A program made the translations under genes and the position numbers. The notes under the pieces were generated by a model. It worked only from the letters and a program-made list of their open reading frames with translations. It ran no database searches and had not been told where the DNA came from. From NCBI GenBank assembly GCA_902513955.1, contig CABXOW010000001.1, positions 1-44,277 of the forward strand: 44,277 nucleotides of DNA. Reading direction: 5' to 3'. Positions 1 to 44,277 of the stretch are shown piece by piece; positions within the stretch are counted from its first letter, which is position 1, and each line of letters opens with the position of its first letter. This DNA comes from an uncultured Pelagibacteraceae bacterium. Its GTDB lineage: Bacteria; Pseudomonadota; Alphaproteobacteria; Pelagibacterales; Pelagibacteraceae.

Positions 1-1
1 T

Positions 2-850
2 CTAATTAGATTTTCTTAAAATATAAATAAATATAAATCCTGTAATATACATTATTAACGCATATGCTGCTGTTGGAACCATATAAGCTACATCGTTAAA
101 CATTAAAGTTGCAACAAAAACTGCTAAAGTTCCATTTTGTAAACCGCACTCTAAAGAAATACACTTTCTTTGCGCCATACCAGTTACAAATTTTTTTGCT
201 ATAAAATAGGCTAAAGTCATCATTATAACATTAAGAATTAATACTGCTAAACCGGCTTGAGCAAGATAATTAAAAATATTGTTTCTTTCTTCAATCCATA
301 TAGCTGCAAAAACAATTATAAATAATAAACCTGTAGTTTTATTTATTAAATTAATTTTAGAAGTAATAAAATTTTCTGCAAAACCTCTTATTACCATACC
401 AAGAATAACTGGGACTGTTACAACTAAAGCCATCTTTAAAGCGATACCAGTCATTGAAATGTCTGGTGATATACTGGTAGCTCCCAACAAATTTGCTGAA
501 GTTAAAACTATAAATGGTACCGAAATAATACTTAATAAACTCATTATTGCTGTTAAAGATATTGATAAAGCAACATCACCATTTGCAAATTTTGTTAAAA
601 CATTTGAGGTTACCCCTCCAGGTGCTGCAGCAATTATCATTAATCCTAAAGCAATTTCTAAAGGCAACTTAAGTATTAAAATTAATATGTAAGCTACAAC
701 TGGTAAAAGAATTAATTGACAAATAAATCCTACTACAAAATCATTTGGATTTCTTAATACTCTTGTGAAATCTTTAACTGAAAGTCCAAGACCTAAGCCA
801 AGCATAATCAAAGCAAGAGCTATTGGTGCTATCTTGGTGACTATTTCCAT
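2..850 (-). CDS. BASS-family (bile acid:sodium symporter-like) transporter
   Basis: This 282-residue protein is almost entirely hydrophobic, with about nine or ten membrane segments, and has the length of the bile acid:Na+ symporter (BASS) family. Typical traits are the N-terminal LGLGLSVKDF segment and the AAAPGGVTSN motif near residues 74-83; the latter is the glycine- and proline-rich crossover region that binds sodium and substrate. A second family hallmark, ECGLQNGTLAVF, lies near residue 235. The frame closes with a stop at bases 2-4, so the gene is complete. BASS proteins import organic anions (bile acids, pyruvate, pantoate and others) with sodium; the substrate cannot be read from sequence. 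It is divergent from the ABC operon beginning at 1015, with a 164-base spacer. Confidence 0.85.
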   Translation of the reverse strand: MEIVTKIAPIALALIMLGLGLGLSVKDFTRVLRNPNDFVVGFICQLILLPVVAYILILILKLPLEIALGLMIIAAAPGGVTSNVLTKFANGDVALSISLTAIMSLLSIISVPFIVLTSANLLGATSISPDISMTGIALKMALVVTVPVILGMVIRGFAENFITSKINLINKTTGLLFIIVFAAIWIEERNNIFNYLAQAGLAVLILNVIMMTLAYFIAKKFVTGMAQRKCISLECGLQNGTLAVFVATLMFNDVAYMVPTAAYALIMYITGFIFIYILRKSN

Positions 851-948
851 TTTAAATTTACCCTTAGTATAACTAAAATATATTAACCAGTAGTTTAATT
901 TAAATCTATAAAATAAATTTAAAACCTACAATTGTATTTAAGAAAAAA

Positions 949-976
949 TTGATAACAATTATTAACAATCCATAAT
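949..976 (+). promoter_or_regulatory. Candidate sigma-70 promoter for the AfuA-like ABC operon
   Basis: A TTGATA -35 box (949-954) and a CATAAT -10 box (971-976) sit 16 bases apart, about 38 bases before the start codon at 1015. They lie in an imperfect dyad (TTGATAA ... TTAACAA, 949-968) that could also be an operator. The translation start is preceded by AGAGAGGAAA. The AT-rich background makes chance matches common. Confidence 0.35.
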
Positions 977-1014
977 AAAATTTTAGAATAAATATAAACA
1001 TTAGAGAGGAAATA

Positions 1015-2052
1015 ATGAAAAATATAATGAAACTAGCTTCAATTGCTTTGGTTCTTTTATTTACATTGTTCGGTTTAACAAACAAGGCTTCAGCTGCAAA
1101 ACTAACTTTATATTGCAGTGTGGAAATTGATGTTTGTGAAATGCTGGAACAAGCTTATGAAAAAGAAACAGGCACTAAAGTTGCAATGACAAGAGCAAGT
1201 AGTGGTGAAACTTTTGCTAAAATAAAAGCAGAGTCATCAAATCCTAAAGGAGATGTTTGGTTTGGTGGAACAGGTGATCCACATCTTACAGCTGCTCAGG
1301 AAAATCTTACTGAAGAATATAAATCATCTCATTTTAATGATTTATTGCCAGCAGCTCAAAATCAAGCGAAAAATGCAAACTATAAATCTGTAGGTATTTA
1401 TGTTGGTGCATTAGGCTTTGGTTATAATAAAGAACTTTTAGCAAAAAAAGGTCTTCCAGCTCCTAAATCATGGATGGATTTAACCAAACCTATTTATAAA
1501 GGTGAAATCCAAGTAGCAAATCCAAATTCTTCTGGAACTGCTTACACAACCTTAGCAACAATTCTTCAAATTTTTGGAGAAGACAAAGGTTGGGATTATA
1601 TGAAAGCACTTCATCTTAATATAAATACTTATACTAAGTCTGGTTCTGCTCCAATTAAAGCAACTGGTAGAGGTGAAAATTTAATAGGTATTTGTTTTCA
1701 ACACGATGGTGTGAAACAAACTAAAAAAGGTTTACCTGTTGTAACTGTTTCTCCCGCTGAAGGAACTGGTTATGAAGTAGGTTCTATGAGTATTATTGCT
1801 GGTGCAAGAAATATGAAGGAAGCTAAAAAGTTTTATGACTGGGCTTTAAGTCCTGCAATACAAACTATGGTTTTCACTTCAGGAAAATCTTTGCAAGTGC
1901 CATCTAACACTAAAGCACAAGCTGATCCTGATGCTCCAGATTTATCAACTATAAACTTAATTGATTATAACTTTAAAGTTTATGGAGATAAAAGCACTAG
2001 AGCGAGCCTATTATCTAAATGGGATAACGACGTATCTGTAATTCCTAGATAA
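1015..2052 (+). CDS. ABC transporter periplasmic binding protein, AfuA-like (hexose-phosphate or ferric type)
   Basis: This is a periplasmic solute-binding protein of 345 residues. It has a signal peptide (residues 1-28, ending ASAA) and the NPKGDVWFGGTGDPHL block (residues 76-91) typical of the AfuA/FbpA group in COG1840. Such proteins are often labelled Fe3+ binders. It has no adjacent Tyr-Tyr pair, the iron-binding feature of FbpA and FutA. Residues H230, D231 and E254 align at a constant offset of 25 with the sugar-contacting residues I recall for Actinobacillus AfuA (H205, D206, E229), which binds hexose phosphates. I therefore favour a sugar-phosphate substrate, by inference. C34 and C41 could form a disulfide. 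It is the first gene of a three-gene operon and has a good ribosome binding site. Confidence 0.8.
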   Translation: MKNIMKLASIALVLLFTLFGLTNKASAAKLTLYCSVEIDVCEMLEQAYEKETGTKVAMTRASSGETFAKIKAESSNPKGDVWFGGTGDPHLTAAQENLTEEYKSSHFNDLLPAAQNQAKNANYKSVGIYVGALGFGYNKELLAKKGLPAPKSWMDLTKPIYKGEIQVANPNSSGTAYTTLATILQIFGEDKGWDYMKALHLNINTYTKSGSAPIKATGRGENLIGICFQHDGVKQTKKGLPVVTVSPAEGTGYEVGSMSIIAGARNMKEAKKFYDWALSPAIQTMVFTSGKSLQVPSNTKAQADPDAPDLSTINLIDYNFKVYGDKSTRASLLSKWDNDVSVIPR

Positions 2053-2062
2053 TATAGGAATT
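2040..2062 (+). promoter_or_regulatory. Hairpin spanning the binding-protein stop and permease ribosome binding site
   Basis: AATTCCTA (2040-2047) and TAGGAATT (2055-2062) form a perfect 8-bp stem with a 7-base loop. The loop and left arm contain the end and stop codon of the binding-protein gene. The right arm contains the AGGA that would serve the permease start at 2064. This suggests translational coupling, or damping of permease synthesis relative to the binding protein. Confidence 0.5.
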
Positions 2063-2063
2063 A

Positions 2064-4262
2064 ATGAGAGGACTCGTTACCTGTTGGATGCTCATAGGAG
2101 GATTGGGTTTCCTAATCTTTCCTTGGTATGTAACGGGTGACGGGTTTTTCTCAATTAACTGGATATTAGAATATTCTTTAGAAGATTACGGTTCTGTACT
2201 ACCTCAAGTATTTATAAATAAAAAGTATTGGCTTTTACCTTTAACTATTCCTCTATTTTTTCCCTTAACAACATTAAAATTAACCCAAAATAATCCTCTA
2301 TATTCTAAAATTTTTTTATACTCAGGATTAATTGGTTTTTTTTATTTTTTTCTTCAAGGATTTTCAATTGGTATTAGAGGATGGAATTTTGAAATTTTTC
2401 AATCTATTTTTGGTGATGTAGAAAATCAGTTTGGTGTAGGATCTGGTGCGGTTTTGACATGCTGTACATTCATATTTTATATTACACACGGTCTATCTTC
2501 TCGTGGATGGCTAAATGGTGATAATTTTATCGTTGGAAGTATTGGAAGTATTATTATTTTGGTTTCTACATTTGTATTTTTTCCAATTTTTAGAATGTTT
2601 GCAGTTGCCTTTAAAGGAACTGAAGGAGGTTATGAAATTAGTAATTTTTCAGACAAAATATTTAATAAAGGAATTTGGGGGTTAGATTGTACTTATAGTG
2701 ATTATGCTTGTGGAGTTTTTTGGAACACTGTTACCATGGGAACCCTTACTGCATTTTCGTCAACAGTTTTAGGATTAGCTTTTGCTCTTTTAATAGCAAG
2801 AACCAGTTTCAAATTTAAAAAAACAATAAGAATATTATCTGTTTTGCCGATAATCACTCCACCGTTTGTAATTGGTTTAGCGATAATAATTTTATTTGGA
2901 AGAACTGGTGTAGTAAGTACTTTTCTTGAATGGGCATTTAATATTGAGCCTTCTAGATGGATTTATGGTTTACCAGGAATATGGTTTGCACAAACACTTG
3001 CTTTCACCCCTATTGCTTTTCTAATCTTAATTGGAGTTGTGGAAAGTGTTAGCCCATCAATGGAAGAAGCCTCTCAAACATTGAGAGCTTCTAAATGGCA
3101 AGTTTTTAAAACTGTTACACTACCACTAATGAGACCAGGTATAGCAAATGCATTCTTAATTGGATTTATTGAAAGCTTAGCGGACTTTGGTAACCCCTTA
3201 GTATTAGGAGCAGAATATGATGTCTTATCTACTGAAATATTTTTTGCAATTGTTGGTGCACAATACGATGAAACTAAAGCAGCAATATTAGCAATGATTT
3301 TGTTATCAGTAGTTCTTGTAATATTTTATCTTCAAAATCAATGGTTAGGAAAAAAATCTTATATTTCAATTTCCGGTAAAGGTGATAGCGGAGTGCATCC
3401 TGAGCTTCCAAAAAAAACAAAATGGGTAATTTATTCAACCGTACTTCCTTGGGCATTAATGACTTTTATTATCTATTTGATGATTATGTTTGGTGGTTTT
3501 GTTGAAATGTGGGGTGTTGACCATAGTTTTACCTTAAAACATTATATTGAAGCATTTAGCATTGATTGGGTAAAAGAAAGAGGATTATTGTGGACTGGTA
3601 CTGCATGGAATTCTTTTAATACAACATTTACGATAGCAATAATTTCTGCTTTACCAACAGCTGCAATAGGAATTTTAACAGCCTATTTACTGACAAGACA
3701 TAAGTTCAGAGGAAAAAATGCCTTTGAATTTGGTACTATGTTAAGCTTTGCAATACCTGGTAGTGTTATTGGAGTAAGTTACGTTTTTGCTTTTAATGTT
3801 CCTCCTCTTGAATTGACGGGAACAGGAATAATTCTAGTAATTGCTTTTGTATTCAGAAATATGCCGGTTGGGGTAAGGGCAGGAATAGCTGCAATGAACC
3901 AGCTAGATCCTCATTTAGATGAAGCATCATCAACTTTAAATGCATCCAGTTCTCAAACATTTAGAAATATAATTCTTCCATTGCTTAAACCAGCTATTAC
4001 TGCATCATTAGTTTTTAGTTTTGTAAGAGCTATGACAGCAATTAGTGCTGTTATCTTCCTTGTAAGTGCCAATTATGACTTGGCTGTTTCTTACATTTTA
4101 GGAAGATTAGAAAATAACGATTATGGTCTAGCAATAGTATATTCATCTGCATTAATAGTTGTTATGTTGTTTACAATTTTACTTATGCAATTAATAATAG
4201 GCCAACGTAAATTAGGAAGAAGAGATCAAACTGCAGGGATTTTGCAAGGAAACTTAGGATAA
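2064..4262 (+). CDS. ABC transporter permease, fused double-domain (AfuB/SfuB type)
   Basis: A 732-residue integral membrane protein with two ABC-importer permease domains in one chain. Each carries an EAA-type loop that contacts the ATPase: EEASQTLRASKWQVFKTVTLP in the first half, near residue 335, and DEASSTLNASSSQTFRNIILP in the second, near residue 620. An extra N-terminal region of about four membrane segments (residues 1-190) precedes the first domain. Fused permeases of this size are usual for the Sfu/Afu class, where one polypeptide replaces a homodimer or heterodimer. The gene starts 11 bases after the binding-protein stop and overlaps the ATPase start by one base (TAATG), so all three genes are very likely co-transcribed. 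Confidence 0.88.
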   Translation: MRGLVTCWMLIGGLGFLIFPWYVTGDGFFSINWILEYSLEDYGSVLPQVFINKKYWLLPLTIPLFFPLTTLKLTQNNPLYSKIFLYSGLIGFFYFFLQGFSIGIRGWNFEIFQSIFGDVENQFGVGSGAVLTCCTFIFYITHGLSSRGWLNGDNFIVGSIGSIIILVSTFVFFPIFRMFAVAFKGTEGGYEISNFSDKIFNKGIWGLDCTYSDYACGVFWNTVTMGTLTAFSSTVLGLAFALLIARTSFKFKKTIRILSVLPIITPPFVIGLAIIILFGRTGVVSTFLEWAFNIEPSRWIYGLPGIWFAQTLAFTPIAFLILIGVVESVSPSMEEASQTLRASKWQVFKTVTLPLMRPGIANAFLIGFIESLADFGNPLVLGAEYDVLSTEIFFAIVGAQYDETKAAILAMILLSVVLVIFYLQNQWLGKKSYISISGKGDSGVHPELPKKTKWVIYSTVLPWALMTFIIYLMIMFGGFVEMWGVDHSFTLKHYIEAFSIDWVKERGLLWTGTAWNSFNTTFTIAIISALPTAAIGILTAYLLTRHKFRGKNAFEFGTMLSFAIPGSVIGVSYVFAFNVPPLELTGTGIILVIAFVFRNMPVGVRAGIAAMNQLDPHLDEASSTLNASSSQTFRNIILPLLKPAITASLVFSFVRAMTAISAVIFLVSANYDLAVSYILGRLENNDYGLAIVYSSALIVVMLFTILLMQLIIGQRKLGRRDQTAGILQGNLG

Positions 4263-5317
4263 TGAAAAAAGCTGAAGTAAAATTTGAAAATATTACAAAA
4301 AAATTTAATGAGACTGTAGCTGTAGACAGTATAAGTTGTATTTTTGAAGCCGGAACATTAACAACTTTGCTTGGTCCATCTGGATGTGGAAAAACTACAT
4401 CATTAAGAATAATTGCAGGACTTGAAAGAGCTACTGAAGGAAAAATTTTAGTCGATAATGAGGACGTTACTATATTACCAGCAACCGACAGAGATGTTTC
4501 AATGGTTTTTCAATCTTATGCTTTATTCCCACACATGAGTGTTATTGAAAATGTTTCTTATGGGTTAAAAATGATCAATGTAAATAAAGAAGAATATATT
4601 GAAAAAGCTTTAGATACTTTAAAATTAGTAAACCTAGAGGGATATGAAAATAGAATGCCATCAGAATTATCTGGTGGCCAACAACAAAGGGTAGCTGTAG
4701 CACGAGCTATTGTTTTAAAACCTAAAGTATTGTTATTTGATGAACCTCTTTCAAATTTAGATGCAAAACTTAGAAGACAAGTTCGTGAAGATATTAGAGA
4801 GATTCAACAAAAGCTTGGAGTAACAACTATTTATGTAACACATGATCAGGAAGAAGCTTTAGCTATCTCAGATAAAGTCATAGTTATGAATAAAGCAGTG
4901 ATTGCACAACAAGGAAGTCCTAAAGACCTTTATAATTTTCCAAAAAATAAATTTGTTGCTAATTTTATTGGTGATGCAAATGTTGTTAAAGCTGAAATAA
5001 TTAACAAACAATTAAACACTTATGAGATAAAACTGGCTGAAATGAACATAAAAATTGAGAGTGATAAAAATATGAATAATTCAGTTTCAGTGGCTTTGAG
5101 ACCTGAAAAAATTATGATTGAAACAACCAATAACAATAACTGTATTCATGCAACTATAAATAATGCTTCTTTTGTTGGTAGCAACTATCAATACATATTA
5201 AATTCTAAAATAGGAAAATTGTACGTTATTTCAAGTGATACAAATGATGTGTTTAATGTTGGTGAAGAAGTATTTTTAAGCATAAATGAAAAAGATATTA
5301 AAGTACTTATCGATTAA
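4262..5317 (+). CDS. ABC transporter ATPase (AfuC/SfuC/PotA class)
   Basis: This 351-residue cytoplasmic ATPase powers the importer encoded just upstream. Visible motifs are Walker A GPSGCGKTT (38-46), Q-loop Q84, signature LSGGQ (136-140), Walker B LLFDEP (157-162) and H-loop H194. The C-terminal ~110 residues form the TOBE-like domain, including the phrase VALRPEKI that is common in this class. The start codon overlaps the permease stop by one base. The 3' end overlaps the convergent hydrolase gene by 11 bases. Family membership (CUT1/Fe/polyamine-type ATPases) is secure; substrate must be inferred from the binding protein. Confidence 0.9.
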   Translation: MKKAEVKFENITKKFNETVAVDSISCIFEAGTLTTLLGPSGCGKTTSLRIIAGLERATEGKILVDNEDVTILPATDRDVSMVFQSYALFPHMSVIENVSYGLKMINVNKEEYIEKALDTLKLVNLEGYENRMPSELSGGQQQRVAVARAIVLKPKVLLFDEPLSNLDAKLRRQVREDIREIQQKLGVTTIYVTHDQEEALAISDKVIVMNKAVIAQQGSPKDLYNFPKNKFVANFIGDANVVKAEIINKQLNTYEIKLAEMNIKIESDKNMNNSVSVALRPEKIMIETTNNNNCIHATINNASFVGSNYQYILNSKIGKLYVISSDTNDVFNVGEEVFLSINEKDIKVLID

Positions 5318-6488
5318 TCTGACCACCAGATTTATCATAAGGATTATATTTTAAACTTCTTAAAAATTTTCTAATATCATTAACAAGTAGATCTGGCTTT
5401 TCTAAAGCTGCAAAGTGACCACCGGCTGGCATTTCAGTCCATTGATGAATATTAAATAATCTCTCAACATATGATCTTGGTGGCCATTCAGACATTTCAG
5501 CAGGAAATATCGCTGCAGCTGTTGGAATTTCTATCTTTTTAAAATTTTTTGGGAAAAACCTTCCACCCTCTTCTCTTCTTCCATAATAAATCCAAGATGC
5601 TGTATCAAAGGTTTTAGTTAAAATATAAACCATAATATTTGCCAGCAATTTATCTTTTGAATAAACGCTCTCAATTTTGTTGTTTTTTAAGTCAGACCAA
5701 GCATGCATTTTTTCAATTATCCAAGCCGCTATCCCAACAGGGCTATCCATCATTCCATAACTTAAAGTTTGAGGCTTAGTTGCTTGTTGAGTTCTATATC
5801 CATCTTGCATAATTTGATCTTTATCAAATCTTATTTGCCAATCTTTTTCTTCAGCAGATTGAGGGCCATCTGGGTGGCGCATAGTAAGACAATTTATATG
5901 AATAGCTTTACAAAACTTGGAATGATCGTAACCAATCCAGTTTGCAATAGTAGCTCCCCAATCACCACCTTGAGCAATGTAATTTTTATATTCAAGATTT
6001 TCAGTCATGAGTTTGTTAAATATTTTAGCCATTTTTCTTGGACCAAGAGGTTTGGATGGCTTACTAGAAAAACCAAATCCAGGCAATGAAGGAACTACTA
6101 CGTCAAAAGAGTTTTTTTTATTTCCTCCAAATTTTTCAGGATGAGCAAGTTTTTCAATAATGTCTAAAAATTCAACAACAGATCCTGGCCAGCCATGCAT
6201 TAGCAGTAATGGAACAGAATTTGGGTTACTTCCTTTTTCTTTAATAAAATGAATTTCTTCTCCATCTATACTTGTAGTAAAGTTTGAAAATTTATTAAGT
6301 TCTGATTCGTGTTTACTCCAATTAAAATCTTTAATCCAATAATCGCACAACTCTTTTAAATAACCTTTATTGGTTCCATGATCCCAACTTTCTAAATTAG
6401 CTATAGAGTCCCAAGGATAGTCTTTTACTTTTTGATAAATCAAAGATATTTCTTTTTTAGTAAAATTAATGTTGAATTCTTTAATCAT
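5307..6488 (-). CDS. Epoxide hydrolase-like alpha/beta hydrolase with EHN domain
   Basis: A 393-residue protein with the two-part layout of microsomal-type epoxide hydrolases: an N-terminal EHN domain (about 1-110) followed by an alpha/beta-hydrolase fold. The oxyanion motif HGWPG is at 98-102. The nucleophile is D176 in GGDWGA, an aspartate as expected for epoxide hydrolases rather than the serine of esterases. The likely catalytic histidine is H358 in AGGHFAALE, and tyrosines at 301-302 could be epoxide-opening residues. Members open epoxides to diols, but many in bacteria are of unknown substrate. It runs against the ABC operon, sharing 11 bases at the 3' ends, and is divergent from the phosphotransacetylase gene. 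Confidence 0.8.
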   Translation of the reverse strand: MIKEFNINFTKKEISLIYQKVKDYPWDSIANLESWDHGTNKGYLKELCDYWIKDFNWSKHESELNKFSNFTTSIDGEEIHFIKEKGSNPNSVPLLLMHGWPGSVVEFLDIIEKLAHPEKFGGNKKNSFDVVVPSLPGFGFSSKPSKPLGPRKMAKIFNKLMTENLEYKNYIAQGGDWGATIANWIGYDHSKFCKAIHINCLTMRHPDGPQSAEEKDWQIRFDKDQIMQDGYRTQQATKPQTLSYGMMDSPVGIAAWIIEKMHAWSDLKNNKIESVYSKDKLLANIMVYILTKTFDTASWIYYGRREEGGRFFPKNFKKIEIPTAAAIFPAEMSEWPPRSYVERLFNIHQWTEMPAGGHFAALEKPDLLVNDIRKFLRSLKYNPYDKSGGQINR

Positions 6489-6560
6489 TTAATAAAATTT
6501 AATATTTAAAATAATAAAATCTACTATATACATTTTAAAATTTAATTATAATCATTGTTT

Positions 6561-7472
6561 ATGCTTTCAAATAAAGAAATTATATGTCCAAACAACCTGT
6601 TAGATGAGGCACACAAAAAAAAAGGCGTTAAGGTTGCAGTTGTTAATGCAGGAAAACCATTACCTATGCTTTCAGTTCAAGATGCAGTTAATGAAAATTT
6701 AATTGAACCCATTTTTATTGGAAACAAAAAAGAAATTTTAAAATGTGCAGAAGATTTAAAGTGGGATATCTCACAATATGAAATTATTGATGAACCTGTT
6801 GAAAACAAAACTGCAAAAATAGCAGCAAAACTTGCTAGTGAAGATAAAGTAAAAATTATTGTTAAAGGTCATATCCATACAGATATTTTAATGAAAGAAG
6901 TTCTTAAACGAGAATATAATTTATTAGGTAAAACTCGATTAAGTCATATATGGCATATGACAATTGAAAAAGATGATAAACCTTTAATTATTACTGATGG
7001 AGCTTTAAATGTGCTACCAAATATAAAAACTAAAATGCATATACTTAAAAATGTAATTAATTTTTCCAACAGAATTGGAATAACTAGACCAAAAGTTGCT
7101 GTTTTATCTGCTACAGAAGAAGTTTTAGACAGTGTTCCAAGTTCTTTGGATGCTGCTGAATTAACTAAATTATCAAAAGATGAAAATTTAGAAGCAGACG
7201 TTTTTGGACCTCTTGCATTTGATAATAGTATTTCAAAAAAATCAGCAGGAATAAAAGGAATTAAAAATTCAGTAGCAGGTGATGCTGATGTATTGTTGGT
7301 CCCTAGTGTAGAAACTGGAAATGGTTTAGTTAAGATGATGATTTATTTTATGGGTGCTTGTGCAGCTGGAGTTGTTTTAGGTGGAAAAGTACCAGTTGTA
7401 ATAACCAGTAGATCCGATGAAGCTCAAGCAAGATTAGCTTCTATTGCAGCTGCTGTGGTTGCCCTAGATTAA
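6561..7472 (+). CDS. Phosphate acetyl/butyryl-transferase family protein
   Basis: A 303-residue single-domain member of the phosphotransacetylase family, which interconverts acyl-CoA and acyl phosphate. The C-terminal region carries family signatures: FGPLAFDNS near residue 215 and a glycine-rich ending (LVPSVETGNGLVKMM, then GACAAGVVLGGKVPVV). It is shorter than E. coli Pta and resembles the short Pta/Ptb enzymes, so acetyl versus butyryl specificity is not settled. A TTG two codons upstream (6555) is also open, but I prefer the ATG at 6561. Neither has a clear ribosome binding site. No acetate kinase is in the window. The next gene is an HpsN-like dehydrogenase, and a phosphotransacetylase would fit a sulfonate route that yields acetyl phosphate, but the genes for that route are not seen here. 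Confidence 0.8.
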   Translation: MLSNKEIICPNNLLDEAHKKKGVKVAVVNAGKPLPMLSVQDAVNENLIEPIFIGNKKEILKCAEDLKWDISQYEIIDEPVENKTAKIAAKLASEDKVKIIVKGHIHTDILMKEVLKREYNLLGKTRLSHIWHMTIEKDDKPLIITDGALNVLPNIKTKMHILKNVINFSNRIGITRPKVAVLSATEEVLDSVPSSLDAAELTKLSKDENLEADVFGPLAFDNSISKKSAGIKGIKNSVAGDADVLLVPSVETGNGLVKMMIYFMGACAAGVVLGGKVPVVITSRSDEAQARLASIAAAVVALD

Positions 7473-7557
7473 TTCTAAGTTAGCTATTAAATTTAAATTA
7501 TTGAATAAAAATCATTTATACTTTATTAAATAAATCTCAAAAAAAAGGAAATAATCA

Positions 7558-8844
7558 ATGGCAATACAGTATTTAAAAAAATCACCAAAGACATCATCTA
7601 CTGATGATACTAAAACAAGAGAAATAGTTGAAGGAATTTTAAAAGATATAGAAAAAACTAAAGAAGAAGGATGTAAAGAATTTTCTAAAAAATTTGATAA
7701 ATACGAAGGTGATGTTGTTGTATCCAAAGAAAAAATTGAAGAAATAAAAAAAAACTTAGATCAAAAAACTAAAGATGATATTCAATTCTCTCATGAAAGA
7801 GTTAGAAAATTTGCTGAAGCTCAATTAAAGAATTATGGACAAGATTTTGAAGTTGAATTATCTGAAGGATTGTTTGCTGGACAAAAATTAATTCCTGTTA
7901 ATACAGCTGGCTGTTACGTACCTGCTGGTAGATATGCACATATAGCTTCAGCGGTAATGAGTGTAACAACTGCAAAAGTTGCGGGTGTAAAAAATATAAT
8001 TGTAGCCAGTTCACCAAAACCTAATGTGGGTGTTCATCCGTCAATTGTTTATACTGCTGATCTTTGTGGTGCTGACTCAATTTTAAACTTGGGTGGTGTA
8101 CAAGCTATTGCTGCAATGACTAATGGTTTATTTGGTAATGCTCCAGCTGATATATTGGTTGGTCCAGGAAACCAATTTGTTGCAGAAGCAAAAAGAATTT
8201 TATTTGGTAAAGTTGGAATTGATTTATTTGCAGGTCCAACAGAAATTGCTGTAATTGCTGATGACAAAGCTGATGAGGAATTAGTAGCAGTTGATCTAGT
8301 CGGTCAAGCAGAACATGGTTATAATTCTCCTGCATGGCTCTATACAACAAGTAAAAGAATTGGTGATTATGTAATTAAAAGAGTTCCAGAGTTGATTGCT
8401 GAACTTCCAGATTTACCTAGAGAAAATGCAGGTGCTGCATGGAGAGATTATGGAGAAGTTATTTTGTGTGATACCGATGAAGAAATGGCAACTATCAGTG
8501 ATGAGTACGCACCTGAGCATTTAGAAGTGCAAACACAAAATTTAGAATGGTTTCATAAAAGATTAAAGAATTATGGATCATTATTTATTGGTGAAGAAAC
8601 TACTGTTGCTTATGGTGATAAATGTTCTGGTACAAACCATATTTTACCTACAAAAGGTGCTGCAAGATATACTGGTGGTTTATTTGTGGGAAAATTTATT
8701 AAAACACTAAGTTTTCAAAGAATGTCTAAAGAATCTACAAAATCTGTTGGGGCTGCTTGTGCTAGAATTTCTAGATACGAAGGTATGGAAGCACATGCAA
8801 GAACAGGGGATGCAAGATTAAGAAAATACGGATTTTCAAATTAA
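7558..8844 (+). CDS. hpsN: HpsN-like sulfopropanediol 3-dehydrogenase (histidinol dehydrogenase superfamily)
   Basis: A 428-residue NAD-dependent dehydrogenase of the HisD superfamily. The zinc and catalytic residues are all present: Q250 and H253 (GQAEH), E320 and H321 (PEHLE), D354 (YGDK) and H413 (EAHAR). Its details fit HpsN better than biosynthetic HisD: CYVPAGRYAH instead of a VPGG motif, AWRDYGEVILC, YGSLFIGEETTVAYGDK, and GMEAHARTGDAR at the end. HpsN oxidises (R)-2,3-dihydroxypropane-1-sulfonate to sulfolactate. No other histidine-synthesis gene is adjacent except a HisN-like phosphatase 19 kb away. The start has AAGGAAA upstream. The 3' end overlaps the convergent ATPase gene by four bases. 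A generic histidinol dehydrogenase label would probably be wrong. Confidence 0.68.
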   Translation: MAIQYLKKSPKTSSTDDTKTREIVEGILKDIEKTKEEGCKEFSKKFDKYEGDVVVSKEKIEEIKKNLDQKTKDDIQFSHERVRKFAEAQLKNYGQDFEVELSEGLFAGQKLIPVNTAGCYVPAGRYAHIASAVMSVTTAKVAGVKNIIVASSPKPNVGVHPSIVYTADLCGADSILNLGGVQAIAAMTNGLFGNAPADILVGPGNQFVAEAKRILFGKVGIDLFAGPTEIAVIADDKADEELVAVDLVGQAEHGYNSPAWLYTTSKRIGDYVIKRVPELIAELPDLPRENAGAAWRDYGEVILCDTDEEMATISDEYAPEHLEVQTQNLEWFHKRLKNYGSLFIGEETTVAYGDKCSGTNHILPTKGAARYTGGLFVGKFIKTLSFQRMSKESTKSVGAACARISRYEGMEAHARTGDARLRKYGFSN

Positions 8845-9896
8845 GATTTTACTCTAATTCCATTTTCATCAAATACGAAAATATCTATTGAATTAAAACC
8901 AATTATATTTTTTATCGTGTGGTGACTTGGGATTTTTGCACTAATTTCATATTGATCGATCTTGATATAGGCAATTTTTTCATTACCTAAGTTTTCAATC
9001 AAATCTACTTTTGGATTAAACTTATATTCACTATTTTCAGAAACATTAAAGTGTTCTGGTCTTAATCCAAAATAATAGTTTTTTGTGGAAAAATTAATTC
9101 CTTCAATTTTAACTACATTTCCTAAAAATTTAATTTCATTATTAGAAATAATATTATCACTAGTAATTTTTAAAATATTCATTTTTGGAGTACCGATAAA
9201 TTGAGCTACAAAAACATTTGATGGATTGCTATATATTTCATCTGGAGTTCCAACTTGTTCAATATTTCCATGATTCAAAATAACTATCCTGTCAGCTAAA
9301 GTCATAGCCTCAACTTGGTCGTGGGTCACATAAATCATATTTGTTTTTATTTGGTTGTGAAGTTTTGAAATCTCAACCCTCATCTCAGCTCTTAATGCTG
9401 CATCAAGGTTTGATAATGGCTCATCAAATAAGAATATTTTTGGATTTCTTGTGATCGCTCTTCCAATTGCAACTCTTTGTCTTTGACCGCCAGATAGTTG
9501 TTTGGGTTTTCTCTCTAATAATTCTTCAATTTTTAAAATCTTTGCAGCTTGTATAACTTTTTTTTCAATTTCTTCTTTAGGTCTTTTTTCTATTTTTAAG
9601 CCAAAGGACATATTCTCATACACATTCATATGTGGATATAAAGCATAAGATTGAAAAACCATTGCAGTTTCTCTTTTCGATGGGTGTAACTCATTAATTA
9701 ATTGGTCATTAATAAATATCTCCCCTTCATCAATTTGCTCCAATCCTGCAATCATTCTTAATAAAGTAGATTTTCCACAGCCAGAAGGTCCGACCAAAAC
9801 TAAAAATTCATCTTCTTTACCCTCAAGATTGAAATTATTTATAATTTTATTATCTCCAAATGATTTATGAATATTGGTAAATTTTATATTAGACAT
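8841..9896 (-). CDS. CUT1-type ABC importer ATPase (UgpC/MalK class)
   Basis: A 351-residue ATPase with Walker A GPSGCGKST (36-44), signature LSGGQ (134-138), Walker B FLFDEP (155-160) and H-loop H192. A regulatory OB-fold tail contains FGLRPEHF, as in MalK and UgpC. These ATPases serve carbohydrate-type importers with a separate binding protein and two permeases. Exactly those parts are encoded at 14192-17378 without an ATPase of their own, so this is almost certainly their energising subunit, placed on the opposite strand. Its start overlaps the stop of the tandem-SnoaL gene by one base, tying the two together transcriptionally. Confidence 0.88.
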   Translation of the reverse strand: MSNIKFTNIHKSFGDNKIINNFNLEGKEDEFLVLVGPSGCGKSTLLRMIAGLEQIDEGEIFINDQLINELHPSKRETAMVFQSYALYPHMNVYENMSFGLKIEKRPKEEIEKKVIQAAKILKIEELLERKPKQLSGGQRQRVAIGRAITRNPKIFLFDEPLSNLDAALRAEMRVEISKLHNQIKTNMIYVTHDQVEAMTLADRIVILNHGNIEQVGTPDEIYSNPSNVFVAQFIGTPKMNILKITSDNIISNNEIKFLGNVVKIEGINFSTKNYYFGLRPEHFNVSENSEYKFNPKVDLIENLGNEKIAYIKIDQYEISAKIPSHHTIKNIIGFNSIDIFVFDENGIRVKS

Positions 9897-10984
9897 TATA
9901 ATTTTTTAATTAGTTCAAAAATATCAACTCCAATTTGATTTAAAATATGAGCTATGTCAATTGGAACCCAGTTCTCTCTTATTTTTCCTTCATCATGATG
10001 ATAAAAATCCATTACTCTCATTGTAACATTTTTATTATTTGGAGGATATCCCAACCAATCATTAGAGCCATATGTGGCTTGTATACTGTGCCATCCAGCA
10101 GTTAGAGAAAATTTTCCATCTCCTAATTCAGAATAATGACCTAGTTTCCAGTAATTCCTTTCTTTGAAGGTCTTTCTAAAAGGAAGTTGATGATAATCAA
10201 CGAAACCCTCTAAAGATCTTGCGGTCCCTATCCCACTTGGCCCATACCAAATCATTTTATCATGCCAAAACTCTGCTTGTGGATGATCGATTAATTTTGA
10301 TTTTAAATCTTCGTCTGAATTAGTATTTAGTTCAGGTTTAATATTTAAACTTCTTTGCATAGTAAGGGCTTGCTCTAAATTTAATTTTGAAATATTAAAA
10401 TCTTTTTCAAAGAAATTTACACCATCGGTATTTATTGGATTTAACCAATTACCTTCAGCTCCTCTTGATTTGTGAATAGGAAAAACTCCTGTTTGAAATA
10501 TTAAGTCGATAACATCTATTAGGATATGGCTTTCTACTATTTTATCATTTTTAAGTTCGTGTATTTCACAACATCTCAAATTAACCATTTTATTATTGGG
10601 CTTAATTCCAAGCCATTCTTTCTTAAAAATTCCAGAAAGTGTAGAGATTGAAGCAACTTGTATTTTATCTCTGAAAGCTCCCCCAATGATAAGTTGTGTT
10701 CTTCTTTCTAAATCTGGAAAAGACTCAAATAAAGGCAACCAATAATTTTCTTTAAATTGATCAAGACCAATAAACTCATTAATAGGGTGAAAACAATTAA
10801 CTTTGATATCTTTAGCAAAGTACTTATTTAAATTATCATCTAGCTTAGATTTTCCAGAATGAACTATGTCTGTTAAATAATTTTTTACTTTTTGTTTGTT
10901 TTTGTAATTTTCTTCAGGGGTAATAATAATATTTTTTATGTCTTCCTGCCCTTTAAGTCCTGTGTCAAAATTTTCAATTTTCAT
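9896..10984 (-). CDS. Tandem SnoaL/NTF2-like domain protein
   Basis: A 362-residue soluble protein with two NTF2-like (SnoaL, ester cyclase) folds: roughly 30-165 and 215-360. Each shows the pattern of a conserved W or F patch, a GI-x-G or GxW segment and a late charged IRENWVPIDI-type strand (near 340). The second half contains YGPSGIGTARSLEGFVDYHQ, characteristic of SnoaL-like ester-cyclase proteins. Such folds often cyclise, isomerise or hydrate small substrates, but the specific reaction is unknown. It is the first gene of a leftward operon with the ABC ATPase and is divergent, across only 38 bases, from the cupin gene. A related two-domain protein is encoded at 11967, suggesting they act on the same or successive intermediates. 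Confidence 0.72.
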   Translation of the reverse strand: MKIENFDTGLKGQEDIKNIIITPEENYKNKQKVKNYLTDIVHSGKSKLDDNLNKYFAKDIKVNCFHPINEFIGLDQFKENYWLPLFESFPDLERRTQLIIGGAFRDKIQVASISTLSGIFKKEWLGIKPNNKMVNLRCCEIHELKNDKIVESHILIDVIDLIFQTGVFPIHKSRGAEGNWLNPINTDGVNFFEKDFNISKLNLEQALTMQRSLNIKPELNTNSDEDLKSKLIDHPQAEFWHDKMIWYGPSGIGTARSLEGFVDYHQLPFRKTFKERNYWKLGHYSELGDGKFSLTAGWHSIQATYGSNDWLGYPPNNKNVTMRVMDFYHHDEGKIRENWVPIDIAHILNQIGVDIFELIKKL

Positions 10985-11022
10985 ATATAAAACACTTATA
11001 TTTAATTATAATAATAAATATT
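10985..11022. promoter_or_regulatory. 38-base divergent promoter region, possibly near-leaderless
   Basis: Only 38 bases separate the divergent start codons at 10984 and 11023. A TATAAT at 11007-11012 ends 10 bases before the rightward ATG, and a TATAAG on the minus strand (11000-10995) ends 10 bases before the leftward ATG. If used, both transcripts would have leaders of only a few bases. Neither gene has a Shine-Dalgarno sequence. The sequence is nearly pure A/T, so the boxes are suggestive only. Confidence 0.35.
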
Positions 11023-11967
11023 ATGACTGATAAAATTGCAAGATTTAATGAACTTACACCAAGCACATTACCATTTGTTGAAGGAAGAATAGAAGGTCAT
11101 AAAGAGAGAAAAAATTATTCAATTGTAGGTCCTGGTGTTGCAGAAGACAGTCAACAGTCTATCAAGATATCAAAGCCTCATGGGTATAACCTTGGTGCAG
11201 TTAGAGCTAATCCAAAAAATGGTTCGGGACTGCACAGTCACACTACTGCAGAAGTTTTTTTAATTTACTCGGGTAAATGGAGATTTTATTGGGGGGCAGA
11301 TGGAAAAAATCAAATAATTTTATGTAAAGGAGATCTTATTTCAATGCCTACCAACATGTTCAGAGGTTTTGAAAATGCTGGCGATGAAGAAGGTTTAATT
11401 TTTGTTGTATTAGGTAATGATGATCCAGGAATAATAACTTGGGTTCCAAGTGTTTTAATAAAAGCTAAAGAAACTGGACTAGCTTTATTAGATGACAATT
11501 CATTAATTGATTTAAACAAAAGTGAAATACCTCCTAATAGAAAACTACTAGAACCTATAACAAGTGAAATGCTTCAGCAGTTTGACAACTACGAAATAAA
11601 TGAAATTGAGAAGTATATTTGTAGATTTAAAAATCAAACTAATCATGAGGTTGATTTAAATAATGAAATTAAAATAATTCAAATTATAGGGAATAATTTT
11701 TGCAATAAAACCTATAGCCCTTTAATTAATCATGTCACTGGTTTTAATTTAAGTATTTTAAAAACTAAAAAGGGTCAAATTGAAGATTTAATCTTTGACA
11801 AACCAACTATTCTATTTTCACAAAAAGGAAATTGGAAAATTACAGTAGAAGAAAATGAATTTAATATTAACTCAAAAGATACATTTTCTATTCCTTTAAA
11901 TTCAAAAATAAGCATTTCTGTTGATAATAATGAAGACTGTTTTTTAAATTGTGTAAGTAAATCTTAA
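11023..11967 (+). CDS. Cupin-domain protein
   Basis: A 314-residue protein with a clear N-terminal cupin domain. Motif 1, GSGLHSHTTAEVFLIYSGKW (near residues 68-87), supplies the two histidines and glutamate of a metal site. Motif 2 (KGDLISMPTNMFRGFENAG) lacks the usual final histidine, so the metal site may be atypical or three-liganded. The C-terminal half looks like a second, degenerate cupin (ILFSQKGNWKITVEENEF). Cupins may be dioxygenases, isomerases, lyases or sensors, and I cannot choose among them. It starts the rightward arm of the cluster and overlaps the next tandem-SnoaL gene by one base (TAATG), so it is probably part of the same pathway. Confidence 0.75.
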   Translation: MTDKIARFNELTPSTLPFVEGRIEGHKERKNYSIVGPGVAEDSQQSIKISKPHGYNLGAVRANPKNGSGLHSHTTAEVFLIYSGKWRFYWGADGKNQIILCKGDLISMPTNMFRGFENAGDEEGLIFVVLGNDDPGIITWVPSVLIKAKETGLALLDDNSLIDLNKSEIPPNRKLLEPITSEMLQQFDNYEINEIEKYICRFKNQTNHEVDLNNEIKIIQIIGNNFCNKTYSPLINHVTGFNLSILKTKKGQIEDLIFDKPTILFSQKGNWKITVEENEFNINSKDTFSIPLNSKISISVDNNEDCFLNCVSKS

Positions 11968-12935
11968 TGAAGGGATTTAATAAAAAATATAAAGATTTTC
12001 CAGATTATATTTTAAAAATCACTAAACAAATTTGGGAAGAAAAAAATGTTGATTCTATTAGTGAGTTTTATACAGAAAACATTCCTGTTAGATCTCCTTT
12101 TGGAATTACTTATGGTAATAAGCCTGTAATAGAAGCTACCTATAATACTTTAAAAGAATTTCCGAACAGACAGTTATTGGGCGAAGATGTTATTTGGAAT
12201 GGTAATGATGATAAAGGTTATCATTCTTCACACAGAATATTAAGTAAAGGAACCCACTTAGGTGATGGTTTTTATGGCAAACCTACTGGTAAAGATATTT
12301 ACTATAGAGTAATAGCTGACTGTGCTTGCAAAGATAACCAAGTCTATGATGAATGGATTGTTAGAGACCAAGGGGCAATGGTAAGGCAAATAGGCTATAC
12401 TCCAAAAGAATTTGCTCAAATTATGATCGAAAAAGAAGGAGGTTTAGGACATGCAAAAAAGCTTTTTGATAAGAATGATCTTAAACCATCAAATTATAAC
12501 CCTCTAGCTGTAGAAATTAATTCTCCAGGTGAAAAATATTCTAAAATATTAAATAAAATTTTTGAAGAAGAATATGATTTTAAAGATTACAACAGAGCTT
12601 CAAGTATCTACTGGCCAGGAAATAAATTAGGTCATGGTAAAGAAGATGTTGCTAAATTATGGAATTCTATAAAAGATATATTTACTGATATCAAATTTAC
12701 AATAGAACATGTTGGATATCTTAATGAACCTAATAAAAATCCTAGAGCTTCTATAAGATGGTTTTTAGAAGGAATACATTCAAAAGATAGTGAAACTTAT
12801 GGTAAAAGAACAAATTCTAAATTATTCATTATGGGTATAAATCATGTAGAGTTAAATCAAGATAAAATTATAAGAGAATGGGTTTTGTTTGATGAAGTTG
12901 CAATTTGGAAACAAATTCTAATGAAGAATAATTAA
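11967..12935 (+). CDS. Second tandem SnoaL/NTF2-like domain protein
   Basis: A 322-residue protein with two NTF2-like domains (about 8-150 and 185-320), architecturally matching the 362-residue protein on the other arm but clearly diverged. The first domain carries the HSSHRILSKGTHLGDGFYG segment and the second has RWFLEGIHSKD followed by IIREWVLFDEVAIWKQ, typical late-strand patterns of the fold. The reaction is not known. Its position between the cupin and a MetE-barrel enzyme, with overlaps or a one-base gap on both sides, implies one operon and one pathway. Confidence 0.72.
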   Translation: MKGFNKKYKDFPDYILKITKQIWEEKNVDSISEFYTENIPVRSPFGITYGNKPVIEATYNTLKEFPNRQLLGEDVIWNGNDDKGYHSSHRILSKGTHLGDGFYGKPTGKDIYYRVIADCACKDNQVYDEWIVRDQGAMVRQIGYTPKEFAQIMIEKEGGLGHAKKLFDKNDLKPSNYNPLAVEINSPGEKYSKILNKIFEEEYDFKDYNRASSIYWPGNKLGHGKEDVAKLWNSIKDIFTDIKFTIEHVGYLNEPNKNPRASIRWFLEGIHSKDSETYGKRTNSKLFIMGINHVELNQDKIIREWVLFDEVAIWKQILMKNN

Positions 12936-12936
12936 A

Positions 12937-14064
12937 ATGACTAAAATTAAAACAACACATGTTGGAAGTTTGCCAAGATCAAATAAACTTTCTGATCTTT
13001 TGTTAAAAAAAGATAAGAGAGAAAAAATAGATTTAGATAATTTTGATACTGTAGTTAAGAATGATGTAAAAAAAATTGTAAAAAGACAGATTGATTTAGG
13101 CATCGATTTTATAAGTGATGGTGAAATGTCAAAGATTAGTTATGCTACTTATGTTAAAGACAGAATAGATGGTTTTTCAGGTGAAAGTGAAAGAAAAGCA
13201 CCAAAAGATCTTGATGATTTTCCATCTTTTAAAGAACGAATAGCAAGAACAGGTGGAACACCAAGTTACACACGACCTTGTTGTACGCATGAATTAAAAA
13301 TTAAAGACACATTGTCTTTAACAAAAGATATCAACAATTTTAAAGAAGCACTTAAAGAAAATAATCATAATCAAGCATTTATGAATGCAGCTTCCCCTGG
13401 TGTAATTTCTGCATTTTTACCAAATAAATTTTATAAAAATGATGACGAGTATTTAAATTCTTTGTCAAAACTTATGAAGTTAGAATATGAAGAGATTGTT
13501 TCTAACGGAATATATTTGCAAATAGATTGTCCTGATCTTGCATTAGCTAGACATATGACATTTAAAGATTTATCTGAAGAGAACTTTTTAAAAAGAGCAG
13601 AAAAACAAATTGAATTTCTTAATCAATCTATAGTAGATATACCCAAATCTAAAATTAGAATGCATATTTGTTGGGGGAACTATGAAGGTCCACACTCACA
13701 CGATATTTCTTTAGAAAAAATTTTACCTTTAATTTTAAAAGCAAATGTAGGAACTTTTTTGCTTGAGTCTTCAAATCCAAGACATTCTCATGAATGGCAA
13801 GCATTCGAAGGAATTAAACTGCCACAAGATAAAATCATAGCTCCAGGGGTTATAGACTCAACAACAAATTTTGTAGAACATCCTGAAGTTGTAAAAAATA
13901 GACTTGTTCAATTCTCAAAAGTTGTTGAAAAGGATCAATTAATGGCTGGAACTGATTGTGGTTTTAGTACTTTTGCTGGATTTGGAAATGTTGATGAAGA
14001 AATAGTTTATAAAAAACTAGAATCTCTTGTAATTGGAACTGAACTTGCTTCTAAAGCCATCTAA
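12937..14064 (+). CDS. MetE C-terminal-barrel (cobalamin-independent methionine synthase-like) zinc enzyme
   Basis: A 375-residue protein made of only the catalytic TIM barrel of the MetE superfamily; full MetE is about twice as long. The zinc-site pattern is present as H243 and C245 (MHICWGNYEGPH) plus C341 (GTDCGFSTFAG), and the N-terminal THVGSLPR is the family signature. Single-barrel relatives include epoxyalkane:coenzyme M transferase and various thiol alkyltransferases, so the likely chemistry is zinc-activated thiolate alkylation or its reverse. A role as the cell's methionine synthase is unlikely because the folate/glutamate-binding N-terminal domain is absent and the gene is embedded in a transporter and SnoaL cluster. 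The substrate is unknown. It starts one base after the preceding stop. Confidence 0.72.
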   Translation: MTKIKTTHVGSLPRSNKLSDLLLKKDKREKIDLDNFDTVVKNDVKKIVKRQIDLGIDFISDGEMSKISYATYVKDRIDGFSGESERKAPKDLDDFPSFKERIARTGGTPSYTRPCCTHELKIKDTLSLTKDINNFKEALKENNHNQAFMNAASPGVISAFLPNKFYKNDDEYLNSLSKLMKLEYEEIVSNGIYLQIDCPDLALARHMTFKDLSEENFLKRAEKQIEFLNQSIVDIPKSKIRMHICWGNYEGPHSHDISLEKILPLILKANVGTFLLESSNPRHSHEWQAFEGIKLPQDKIIAPGVIDSTTNFVEHPEVVKNRLVQFSKVVEKDQLMAGTDCGFSTFAGFGNVDEEIVYKKLESLVIGTELASKAI

Positions 14065-14191
14065 TTTTTTACTTCCCTATTACTTAAAAAAACGACAAAA
14101 TAAACTAATAAAAATACTTTGTAATATTTAATAGAGTTTTATCTATTAATTATTTTAATAAAGAAAGGATAATTAAAGAAAGGTAATAAAT

Positions 14192-15412
14192 ATGAAAAAA
14201 ATATTAATTGCATTATCATTTTTACTATTTGGTACTTATGCAAATGCAGACTGTAATATTAAATCTGGATCAATCAATATATTAGCGAATGATTTCCCAG
14301 CATTAAGAACTCTTGTTGAAACTGCTAAAGAATGTAAAGGAAGTGCTGACTTTAAAGTAACACATTCAGCAGAACACAACAAAATTGCTGTACCGGCATT
14401 AACAGCTAACCCATCAGAATTTTCTGTTAGAGTTGCAGCAAATAGTTCAATAGTTCCATTAATGAATGCTGATTTAATTAGACCTATGAATGATTTAGTT
14501 AAAAAATATGGTAAAGGTATTCAAGACTCACAATTAATTACCATTGATGGAAAAGTTATGGCCGTAGCATTTATGGCTAACACTCAACATTTGTATGTAA
14601 GAACAGATGTATTAAAAGAAAATGGTATATCAACTCCAAAAACTTATGAAGATGTAGTTGCTGCCTCTGAAAAAATTAGAGCTGCAGGAAAAATGAAATA
14701 TCCTTATGCTGCTGCTTACAAAGCTGGCTGGAACCTAGCTGAAGAATTTGTAAACATGTACATAGGTCATGGTGGTGAATTTTTTAAAGCTGGAACTGCA
14801 AAACCAAATGTTAATAACGCTAAAGGCGTAGCAACACTTAACATGTTAAAAAAATTAGCAGATTTAAGTAATCCTGATTATTTAACACATGACAGTGAAG
14901 CTATAAAAGTTGAATGGGAAGCTGGAAATGTTGCTATTATGACATTATGGGCATCAAGATCTGGAACTTTATTAGATGATGAAGGAGATGCAAAAATAAC
15001 AGCTGCAACTAAATTAGTTGCTCCTGCAACAGTTGGTGGTGGAAATATTCCTGCTGCAACACTTTGGTGGGATGGATTTACTCTAGCTAAAAATAGATCT
15101 GATGCAGATGCAGAAGCTTCATTTAGAGCGATGGCTCATGCTGCTTCATCAAAAGAAATGGTTGCAAAAGCTGCTGATCAAGCTGTTTGGTTAGTTGAGG
15201 GTTTTGTGCCTGGTCCTAAATCTGTAGGAGTTATAGAAGCAGTTAAAATGGGAGCAAAACCTTATCCAATGTTACCACAAATGGGATTAATGCATGGTGC
15301 TTTGGGTAGCGAAATTGTTGAATTTTTGCAAGGTAATGAGTCAGCTGAACAAGCTTTAAAAGATGTTGAAGCTGCTTACATGACTAAAGCAAAAGAACAA
15401 GGTTTTCTATAA
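14192..15412 (+). CDS. ABC importer solute-binding protein, family 1 (CUT1 type)
   Basis: A 406-residue periplasmic binding protein with a signal peptide (residues 1-19, ending YANA). The mature region begins DCNIKSGSINIL and has the general extracellular solute-binding family 1 layout, including a late WWDGFTLAKN segment and a C-terminal EAAYMTKAKEQ helix like sugar-binding proteins. The ligand is not predictable; homologous systems carry sugars, glycerol phosphate or polyols. C21 and C48 could form a disulfide. It has a good ribosome binding site (AAAGAAAGG) after a 127-base gap, suggesting its own promoter and high expression. A strong hairpin separates it from its permeases. Confidence 0.85.
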   Translation: MKKILIALSFLLFGTYANADCNIKSGSINILANDFPALRTLVETAKECKGSADFKVTHSAEHNKIAVPALTANPSEFSVRVAANSSIVPLMNADLIRPMNDLVKKYGKGIQDSQLITIDGKVMAVAFMANTQHLYVRTDVLKENGISTPKTYEDVVAASEKIRAAGKMKYPYAAAYKAGWNLAEEFVNMYIGHGGEFFKAGTAKPNVNNAKGVATLNMLKKLADLSNPDYLTHDSEAIKVEWEAGNVAIMTLWASRSGTLLDDEGDAKITAATKLVAPATVGGGNIPAATLWWDGFTLAKNRSDADAEASFRAMAHAASSKEMVAKAADQAVWLVEGFVPGPKSVGVIEAVKMGAKPYPMLPQMGLMHGALGSEIVEFLQGNESAEQALKDVEAAYMTKAKEQGFL

Positions 15413-15426
15413 AATCTAAATAATTT

Positions 15427-15452
15427 AAGTGGGGATTTAATAATCCCCACTT
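15427..15452 (+). promoter_or_regulatory. Strong hairpin between binding-protein and permease genes
   Basis: AAGTGGGGATT (15427-15437) and AATCCCCACTT (15442-15452) form a perfect 11-bp stem around a TAAT loop. There is no following T-run, so it is less likely a full terminator than an mRNA 3'-end stabiliser or partial attenuator. That would leave more binding-protein message than permease message. Confidence 0.7.
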
Positions 15453-15463
15453 ACAAATATCTC

Positions 15464-16492
15464 ATGCCTAATAGAAGTTTTTTCTGGTTTTTTTTACCAG
15501 CTGGATTAGCAATGATTTTATTCATTGGGTTACCTATTATATCAACAGGCATCCAGTCTTTTTACGCTCAACATGATCAGATACTTGTTAAGGTTAAAAA
15601 ATGTGATCCATTTGGTTGCAAAGTGTCCGTTGTTGTTGACCAAGAAGCAACTTCAAAAATTAAAGATGAAAAACCATTGGGTAAGTTTAATGGATTTGGT
15701 ACCTATGTTGACAGAAATCATTTAGCTACTAATCAAGTATCAGAGTTTTGGGGTGAAAGTAAATCAATCGGAGAATTCGTTAGCAAAGTTGGCAATCTTC
15801 CTTTTTACAAAGCTTTGGTTTTCACTTTAACCTATTGTGTAATTGTTACACCATGTGTTCTTCTATTAGGATTTATTATTGCTTTGAGTTTAAATGCAAT
15901 TTCTAGAAAAATTAGAGGTCCACTTATTTTTGGTACAATTTTACCAATGATTGTAACTCCTTTAGTTGGTTCATTAGTTTTATTTTGGATGATTGATGCG
16001 GAAGGAATTATAGGAGCAAATTTACAAATAATGATGAATGATCCTTACCTTTCTGTAAAATCATCAAAATCTTTAACGTGGATTACTATTATAATATATG
16101 GAGTTTGGCATCACTCCCCTTTTGCTTTTGTAGTATTTTATGCGGCTTTACAAACAGTTCCTCAGGAACCATTAGAGGCTTCTATTATTGATGGTGCTTC
16201 AAGATTTCAAAGGGTGAAACATATAGTTTTACCACATATATATCCTGTGGTTACTTTTGTAGCCTTAATTTCATTAATGGATAATTTTAGAGTATTTGAA
16301 CCTATAATAGGTTTTAGTGCTGAAGGTAGCGCTCAATCATTGTCTTGGTTAATTTATGATAATTTAGTTAATGAAGAAGTTATTTTATTTGGCTCCGCTG
16401 CTGCTACTTCAATAATGACCATTATAGGAATTTCAATAATTTTAGCTCCAGTTTTAATTAGAACTTGGAGAGAATTTAGAACCAGTAGATAA
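15464..16492 (+). CDS. CUT1-type ABC permease with large cysteine-containing periplasmic loop
   Basis: A 342-residue MalF/UgpA-type permease with six membrane segments. The EAA loop reads EASIIDGASRFQRVKHIVLPHI (near residues 236-257) and contacts the ATPase. Between membrane segments 1 and 2 lies an unusually long polar stretch (about residues 35-115) with C47 and C52, which would be periplasmic and could touch the binding protein. The ATG is 11 bases after the hairpin downstream of the binding-protein gene. The partner permease begins four bases after its stop. Confidence 0.87.
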   Translation: MPNRSFFWFFLPAGLAMILFIGLPIISTGIQSFYAQHDQILVKVKKCDPFGCKVSVVVDQEATSKIKDEKPLGKFNGFGTYVDRNHLATNQVSEFWGESKSIGEFVSKVGNLPFYKALVFTLTYCVIVTPCVLLLGFIIALSLNAISRKIRGPLIFGTILPMIVTPLVGSLVLFWMIDAEGIIGANLQIMMNDPYLSVKSSKSLTWITIIIYGVWHHSPFAFVVFYAALQTVPQEPLEASIIDGASRFQRVKHIVLPHIYPVVTFVALISLMDNFRVFEPIIGFSAEGSAQSLSWLIYDNLVNEEVILFGSAAATSIMTIIGISIILAPVLIRTWREFRTSR

Positions 16493-16496
16493 AATT

Positions 16497-17378
16497 ATGG
16501 ATTACGGATTAGATAAAAAATCAAATAGTTTAAAAACTTTCAATACTATATTTATAATCATTTGGCTATTAATTGCCTGTTTTCCATTTATTTGGACTTT
16601 TTGGGGATCTTTTAAAGTAAGAGCTGACTTTTTTTCAAGAGCTGATTGGTGGTATGCAATAACAGCCTTTAATACTTTAATTGAAACTGGAGTTAGATTT
16701 ACAACAGAAGCATATAGTGGCGCTTGGTTTGAAGGTGAGTTTTGGAAAGCTTCAAGAAATACAATAATAGTTACTATAAGCGTTGTATCAATATCATTAT
16801 TTCTTGGAACATTAGGTGCATATGCTCTATCCAGATCTACAAAAAATTATGCCTTCTGGATATTGATTATTGCTTTAATTTTTAGAGCAATGCCTCATAT
16901 TACTTTGGTTTCAGGTTATCTCTTTCCTTTTTTTCAATTACAAATTTGGGGAATTTTACCAACAACTATTGTAGTTCTGGTTGCTATAAATCAGCCATTT
17001 ACATTATGGCTATTATATTCTTTTTTTAAAACAGTTCCAAAGGAGCTTGACGAAAGTGCGCTAATTGATGGTTGCTCATATTTTCAAACATTTAGACATA
17101 TTATTATGCCTGTGATGTGGCCTGGAGTTATAACTGCTGGATTATTTAGCTTAATGCTAGCTTACAATGATTTTACTGTAACAGCTTTATTATTAAATCA
17201 AGAAAATCATACAATGGTTCCGAAAATACAAAGTTACCTTGGAACTAATCAACATGAAGGTAATCTAATGTGGGCAGTATCATCCGTTGTCTCAGCTACC
17301 GCACCTTTATTCTTGTTAGTGATGTTTTTTCAAAGACAAATAATAAGTGGTCTAACTGCTGGAGCAGTTAAAGGTTAA
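16497..17378 (+). CDS. CUT1-type ABC permease (MalG/UgpE class)
   Basis: A 293-residue partner permease with six membrane segments and an EAA loop written DESALIDGCSYFQTFRHIIMPVMWP (near residue 185). It probably forms a heterodimer with the preceding permease, energised by the ATPase encoded at 8841-9896. A tryptophan-rich periplasmic loop (residues 48-80) follows the first membrane segment. The gene ends 13 bases before the convergent pseudoazurin gene and closes the rightward arm of the cluster. Confidence 0.87.
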   Translation: MDYGLDKKSNSLKTFNTIFIIIWLLIACFPFIWTFWGSFKVRADFFSRADWWYAITAFNTLIETGVRFTTEAYSGAWFEGEFWKASRNTIIVTISVVSISLFLGTLGAYALSRSTKNYAFWILIIALIFRAMPHITLVSGYLFPFFQLQIWGILPTTIVVLVAINQPFTLWLLYSFFKTVPKELDESALIDGCSYFQTFRHIIMPVMWPGVITAGLFSLMLAYNDFTVTALLLNQENHTMVPKIQSYLGTNQHEGNLMWAVSSVVSATAPLFLLVMFFQRQIISGLTAGAVKG

Positions 17379-17391
17379 TATTTCAAATAAA

Positions 17392-17841
17392 TCACAAAGA
17401 ATTAATTAAATCTGGAACAATTTTTTTTGATTTTGATGAATATCTTAATTTTTTAATTGCTTCTAAATTAGATTTATCATCACCCACAACAACAAATCCT
17501 ATCATTCCCATATTTTTATGAGGAGTACACCAATAAGCGTAAATGCCAGGTATGGTAAATTTATATTCTGTATCCTTGTTAAATTTTGATTTAAATTTGC
17601 CAACACCTTCAGGAACTCCCTTTTTTATAAATTCTACATTGTGGCCTTTATCAGTTGCCTTCCAAAATACGGTATCACCAACATCTACTCTTACAATTTT
17701 TTTTGAAAAAACCATACTTTCTTTGTCAAGCTTATTTAACATTTCTACTGTTGCGTCTGCCGCAAAAGAATTTGATGTTAAAAAATATGTTGAAAAAAAA
17801 ATTGTAAATATAAAAACTATTTTTTTTATTAAATTTATCAT
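17392..17841 (-). CDS. Pseudoazurin/plastocyanin-like cupredoxin
   Basis: A 149-residue exported blue-copper protein. The signal peptide spans residues 1-27 (ending NSFA). Copper ligands are visible as H67 (GHNVE), C105 and H108 (WCTPH) and M113 (NMGM), the exact pseudoazurin spacing. It would shuttle electrons in the periplasm; the donor and acceptor (for example a cytochrome oxidase) are not encoded nearby. A tail rich in Lys and Ser follows the cupredoxin fold. It is monocistronic, convergent with the permease gene on one side, and preceded by a well-formed promoter. Confidence 0.88.
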   Translation of the reverse strand: MINLIKKIVFIFTIFFSTYFLTSNSFAADATVEMLNKLDKESMVFSKKIVRVDVGDTVFWKATDKGHNVEFIKKGVPEGVGKFKSKFNKDTEYKFTIPGIYAYWCTPHKNMGMIGFVVVGDDKSNLEAIKKLRYSSKSKKIVPDLINSL

Positions 17842-17886
17842 AATTAATATTTCTTTCTAAATATATTGGTTAATAAATATTTATCG

Positions 17887-17915
17887 CTTATAATTTTTTA
17901 GGATAATTTTTTCAA
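17887..17915 (-). promoter_or_regulatory. Sigma-70-like promoter for the pseudoazurin gene
   Basis: On the minus strand TTGAAA (17915-17910) and TATAAG (17892-17887) are separated by exactly 17 bases, giving a leader of about 40 bases before the ATG at 17841. This is the cleanest promoter match I found in the window, in a 111-base intergenic gap. Confidence 0.5.
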
Positions 17916-17952
17916 CCTCATAAAATGTAACAAGTTGCCACATAAGAAAAGG

Positions 17953-18705
17953 TTAAATAATAAATTTTTTTATTAAATTATTAAACTTTTCTGTTTCTTC
18001 CAAATGTACATTGTGACTACAACCTTCAAAGATTTCTAATTTACTATTTTTAATATTTTTATTTAATGTATCTATTTGATCAAAATTATATGAAATGTCT
18101 TTATCTCCCCAAACTATTAAGGTTTCATTTTTAATATTTTTTAAATCATCTCTTCCTGACCAATTTTTCATAGCTTTAAGTGCATTATCTGCAGTTTTTG
18201 AAGAAACATTTTGAACAGCATTTTTACATAAATAATAATTTTTATCCTTATCTCCTTTTACAAACCATTTTTTAGGAACTCTTGAAAATGAAATATCAGC
18301 ACCTTCTTCTTGAAGTCTTTTTCTAGTCTCATCAATTGGTTCAAACCTTCCTGGTATTTCACCAATAGAACCAGTTGCAAAACAGATTAATTTATTAATT
18401 CTATCTCCTTCTAATTTTGCAATTTCTTGAACTATCATTCCACCCATTGAATGACCTAGTAAATTAAATTTATCAATTTTTTTTTCGTCTATAATACCTA
18501 TTATAAATTTAGCCATCTCATGAATAGAGTCTAAAGATTGAGCTTTATAACTTTCGCCAAACCCAGGTAATGCTGGAGATATTACTCTACAAAAATTTGA
18601 AAGATAATCTCTTTGATGACACCACATCTCTGAAGAACCTAAGTAGCCATGTACTAATACTAACGGATATCCTTCTCCAGTATCATCTATAAAAATATCA
18701 TTCAT
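17953..18705 (-). CDS. Alpha/beta hydrolase (serine)
   Basis: A 250-residue cytoplasmic alpha/beta hydrolase. The nucleophile is S86 in GHSMG, the acid probably D203 (WGDKD) and the base H231 (CSHNVHLEE). The N-terminal LVHGYLGSSEMW gives the oxyanion loop. The size and motifs resemble enol-lactonases and C-C hydrolases, but the substrate is unknown. It is last of four minus-strand genes (VOC protein, aldehyde dehydrogenase, LysE exporter, hydrolase) separated by two to six bases, so it probably belongs to one small catabolic or detoxifying pathway. Confidence 0.82.
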   Translation of the reverse strand: MNDIFIDDTGEGYPLVLVHGYLGSSEMWCHQRDYLSNFCRVISPALPGFGESYKAQSLDSIHEMAKFIIGIIDEKKIDKFNLLGHSMGGMIVQEIAKLEGDRINKLICFATGSIGEIPGRFEPIDETRKRLQEEGADISFSRVPKKWFVKGDKDKNYYLCKNAVQNVSSKTADNALKAMKNWSGRDDLKNIKNETLIVWGDKDISYNFDQIDTLNKNIKNSKLEIFEGCSHNVHLEETEKFNNLIKKFII

Positions 18706-18710
18706 ATACT

Positions 18711-19319
18711 TTAACTAATCATTTCTTTTAAAATAAACAATATTAAAAAACCCATAAAAGTTATTATAAAAATATTTATTATCTTCCACACATTTTTGTT
18801 TTTTGCATATTTTGATAAATAATTTGACAGGTATCCCAATAAGAAGAAAAATGAAAATGATGCAATAGAGGCGCCAATACCAAATATAATTTTTTGATTA
18901 AACATATAATTCTTAGAAAAATTACCTAAAAAAAATACCGTATCTGAATAAACATGTGGATTAAGATATGTAAATCCAAGTGTTTTTAAAAAAATATTAA
19001 ATTTTGAAATATCTTTTAATTCACTTTTAAAATTTACATCTGAGTTGTGAGCTTTTATTTTTGAATAAATAAAGTGCACTAAAAATATGATTAATAAAAT
19101 ATTGAATATCAATTCTATTGTTGGATTAAAATACTGATTAAAATAATGAAAAAGAAATATTCCTGCAAAAATTAATATTAAATCTGATATTGAGCATATA
19201 AGACATACAAGAAAAACATGCTGTTTCTTCAATCCTTGCTCAATCACAAAAATATTTTGAGCACCAATTGCTAAAATAAGACTTAATCCAGTGAAAAAAC
19301 CTAATAACAGAAAATCCAT
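18711..19319 (-). CDS. LysE/ArgO-family exporter
   Basis: A 202-residue membrane protein with six predicted segments. The start region (LGFFTGLSLILAIGAQNIFVIEQGL) matches the LysE/ArgO signature GAQN-x-FVI near residues 18-27. A second signature, FTYLNPHVYSDTVFFLG (near 116-132), is the conserved NPH or NPK region. Family members export lysine, arginine or related amino acids. It lies between aldehyde dehydrogenase and hydrolase genes with 5-6 base gaps, so it might export an amino compound linked to that operon rather than lysine itself. Confidence 0.85.
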   Translation of the reverse strand: MDFLLLGFFTGLSLILAIGAQNIFVIEQGLKKQHVFLVCLICSISDLILIFAGIFLFHYFNQYFNPTIELIFNILLIIFLVHFIYSKIKAHNSDVNFKSELKDISKFNIFLKTLGFTYLNPHVYSDTVFFLGNFSKNYMFNQKIIFGIGASIASFSFFFLLGYLSNYLSKYAKNKNVWKIINIFIITFMGFLILFILKEMIS

Positions 19320-19325
19320 TAAGTT

Positions 19326-20807
19326 TTATTGGTGATTAATCCAAATAGTTTTTGTTTGAAGAAAGGAATTAAGAGCTTCGGTACCTTGATCTCTGCTTAA
19401 TGAACCTGATTGTTTATATCCTCCAAATGGAGTTTTGATGTCTCCTTCTGAAAAAGTATTAACTGATACTGTTCCACAAGGTAAGCTTTTAGCTAGATGA
19501 AATGCTCTATTAATATCTTGGGTAAATACACTCGCATGTAAACCATATTTAGAATTACTAGCAACCTTTAAAGCTTCTTCATCACTTTTAACTGTTAATA
19601 CACCTAGAACAGGTCCAAAAATTTCATCTTGAGCAATAGTCATCTTTTCTTTTAATCCATCAAATAAAGTAGGTTTTGCAAAAAATCCTTTTTGATTATT
19701 GTCAGAAACTCCTCCTAATAAAAGTTTTGCTCCCTCGTTAATGCCTGATTGAATATATCCATCTACAGTTTCTAAATGATTTTTAGATATCATTGATCCC
19801 ATACTTGATTTTAAATCTAACGGATCACCTACTTTTAATTTTCTAACTTTTTTTGAAACTTTATCTAAAAATTCATCTTTTACTTTTGAATGAATTATCT
19901 GTCTCATGTTTGCTGAACAGTTCTGGCCACCATTCCAAAAAGCAGAATTAATTGCATTATCAATTAAATCATCATTAATTTTTGCATCCTCTAAAACTAT
20001 AAATGGACTTTTACCACCCATCTCAAGTGCAACAGGCTTTAAATTACTTTCACTTGAATACTTTAGAAAATAACCCCCCACTTCTGTAGAACCAGTAAAA
20101 GAAACTACATCAACATCTTTGTGTCGACCTAGAGCTTCACCAACATCACCATAACCTGGGAGAACATTTAAAACACCATCTGGAATTCCTGCTTCTTTTC
20201 CAATTTGTGCAACTCTAATTGCTGTTAGTGGAGTGTCTTCTGCTGGTTTAATAATTACTGAACAGCCTGCGGCCAATGCAGGAGCCATTTTCCAAACAGC
20301 CATCATCAAAGGAAAGTTCCAAGGAACAATTCCTGCAACAACACCTATTGGTTCTTTTATAATTAAGCTCGTAATTGATGGCTCGGTTGGACCAACTTTT
20401 CCAAATACTTTATCAATTAATTCTCCGTACCACTGAAAGTGCATTGGTGCATCATTGGCAACTTCATTAATACAATCTGCAATTAATTTTCCTGTATCAA
20501 CACATTCTAAGACTGAATTTTCATCTCCATGTTTTCGAAGTAATTCAGCAAATTTTAATAAAACTTCTTTTCTATGTTCTGGCGAACTTTTCGACCAAAC
20601 TCCACTATTAAAAGCTTTCCTTGAAACCTTTACTGCTAGATCAACATCTTTATGATTACATTTTGCAACTGTACAAATTTTTTCTTCAGTTGCAGGATTT
20701 ATTGTTTCAAATTTTTTACCATCAATGGCATTAACATATTTTCCGTTAATAAAGGCTCTTCCTTCAAACTTAAGATTTTTGGCTATAGACTTGTAATTTG
20801 TAGCCAA
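19326..20807 (-). CDS. NAD(P)-dependent aldehyde dehydrogenase
   Basis: A 493-residue aldehyde dehydrogenase with all catalytic parts: N164 (PWNFP), the FTGSTEVG cofactor loop (238-245), general base E262 (LEMGGKSP) and nucleophile C297 (GQNCSA). Overall it resembles the betaine-aldehyde and aminoaldehyde (PuuC-like) branch. Exact substrate is inferred only. It is flanked by a VOC protein (two-base gap) and a LysE exporter (six-base gap). An amino-aldehyde substrate would fit the neighbouring exporter, but nothing in sequence proves it. Confidence 0.88.
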   Translation of the reverse strand: MATNYKSIAKNLKFEGRAFINGKYVNAIDGKKFETINPATEEKICTVAKCNHKDVDLAVKVSRKAFNSGVWSKSSPEHRKEVLLKFAELLRKHGDENSVLECVDTGKLIADCINEVANDAPMHFQWYGELIDKVFGKVGPTEPSITSLIIKEPIGVVAGIVPWNFPLMMAVWKMAPALAAGCSVIIKPAEDTPLTAIRVAQIGKEAGIPDGVLNVLPGYGDVGEALGRHKDVDVVSFTGSTEVGGYFLKYSSESNLKPVALEMGGKSPFIVLEDAKINDDLIDNAINSAFWNGGQNCSANMRQIIHSKVKDEFLDKVSKKVRKLKVGDPLDLKSSMGSMISKNHLETVDGYIQSGINEGAKLLLGGVSDNNQKGFFAKPTLFDGLKEKMTIAQDEIFGPVLGVLTVKSDEEALKVASNSKYGLHASVFTQDINRAFHLAKSLPCGTVSVNTFSEGDIKTPFGGYKQSGSLSRDQGTEALNSFLQTKTIWINHQ

Positions 20808-20809
20808 AA

Positions 20810-21220
20810 TTATTCTGGATTAGCTGTCACAGTTTTGATCTCTAACACATTTTCATTGGGATCTTTCACAAAGAATGTTTCTTGTTCGTACTTAGTTCCT
20901 TTAAATCTTAGATAAGGTTCGTCAAAATATTTAGTACCGTTATCTTTTAATCTTTGTTTAAGAGCGTTAAAATCTTTTCTTGATAAATGAACACCGAAGT
21001 GTGGAACGGAAACGTTACCCATATCAACATCGTGTCTTTCATTGTCCAATTTATGTGCACTTGCATGAAGAGTTAATTCATTTCCCCAAAAATCAACATC
21101 AGCCCATTCTTGAGCTGAATTATCTAATCTGCAGCCTAATGTCTCGCTGTAAAATTTTTTTGCAACTTCCAAATCACCACAAGGAACTGCTAAATGAAAA
21201 CAATTAGTATTTCTGTACAT
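20810..21220 (-). CDS. VOC-superfamily (glyoxalase/dioxygenase-like) protein
   Basis: A 136-residue single VOC domain. It has the paired beta-alpha-beta repeats: FHLAVPCGDLEVAKKFYSE at the N-terminus, then HFGVHL and FFVKDPNENVLEIK. Candidate metal ligands are H9, a histidine of the HFGVH segment and the final E of LEIK. VOC proteins include glyoxalase I, extradiol dioxygenases and epimerases; this one is not assignable further. It opens the leftward four-gene operon and has a strong ribosome binding site (GAGGAG). It is divergent from cysE. Confidence 0.8.
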   Translation of the reverse strand: MYRNTNCFHLAVPCGDLEVAKKFYSETLGCRLDNSAQEWADVDFWGNELTLHASAHKLDNERHDVDMGNVSVPHFGVHLSRKDFNALKQRLKDNGTKYFDEPYLRFKGTKYEQETFFVKDPNENVLEIKTVTANPE

Positions 21221-21292
21221 AAATTCTCCTCTTTAATTAGTAAATATAATCACTATATAAAGATAACTTTTAAGTCAATCTAGCAAAAAAAC

Positions 21293-21871
21293 ATGAAAAA
21301 CTTTTTACAATCTATAATTGATCGAGATCCTGCAGCAAAATCTAAACTAAGTTTATTATTAACTTACCCAGGAGTTAAAGCTGTTTTCTTTCATAGAATT
21401 GCAAACTTTTTCAGTGTTGCAAAATTTGATCTTATTGCTCGAATAATTTCACAGTTTTCAAGGTTTTTAACTGGTATTGAAATTCATCCTAGAGCAAAAA
21501 TTGGAAAAAACTTATTTATCGATCATGGTATGGGGGTCGTAATTGGTGAAACTTCTGAAATTGGTGACAATGTAACTATCTACCATATGGCTACTTTAGG
21601 TGGAATAGCGCCAAGTATAAATTCAGATGGTCAGCGAAATATAAAAAGACACCCCACTATTGAAGATGAGGTTGTAATAGGTTCTGGTGCACAAGTATTA
21701 GGTCCTATAAGAGTTGGCAAATGTGCAAAAATTGGTGCAAATGCTGTAGTCACAAAAAATGTGCCAGAAAAAGCTGTAATGGTAGGTATACCTGCTCGAA
21801 ATGTTGGTATAGCAGATAGTGAGTTCAAACCTTACGGTATCACAGATGATAGTGATAAAAAATCAGATTAA
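21293..21871 (+). CDS. cysE: Serine O-acetyltransferase
   Basis: A 192-residue serine acetyltransferase making O-acetylserine for cysteine synthesis. The left-handed beta-helix of hexapeptide repeats runs from about residue 60 ([18 protein letters not shown]) with the active-site region [16 protein letters not shown]. This is the short CysE form, with an abbreviated N-terminal helical domain compared with the E. coli enzyme. The stop overlaps the cysK start by one base (TAATG), so the two enzymes are translationally linked. Confidence 0.92.
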
Positions 21872-22872
21872 TGAACAATATTCAAAACGATTTTATTTCA
21901 GGTATTGGTAACACTCCTTTAATAAAATTAAGAGCAGCATCAGAAATAACTGGATGTAATATTTTTGGCAAAGCTGAATTTTTAAATCCAGGTGGTTCGG
22001 TAAAAGATAGAGCAGCACTGGCTTTAATTAAAGATGCGCAAGAAAAAAAATTAATTACTAAAGGCGGTACTGTTGTTGAAGGTACAGCTGGTAACACTGG
22101 TATTGGATTAGGTCTTCTCGGAAATTCTTTGGGATACAAAACAATCATTGTAATGAATGATAGTCAAACACAAGAGAAAAAAGATTTACTAAGAAATTTA
22201 GGAGCAGAACTTAGATTAGTTCCAGCAAAACCATATAAAGATGATAACAACTATATAAAGATTGCATCAAGACTTGCTGATGAACTTAGGCCAACAAACA
22301 ATAACGGTGTTATTTGGGCAAACCAATTTGATAATACCGCAAATGCTAAAGGACATTATGAGGGAACTGGACAAGAAATTTGGGACCAAACAGATGGTAA
22401 GGTAGATGGTTTTGTTTGTTCATCTGGAACAGGTGGAACTATTTCAGGAGTAAGTAACGCTCTTAAAGAAAAGAACAAAGACATTAAAATTTATCTATCA
22501 GACCCTAAAGGATCTGCTCTTTATAATTATATAAAAAATGGTGAATTAAAATCTGAAGGTGGATCTATTACTGAAGGAATTGGATCTAGTAGAGTAACAA
22601 AAAACTTTGAAAATGCTAAAATAGATGACGCTTATTCAATTGATGATCACGAAGCATTACCTATTCTTTATGATTTAATTCAAAAAGAAGGTTTAAGTCT
22701 TGGTACAAGTTGTGGAATAAATATTGCAGGTGCGATTAGAATGGGTAAAGAATTAGGGCCAGGTAAAACAATCGTAACAATTCTTTGTGATAGAAGCGAT
22801 AAATATTCAACTAAAATGTTTAATAAAAAATTTCTTGAAGAAAAAGGATTGCCCTTCCCTAATTGGCTTTAG
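21871..22872 (+). CDS. cysK: Cysteine synthase A
   Basis: A 333-residue PLP enzyme that combines O-acetylserine with sulfide to give cysteine. The PLP lysine is K45 in GGSVKDRAA, followed by the phosphate-binding GTAGNTGIG loop (near 70-78) and the SSGTGGTISG segment. The C-terminal part includes the GTSCGINIAGA cofactor region. SAR11 is known to lack assimilatory sulfate reduction, so sulfide would come from reduced organic sulfur. The 3' end overlaps the convergent membrane-protein gene by four bases. Confidence 0.92.
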   Translation: MNNIQNDFISGIGNTPLIKLRAASEITGCNIFGKAEFLNPGGSVKDRAALALIKDAQEKKLITKGGTVVEGTAGNTGIGLGLLGNSLGYKTIIVMNDSQTQEKKDLLRNLGAELRLVPAKPYKDDNNYIKIASRLADELRPTNNNGVIWANQFDNTANAKGHYEGTGQEIWDQTDGKVDGFVCSSGTGGTISGVSNALKEKNKDIKIYLSDPKGSALYNYIKNGELKSEGGSITEGIGSSRVTKNFENAKIDDAYSIDDHEALPILYDLIQKEGLSLGTSCGINIAGAIRMGKELGPGKTIVTILCDRSDKYSTKMFNKKFLEEKGLPFPNWL

Positions 22873-23282
22873 ATATAAATTTTATCAGCTAGACCGTAAC
22901 AAAGGATTGCACTTAAAATTGTAAAAACCAGTGGTGCAATAACACCCTCATTTGAATCATTTTTAATTCCTGTTTTATCAATTTTAATCGAATAAGTATT
23001 TACAATGAAGATACAAAGATTTTGTACAAAAATTAAATTAAAAAATGCCCAAGTACCTTCAACACCATTAGGCCTAATAAACATAATGTAAAGAGCCATT
23101 AATAATGCTCCAAGAAACGTAGCACCTATCATTCGCATTATAGGTGTTGCTGTTTCATCCATTTCAAACTTAGCTCTAAAATTTTTATTATTAATTATCA
23201 TTTGATAGGCATAAATTCCAAAACCTAAAAAATGGACTATGAAAACAATTAAATAAAAAAATCCATTAAATTTTTCAATCAT
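22869..23282 (-). CDS. Small four-helix membrane protein, unknown function
   Basis: A 137-residue protein with four predicted membrane segments (about 8-28, 50-70, 78-98, 112-135) separated by short polar loops. I do not recognise a family with confidence. The middle loop RPNGVEGTWAFFN and the acidic FEMDETATPIMR segment could be family-specific. It converges on cysK, overlapping four bases, and its upstream region (23283-23462) is shared with the divergent small-protein operon. Confidence 0.6.
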   Translation of the reverse strand: MIEKFNGFFYLIVFIVHFLGFGIYAYQMIINNKNFRAKFEMDETATPIMRMIGATFLGALLMALYIMFIRPNGVEGTWAFFNLIFVQNLCIFIVNTYSIKIDKTGIKNDSNEGVIAPLVFTILSAILCYGLADKIYI

Positions 23283-23462
23283 AATTAATTTTTATCAAAA
23301 AAAATAATCATTGTTAATTATTAAATTAAAAATTAATTCTATGATAGGTTGTAAAATAATTAAATTTTATAGCTGTTAATCTTATTTTCTCGAATATTTT
23401 TATAATGTTATGCATTTGTTTTTTTGAGATAATAAAAAATTAATAATGAAAGGAGTACAGAA

Positions 23463-23747
23463 ATGTCAGTAGCTAGAATAACAACTCTAAACTTAAAATC
23501 TAAAGAAGGCGCAGATCAAATTGCAGACACTTATAAGGCAAATGCACCAAGTGAATTTCCTGAAGCAGAACAATTATTGGAAGTCCGTGTTAATGAAACA
23601 ACTTTAATGTTTGTTTCATTATATGCTGATAATGATGCAATGGAACGAGCTTCAGCTTCAAGAACAAAACGAATGGATTTAAATAAGGAAGTAATTGATT
23701 CAGTTGATGGAAAAACTGGTGAAGTAATTTTAAATCATAAAAACTAA
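23463..23747 (+). CDS. Small protein, possible dimeric alpha/beta-barrel (ABM-like) fold
   Basis: A 94-residue soluble protein. Its beta-alpha-beta-beta-alpha-beta order (RITTLNL strand, helix, LLEVRV strand, TLMFVSLYA strand, helix, final strand) fits the ferredoxin-like monomers of antibiotic-biosynthesis-monooxygenase and DUF1330-type barrels. It has no recognisable catalytic motif. It is preceded by AAAGGAG, one of the strongest ribosome binding sites in the window. It is first of a row of similarly sized genes leading to fuconate dehydratase, so a role in that catabolism is possible but unproved. Confidence 0.65.
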   Translation: MSVARITTLNLKSKEGADQIADTYKANAPSEFPEAEQLLEVRVNETTLMFVSLYADNDAMERASASRTKRMDLNKEVIDSVDGKTGEVILNHKN

Positions 23748-23756
23748 AGAAAAAAA

Positions 23757-24071
23757 ATGAAAGCAATATATACAAGAACGTTTCGAGTAAAAGATGATAT
23801 GCTAGGTAAAGCTATGGAAATTGGCCAAGGTTTAGCTAAGGTAAGAAAAAAATATTATCCAAAACATCAAGTTTATTTTTCATTTCAAATAGGTGGTGAT
23901 CCAAGAACAATAAGAGAAACTCTTATTGGTACGATGTTTGAGGATGATAATTTTAAAGCAGATCAAAAAATGTCAGCAGATAAAAAATACCAAAGTCTTC
24001 AAAAACAATTAAAGAAAGTTGCAGTCGAAGGAACCATTAAAGATGAAATCAGATATATCTTTAGTGAATAA
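23757..24071 (+). CDS. Small conserved-looking protein, unknown
   Basis: A 104-residue soluble, lysine-rich protein. It begins with a strand (AIYTRTFRV), then a helix (MLGKAMEIGQGLAKVRKKYY), then paired strands (VYFSFQIGG, RETLIGTMFE) and two further helices, again compatible with a ferredoxin-like barrel subunit. No family is recognised. It lies nine bases after the preceding gene and 29 before the next, in the same orientation, so it is probably co-transcribed with both. Confidence 0.6.
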   Translation: MKAIYTRTFRVKDDMLGKAMEIGQGLAKVRKKYYPKHQVYFSFQIGGDPRTIRETLIGTMFEDDNFKADQKMSADKKYQSLQKQLKKVAVEGTIKDEIRYIFSE

Positions 24072-24100
24072 TTAACAATTAATAAAAGAAAGAGGGAAAT

Positions 24101-24397
24101 ATGGAAAAAGAAATGCTAGCAATGGCAAAATTTAAATCTGGTGAAGGAAAATTTGAAAAGTTCATGGGATTTATGCAATCAGATGAAGGAATGGCGGTAA
24201 GAAAAACTATTGCTCATGTTGAAAAAACAGTTCCAGCAATAGCACCTGATAAAAGTTATGTTATGTTTAAAGTCTCAGTTCATAATGAAGACGAAATGAA
24301 AAAGTTTGTTTCTGGTAATAACCCGATAGCAAAACCTATTTTCGATGAATGTGTCGAAAGTGTTCAAATGTGGGAAATGAACAAAGTTAATCTATAA
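24101..24397 (+). CDS. Small methionine-rich protein, unknown
   Basis: A 98-residue soluble protein with about ten methionines. Its predicted order is strand (MLAMAKFKS), helix (KFEKFMGFMQSDEGM), strands (SYVMFKVSV) and helix, in keeping with its two neighbours. It has a clear GAGGG ribosome binding site. The C-terminus (VESVQMWEMNKVNL) ends in a predicted strand. Function is unknown. A truncated DUF1330 gene begins 12 bases downstream, suggesting the whole row once held four fold-related genes. Confidence 0.6.
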   Translation: MEKEMLAMAKFKSGEGKFEKFMGFMQSDEGMAVRKTIAHVEKTVPAIAPDKSYVMFKVSVHNEDEMKKFVSGNNPIAKPIFDECVESVQMWEMNKVNL

Positions 24398-24409
24398 GGG
24401 TTAATAAAA

Positions 24410-24490
24410 ATGACAGGATACGCAATAACTCAAATTGAAGCAACAAACCCTATGGAAAGTTATGAAATTTTTGGATTAGCAAAAGTTTAA
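24410..24490 (+). pseudogene. Truncated N-terminal stub of a DUF1330-like gene
   Basis: A 26-codon frame begins MTGYAITQIEATNPMESYE, which looks like the first strand and helix of DUF1330 proteins (normally about 95 residues, opening with a YAI-x-Q-x-E phrase). It stops after GLAKV at 24490, and fuconate dehydratase starts six bases on. No continuation is found in the other frames because the next gene occupies the sequence. I read it as a deletion scar that kept the 5' end; a genuine tiny peptide is the alternative. Confidence 0.5.
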
Positions 24491-24496
24491 ACATTA

Positions 24497-25783
24497 ATGA
24501 AGGTTACAAACATTGTTGCTCAAGACATTCGTTTTCCTACGTCTAAAGAAAACTTAGGAACTGATGCTGTTCATGTTGATTGTGATTATTCCGCTACTTA
24601 TGTTACTATCGAGACCGAAGATAATAATTTAACAGGTATAGGTTTAACTTTTACAATTGGCAAAGGTAATGACCTTTGTTGTAAATCAATAGATTACTTT
24701 AAAGAGTTTATTATTGGAAAAGAAATTACAGAAATTGAAAGAAATATTTTATTAATTTGGGAAAAAATTACTAATCACAGTCAATTAAGATGGGTTGGCC
24801 CTCAAAAAGGTGTTACTCATTTGGCAGCAGCAGCCTTTTTTAATGCAATTTGGGATTTAATTTCAAAATATCATAAAAAGCCTTTGTGGCAATACATTGT
24901 AGATTTAGAGACTGATGACTTGCTTAATAAATTATCTTTTTCATATCTTGATGATGTAATTACAAGAGATGAGGCGGCAAATATTATAAACAATAACAAA
25001 AAAAAATTACCAAAAGATACAACATCTCTTAATTCTACAATTTTTCCAGCTTATACAACTGCAGTTGGTTGGCTTGGATATTCTGATGATAAAATGTCAA
25101 AACTTGCAAAAGAAAATTTAGATAAAGGTTGGACACATTTTAAAATGAAAGTTGGACAAGATATAGAAAGAGACATTCATAGATGTAAATTAATAAGAAG
25201 TATTATCGGTAATGACAAAAAGCTGATGGTTGATTCAAATCAAATCTGGAGTGTTAATGAAACAATTGAATATATAGGCAAATTAAAAGAATTCGATATT
25301 ATGTTTTATGAAGAACCCACAAACCCTGATGATATCCTCGGTTTCAAAAAAATAAAAAATGCACATCCTGATGTGAAGTTGGCAACTGGAGAAATGATGC
25401 AAAATGCAGTCATGTTTAAACAATTTATTGAAAATAAATCTCTAGATTATTGCCAAATAGATAGCTGCAGAATAGCAAGTATAAATGAAATTTTACCAGT
25501 ATTATTAATTGCTAGTAAATTCAATATCCCAGTAATACCTCATGCTGGAGGAGTTGGATTGTGTGAGTATGTTCAGCATCTAAATATAATCAACAAATTT
25601 ATTATAACTAACAATGATTTAAGTTTGAGTGAATATGCAGAAAGTTGTTCAGAACATTTTGAAAATCCAGCAATTATAAAAGATGGAGGCTATACAACAC
25701 CAATTTTACCTGGGTATTCAGTAAAAATTAAAGATAAATCAATTAAACAATTTGATTTTAACAATGGGACGTATTGGAATTAA
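24497..25783 (+). CDS. L-fuconate dehydratase (enolase superfamily)
   Basis: A 428-residue enolase-superfamily enzyme of the fuconate dehydratase group, which converts L-fuconate to 2-keto-3-deoxy-L-fuconate. The N-terminal RFPTSKENLGTDAVHVDCDYS and FTIGKGNDLC segments are diagnostic of the family. The barrel has the KMK base (HFKMKVG), metal ligands in MVDSNQ, FYEEPT and ATGEMMQN, and the second base histidine in PHAGGVGLCEYVQHL. Length matches known enzymes. No fucose dehydrogenase, lactonase or aldolase is adjacent, though an SMP-30 lactonase-like gene lies near 44 kb. The DUF1330 stub directly upstream suggests a rearranged operon. Confidence 0.87.
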   Translation: MKVTNIVAQDIRFPTSKENLGTDAVHVDCDYSATYVTIETEDNNLTGIGLTFTIGKGNDLCCKSIDYFKEFIIGKEITEIERNILLIWEKITNHSQLRWVGPQKGVTHLAAAAFFNAIWDLISKYHKKPLWQYIVDLETDDLLNKLSFSYLDDVITRDEAANIINNNKKKLPKDTTSLNSTIFPAYTTAVGWLGYSDDKMSKLAKENLDKGWTHFKMKVGQDIERDIHRCKLIRSIIGNDKKLMVDSNQIWSVNETIEYIGKLKEFDIMFYEEPTNPDDILGFKKIKNAHPDVKLATGEMMQNAVMFKQFIENKSLDYCQIDSCRIASINEILPVLLIASKFNIPVIPHAGGVGLCEYVQHLNIINKFIITNNDLSLSEYAESCSEHFENPAIIKDGGYTTPILPGYSVKIKDKSIKQFDFNNGTYWN

Positions 25784-25826
25784 TATTATTCAAGATCAAT
25801 AACAACCAAAAAATAAGGAGAAATAA

Positions 25827-26147
25827 ATGTCAATATTGGCTAAATATAATGCTGCAATGGAAGCAAAAGATGAAGCTGCAATGAATGAAATTATTCATGA
25901 TGATTATAAGTTTACTATGCATGCTTCAGGTAATGTTCTGGGTAAAGCAGATGTAATTAAATGGGCAATGAGTGGGGACATCAAAAGAGATAAAATAAGA
26001 GTGCTTTTTGAAAATGATGAAATTGGTGTTGAGCACGCGTTTGTAACTTTTAATGATGGAAATACTGAAGCAGTTATGGCTGTCTTTAAATATCAAGATG
26101 GAAAAATGATTTCTCTTGAAACGGGTGCTACCAAGATGCCAAAATAA
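25827..26147 (+). CDS. Single-domain NTF2-like (SnoaL-type) protein
   Basis: A 106-residue protein of one NTF2-like domain: an N-terminal helix (LAKYNAAMEAKDEAAMNEIIHDDYKF), GNVLGKADVIKW, then the curved sheet with AFVTFNDGNTEAVMAVFKYQDGKMISLETG. It has a strong AAGGAG ribosome binding site. Members bind or transform small hydrophobic or sugar-like ligands, and the particular function is not known. It follows fuconate dehydratase after 43 bases and probably shares its transcript. Confidence 0.72.
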   Translation: MSILAKYNAAMEAKDEAAMNEIIHDDYKFTMHASGNVLGKADVIKWAMSGDIKRDKIRVLFENDEIGVEHAFVTFNDGNTEAVMAVFKYQDGKMISLETGATKMPK

Positions 26148-26159
26148 TTATATATATTT

Positions 26160-26197
26160 AGCGAGATTTCATTTAATATTATTAAATGAGTCTCGCT
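26160..26197 (+). promoter_or_regulatory. Hairpin enclosing the start codon of the first SMR gene
   Basis: AGCGAGA (26160-26166) pairs with TCTCGCT (26191-26197), and CATTTAAT (26170-26177) pairs with ATTAAATG (26181-26188), with a three-base loop and a small internal bulge. The ATG at 26186-26188 is inside the upper stem and no Shine-Dalgarno sequence is visible. The structure could terminate upstream transcription, block initiation, or act as a temperature or ligand switch. Confidence 0.55.
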
Positions 26198-26518
26198 ACT
26201 TCATATGGTTTTTTAGTTCTGGCAGTTGTTCTAGGAGTAACTTCAAATAGTTTTGCAAAAAGTGCTGAAGGTTTTACCCTTCTTTTTCCAAGTATTGTTA
26301 CAGCCCTAACGATAGTTGCATGTATGTATGCTCTTTCAATGGTGATGAAAAATATTCCAATGGGAATTACTTATGCATCCTTTGCAGGACTAACTATTAT
26401 TGCAACTGTAGTTGTTGGTATAATTAGATTTGATCAAATGCCAAATTTTTATTCAATAATAGGTCTAATATTTATTATTGTAGGTGTTTTAATGGTTAAC
26501 TTATTAGGCAATAATTAA
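26186..26518 (+). CDS. SMR-family-like membrane protein, first of a pair, essential Glu absent
   Basis: A 110-residue protein with four membrane segments, the same length as EmrE. Segments such as KSAEGFTLLFPS and IPMGITYASFAGLTII align directly with EmrE. However, the position of the essential proton- and drug-binding Glu14 is a glycine (G17), within GVTSNSFAK. EmrE Trp63 is replaced by Phe, while Tyr60 is kept. A proton-coupled multidrug role is therefore doubtful. It is followed three bases later by a sister gene, so a heterodimer is likely, as for EbrAB-type pairs. Confidence 0.75.
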   Translation: MSLATSYGFLVLAVVLGVTSNSFAKSAEGFTLLFPSIVTALTIVACMYALSMVMKNIPMGITYASFAGLTIIATVVVGIIRFDQMPNFYSIIGLIFIIVGVLMVNLLGNN

Positions 26519-26521
26519 TTT

Positions 26522-26857
26522 ATGAAACCTTTGTTTGGATATTTATTTTTAGCTATGGGTATTTCATTTGGGATAGCTTCTAACAGTTTTGCAAAAATAT
26601 CTGATGGATTTACAAAATTAACACCATCAATTTTATGTATTTTATTTATGTGTATTACAATGTTTTCAATTTCAAAAGCAATGTCGGCACTTCCAGTTGG
26701 TTTTGCCTACTCTACTTATAGCGGACTAACAGTTATGGGTGTTTTGGTATTTGCCATGATTAAATATAATCAAATACCAAATCTATACGCAACTATAGGA
26801 ATTATACTTATTGTTGTGGGAGTTGTAATGGTAAATTATTTAGGAAAACTAAATTAA
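26522..26857 (+). CDS. SMR-family-like membrane protein, second of a pair, essential Glu absent
   Basis: A 111-residue, four-segment partner of the preceding gene. It shares the SNSFAK motif and the IPNLYATIGIILIVVGVVMVNYLG ending. Its Glu14-equivalent is also glycine (G17), and the Trp63 position is Tyr. Sharing the same substitution in both partners means it is ancestral rather than a fresh mutation. Function may be transport of a different solute, perhaps an osmolyte or polyamine; nothing in sequence decides this. It ends one base before the convergent DUF952 gene. Confidence 0.75.
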   Translation: MKPLFGYLFLAMGISFGIASNSFAKISDGFTKLTPSILCILFMCITMFSISKAMSALPVGFAYSTYSGLTVMGVLVFAMIKYNQIPNLYATIGIILIVVGVVMVNYLGKLN

Positions 26858-27202
26858 TTAAAAATTATCAGGCAATTTATGTGTCCCATCACTATTTAGG
26901 GTAATTTCATATTCATCAACTACGTTAGCTAAATCAAGCGCAGAATATAAATGTGGAAAAAAATTACCATCAGAAGCTTGTTCCCAAACTAAATGGTCTA
27001 GTTTTAATGTTTCTACTTTTAATAATATTAAATTTTTTTCGTCTGAATAATGTTTTTTAAGAGTACCCTCAACTTGTTCTTGACCTGAAAAATGAATATA
27101 TCCATCCTCTATATCTTTTGATGATCCTGAATAAACTTTACTAGACTTAGCTTTTTTAAGATCTTCTTTATTAATTATTTTATAGATGTATTTTAAATTC
27201 AC
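26858..27202 (-). CDS. DUF952-family protein
   Basis: A 114-residue protein of the DUF952 family. Traits seen are YIYKIINKEDL at the start, GYIHFSGQEQVEGTLKKHY in the middle, and the DGNFFPHLYSALDLANV segment near residues 78-95, the most conserved part of the family. Biochemical role is unknown; family members are sometimes linked to ADP-ribosyltransferase-like folds. It follows the DUF924 gene by two bases and is the last gene of a three-gene operon. Confidence 0.82.
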   Translation of the reverse strand: MNLKYIYKIINKEDLKKAKSSKVYSGSSKDIEDGYIHFSGQEQVEGTLKKHYSDEKNLILLKVETLKLDHLVWEQASDGNFFPHLYSALDLANVVDEYEITLNSDGTHKLPDNF

Positions 27203-27204
27203 AA

Positions 27205-27768
27205 TTACCAGGAAGAATTAGGTCCATTTAAAAAAGCCAATTCCTCTTCAGTAGACTCTCTTCCAAGAATTTTATTTCTATGAGGATATCTATGAAATAA
27301 TCTAATTGCTTTCGTGTGGTCTTGCCAAAAATTCTTAATTTGAACATACTCCTCATGTTCTCTTAAATATTTATTAAGTAAATAATAAGCCATGTCATGA
27401 TCGGTTATTTCCTCGCTATGAATAAGGGGTAAAATCATAAAAAATCTTTGACTTTCATTCATCGTTTCAAGATAACCTGCATAAACAGCGTCATTAACAA
27501 TTAATCTTGTTTTATGATCTTGAGCAAAGGCTTTTTTATCATCTCTAAACATGTTTCTTGAAAATTGATCAAAAAGAATAACTAAAGCTAGAGCGCTCAT
27601 TGGTTGATCTTGCCAATCATCACATTCGTTTTGGCTTGCTAATTCGTAATCTTTTAGAAATTTATCTTTTATTGTTTGATCAAAACTTTCATCTTTTTTA
27701 AATCTTTTTTCTGTAGGTGTTTCTTTAAACCAAAAATCTAATATTTCTTGTGCTCTTTTGGGAATCAT
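27205..27768 (-). CDS. DUF924-family protein
   Basis: A 187-residue alpha-helical protein of the DUF924 family (TPR-like fold). Characteristic phrases are ILDFWF near the start, ALALVILFDQFSRNMFRDDKKAFAQD (residues 58-83) and FMILPLIHSEE. The end contains FHRYPHRNKILGRESTEEE. Function is not established. The start overlaps the HisN-like phosphatase stop by four bases (ATGA), so they are co-translated. All three genes of this operon look like soluble cytoplasmic proteins. Confidence 0.85.
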   Translation of the reverse strand: MIPKRAQEILDFWFKETPTEKRFKKDESFDQTIKDKFLKDYELASQNECDDWQDQPMSALALVILFDQFSRNMFRDDKKAFAQDHKTRLIVNDAVYAGYLETMNESQRFFMILPLIHSEEITDHDMAYYLLNKYLREHEEYVQIKNFWQDHTKAIRLFHRYPHRNKILGRESTEEELAFLNGPNSSW

Positions 27769-28571
27769 TTTGAAACTGGTTTTAATAATTTCAAAAATTT
27801 ATTATGGATAGTTTTATTTGAAGAAACCAAAATATTACCAGCATTTATAGCATCTCTATTATCCCAAGTAGAAATGTGACCACCTGCTGCTTTAACAATT
27901 GGTATTAATGGATGAATATCCCAAATCTTATTTGAACACTGTATTACAATATCAACTCTTCCTTCTGCAAGATGTGAATAACTTAAAGCATCACTGCAAG
28001 GAAACTGCATTAATCTTAAAACTTTTGGTATTTTCTTTTGCTTATCAAGTGATAACCAACCGTGAAAGGCTGCTGAAACTTTAACTCTATTAAAAGTTGC
28101 CTTTTTATTTACAGAAATTTTTTTTCTTTTTCCATTGCTAACTACATAAGCTGTCTTGTCTGAATAATTTAAATAATACTTCTTAAGAACTGGAAAATTA
28201 GCTAATCCTAAAATTGGATTACCTTTATAATTTAATGAAATTAAATTACTCCATGTTGGATTACCAATAACAAATGACCTTGTTCCATCAATTGGATCTA
28301 TCACCCATGTAAATTCACTTTTGGATTTCCTATAACCGAATTCCTCACCTATGATTTGATGTTCTGGAAATTTATTTTTTATTTTTGATCTAATAAACTT
28401 CTCAAAAGCCCTATCTGAAGTGGTTACAGGATCATAACCTTTACCCTTAAGCTTATTAGAAACTTTAAAAGTTCTATTTAATTTAGAATAATAAAAATTT
28501 GTTAAATCTTTTGCTAATTTATTTAGAAAATTAGCATAAACTGAGTAGTTTTTTGTATTAAATTGATCCAC
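27765..28571 (-). CDS. hisN: Inositol-monophosphatase-family phosphatase, HisN-like
   Basis: A 268-residue magnesium-dependent phosphatase. Metal-site motifs are E76/E77 (GEEFG), D92 and D95 (IDPIDGT) and a late WDIHP aspartate near residue 219, the normal inositol-monophosphatase set. The phrases DPIDGTRSFVIGNPTW and WDIHPLIPIVKAAGG are typical of the histidinol-phosphatase (HisN) branch rather than SuhB or CysQ. HisN removes phosphate from histidinol phosphate in histidine synthesis; family resemblance is strong but substrate is inferred. It is divergent from the dioxygenase gene across 65 bases. Confidence 0.78.
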   Translation of the reverse strand: MDQFNTKNYSVYANFLNKLAKDLTNFYYSKLNRTFKVSNKLKGKGYDPVTTSDRAFEKFIRSKIKNKFPEHQIIGEEFGYRKSKSEFTWVIDPIDGTRSFVIGNPTWSNLISLNYKGNPILGLANFPVLKKYYLNYSDKTAYVVSNGKRKKISVNKKATFNRVKVSAAFHGWLSLDKQKKIPKVLRLMQFPCSDALSYSHLAEGRVDIVIQCSNKIWDIHPLIPIVKAAGGHISTWDNRDAINAGNILVSSNKTIHNKFLKLLKPVSK

Positions 28572-28636
28572 ATCAAACTCATACTATTTTATTTATGTTG
28601 AATAAAGTCAAAATTTAAATAATTCTAGATTTAATT

Positions 28637-29740
28637 ATGAAAATTGAACTAGAAGAAAATAAAGTTTACTTTAATAATGGGTCAATCATAAAAGAGATAC
28701 ACCCTCTTTGGTTAAGAGAAAGAGTAGATGGTGAAGAATTTCTAGACAAAGGCACTCAACAACGACTATTTGATCCAACATCTTTAAGCAGCGAAATATC
28801 AATTAATACAGCTATTATAAATGAAAAATTTCTTGAAATTGACTTTAACGATGGTGTTAAATCTAAATTAGATATTGATAAACTTGCCTTAGAGTTTTCT
28901 AATGATGATACAGTTATAAAATCTATTCCTAAAGTTAAATGGAACTCAACTTTAGAAAATATAAAGAATTTTGAATACCAAGATAACTTTTTTGACAGTA
29001 AAGAAATGTTTGATTTGCTTATTTCTTTCTATAAATATGGGTTTGTAATTATCAAAAACATTCCAACAGATAATAACTTTATTGTAAAATTTGCAAATAC
29101 AATAGGAAGTGTCAGAAGAACAAATTTTGGTGAATATTTTGATGTTAAATCAAAACCAGATCCAAATGATCTTGCATATACTTCTTTAGAGTTATCACCT
29201 CATACAGATAATCCATATCGTAACCCTGTTCCATGTATACAGTTACTTCATTGCATTGAAAGCGAGGTATCGGGAGGTCTGTCTACATTAGTTGATGGTT
29301 TTACAGTGACAGAAGATTTAAAAAAAGAAAATCCTGATTTTTATAAAATTTTAACTTCAGTAAAAGTAAGATTTAAATTCGTTGATAAAGATGTAGTTTT
29401 AGAAGATTGGTCGGAGTTAATTAGACTTAATGATGATAAAACTTTCAAACAAGTAAGATTTAGTCCAAGATTAGATTATGTGCCAATGTTAGATAAAGAA
29501 AAACTAGATCTATATTATAAAGCTCGTAAAAAATTGTCTAAAATGTATAACTCAGAAAAATACAGAATAGAGTTCAAGCTGGCTCCAAAAGATTTAATGA
29601 TGATGGATAATTATAGATTGCTTCATGGAAGAACTTCATATGAAGTAGAAGAAGGAAATAGATTTTTGCAAGGATGCTATATTGACTATGATAGTACCGA
29701 AGGAAAACTAAGACATTTAAAAAGAAAATTTAATATTTAG
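28637..29740 (+). CDS. Gamma-butyrobetaine hydroxylase-like Fe(II)/2-oxoglutarate dioxygenase
   Basis: A 367-residue enzyme with an N-terminal DUF971-like domain (1-95) and a TauD-type dioxygenase domain. The iron triad is H189 and D191 (HTDNPYR) and H330 (LLHGR); R342 (GNRFLQG) should hold 2-oxoglutarate. Relatives hydroxylate gamma-butyrobetaine, trimethyllysine or trimethylaminoethylphosphonate. The N-terminal zinc-site cysteines of typical enzymes are missing: the LWLRERVDGEEF stretch has none where LWLRDNC-type sequence is expected. The quaternary-amine substrate is inferred from family. It is monocistronic, with a 148-base gap downstream. Confidence 0.82.
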   Translation: MKIELEENKVYFNNGSIIKEIHPLWLRERVDGEEFLDKGTQQRLFDPTSLSSEISINTAIINEKFLEIDFNDGVKSKLDIDKLALEFSNDDTVIKSIPKVKWNSTLENIKNFEYQDNFFDSKEMFDLLISFYKYGFVIIKNIPTDNNFIVKFANTIGSVRRTNFGEYFDVKSKPDPNDLAYTSLELSPHTDNPYRNPVPCIQLLHCIESEVSGGLSTLVDGFTVTEDLKKENPDFYKILTSVKVRFKFVDKDVVLEDWSELIRLNDDKTFKQVRFSPRLDYVPMLDKEKLDLYYKARKKLSKMYNSEKYRIEFKLAPKDLMMMDNYRLLHGRTSYEVEEGNRFLQGCYIDYDSTEGKLRHLKRKFNI

Positions 29741-29888
29741 TTTATTTTTTCAAACAATTATTAACTAGTATTGCCATTAAAATCCAAACAACAAGTGAAT
29801 TAATTGGTAAAAAATAATTTGGAGAAGATTCAATTTAGTTACCGAGAATGTACTAAGGCACCAGAGCTTTATATTTCGATTTCATTCA

Positions 29889-30452
29889 TTAATATTCTAC
29901 TTTATACATTGCTTCATTTCTTCTATTCATTGGCAATGTAAATGGACTATCATAGGTCGCTCTTATAGGAGGACCTAAGGTTGAAATATTATTAGATTTT
30001 AATTCTTTTATTAAAATGTCTTTATGTTTAACAAAGTTTTTGTCACTTGCTCTTCCTGAATATCTAATAACAGCATAATAACCTCCTTCAATATTTACAA
30101 TTTTGACATTTTTCTTTATTGGTTTGGGGACATTTTTTGAATTAAATTTCGAAGGAAGATAAAATTGCATACTCATATTTCCATTTTTTTCAAATTGAGT
30201 AACGGGAATGGTCATCTTAATTTTCTCGTTATCCTCATTTCTTCCAGATATATAATTAAATAATTTTCTAAAATTGTTCTTAGAGCCTGAGTCTATAGTT
30301 TCTACAGCTAAACGATCAAAATATTTTCTTATTTCATAAATTTCATTTTTTTTCACAACTTCATAATTTGGTTCTTCATATGCCATTGATGAAGAATAGG
30401 GTAAAAGGAGCAATGTACAAAGTGTAAGAATATTAAATTTAGGGAATTTCAT
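29889..30452 (-). CDS. SOUL-family heme-binding-like protein, exported
   Basis: A SOUL-domain protein of 187 residues from the chosen start. Family marks are YEVVKKNEIYEIRKY, the NEKIKMTIPVTQ segment and GPPIRATYDSPFTLPMNRRNE near the C-terminus. A signal peptide (MKFPKFN, a hydrophobic core, then SSSMAYEE) suggests periplasmic export. I start at the second methionine (30452) because an earlier ATG at 30494 would overlap the upstream gene and extend the signal peptide abnormally. Bacterial SOUL proteins have uncertain roles; heme binding is presumed, not shown. Confidence 0.8.
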   Translation of the reverse strand: MKFPKFNILTLCTLLLLPYSSSMAYEEPNYEVVKKNEIYEIRKYFDRLAVETIDSGSKNNFRKLFNYISGRNEDNEKIKMTIPVTQFEKNGNMSMQFYLPSKFNSKNVPKPIKKNVKIVNIEGGYYAVIRYSGRASDKNFVKHKDILIKELKSNNISTLGPPIRATYDSPFTLPMNRRNEAMYKVEY

Positions 30453-30456
30453 TAAT

Positions 30457-31023
30457 TTAGATAACTTTATATTCAAAATTTTGAGTATTTTCATTTTTTT
30501 GAACTAATTGAGCACCATTCCTAGTATGAAATTTTGTTGCCATCTCAGTTAATGGTGAAAGTGTAACTAATCTATTTAGATGATTTGATTTTTTAATTTT
30601 TTTAAATACTTCTTTAACTATTAATTTACCTCCACCTTTTTTTTTAGACCACACCGTATAGGCGATTGCAATTTGACCTCCACTTTGATCTCTCATTGCA
30701 CTTTGTAAAAAGGCATCCGTACTTAATTTTTCAAGTTCATCAACACTTTTTGGAATTATATTTGTATAAGCAAAGCACATAACTGCATGAATTTCACCTT
30801 GGTATTCAACTCCATACATTTTACGACCATACCCAGTTCTAAATTCATTATCTAGTTCAGGTCTTACTGGATCTTCTGCTGTATTGCACTCTTTAAGCTC
30901 AACAAGTTTTGCGCCTTTTACCCAACCAAAAAAATTATCAATATTTTTATTTAAAATTTGCTTATTTTTTCTTATTCGAGCTTTAATTCTTGGTTTAAAT
31001 TTTTTATTTAAAATTTTGATCAT
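30457..31023 (-). CDS. GNAT-like protein, unknown substrate
   Basis: A 188-residue basic protein. The C-terminal part (QIAIAYTVWSKKKGGGKLIVKEVFKKI, then LVTLSPLTEMATKFHTRNGA) resembles acyl-CoA N-acyltransferase folds: a central strand, a glycine-containing loop and a late FHxxNGA segment. The first 35 residues are strongly basic (many Lys and Arg) and may be an extension or a nucleic-acid contact. I am not certain of the family. It precedes the SOUL gene by four bases on the same strand, implying co-transcription. Confidence 0.5.
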   Translation of the reverse strand: MIKILNKKFKPRIKARIRKNKQILNKNIDNFFGWVKGAKLVELKECNTAEDPVRPELDNEFRTGYGRKMYGVEYQGEIHAVMCFAYTNIIPKSVDELEKLSTDAFLQSAMRDQSGGQIAIAYTVWSKKKGGGKLIVKEVFKKIKKSNHLNRLVTLSPLTEMATKFHTRNGAQLVQKNENTQNFEYKVI

Positions 31024-31074
31024 AAAGTTAATATATATTACTTATTTAACATATTTCTTAAATTAAAAAAATTG

Positions 31075-31830
31075 TCACATAAATTTAGAAAAGTAATCAA
31101 AGATTAATTTTGAACTAGAAAATAAAATAAGTATGTAAATTGTATTATAAAACAATTTCTCATTTATTATTTTAAGAATTCTATATCCAATATATATTCC
31201 TAAAATTGCTAAGGGCAAAAGTATAATTGATTGTTTAAAAGTTTGAAAATTCATCATTGATAAATGAATATAAAATGGAAGTTTTATTAAGTTAACAAAT
31301 GTAAAAAAAATAACTCTTGTTCCAACATATGTTTCTTTTTTAAGTCTTAATGGTAATAAATAAATACTTGTTGGTGTTCCACCTGCATGCACACAAAAAC
31401 TTGTAAACCCTGCAATAGTTGAGCATATACTACCTTTAAAAATATTTTTTTTTGATTTTTCTTCTTTATTTTTTTTAAGAAAAAAATAATGAATGGTAAA
31501 AAGAAATCCCATTATACCAACTATAAATTTTAATATATCTTCTGATAAATATGAAAAAGTAAAAGATCCTATAAAAATTCCAATCCCTGCAAAAGGAACT
31601 ATTAATTTTAACGTGCTTAAATCGAAATCTTTTCTAAATCTGTATACTGCAACAATGTCCGAAAATATTAAAATCGGTAATATAATTGCTAATGCTTGAC
31701 TTAAAGGCATCACTAATGTCATTAAAGGAACTGAAATTAATGATATAGAACCACCCAATCCTGATTTAGCAATGCCATATAGTACAATTGCTGGAACCAC
31801 AGATAAAAAAAATAATAAATTTATTTCCAT
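31075..31830 (-). CDS. TauE/SafE-family transporter
   Basis: A 251-residue membrane protein with about eight segments and the two-fold repeat of the TauE/SafE family. The start has the family loop AKSGLGGSISLISVPLM (near 22-38), and the second half repeats it around CVHAGGTPTSIYLLPLRL. Members export sulfite, sulfoacetate or other small organic anions, or import some. An HpsN-like sulfonate enzyme is far away (23 kb), so a sulfite link is only a possibility. It lies 13 bases downstream of a 54-residue membrane ORF and after the ScfR regulator on the same strand. Confidence 0.82.
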   Translation of the reverse strand: MEINLLFFLSVVPAIVLYGIAKSGLGGSISLISVPLMTLVMPLSQALAIILPILIFSDIVAVYRFRKDFDLSTLKLIVPFAGIGIFIGSFTFSYLSEDILKFIVGIMGFLFTIHYFFLKKNKEEKSKKNIFKGSICSTIAGFTSFCVHAGGTPTSIYLLPLRLKKETYVGTRVIFFTFVNLIKLPFYIHLSMMNFQTFKQSIILLPLAILGIYIGYRILKIINEKLFYNTIYILILFSSSKLIFDYFSKFM

Positions 31831-31843
31831 TTATTTGATGAAT

Positions 31844-32008
31844 TTAATAATTAAGAAGTAGTAGAATAACAACAATGACAGCTATAATTGAACAAACGAC
31901 TATGTAATTCAATCTAATATTAAATTTTTTTTGAAAATATTCGGTAATTTTTTCCCAAAAAAGAACAATTAAAAGAACAATAATAGCTGGCAAAATATAC
32001 TTAATCAT
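31844..32008 (-). CDS. 54-residue two-helix membrane protein
   Basis: A short frame fills the gap between the ScfR and TauE genes: three bases after one, 13 before the other. It encodes 54 residues beginning MIKYILPAIIVLLIVLFWEK, then a polar loop ITEYFQKKFNIR, then a second hydrophobic segment with C39 ending LLLNY. Two clean membrane helices and the tight spacing argue that it is real. It may modulate the neighbouring transporter. I know of no named family. Confidence 0.6.
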   Translation of the reverse strand: MIKYILPAIIVLLIVLFWEKITEYFQKKFNIRLNYIVVCSIIAVIVVILLLLNY

Positions 32009-32011
32009 TAT

Positions 32012-33445
32012 CTAAGAATTATTATCGCTAACATAAACAGAAACTCCTCTAGAGTTTAAATCTACATCAAACTTTTTATGTAATGGTGGAAATGCTCTTT
32101 GAGAGCAATCCAAACGATCACAAGTTCTACAAGAGACTCCAATTGGTATTTCAGTTAATTTATCATTAATATTTAAATTTTCAGTATAAACAAAATCTTT
32201 TGCATATTTTGCATCACAACCAAGTCCAATAGAAAGTACACTCTTTGCTTGACCAAATCTTCCAATCCCTTTTTCAACTGTTCTTGCAATACAAACATAT
32301 TTTTCTCCATTGGTCATTTTGCTGACTGCGGCCTGTATAACACCTGGTCTTGTGAATGCAGAATAAACATTCCATCTTGGACATGCACCTCCATATCTTG
32401 GAATATCAATACCTGATAATGAAAACCTCTTTGAAATATTACCTGCCATATCTACTCTCAAAAAATGAAAAGGAATGCCTGGAAGTTTTGGATCTTGTAA
32501 ACACGTCACTCTGTGTGCAACTTGCTCAAATGAAGTTGCAAATGTATTTTGTAATAACTCTAAATCATATTTAAGTTTTTTGCATTCAGAATGAAAAAAT
32601 TTATAAGGCATAAGTATAGCAGCAGCACAATAATTTAATAACGCAACATTTGTTAGTTTTTTTGACTCATCTGATGGAAAACTAAATTTAGATAAGTAAT
32701 TATCTATTTCTTTGCTTGCACCTTCTTGTGCAATTTGTGCTGCAGCATGAAGTTTTTTTGTTTCTAAAGAGCTATAATCACTTAATAAAAGTTCTTTTTT
32801 ATTTTTTAAAAATATTTTTGAAAAAGGTTTATTTTCATCAGGAATTACATCTTTAACTATAATTTTATATTCTGAATTTAAGTATTCACACAACGCAATA
32901 TATCTAGTTCTGTTATTCTTTTGAATTTTATCAAAAACCTTATTTGCAAAATCTTCCAATTTTGGGAAATAATTTTTATTTTCTTGTAGAAAATCTGATA
33001 TAACTTCGCCTGGAAATGAATTTTTTCTATTATCTACTATTTTTCCAGAGATTTTTTCTATTTTGTTAATTAATTCATGATCCTTTTTTTTTAAAATATC
33101 TCCAAGTCTTACAATTGCTTTTCCAATCTTTGGGTTCGTACTAACTAGATCTTTAACCTCTGGCCCTAAAATATCTAAATCTTCAAACAATGTGTCATCT
33201 AAAATTTCAGATATATTGTTTTGCAAATTAATATCTGTTTTTGACGTTAAGTCAGATAAATTAATATTTAATTTTTCGCAAACTTGTAAAAGAAGATCTC
33301 CATCAATTTTTCTTTTCCCGCTTTCAATTAAATTTAGATAACTAGGGGAAATACCCAAATCTTCTGCTAACTTGTTAGCCTGAAGACCTAATTGCCTTCT
33401 AAAAGACTTGATTTTTGGCCCAATTTTAAGATCTAATTGACTCAT
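32012..33445 (-). CDS. ScfR-family (RamB/PccR-like) transcriptional regulator
   Basis: A 477-residue regulator with an N-terminal XRE helix-turn-helix (residues 8-62, ending NLIESGKRKIDGDLL), a central IrrE/ImmA-like region and a C-terminal ScfR domain. The central region has no HExxH peptidase motif (AAQIAQEGA is found there), as expected for a sensor rather than a protease. The C-terminus carries GVSCRTCDRLDCSQRAFPP, a four-cysteine cluster typical of this family. ScfR proteins sense short-chain acyl-CoAs and control aceA, propionyl-CoA and related genes. It is divergent from aceA and lies beside an array of TTTGTAAA elements, so it probably regulates itself and aceA. Confidence 0.87.
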   Translation of the reverse strand: MSQLDLKIGPKIKSFRRQLGLQANKLAEDLGISPSYLNLIESGKRKIDGDLLLQVCEKLNINLSDLTSKTDINLQNNISEILDDTLFEDLDILGPEVKDLVSTNPKIGKAIVRLGDILKKKDHELINKIEKISGKIVDNRKNSFPGEVISDFLQENKNYFPKLEDFANKVFDKIQKNNRTRYIALCEYLNSEYKIIVKDVIPDENKPFSKIFLKNKKELLLSDYSSLETKKLHAAAQIAQEGASKEIDNYLSKFSFPSDESKKLTNVALLNYCAAAILMPYKFFHSECKKLKYDLELLQNTFATSFEQVAHRVTCLQDPKLPGIPFHFLRVDMAGNISKRFSLSGIDIPRYGGACPRWNVYSAFTRPGVIQAAVSKMTNGEKYVCIARTVEKGIGRFGQAKSVLSIGLGCDAKYAKDFVYTENLNINDKLTEIPIGVSCRTCDRLDCSQRAFPPLHKKFDVDLNSRGVSVYVSDNNS

Positions 33446-33453
33446 ATTTTCTA

Positions 33454-33544
33454 TTTGTAAATTTTGTAAATTTATATTTACAATTTTTTTCTTTGATTTA
33501 CAAGGATTTTTACGTTTTTTGTGGATTTTGTAAATCTTGTAAAT
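33454..33544. promoter_or_regulatory. Multi-copy TTTGTAAAT operator-like array (candidate ScfR sites)
   Basis: Two 9-base tandem copies TTTGTAAAT lie at 33454-33471, next to the regulator start. Two inverted copies (TTTACAA) lie at 33477-33483 and 33497-33503. A further tandem pair lies at 33527-33544, TTTGTAAAT then CTTGTAAAT, just before the small ORF and aceA. They resemble the TTTGCAAA-type sites reported for RamB and PccR, with C changed to T. The arrangement covers the whole divergent promoter region. Confidence 0.6.
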
Positions 33545-33556
33545 TAAAAGGTTTAT

Positions 33557-33718
33557 ATGAACAAAAATTTAAAAAACACAGAAAATGAAGCTCAAATCAT
33601 TAAAAAAGAAGATTTAGATCAGCATAATAGTAGAGGTATCTACATGAGAGATGATCATTGTGATTGGGGTTCAAGTGGGATGAATGATCTTATTAAGTCA
33701 TTAGACGATAATAGCTAA
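33557..33718 (+). CDS. 53-residue acidic small ORF upstream of aceA
   Basis: A 53-codon frame begins 12 bases after the last operator copy and has AAAAGG as a ribosome binding site, ending 57 bases before aceA. The product is acidic and hydrophilic (many Asp, Glu, Asn) with a central MRDDHCDWGSSGMNDL stretch containing one cysteine and one tryptophan. I do not recognise a family. It may be a leader peptide, a small partner protein, or a regulator of isocitrate lyase. Confidence 0.55.
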   Translation: MNKNLKNTENEAQIIKKEDLDQHNSRGIYMRDDHCDWGSSGMNDLIKSLDDNS

Positions 33719-33775
33719 CCCATTCCCACTAACTCAATTTTCTAAATAACAACTAACATCGAAGGATAAAAAATA

Positions 33776-35050
33776 ATGAGTGCAGAAAATATCTCATACG
33801 ACCTAAAAAGATTTGCTGGAATAAAACGTGACTATACTGATGAAGAAGTTGAACGATTAAGAGGGTCGATAAAAATTGAATATTCTTTATGTAAAAATCA
33901 ATCTCAAAAACTTTGGAAATTATTAAATACAGAGGCTTATGTAAATACACTTGGTTCGTTATCAGGTAACCAAGCTGTACAACATGCTAAAGCTGGTCTA
34001 AAAGCAATCTATCTAAGTGGATGGCAAGTAGCTGCAGATGCAAACACTGCTGGTGAAATGTATCCAGATCAATCTTTATATCCTTACGATAGTGCTCCCA
34101 AGTTAGTTGAGACAATGAATAATTCTTTAGTAAGAGCTGATCAAATACAACACATGGAAATTCAAGATGGTGATATGAAAAAAGAAGAAGCTGTTGACTA
34201 TATGTTGCCAATTATAGCAGATGGTGAAGCAGGTTTTGGTGGTCCATTAAACGTGTTTGAATTAACAAAAAAATTTATTAGAGCTGGTTCAGCTGGAGTT
34301 CATTTTGAAGATCAATTAGCTAGTGAAAAGAAGTGTGGTCATATGGGTGGAAAAGTCTTAGTACCAACTGGCACAATGGTAAAAAACTTAAAATCAGCTA
34401 GACTAGCAGCAGATATAGCTGAAGTGCCATTAATTATTTTAGCAAGAACAGATGCAAATGCTGCAAAATTAATTACAAATGATTTTGATGAAAATGATAA
34501 ACCTTTTTTAACTGGAGAAAGATCACCAGAAGGTTTTTTTTATGTGAAAGATGGTATTGAACAAGCTATATCTAGAGGTCTTGCTTATGCACCATATGCT
34601 GATTTAATTTGGTGTGAAACAGCAACACCAAATCTTGCAGAAGCTAAAAAGTTTGCAGACGCAATACATGATAAATTTCCTGGTAAACTATTAGCATACA
34701 ATTGCTCACCTTCTTTTAATTGGAAAAAACATTTAAGTGATGATGAAATTGCTTCGTTCCAACAAGAAATTGCTAAGATGGGATATAAATTTCAATTTAT
34801 AACATTAGCTGGTTTTCACACGCAAAACATAGCCATATTTGAACTTGCAGAAAAATATAAAAAGGAAGGAATGGCTGCTTACTCTAGAATTCAACAACAA
34901 GAATTTTCAAGAGAAAAAGACGGTTACACAAGTGTTAAACATCAGAGAGAAGTTGGAACTTCCTATTTTGATGCAGTGTCAAATACTATTAGTAGTGGAA
35001 AAAGTTCAACAACTGCTATGGCAGGTTCGACTGAATCTGAGCAATTTTAA
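33776..35050 (+). CDS. aceA: Isocitrate lyase
   Basis: A 424-residue isocitrate lyase, the first enzyme of the glyoxylate bypass (isocitrate to glyoxylate and succinate). The catalytic signature is K185, K186, C187, G188 and H189 (KKCGHMGGK). Other conserved parts are [10 protein letters not shown] near residue 81, [10 protein letters not shown] near 147 and [11 protein letters not shown] near 170. Length is as expected. It has an AAGGA ribosome binding site and ends 28 bases before a strong terminator. Malate synthase is not in the window. Expression is probably controlled by the divergent ScfR regulator through the shared operator array. Confidence 0.95.
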
Positions 35051-35078
35051 ATAAAAATAGATTCCCTCTCATTTTTTT

Positions 35079-35105
35079 AATAGCCCTTAACAGGGCTATT
35101 TTTTA
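35079..35105 (+). terminator. Rho-independent terminator after aceA
   Basis: AATAGCCCT (35079-35087) and AGGGCTATT (35092-35100) form a perfect 9-bp stem with a TAAC loop, followed by more Ts. It lies 28 bases after the aceA stop. Confidence 0.88.
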
Positions 35106-35142
35106 ATTTGATCAAGATAAAATGGACAGATAAGTATCAAAA

Positions 35143-35214
35143 ATGAGTAATAAAAACTTTGGTTTTGGAACGCTAATTAGAAAATCTCCTTACTTTGATT
35201 CAACTAAGATTTAA
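35143..35214 (+). pseudogene. N-terminal stub of a GcvT/DmdA-like aminomethyltransferase gene
   Basis: A 23-codon frame reads MSNKNFGFGTLIRKSPYFDS, then TKI and a stop. GFGT-x-IRKSPYFD-x-T is how the aminomethyltransferase (GcvT/DmdA-like) proteins I remember begin, just before their YNHM region. Here it is cut after 23 residues, and the stop lies inside the 3' end of the opposing ABC-2 permease gene, an 11-base overlap. I read it as a deletion scar; homology is from memory. Confidence 0.45.
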
Positions 35215-35971
35215 TATTATAACCTTTTTTTAATAGAACAGTTACTATTCCTATACAAATAAGTAAAAAAACAACCATTGAACTAATACTGATCCAAATA
35301 TTAAAGTCAGACACTCCATAAAAAGCAAATCTTAAACCATTGATTAAATATACTACCGGATTAAAGTAAGTGATCATTTGCCAAAATGGTGGCAACATAT
35401 CTATTGAATAAAGACTGCCTCCTAGAAATACCATTGGCGTAATAATTAATGTTGGAATTATTGACATTTGTTCAAAATTTGAGCTCATTAATCCGATTAA
35501 AAAACCAAATAATGCAAATGTGAATGCAACAAGGATGAGTAAGAAAATTACCAAAAGTGGATATTTTACATCTACTTCAACAAAAAAATTTGCAGTAATG
35601 AAAATCACAACTCCAATAATTAATGTTTTTGTGGCTCCTGCCCCAACAAAAGCTAGTACTATTTCAAGTGTTGAAATTGGTGCAGCTAAAATTTCATAAA
35701 TAGTTCCATTAAATTTAGGAAAAAAAATTCCAAATGAAGTGTTGGTAATTGACTGAGTTAAAAGTGTTAACATTAGTAAGCCAGGCACTATGTATGAGCC
35801 ATAACTGATGCCATCAATTTTTTGGACATATCCTCCAATAACAGATCCAAATACGATAAAATAAAGAGAAGTGGAAAGAACTGGAGAAAGCAACGATTGC
35901 ATTAAAGTTCTTCTAAATCTATCCATTTCATGAAGGTAAATTGCTTTAAAAGCCATGTAATTAAATTTCAT
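35204..35971 (-). CDS. ABC-2-type exporter permease
   Basis: A 255-residue membrane protein with six segments and the ABC-2 layout: an amphipathic [21 protein letters not shown] start, a [11 protein letters not shown] segment and [26 protein letters not shown] near the C-terminus. The closest-looking group is the YadH-like family of uncharacterised exporters. It overlaps the ATPase gene by 11 bases upstream, so the two form an exporter. Substrates of this class vary from lipids to drugs. It runs into the remnant frame above. Confidence 0.85.
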
Positions 35972-36896
35972 TATTTTCCTTTACCAAGCTAACAAATATT
36001 TTCTCTAAAGTGCTTTGTTCAGTTTTTAAATCTTTTAATCTTAATCCAGCATCTTTTAAATCTTGTAATAAATTAGTAATACCTGTTTGTTCGCCATTAA
36101 CACTGTAAGTGTAATCAATTGACATTTTGTTATTCCTCAAAACTAATTCATATTTTTTTAAACGATCTGGGATTTTTGAAATTTCATCTTGAAGCTCAAC
36201 AGTTAATTTTTTATGACCCATCTTTTTTAATAGTTCTTTTGTTTCTTCTATAACTATAATTTCTCCTTGATTAATAACTCCTACTCTATCAGCTATAGCT
36301 TCGGCTTCTTCAATGTAATGAGTAGTTAGAATAATAGTGACACCTGTTTTTCTTAACTCCTCAACTATTTTCCACATATCTTTTCTTAACTCAACATCTA
36401 CACCTGCAGTAGGCTCATCCAAAAACAAAATTGATGGTTCGTGTGATAAAGCTTTAGCTATTAAAACTCTACGTTTCATTCCTCCTGATAATTGTCTTAA
36501 TCTTTGATCTTTTTTGTCCCAAAGGCTTAATTGTCTTAAAATTTTTTCAATATGTTTTGGGTCAGGCTTTTTTCCATATAAGCCCCTTGAATAAGAAACG
36601 TTATTAAAAACTGTTTCAAATTGTTCTAAAGTTAATTCTTGCGGAACCAAACCAATTCTTGATCTTGTTTCTCTATAATCGTTAATGATATCAAACCCAT
36701 CAACGGTGACTATTCCTGATGATGGTTTTACAATTCCGCAAATAATACTAATTAGTGTTGTTTTGCCAGCACCATTTGGTCCCAGCATAGCAAAAATCTC
36801 ACCCTTTTTAATATTTAGATTAATACTTTTAAGTGCATTAAAACCGTTATTATAAACTTTAGAAAGTTTATTGATAGATATTTGATTTTCTGACAT
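35961..36896 (-). CDS. ABC-2-type exporter ATPase (YadG-like)
   Basis: A 311-residue ATPase with Walker [10 protein letters not shown] (near 39-47), signature LSGGMKRR (near 139), Walker B ILFLDEP with the TAGVD D-loop, and a switch histidine in [14 protein letters not shown]. The C-terminal ~80 residues ([16 protein letters not shown] onward) form the typical DUF4162-like tail. The GGM variant of the signature and the DEPTAGVD loop are normal for ABC-2 exporters. It precedes and overlaps the permease gene by 11 bases. Substrate is not predictable. Confidence 0.87.
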
Positions 36897-36942
36897 GAGG
36901 GTTTGGTAGTTATATAAAGATTATTTAATAAATTTCAATGAC

Positions 36943-36973
36943 ATTAAGAGACCATCCGAAATGGTCTCTTAAT
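36943..36973 (-). terminator. Perfect 13-bp hairpin after thiV, weak or factor-assisted terminator
   Basis: ATTAAGAGACCAT (36943-36955) and ATGGTCTCTTAAT (36961-36973) form a perfect 13-bp stem with a CCGAA loop, 13 bases past the stop of the minus-strand thiV gene and before the ABC exporter operon. No clear U-run follows on either strand, so it may be a mainly RNA-stabilising or factor-assisted terminator. Confidence 0.6.
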
Positions 36974-36985
36974 ATTAATGTATTG

Positions 36986-38428
36986 CTAATTTTTTTTAAT
37001 CTTAAGAATTATTGCTGGTAGGAAAGTTGCTACAATAAAAGATAAAAATAATAAAGATTGTGCTACAAATGGAGAGAAAAATTCTTTAGATATTAATATC
37101 CCAACAAGTAAACTTTTGGAAAAATCAGGAAATGGAAATAATAAAAATCCTCCGACCAAACCAATAATTATTGCAACATAAGCAGTTTTTTCATTAACGT
37201 CTTTATTATAAAAACTATAGAAAACTGTATAGACAAACGCACAACAAAACAAATCTGCTAATAAGAATAAATATAAAATATCAAAACCTTTTGAGGCAAT
37301 AAAAAATGAAACTAAAGATATCATAATAATGAAATATTTAGATAGCTTTAAATAATCAGTCTTCTTATTCAGATTAAATGTTGCTTTGCCATCAACTACA
37401 AATAAGCTTGAAATTGCATTAACCAAAGTATCAACAGTTGAAATTGTTAATGCTAATCCAAGTGTAATTATCAGTAATGATAAAGTTTGTGTTTGTTCTT
37501 TTAATAATAATGTAAAAAAGCCTAAATCAGGTCTTTGACTAGGATCGATAGAAAAAGATACCATACCAGTAAATCCCATGAAAAAAACTATTGGTATAAT
37601 TATAAAAAAAGAAATTAATAAACTTTGTTTAAGAGTTTGATAGTTTTTTGCAGCGTATACTCTTTGCCAATTCCCTTGGTGAAATAAATTAGTTGCTGCT
37701 ACAGCAATAAAAAAAGTTAATCCGGCAGTGTAACTTGGCACATAAGAGCTGCTTAACAATTGGGGATTTTTTTGTTCTATAAATTCAAATGAAAAAGTTT
37801 TTCCTGTATTAGACAAAATATAAGTTATTGAAATTAACAAAAGTATACTGATCACAATCATTTGAATATTATCAGTAAAAATTGATGCACGTAAACCACC
37901 ATACAATGTGTATGTTAATGTCGCTAAAAGTACTATTAATGCTGTGATCCAAAGCTCTGTTCCTGATATATAGTTTATTAGTACTGCTACGGCCGTAACT
38001 TCCGCACACAAGAATATGAACATATAAAAAATAGTCATTAACAAGATTAGTTTAAATAAGCTTTTTCCAAATTTCTTTCTCATAAATTCTATGAGTGATG
38101 ACCCTTTCGGAAAATCAGTTCTGATTTTTTTTCCCAGATAGATTAAAAAAATCATAGGAAAAGCTGTACCAAGAGCATATCCAATCACAGCTCCTATTCC
38201 ACCCCATGTAGCTGCTGCCGCAGGACCAAATAAAATCCACGCTCCTAATGCTGAAGCAACTAAACTTGTTGTTAATGAAAATAAACCTATGTTTCTATTT
38301 GCTGTAAGGTAATTATTAATACCTTTAAATCTTCTAGAGTAATGAAGACCTAAGATTGTAAATATTGCGCTAATAACTATAACTAATGATAACGATGTTG
38401 ATTGACTTATTAAGTATGTTTTATCCAT
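36986..38428 (-). CDS. thiV: SSS-family transporter under TPP riboswitch control (ThiV-like)
   Basis: A 480-residue sodium:solute symporter with about 13 membrane segments. Family parts include the N-terminal ANRNIGLFSLTTSLVASALGAW region and GGLRASIFTDNIQM near residue 175. Directly upstream is a TPP riboswitch whose end supplies the ribosome binding site, so import falls when thiamin pyrophosphate is plentiful. In SAR11 such a gene (ThiV) is known as the candidate transporter for the thiamin pyrimidine precursor HMP, which these bacteria need. The substrate is inferred from that context. Confidence 0.85.
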   Translation of the reverse strand: MDKTYLISQSTSLSLVIVISAIFTILGLHYSRRFKGINNYLTANRNIGLFSLTTSLVASALGAWILFGPAAAATWGGIGAVIGYALGTAFPMIFLIYLGKKIRTDFPKGSSLIEFMRKKFGKSLFKLILLMTIFYMFIFLCAEVTAVAVLINYISGTELWITALIVLLATLTYTLYGGLRASIFTDNIQMIVISILLLISITYILSNTGKTFSFEFIEQKNPQLLSSSYVPSYTAGLTFFIAVAATNLFHQGNWQRVYAAKNYQTLKQSLLISFFIIIPIVFFMGFTGMVSFSIDPSQRPDLGFFTLLLKEQTQTLSLLIITLGLALTISTVDTLVNAISSLFVVDGKATFNLNKKTDYLKLSKYFIIMISLVSFFIASKGFDILYLFLLADLFCCAFVYTVFYSFYNKDVNEKTAYVAIIIGLVGGFLLFPFPDFSKSLLVGILISKEFFSPFVAQSLLFLSFIVATFLPAIILKIKKN

Positions 38429-38432
38429 TGTT

Positions 38433-38499
38433 CTCCCTTTCTGAATTACCGGACAGGTTCTTAGGGTTTAATCTCAGTCTGTTAAGACACCCCCTTTTT
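38433..38499 (-). promoter_or_regulatory. TPP riboswitch (THI element), translation-type
   Basis: Read on the minus strand, the leader contains GGGGGTGTC (38494-38486), a small hairpin GTCT-TAAC-AGAC, CTGAGAT, AACCCTAAGAACCTG, TCCGG and finally AAAGGGAG (38440-38433): the full TPP aptamer sequence order in compact form. The terminal GGGAG lies four bases before the thiV ATG and must be its Shine-Dalgarno sequence, so ligand binding would hide it directly. The aptamer's third stem is minimal. Confidence 0.92.
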
Positions 38500-38598
38500 A
38501 AGTTTTAGATAGTATATTTATTAACTTAATGAAAGGTTTTTTTAGAACAAATGTTTCTCTATTAAATAATAAAACTTTCTCTTGATTGTTCATTATTG

Positions 38599-38886
38599 TT
38601 AGCTTTTATGATTCATTATCTCAATCATACATTGGGTTGCATATTCACGCCATTCTGATGATTTTTTTGTTTTAAGATTATTTAAATGATCTCGATTACT
38701 TTTGATGTCATCTTTATGTTTTAGTTTATCAGCACCATTAAGATTTGCTTCCATGGTTGATAAATTTGTCTCCATCGCTTTTATCCACTCTTTTCCAAGT
38801 TCAACACATTTTTGATCATCTTTTTCATCACAAATTTGCTTAAAAAAATTAAATATTACATCATCTGTTTTAATGGCTGTGTTCAT
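38599..38886 (-). CDS. Small acidic/basic helical protein, unknown
   Basis: A 95-residue soluble, mostly helical protein, rich in Lys, Asp and Glu, with cysteines at C19, C27 and C86. The pattern ICDEKDDQKCVELGKEWI resembles no family I know. Heptad-like spacing near residues 40-75 could give a short coiled coil. It starts two bases after the pentapeptide-repeat gene stop, implying co-transcription with it and possibly joint function. Confidence 0.55.
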   Translation of the reverse strand: MNTAIKTDDVIFNFFKQICDEKDDQKCVELGKEWIKAMETNLSTMEANLNGADKLKHKDDIKSNRDHLNNLKTKKSSEWREYATQCMIEIMNHKS

Positions 38887-38888
38887 TA

Positions 38889-39395
38889 TTACTTATTACA
38901 AACACCAATTGAACTTGGTCCACAAGTTTCGCCACCAATCCATGTCGCACCAATTAAATTAGCACCATCAAAATTAGCATTTGTGATATTAGATGAAGTA
39001 AAATTTGCTTCCATTAAGTTTGCATTTTGAAAATTTGTCTCTATTAAAGTAGCTCCCATAAAATCAACTCTAGTTAAATTTGAGCCTGTAAAATTAGTTT
39101 TTTCAAAATTAGCACCAATTGAAACTGTTTCATAAAGATTTGCTCTAACAAATGTTGACTCGGGAAAAGTTCCAAATGAAAGATTTGAATTCATCATAAT
39201 GCTCTTATCAAAATTTACTTGGATAAAGCTTGCAAATGAAAGATTGGAATTTGGAAGATAACTTCCTTGTAAATCTTGAGCATCAGAAAATCTACAATTT
39301 GAGTAATCTACTCCCTCAGTCAAAGGATCGTCACATGCGGCATTGCTATTAGTGAAAAAAAATAAACTTAAAATTATAAGAAGAATTATTTTCAT
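38889..39395 (-). CDS. Exported pentapeptide-repeat protein
   Basis: A 168-residue protein with a signal peptide (residues 1-19, ending SNA) and about 17 tandem A-(D/N)-(L/F)-x-x units from residue 40 to 150. These would form a right-handed beta-helix rod. Examples are NSNLSFASF, GANFEKTNF and EANFTSSNI. Cysteines C20, C34, C158 and C166 sit at the ends and may form caps. Related proteins mimic DNA or act as scaffolds, but an exported form cannot target gyrase; its role is unknown. Confidence 0.85.
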   Translation of the reverse strand: MKIILLIILSLFFFTNSNAACDDPLTEGVDYSNCRFSDAQDLQGSYLPNSNLSFASFIQVNFDKSIMMNSNLSFGTFPESTFVRANLYETVSIGANFEKTNFTGSNLTRVDFMGATLIETNFQNANLMEANFTSSNITNANFDGANLIGATWIGGETCGPSSIGVCNK

Positions 39396-39453
39396 AACTT
39401 ATGTTAACAAATAAAAATTAATTAGACAAATATTCATAAAAATATCTATTAAT

Positions 39454-40035
39454 TTAGGCTAAATTATGAATTTGCTCTTCAGCATCTTTGATTGATTTTT
39501 CATAGTCTAAAGCCATTTGATCAGCACTAACTACATCAATTTTTTCTATACCAAAAAAATTTAATATGTATTTTAACCATGGGGTTAAGAAATCTTCTTT
39601 AGAGTTTAATTTTGTACCACCTGAAGTAATTACCAAATATGCACGTTTATTTTTTAATAAACCCTCTCTTCTTCCATCAGGTTTAAATCTAAAAGTCTCA
39701 CCAACTCTAGCAGCCAAATCAGACCATGCTTTAAGTGTTGCTGGAGGACCATAATTATAAATTGGGGCTGAAATTATGATAACATCACTCTCTTTTAATT
39801 CGGAAACAAGTTTATCTGACAGACTAAACATTTTTTTATGCTCTTCTGTTTTATCTTTTTCGTTAATTTTCATGCCAGACTCAGTCAAGCCACTCACAAA
39901 AAGCATTTCATCATCTAAATCTCTATAGACAACCTCATCACCAGGTTTTTTAATTTTATCTAACACCTTTTTAGCTAATGCTCTAGATGTAGAGCCTTTT
40001 TTTCTAGCACTTGAATCTATTTGATAGATTTTCAT
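39454..40035 (-). CDS. FMN-dependent NADH-azoreductase/quinone reductase (AzoR-like)
   Basis: A 193-residue flavodoxin-fold oxidoreductase. The phosphate loop is IDSSARKKGSTSR at residues 6-18, the FMN contact APIYNYGPPATLKAWSDLAARVGETF near 90-115, and VITSGG near 135. These match AzoR and related NADH quinone reductases, which detoxify quinones and azo compounds in the cytoplasm. It follows ccdA by nine bases in the same direction. The alternative is a generic NAD(P)H dehydrogenase with the same fold. Confidence 0.83.
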   Translation of the reverse strand: MKIYQIDSSARKKGSTSRALAKKVLDKIKKPGDEVVYRDLDDEMLFVSGLTESGMKINEKDKTEEHKKMFSLSDKLVSELKESDVIIISAPIYNYGPPATLKAWSDLAARVGETFRFKPDGRREGLLKNKRAYLVITSGGTKLNSKEDFLTPWLKYILNFFGIEKIDVVSADQMALDYEKSIKDAEEQIHNLA

Positions 40036-40044
40036 TAACTACTT

Positions 40045-40752
40045 TTAACCGAAATTTTGCATAAAAGGAAAAATTTTAATTATGTGAAAACCAATCGCCT
40101 GCAATTGGTTAGTCAAAATCAAAATACCTGTTACTAAAAGAATAATTCCACCAATTTTAGAGATAATATTTATGTTCTTTTTAAAATTCTTTGAAAATAA
40201 TAAAAATCTCTGAATTAAATAACCTGAAAGAATAAAAGGTATAGCTAAGCCTAAGGAGTAAAAACTCAATAATAATATTGCTCTAGATAATGTTTCTTCA
40301 ATAGATGCTAGTGCTAAAATTGACCCTAAAATTGGTCCAATACAAGGTGTCCAACCAAATCCAAAAGCCAAACCTATTACGTATGGAAATAAAATGTTTT
40401 GAGATTTTTTTGCCTCAAATCTTTTTTCTAAATTCAAATAACTAATATTGATTAAACCGACTAATTGTAATGAAAAAATTATTATTACAATACCAGCAAT
40501 TATTCTTAAAATTTCAGAATTTTGTAAAAGTTTTTGCCCTAGGAAAGATGCGGAAGCTCCTAGAATAATAAATACTGTTGAAAATCCAGTACAAAATAAA
40601 ATTAATGGTAAAAAATTTATTTGCTTAGAATTTAAAAGTTCTTTAAGAGATTGACCTGAAATAAATGAAACATATCCTGGTATTAATGGTAAAACACATG
40701 GTGATAAAAAACTTATGAGCCCTGCACCAAAAGCAATTAAAAATTCAATCAT
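40045..40752 (-). CDS. ccdA: CcdA-type cytochrome c biogenesis thiol transporter
   Basis: A 235-residue membrane protein with six segments, matching the DsbD transmembrane domain alone. The redox cysteines are C19 (SPCVLPLIPGY) and C137 (GWTPCIGP), equally placed in the two halves. It passes electrons from cytoplasmic thioredoxin to periplasmic proteins for cytochrome c maturation and similar uses. Its ATG follows the PEP carboxylase stop with no intervening base. Pairing with ppc is probably genomic packing rather than function. Confidence 0.87.
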   Translation of the reverse strand: MIEFLIAFGAGLISFLSPCVLPLIPGYVSFISGQSLKELLNSKQINFLPLILFCTGFSTVFIILGASASFLGQKLLQNSEILRIIAGIVIIIFSLQLVGLINISYLNLEKRFEAKKSQNILFPYVIGLAFGFGWTPCIGPILGSILALASIEETLSRAILLLSFYSLGLAIPFILSGYLIQRFLLFSKNFKKNINIISKIGGIILLVTGILILTNQLQAIGFHIIKIFPFMQNFG

Positions 40753-43437
40753 TTAACCTGTATTTTTCATAGCAGCAGAAATCCCTGCTATTGAAGTCAT
40801 CAATGAATCGTTTAAATATTTTTTGTCTTTTATCGTTTTACTTTTTTTGAGTTTACTAATTACAATTGGCTGAATAATATTTAAAACTTCAGAATAAATG
40901 TTTCTCACAATGACTGATGTTCTAAATTGTTTTCTTTGTTTATTTATTTCTTTTGGAGTAATTTTTTTATTAAGTTTTTTTATAACATCAAATTGAAATC
41001 TTAGTTTTTTACCAACCTTCTTCAATTCATCATCAGCTAAATATTCCTCATAAATTTTAGAAATTTCAGGATCTGCTTTAGAGATTACCATATCTAGCAT
41101 ATCAAGCATTGAATTAAAGAAAGGCCAATTTTTTTCCATATCATATAGAGTTTTTCTAAATTTTTTGATGTAAGAATATCTTAAGGCTTCAGCACTACCT
41201 AGCCAAGCTGGTAACATAAGTCTAATTTGTGTCCATGCAAAAACCCACGGTATAGCTCTTAAACTTTTAATATTATCTACATTTTTCCTTTTAGAAGGTC
41301 TTGATCCAATAGATAATTTTCCAAGTGCTTTATGAGGTGTAACTGTTTTAAAATATTTTATGAATTCAATATTTTGATTGATATTCTTTCTGTAAGAGCT
41401 TTTTGAAATATCGGACATTTTTTCAATCAAAGATCTCCAATTGCTTTTTGGACTTGGTGGAGGGTTGAGTGTCGCTTCGGCAACAGCTCCTATATAACTA
41501 CATAAATTATATTTTGCCAAAGGTTCATAACCATATTTTTGTTGAATAACTTCACCTTGGTCAGTAATTCTAATTTTACCATTTACAGAATTCGGAGGTT
41601 GAGATCTTAACGTTGCTTGAATTGGCCCTCCTCCTCTACCAGCAGATCCACCTCTGCCATGGAAAAAAGTGACATCAATTTTATATTTTTTTCCCAATTT
41701 AACTATTTCTTCTTGAGATTTATATTGGTGCCAACTCGCACACATTTTTCCAGCGTCCTTACTAGAGTCTGAGTATCCAATCATCACTTCTTGTTTATTT
41801 TTAATTAATTTTCTATACCAAGTTTGAGAAAATAGACTTTTCATTATTGATTTAGAATTAATAAGGTCATCTAAAGTTTCGAAAAGTGGAACTACTCTTA
41901 ATTTATCTTTAATTTTTGCCTCTTTTTGCAAAAATGAAATCGATAAAATATCTGAAGCTGATGTTGTCATAGAAATTACATATGCTCCCAAGCATTCAGG
42001 CGGTTCTTGTGAGAGTGTTTTAAAAGTTGACCAAACTTCTTTGTTTTGTTTTTTTCGAAAGTTAAAGTTATTAATAATATTTTTTTTTGACTTTATTGCT
42101 AATTTAAAAAAATTAATCTTTTCTTCTTCACTAAATTTATAATAATTTTTTTTATATTTCTTTTTAATAAATTCAGCTATAAGTTGAGAATGTCTTGATG
42201 ACTCTTGTCTAATATCTAATCTAGCTAAATTTATTCCAAAACATTTAGCTCTTCTCATCAAATCAAGAAGTTCGCCACTTGCGATATTTTCATTTTGGTT
42301 TTGCTCCAAAGACTCTCTTACAACTCTCAAAGGCTTTAATATTTCTTCTCTTGTGCTAAGTAATCTTTTTTTATCTAAAGGTTTTTTATTAATTAAATGT
42401 TGTTCTATCGTTCTATGAGTTATTCTCATTTTGTCTCTTAAAGGTCTTAGAAAAACTCTATAAGGTTCATGTGACTTACCTACTTTTCTATAAATTTTAT
42501 TTGAACATTTTTCCATTGAGTAAGACCTAATTATTTTAGTGAGAGTTTTTTCATAAAGTTTTGCTGCTTCCCATCTAGATAACAAGATTACTTGTTTAGT
42601 AACTTCAGCAGTGACATTAGGGTTTCCATCTCTATCTCCACCCATCCAAGACCCAAACTCAATTGGATTAAAATTTTTAGGAAGTCCTTTATCTATATTT
42701 TGAACAAATATAGAATTTAATCTCCTATAAACTTTTGGAATTGTGTCCCATAAACTATCTTCAATTATAGCTAATCCCCATCTAGCCTCATCAAATGGTG
42801 ACGGTCTTGATCTTTTAAGATCGTCTGTATTCCAAATTATTGTAAGTTCATCAAAAAGTTTTTTATCTAATATTTTTAATTTTGATGGATATTTTTTTAA
42901 AAGATCTCTTTCCTCAAGTATTTCTGTAATCTTATGATATTTTTGTATTAAAGTTCTTCTCTTTACTTCAGTTGGATGAGCAGTCAAAACTATCCCTATA
43001 TTAAGGCTTTTAGCTAGATTATAAATTTTATTTTCTGATATTTTTTTATTAATAAAAAGATCTTCAAAAATTTCTTCAATAAAAATATTTTTATTTGAAT
43101 TTTTTTTCTTACTATTTTCATATTCATTTAGATTTCTAGAAGCATCAATAGATTCAGCTAAATTTATAAGATTCATAAAATGAGTAAATGCTCTAGTTAA
43201 TTTAAAAGTATTTTTTGGATTTAAATTTTTTATAGCTCTAATTATTTTTCCATAAGAATGATTGCTATAATTAATTTTATTTACTTTTGAAAGTTTTCTA
43301 ACTTTTTCAACTAAATTGAAAAACTTTTCACCTTCTTGTTCTTTTATTACTCTTCCTAAAATATTTCCCAAATATCTAACATCTTCTCTTAGAAGTTTGG
43401 TAGGAATTCTTTCATAATAAAGATCTCTTTTTTGCAT
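40753..43437 (-). CDS. ppc: Phosphoenolpyruvate carboxylase
   Basis: A full-length 894-residue PEP carboxylase, adding bicarbonate to PEP to give oxaloacetate. Active-site parts are all visible: H154 (TAHPTE), GSWMGGDRDGNPNVT near 262-276, K560 (GYSDSSKDAG), the glycine loop FHGRGGSAGRGGGP (592-605), and the MTSIAGISAAMKNTG C-terminal end. This anaplerotic enzyme complements the isocitrate lyase encoded 6 kb away. The start overlaps the SMP-30 gene by 26 bases, so coupled translation is possible. Long Lys/Asn-rich loops reflect the low GC content. Confidence 0.95.
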   Translation of the reverse strand: MQKRDLYYERIPTKLLREDVRYLGNILGRVIKEQEGEKFFNLVEKVRKLSKVNKINYSNHSYGKIIRAIKNLNPKNTFKLTRAFTHFMNLINLAESIDASRNLNEYENSKKKNSNKNIFIEEIFEDLFINKKISENKIYNLAKSLNIGIVLTAHPTEVKRRTLIQKYHKITEILEERDLLKKYPSKLKILDKKLFDELTIIWNTDDLKRSRPSPFDEARWGLAIIEDSLWDTIPKVYRRLNSIFVQNIDKGLPKNFNPIEFGSWMGGDRDGNPNVTAEVTKQVILLSRWEAAKLYEKTLTKIIRSYSMEKCSNKIYRKVGKSHEPYRVFLRPLRDKMRITHRTIEQHLINKKPLDKKRLLSTREEILKPLRVVRESLEQNQNENIASGELLDLMRRAKCFGINLARLDIRQESSRHSQLIAEFIKKKYKKNYYKFSEEEKINFFKLAIKSKKNIINNFNFRKKQNKEVWSTFKTLSQEPPECLGAYVISMTTSASDILSISFLQKEAKIKDKLRVVPLFETLDDLINSKSIMKSLFSQTWYRKLIKNKQEVMIGYSDSSKDAGKMCASWHQYKSQEEIVKLGKKYKIDVTFFHGRGGSAGRGGGPIQATLRSQPPNSVNGKIRITDQGEVIQQKYGYEPLAKYNLCSYIGAVAEATLNPPPSPKSNWRSLIEKMSDISKSSYRKNINQNIEFIKYFKTVTPHKALGKLSIGSRPSKRKNVDNIKSLRAIPWVFAWTQIRLMLPAWLGSAEALRYSYIKKFRKTLYDMEKNWPFFNSMLDMLDMVISKADPEISKIYEEYLADDELKKVGKKLRFQFDVIKKLNKKITPKEINKQRKQFRTSVIVRNIYSEVLNIIQPIVISKLKKSKTIKDKKYLNDSLMTSIAGISAAMKNTG

Positions 43438-44277
43438 TACTTAAAATAAATTTTTTTTGAATAAATCCTTTCATATTTGTTTTTATACTAAATAAAGCTC
43501 CAGATAACTTATATTTTTTCATATCTTCTTTATTCGTTGATTTTGTAGCTGATGTGACAAATAGTTCAGAATTGTTATCTCCTCCAAATGTACAATTAGT
43601 AATATTTTTTGCTGGTAGAGAAATTTGATAAATTCGTTTTCCTTTTTTATTAAACACTGAAACACAAGCTCCATGGAAATGTGCGACCCATAAGTTTTTA
43701 TTTTTATCTAGCGTCATTCCATCTGGAACTCCTTCTTTTGAAGAAAATCTTTTAAATATTTTTTTATTTAATATTTTATTATTCTTATTTATTTTAATTT
43801 TATAAATTAATTTTTTTCTACTATCAGTATGATAAAAATTAAATTGATCGATAAATGCTGGACCATTTGTTATCATATATTTTTTATCTATTTTGCTAAG
43901 TAATAAATTTTTATCTAATTTGTATAATGATCCTTTTTCAATTTTTCTTTCCAAGTTATCCATAGTTCCAAACCACAAATTACCAGCTGGATCTGTTTTA
44001 CCATCATTAGTTCTGTTCAACTTTATTTCTGGTTCTACATAAATTGATTTAATTATTTTTTTTGTTCTCAAGTTTTGAATTCTTAGTTCTCCTTGAAGTC
44101 CTAAAATAAAAATATTACCTTTAATATGAGCTAAAAAACCAATTTCTTTATTAACTTTTAATATTTTCTTTTTATTATTTTTAATATTTAAAATAAAAAT
44201 ATTTTTTTTTTTAATGTCAACAAAGTATATTGATTTATGTTCTTTAACCCACAAGGTTCCTTCACCCAATTTACACT
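43412..44277 (-). CDS. SMP-30/gluconolactonase-family protein, 5' end outside window
   Basis: At least 287 codons of a six-bladed beta-propeller of the SMP-30/gluconolactonase family. Divalent-metal residues lie in LGEGTLW at the N-terminus, NGPAFIDQFNFYHTDS near residue 140, and GVPDGMTLDKNKNLWVAHFHG near 180. The TNDGKTDPAGNLWFGTM block (near 85-101) is another hallmark. The frame stays open past the apparent TTG at 44269 to the window edge, reading C-K before LGEGT, so it is cut there. It would hydrolyse a sugar lactone, possibly in the fuconate or another sugar-acid route. Its end overlaps ppc by 26 bases. Confidence 0.83.
   Translation of the reverse strand, partial: CKLGEGTLWVKEHKSIYFVDIKKKNIFILNIKNNKKKILKVNKEIGFLAHIKGNIFILGLQGELRIQNLRTKKIIKSIYVEPEIKLNRTNDGKTDPAGNLWFGTMDNLERKIEKGSLYKLDKNLLLSKIDKKYMITNGPAFIDQFNFYHTDSRKKLIYKIKINKNNKILNKKIFKRFSSKEGVPDGMTLDKNKNLWVAHFHGACVSVFNKKGKRIYQISLPAKNITNCTFGGDNNSELFVTSATKSTNKEDMKKYKLSGALFSIKTNMKGFIQKKFILSNAKKRSLL

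Follow-up and report, generated by a model that had tools for sequence, protein, structure and literature searches.

A conserved six-box array between a RamB-like ScfR regulator gene and isocitrate lyase in SAR11 is a candidate operator of a known kind

A transcription regulator of 477 residues, encoded on the reverse strand (32012..33445), diverges from two forward-strand genes in the DNA of an uncultured Pelagibacteraceae bacterium (assembly GCA_902513955.1, contig CABXOW010000001.1, positions 1 to 44,277; this whole stretch of 44,277 bp is hereafter called the window). These genes are ORF53 (33557..33718), encoding a small protein of 53 residues, and aceA (33776..35050), encoding isocitrate lyase (723 bits with NCBIfam NF011645, above its cut-off), and they are presumed to be co-transcribed. 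The divergence of regulator and aceA is kept in all 131 SAR11 loci that we compared, a set that includes overlapping extracts of one place, among them that of this window. ORF53 was matched by tblastn in 128 of the 131 loci, and in 130 when using a looser search for its invariant DWG core, which lies in the conserved stretch GIYMRDDHCDWGSSGM. Its variability by codon position (0.129, 0.086, and 0.247) indicates a coding sequence. The protein has no match in Pfam; its strong matches are confined to the family, and the rest of the class gave two weak ones. ORF53 adds a new gene, for a conserved small protein, to the aceA unit. On the other side of the regulator, a hydrophobic ORF of 54 residues with no clear family match (31844-32008) precedes a TauE/SafE-type exporter gene. 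Further away, a TauD-type dioxygenase (28637-29740) is close to the 2-trimethylaminoethylphosphonate dioxygenase TmpA and to gamma-butyrobetaine dioxygenase but scores below both curated cut-offs. A search of the window and of the region upstream of malate synthase gave no Rfam match.

The original prediction named the regulator an ScfR protein, and its Pfam domains and sensing residues agree. It matches, above the cut-offs, HTH_3, the IrrE N-terminal-like domain (M78), and the C-terminal ScfRs domain (6.6e-59), and it aligns with the crystal structures of PrpR (E 1.6e-63). Cysteines C439, C442, C447, and C355 align with the Fe-S ligands C447, C450, C455, and C363 of PrpR. They provide the C-X2-C-X4-C motif and the additional cysteine that characterise the ScfR family, and they are invariant in the relatives found across the class. 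The basic residues that contact CoA in PrpR (K217, R338, K347, K410) also have counterparts (K206, R330, K339, K401); F155 is not conserved. In the recognition helix, SxSYLNLIE, the S-x-S-Y-L-N-L and the E are invariant and the I is found in 93% of a set of 28 class-level regulators, including two from SAR11. The regulators of nine SAR11 genomes have a second, duplicated N-terminal HTH, in open frames of 564-580 residues. Their arrays have 5-6 perfect boxes (mean 5.6) versus a mean of 4.2 in genomes with a single HTH, a comparison that is confounded by relatedness.

The 111 bp between the start of the regulator (33445) and ORF53 (33557) contain six exact copies of the 8-mer TTGTAAAT, at 33455, 33464, 33476, 33496, 33528, and 33537, in the order + + - - + +. 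These positions bear out the extent and the layout originally proposed for the array, i.e., a tandem pair, two inverted singles, and another tandem pair. The repeat itself had been described as six copies of TTTGTAAA; this form itself occurs exactly three times, and it is TTGTAAAT that all six share. Pair 1 (boxes 1 and 2, 33454..33471, forward strand) has a period of 9 bp, starts 9 bp from the regulator ATG, and has bases conserved at 91-100% across the 107 distinct intergenic sequences that we aligned from the genus. Box 3 (33476..33484, reverse strand) has the core TTGTAAA, whose complement TTTACAA is conserved at 95-100%. Box 4 (33496..33503, reverse strand) has a core conserved at 99-100%, and its ATTTACAAGC form is shared with other genera of Pelagibacteraceae. 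Pair 2 (boxes 5 and 6, 33528..33544, forward strand, TTGTAAATCTTGTAAAT) starts 73 bp from pair 1 in this genome, and over the 107 sequences this distance is always 73 or 74 bp, close to seven turns of the helix. It abuts the presumed promoter of ORF53-aceA, whose putative -10 element (33545..33549, forward strand), close to the ORF53 ATG, reads TATAA in relatives and TAAAA in this genome. In the alignment of relatives, T, A, and A at 33545, 33546, and 33548 are invariant and T at 33547 is found in 96%. A promoter scan gave matches that were not clearly above those of shuffled sequences.

Could such boxes occur at random in AT-rich DNA, as the original prediction asked of its own motif? For single copies the answer is yes, because TTTGTAAA is found 13 times in the window (29% GC) when 11.6 are expected. 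For the cluster it is no. The array has six copies of TTGTAAAT and every other 91-bp stretch of the window has at most one, which agrees with the density having been called unusual. None of 20,000 Markov simulations of the region had more than two copies, and among 3,000 simulations in which we counted any 8-mer, the maximum was five and none reached six. The boxes are also more conserved than the bases between them: mean conservation is 97% in box columns and 80% in the others (107 sequences, Mann-Whitney p 8e-12, a value to be taken as a guide only because the sequences are related). The start-to-start spacings are 9, 12, 20, 32, and 9 in 86 of these sequences and 9, 12, 20, 33, and 9 in the remaining 21. 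Other Pelagibacteraceae genera keep about three boxes. The conservation of the array across SAR11 makes chance untenable.

Similar boxes are found well beyond SAR11. Upstream of the 19 non-SAR11 alphaproteobacterial relatives of the regulator that adjoin isocitrate lyase, there are 41 TGTAAA boxes (3.3 in shuffles) and eight 9-bp tandems (0.02 in shuffles). The boxes are also enriched beside seven relatives that lack isocitrate lyase in the stretch examined, which suggests that they mark the type of regulator rather than aceA alone. Over all 26 relatives, the commonest spacing between boxes in the same direction is 9 bp. An origin of the motif as a SAR11 drift from TTTGCAAA does not hold: RamB-like regulators of alphaproteobacteria commonly have boxes of the TTGTAAA/TTTACAA type beside them, and the tested TGACAAACCTTACA box of Paracoccus denitrificans has the same form. 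For a more distant regulator (L188, 43% identity), we saw a TTTACAA tandem pair at the start of its own gene and, roughly 100 bp away at the far side, a pair of TGTAAA; the 1.5 kb examined contains no isocitrate lyase.

We then consider the distribution of the system. In 197 genomes of the order, regulator and aceA are both present in 101 and both absent in 92. The four exceptions, two with only a fragment of the regulator and two with only aceA, all have the missing part at the end of a contig; in one of them the contig begins within the regulator and the array is intact. This genome (assembly about 83% complete) has a single ScfR gene, and the exact tandem pair occurs in it at the array locus only. 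Within 46 genomes of the genus, exact pairs are all at the array locus except two, which lie in one coding region shared by two genomes. The other acetate or propionate targets for which a genome scan had been suggested did not appear, and the region upstream of malate synthase has no box. We also rejected a wider regulon based on near matches: close off-locus tandem pairs are few, pairs with one mismatch are only slightly more numerous than in the reversed-pattern control, and the only such pair in this genome lies within an ABC-transporter ATPase gene. Inverted pairs were likewise discarded as further sites, since the recurring TTGTAAAACTTTTACAA falls within a conserved thiamine-enzyme-like coding sequence. 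Given the single ScfR and the restriction of exact tandem pairs to the locus, the SAR11 array looks like a one-target local circuit, as seen by pattern-based scans that a weak or differently built site could escape.

In summary, the array is a conserved element with the features of a known kind of operator, here in a SAR11 version with six boxes. Very probably, the adjacent RamB-like ScfR binds it and jointly controls its own gene and the ORF53-aceA unit, a proposal drawn from comparative sequence evidence. Its CoA-site residues lead us to predict that it responds to CoA esters. Each 17-bp tandem pair (8-1-8) would be one strong site. Pair 2 lies against the presumed -10 element of the ORF53-aceA promoter and pair 1 close to the start codon of the regulator, and this arrangement suggests that both genes are under one control. 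The inverted singles are positioned where the contacts of an upstream activator would lie. Since seven helical turns separate the two pairs and place them on the same face of DNA, a tetramer, such as PrpR, or two dimers could bridge them. Binding of CoA esters would alter the oligomer or its contacts with DNA, thereby switching the glyoxylate shunt; the proximal pairs would limit expression and the inner boxes might activate it. The near-invariant TATAA directly after pair 2 indicates that the promoter probably overlaps the pair and that the ORF53 message may be leaderless. A more elaborate version, which we find doubtful, is a cooperative higher-order switch in which a tetrameric Fe-S/CoA sensor bridges the two pairs, CoA-ester and iron status together set entry into the glyoxylate shunt in SAR11, and isocitrate lyase or the regulator is the target of the ORF53 microprotein.

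Several other explanations were weighed against joint control by ScfR. The regulator might be a simple repressor of itself and of the aceA unit, without any bridging and with the inverted singles as accessory sites. Such a model restricts the explanation that we prefer and is compatible with ScfR binding, and the contact of pair 2 with a conserved TATAA, the proximity of pair 1 to the regulator ATG, and the ability of other genera to manage with about three boxes all fit it. However, the cores of boxes 3 and 4 show the same degree of conservation as the pairs, every spacing is fixed, also the 73 or 74 bp between pairs, and the RamB of P. denitrificans activates. We thus view it as a possible but somewhat unlikely account. 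Much further from the data is an AT-rich coincidence preserved because the genomes are closely related, or a set of promoter elements in place of an operator. The chance-level number of single TTTGTAAA copies is what it would predict, but clustering far beyond the simulations, boxes that outconserve the intervening bases of the same alignment, and the same boxes beside distant relatives leave it almost no probability.

Another regulator, e.g., Fur, could instead bind the array, in which case aceA would be tied to iron or light, not to acyl-CoA. In strain HTCC1062, whose genes we matched to this locus by gene order and annotation, both aceA (1.58x) and the divergent regulator (1.60x) go up when iron is limiting, at weak P values (PMC2864753). 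Expression of the regulator gene is also higher in the light. Upstream of it, a motif was flagged when variants of the Fur box were sought with relaxed criteria, even if the same published search found no classic Fur box in HTCC1062 (PMC3090418). Yet both the sequence and the 9-bp period of the boxes are those of the ScfR type, the boxes recur beside ScfR genes throughout the class, genomes without aceA are also without ScfR, and iron could act via the Fe-S cluster of ScfR itself. Binding by Fur or another regulator is in our view quite improbable.

SAR11 bacteria, which rank with the most abundant cells of the ocean, possess few regulators. Control by the local ScfR would give a precise operator candidate for one of their central carbon switches, and our results suggest a one-target circuit that persists throughout the family wherever aceA does. 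They also draw attention to a conserved small protein, as yet unstudied, whose gene immediately precedes that of isocitrate lyase.

Three known systems can be compared with this one. The RamB of corynebacteria is homologous to the SAR11 regulator over its full length, and it is also an ScfR adjoining the isocitrate lyase gene. However, the SAR11 protein scores 356.7 bits with the RamB equivalog NF038139, whose cut-off is 700, and is thus not a member of it. The PrpR of Mycobacterium tuberculosis shares the Fe-S cysteines and the CoA-contacting residues, and its footprint covers two units of 8 bp with a single base between them (8-1-8, PMC3420887). Its prpDC/icl1 site, TTTGCAAA-N-TTTGCgAA, and the SAR11 pair, TTTGTAAA-N-TTTGTAAA, are both palindrome-like 8-1-8 tandems (PMC3420887, PMC6765138). 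The differences are a change from C to T in the centre of the SAR11 box, a different phylum, and a target restricted to aceA in SAR11, with no sign of a role in propionate use. The closest operator is that of P. denitrificans RamB, a class 2 ScfR, which was tested in vivo and in vitro and has two 14-bp boxes, TGACAAACCTTACA and TGACAATACTGACT (PMC10370305; sequences derived by us from its oligos 46/48). The former is a 9-bp tandem of TKACA, the latter is TGACA/TGACT, and the distance from box to box is 32 bp, i.e., three turns (PMC10370305). In both organisms the ScfR gene diverges from a glyoxylate-shunt unit, and the SAR11 pairs share the 14-bp form, built from two TKACA-like units at a distance of 9 bp. 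The unit of P. denitrificans encodes malate synthase and isocitrate lyase, whereas in SAR11 malate synthase is elsewhere and a small ORF precedes aceA. With respect to the target gene, the boxes of P. denitrificans and the SAR11 pairs run in opposite directions. The RamB of P. denitrificans is an activator, whereas the position of SAR11 pair 2 suggests repression. Finally, two boxes with an 18-bp spacer suffice in P. denitrificans, whereas SAR11 has six, two of them inverted between the pairs: the kind of operator was already known, and what is new is the six-box SAR11 form, richer than the known glyoxylate-shunt switch.
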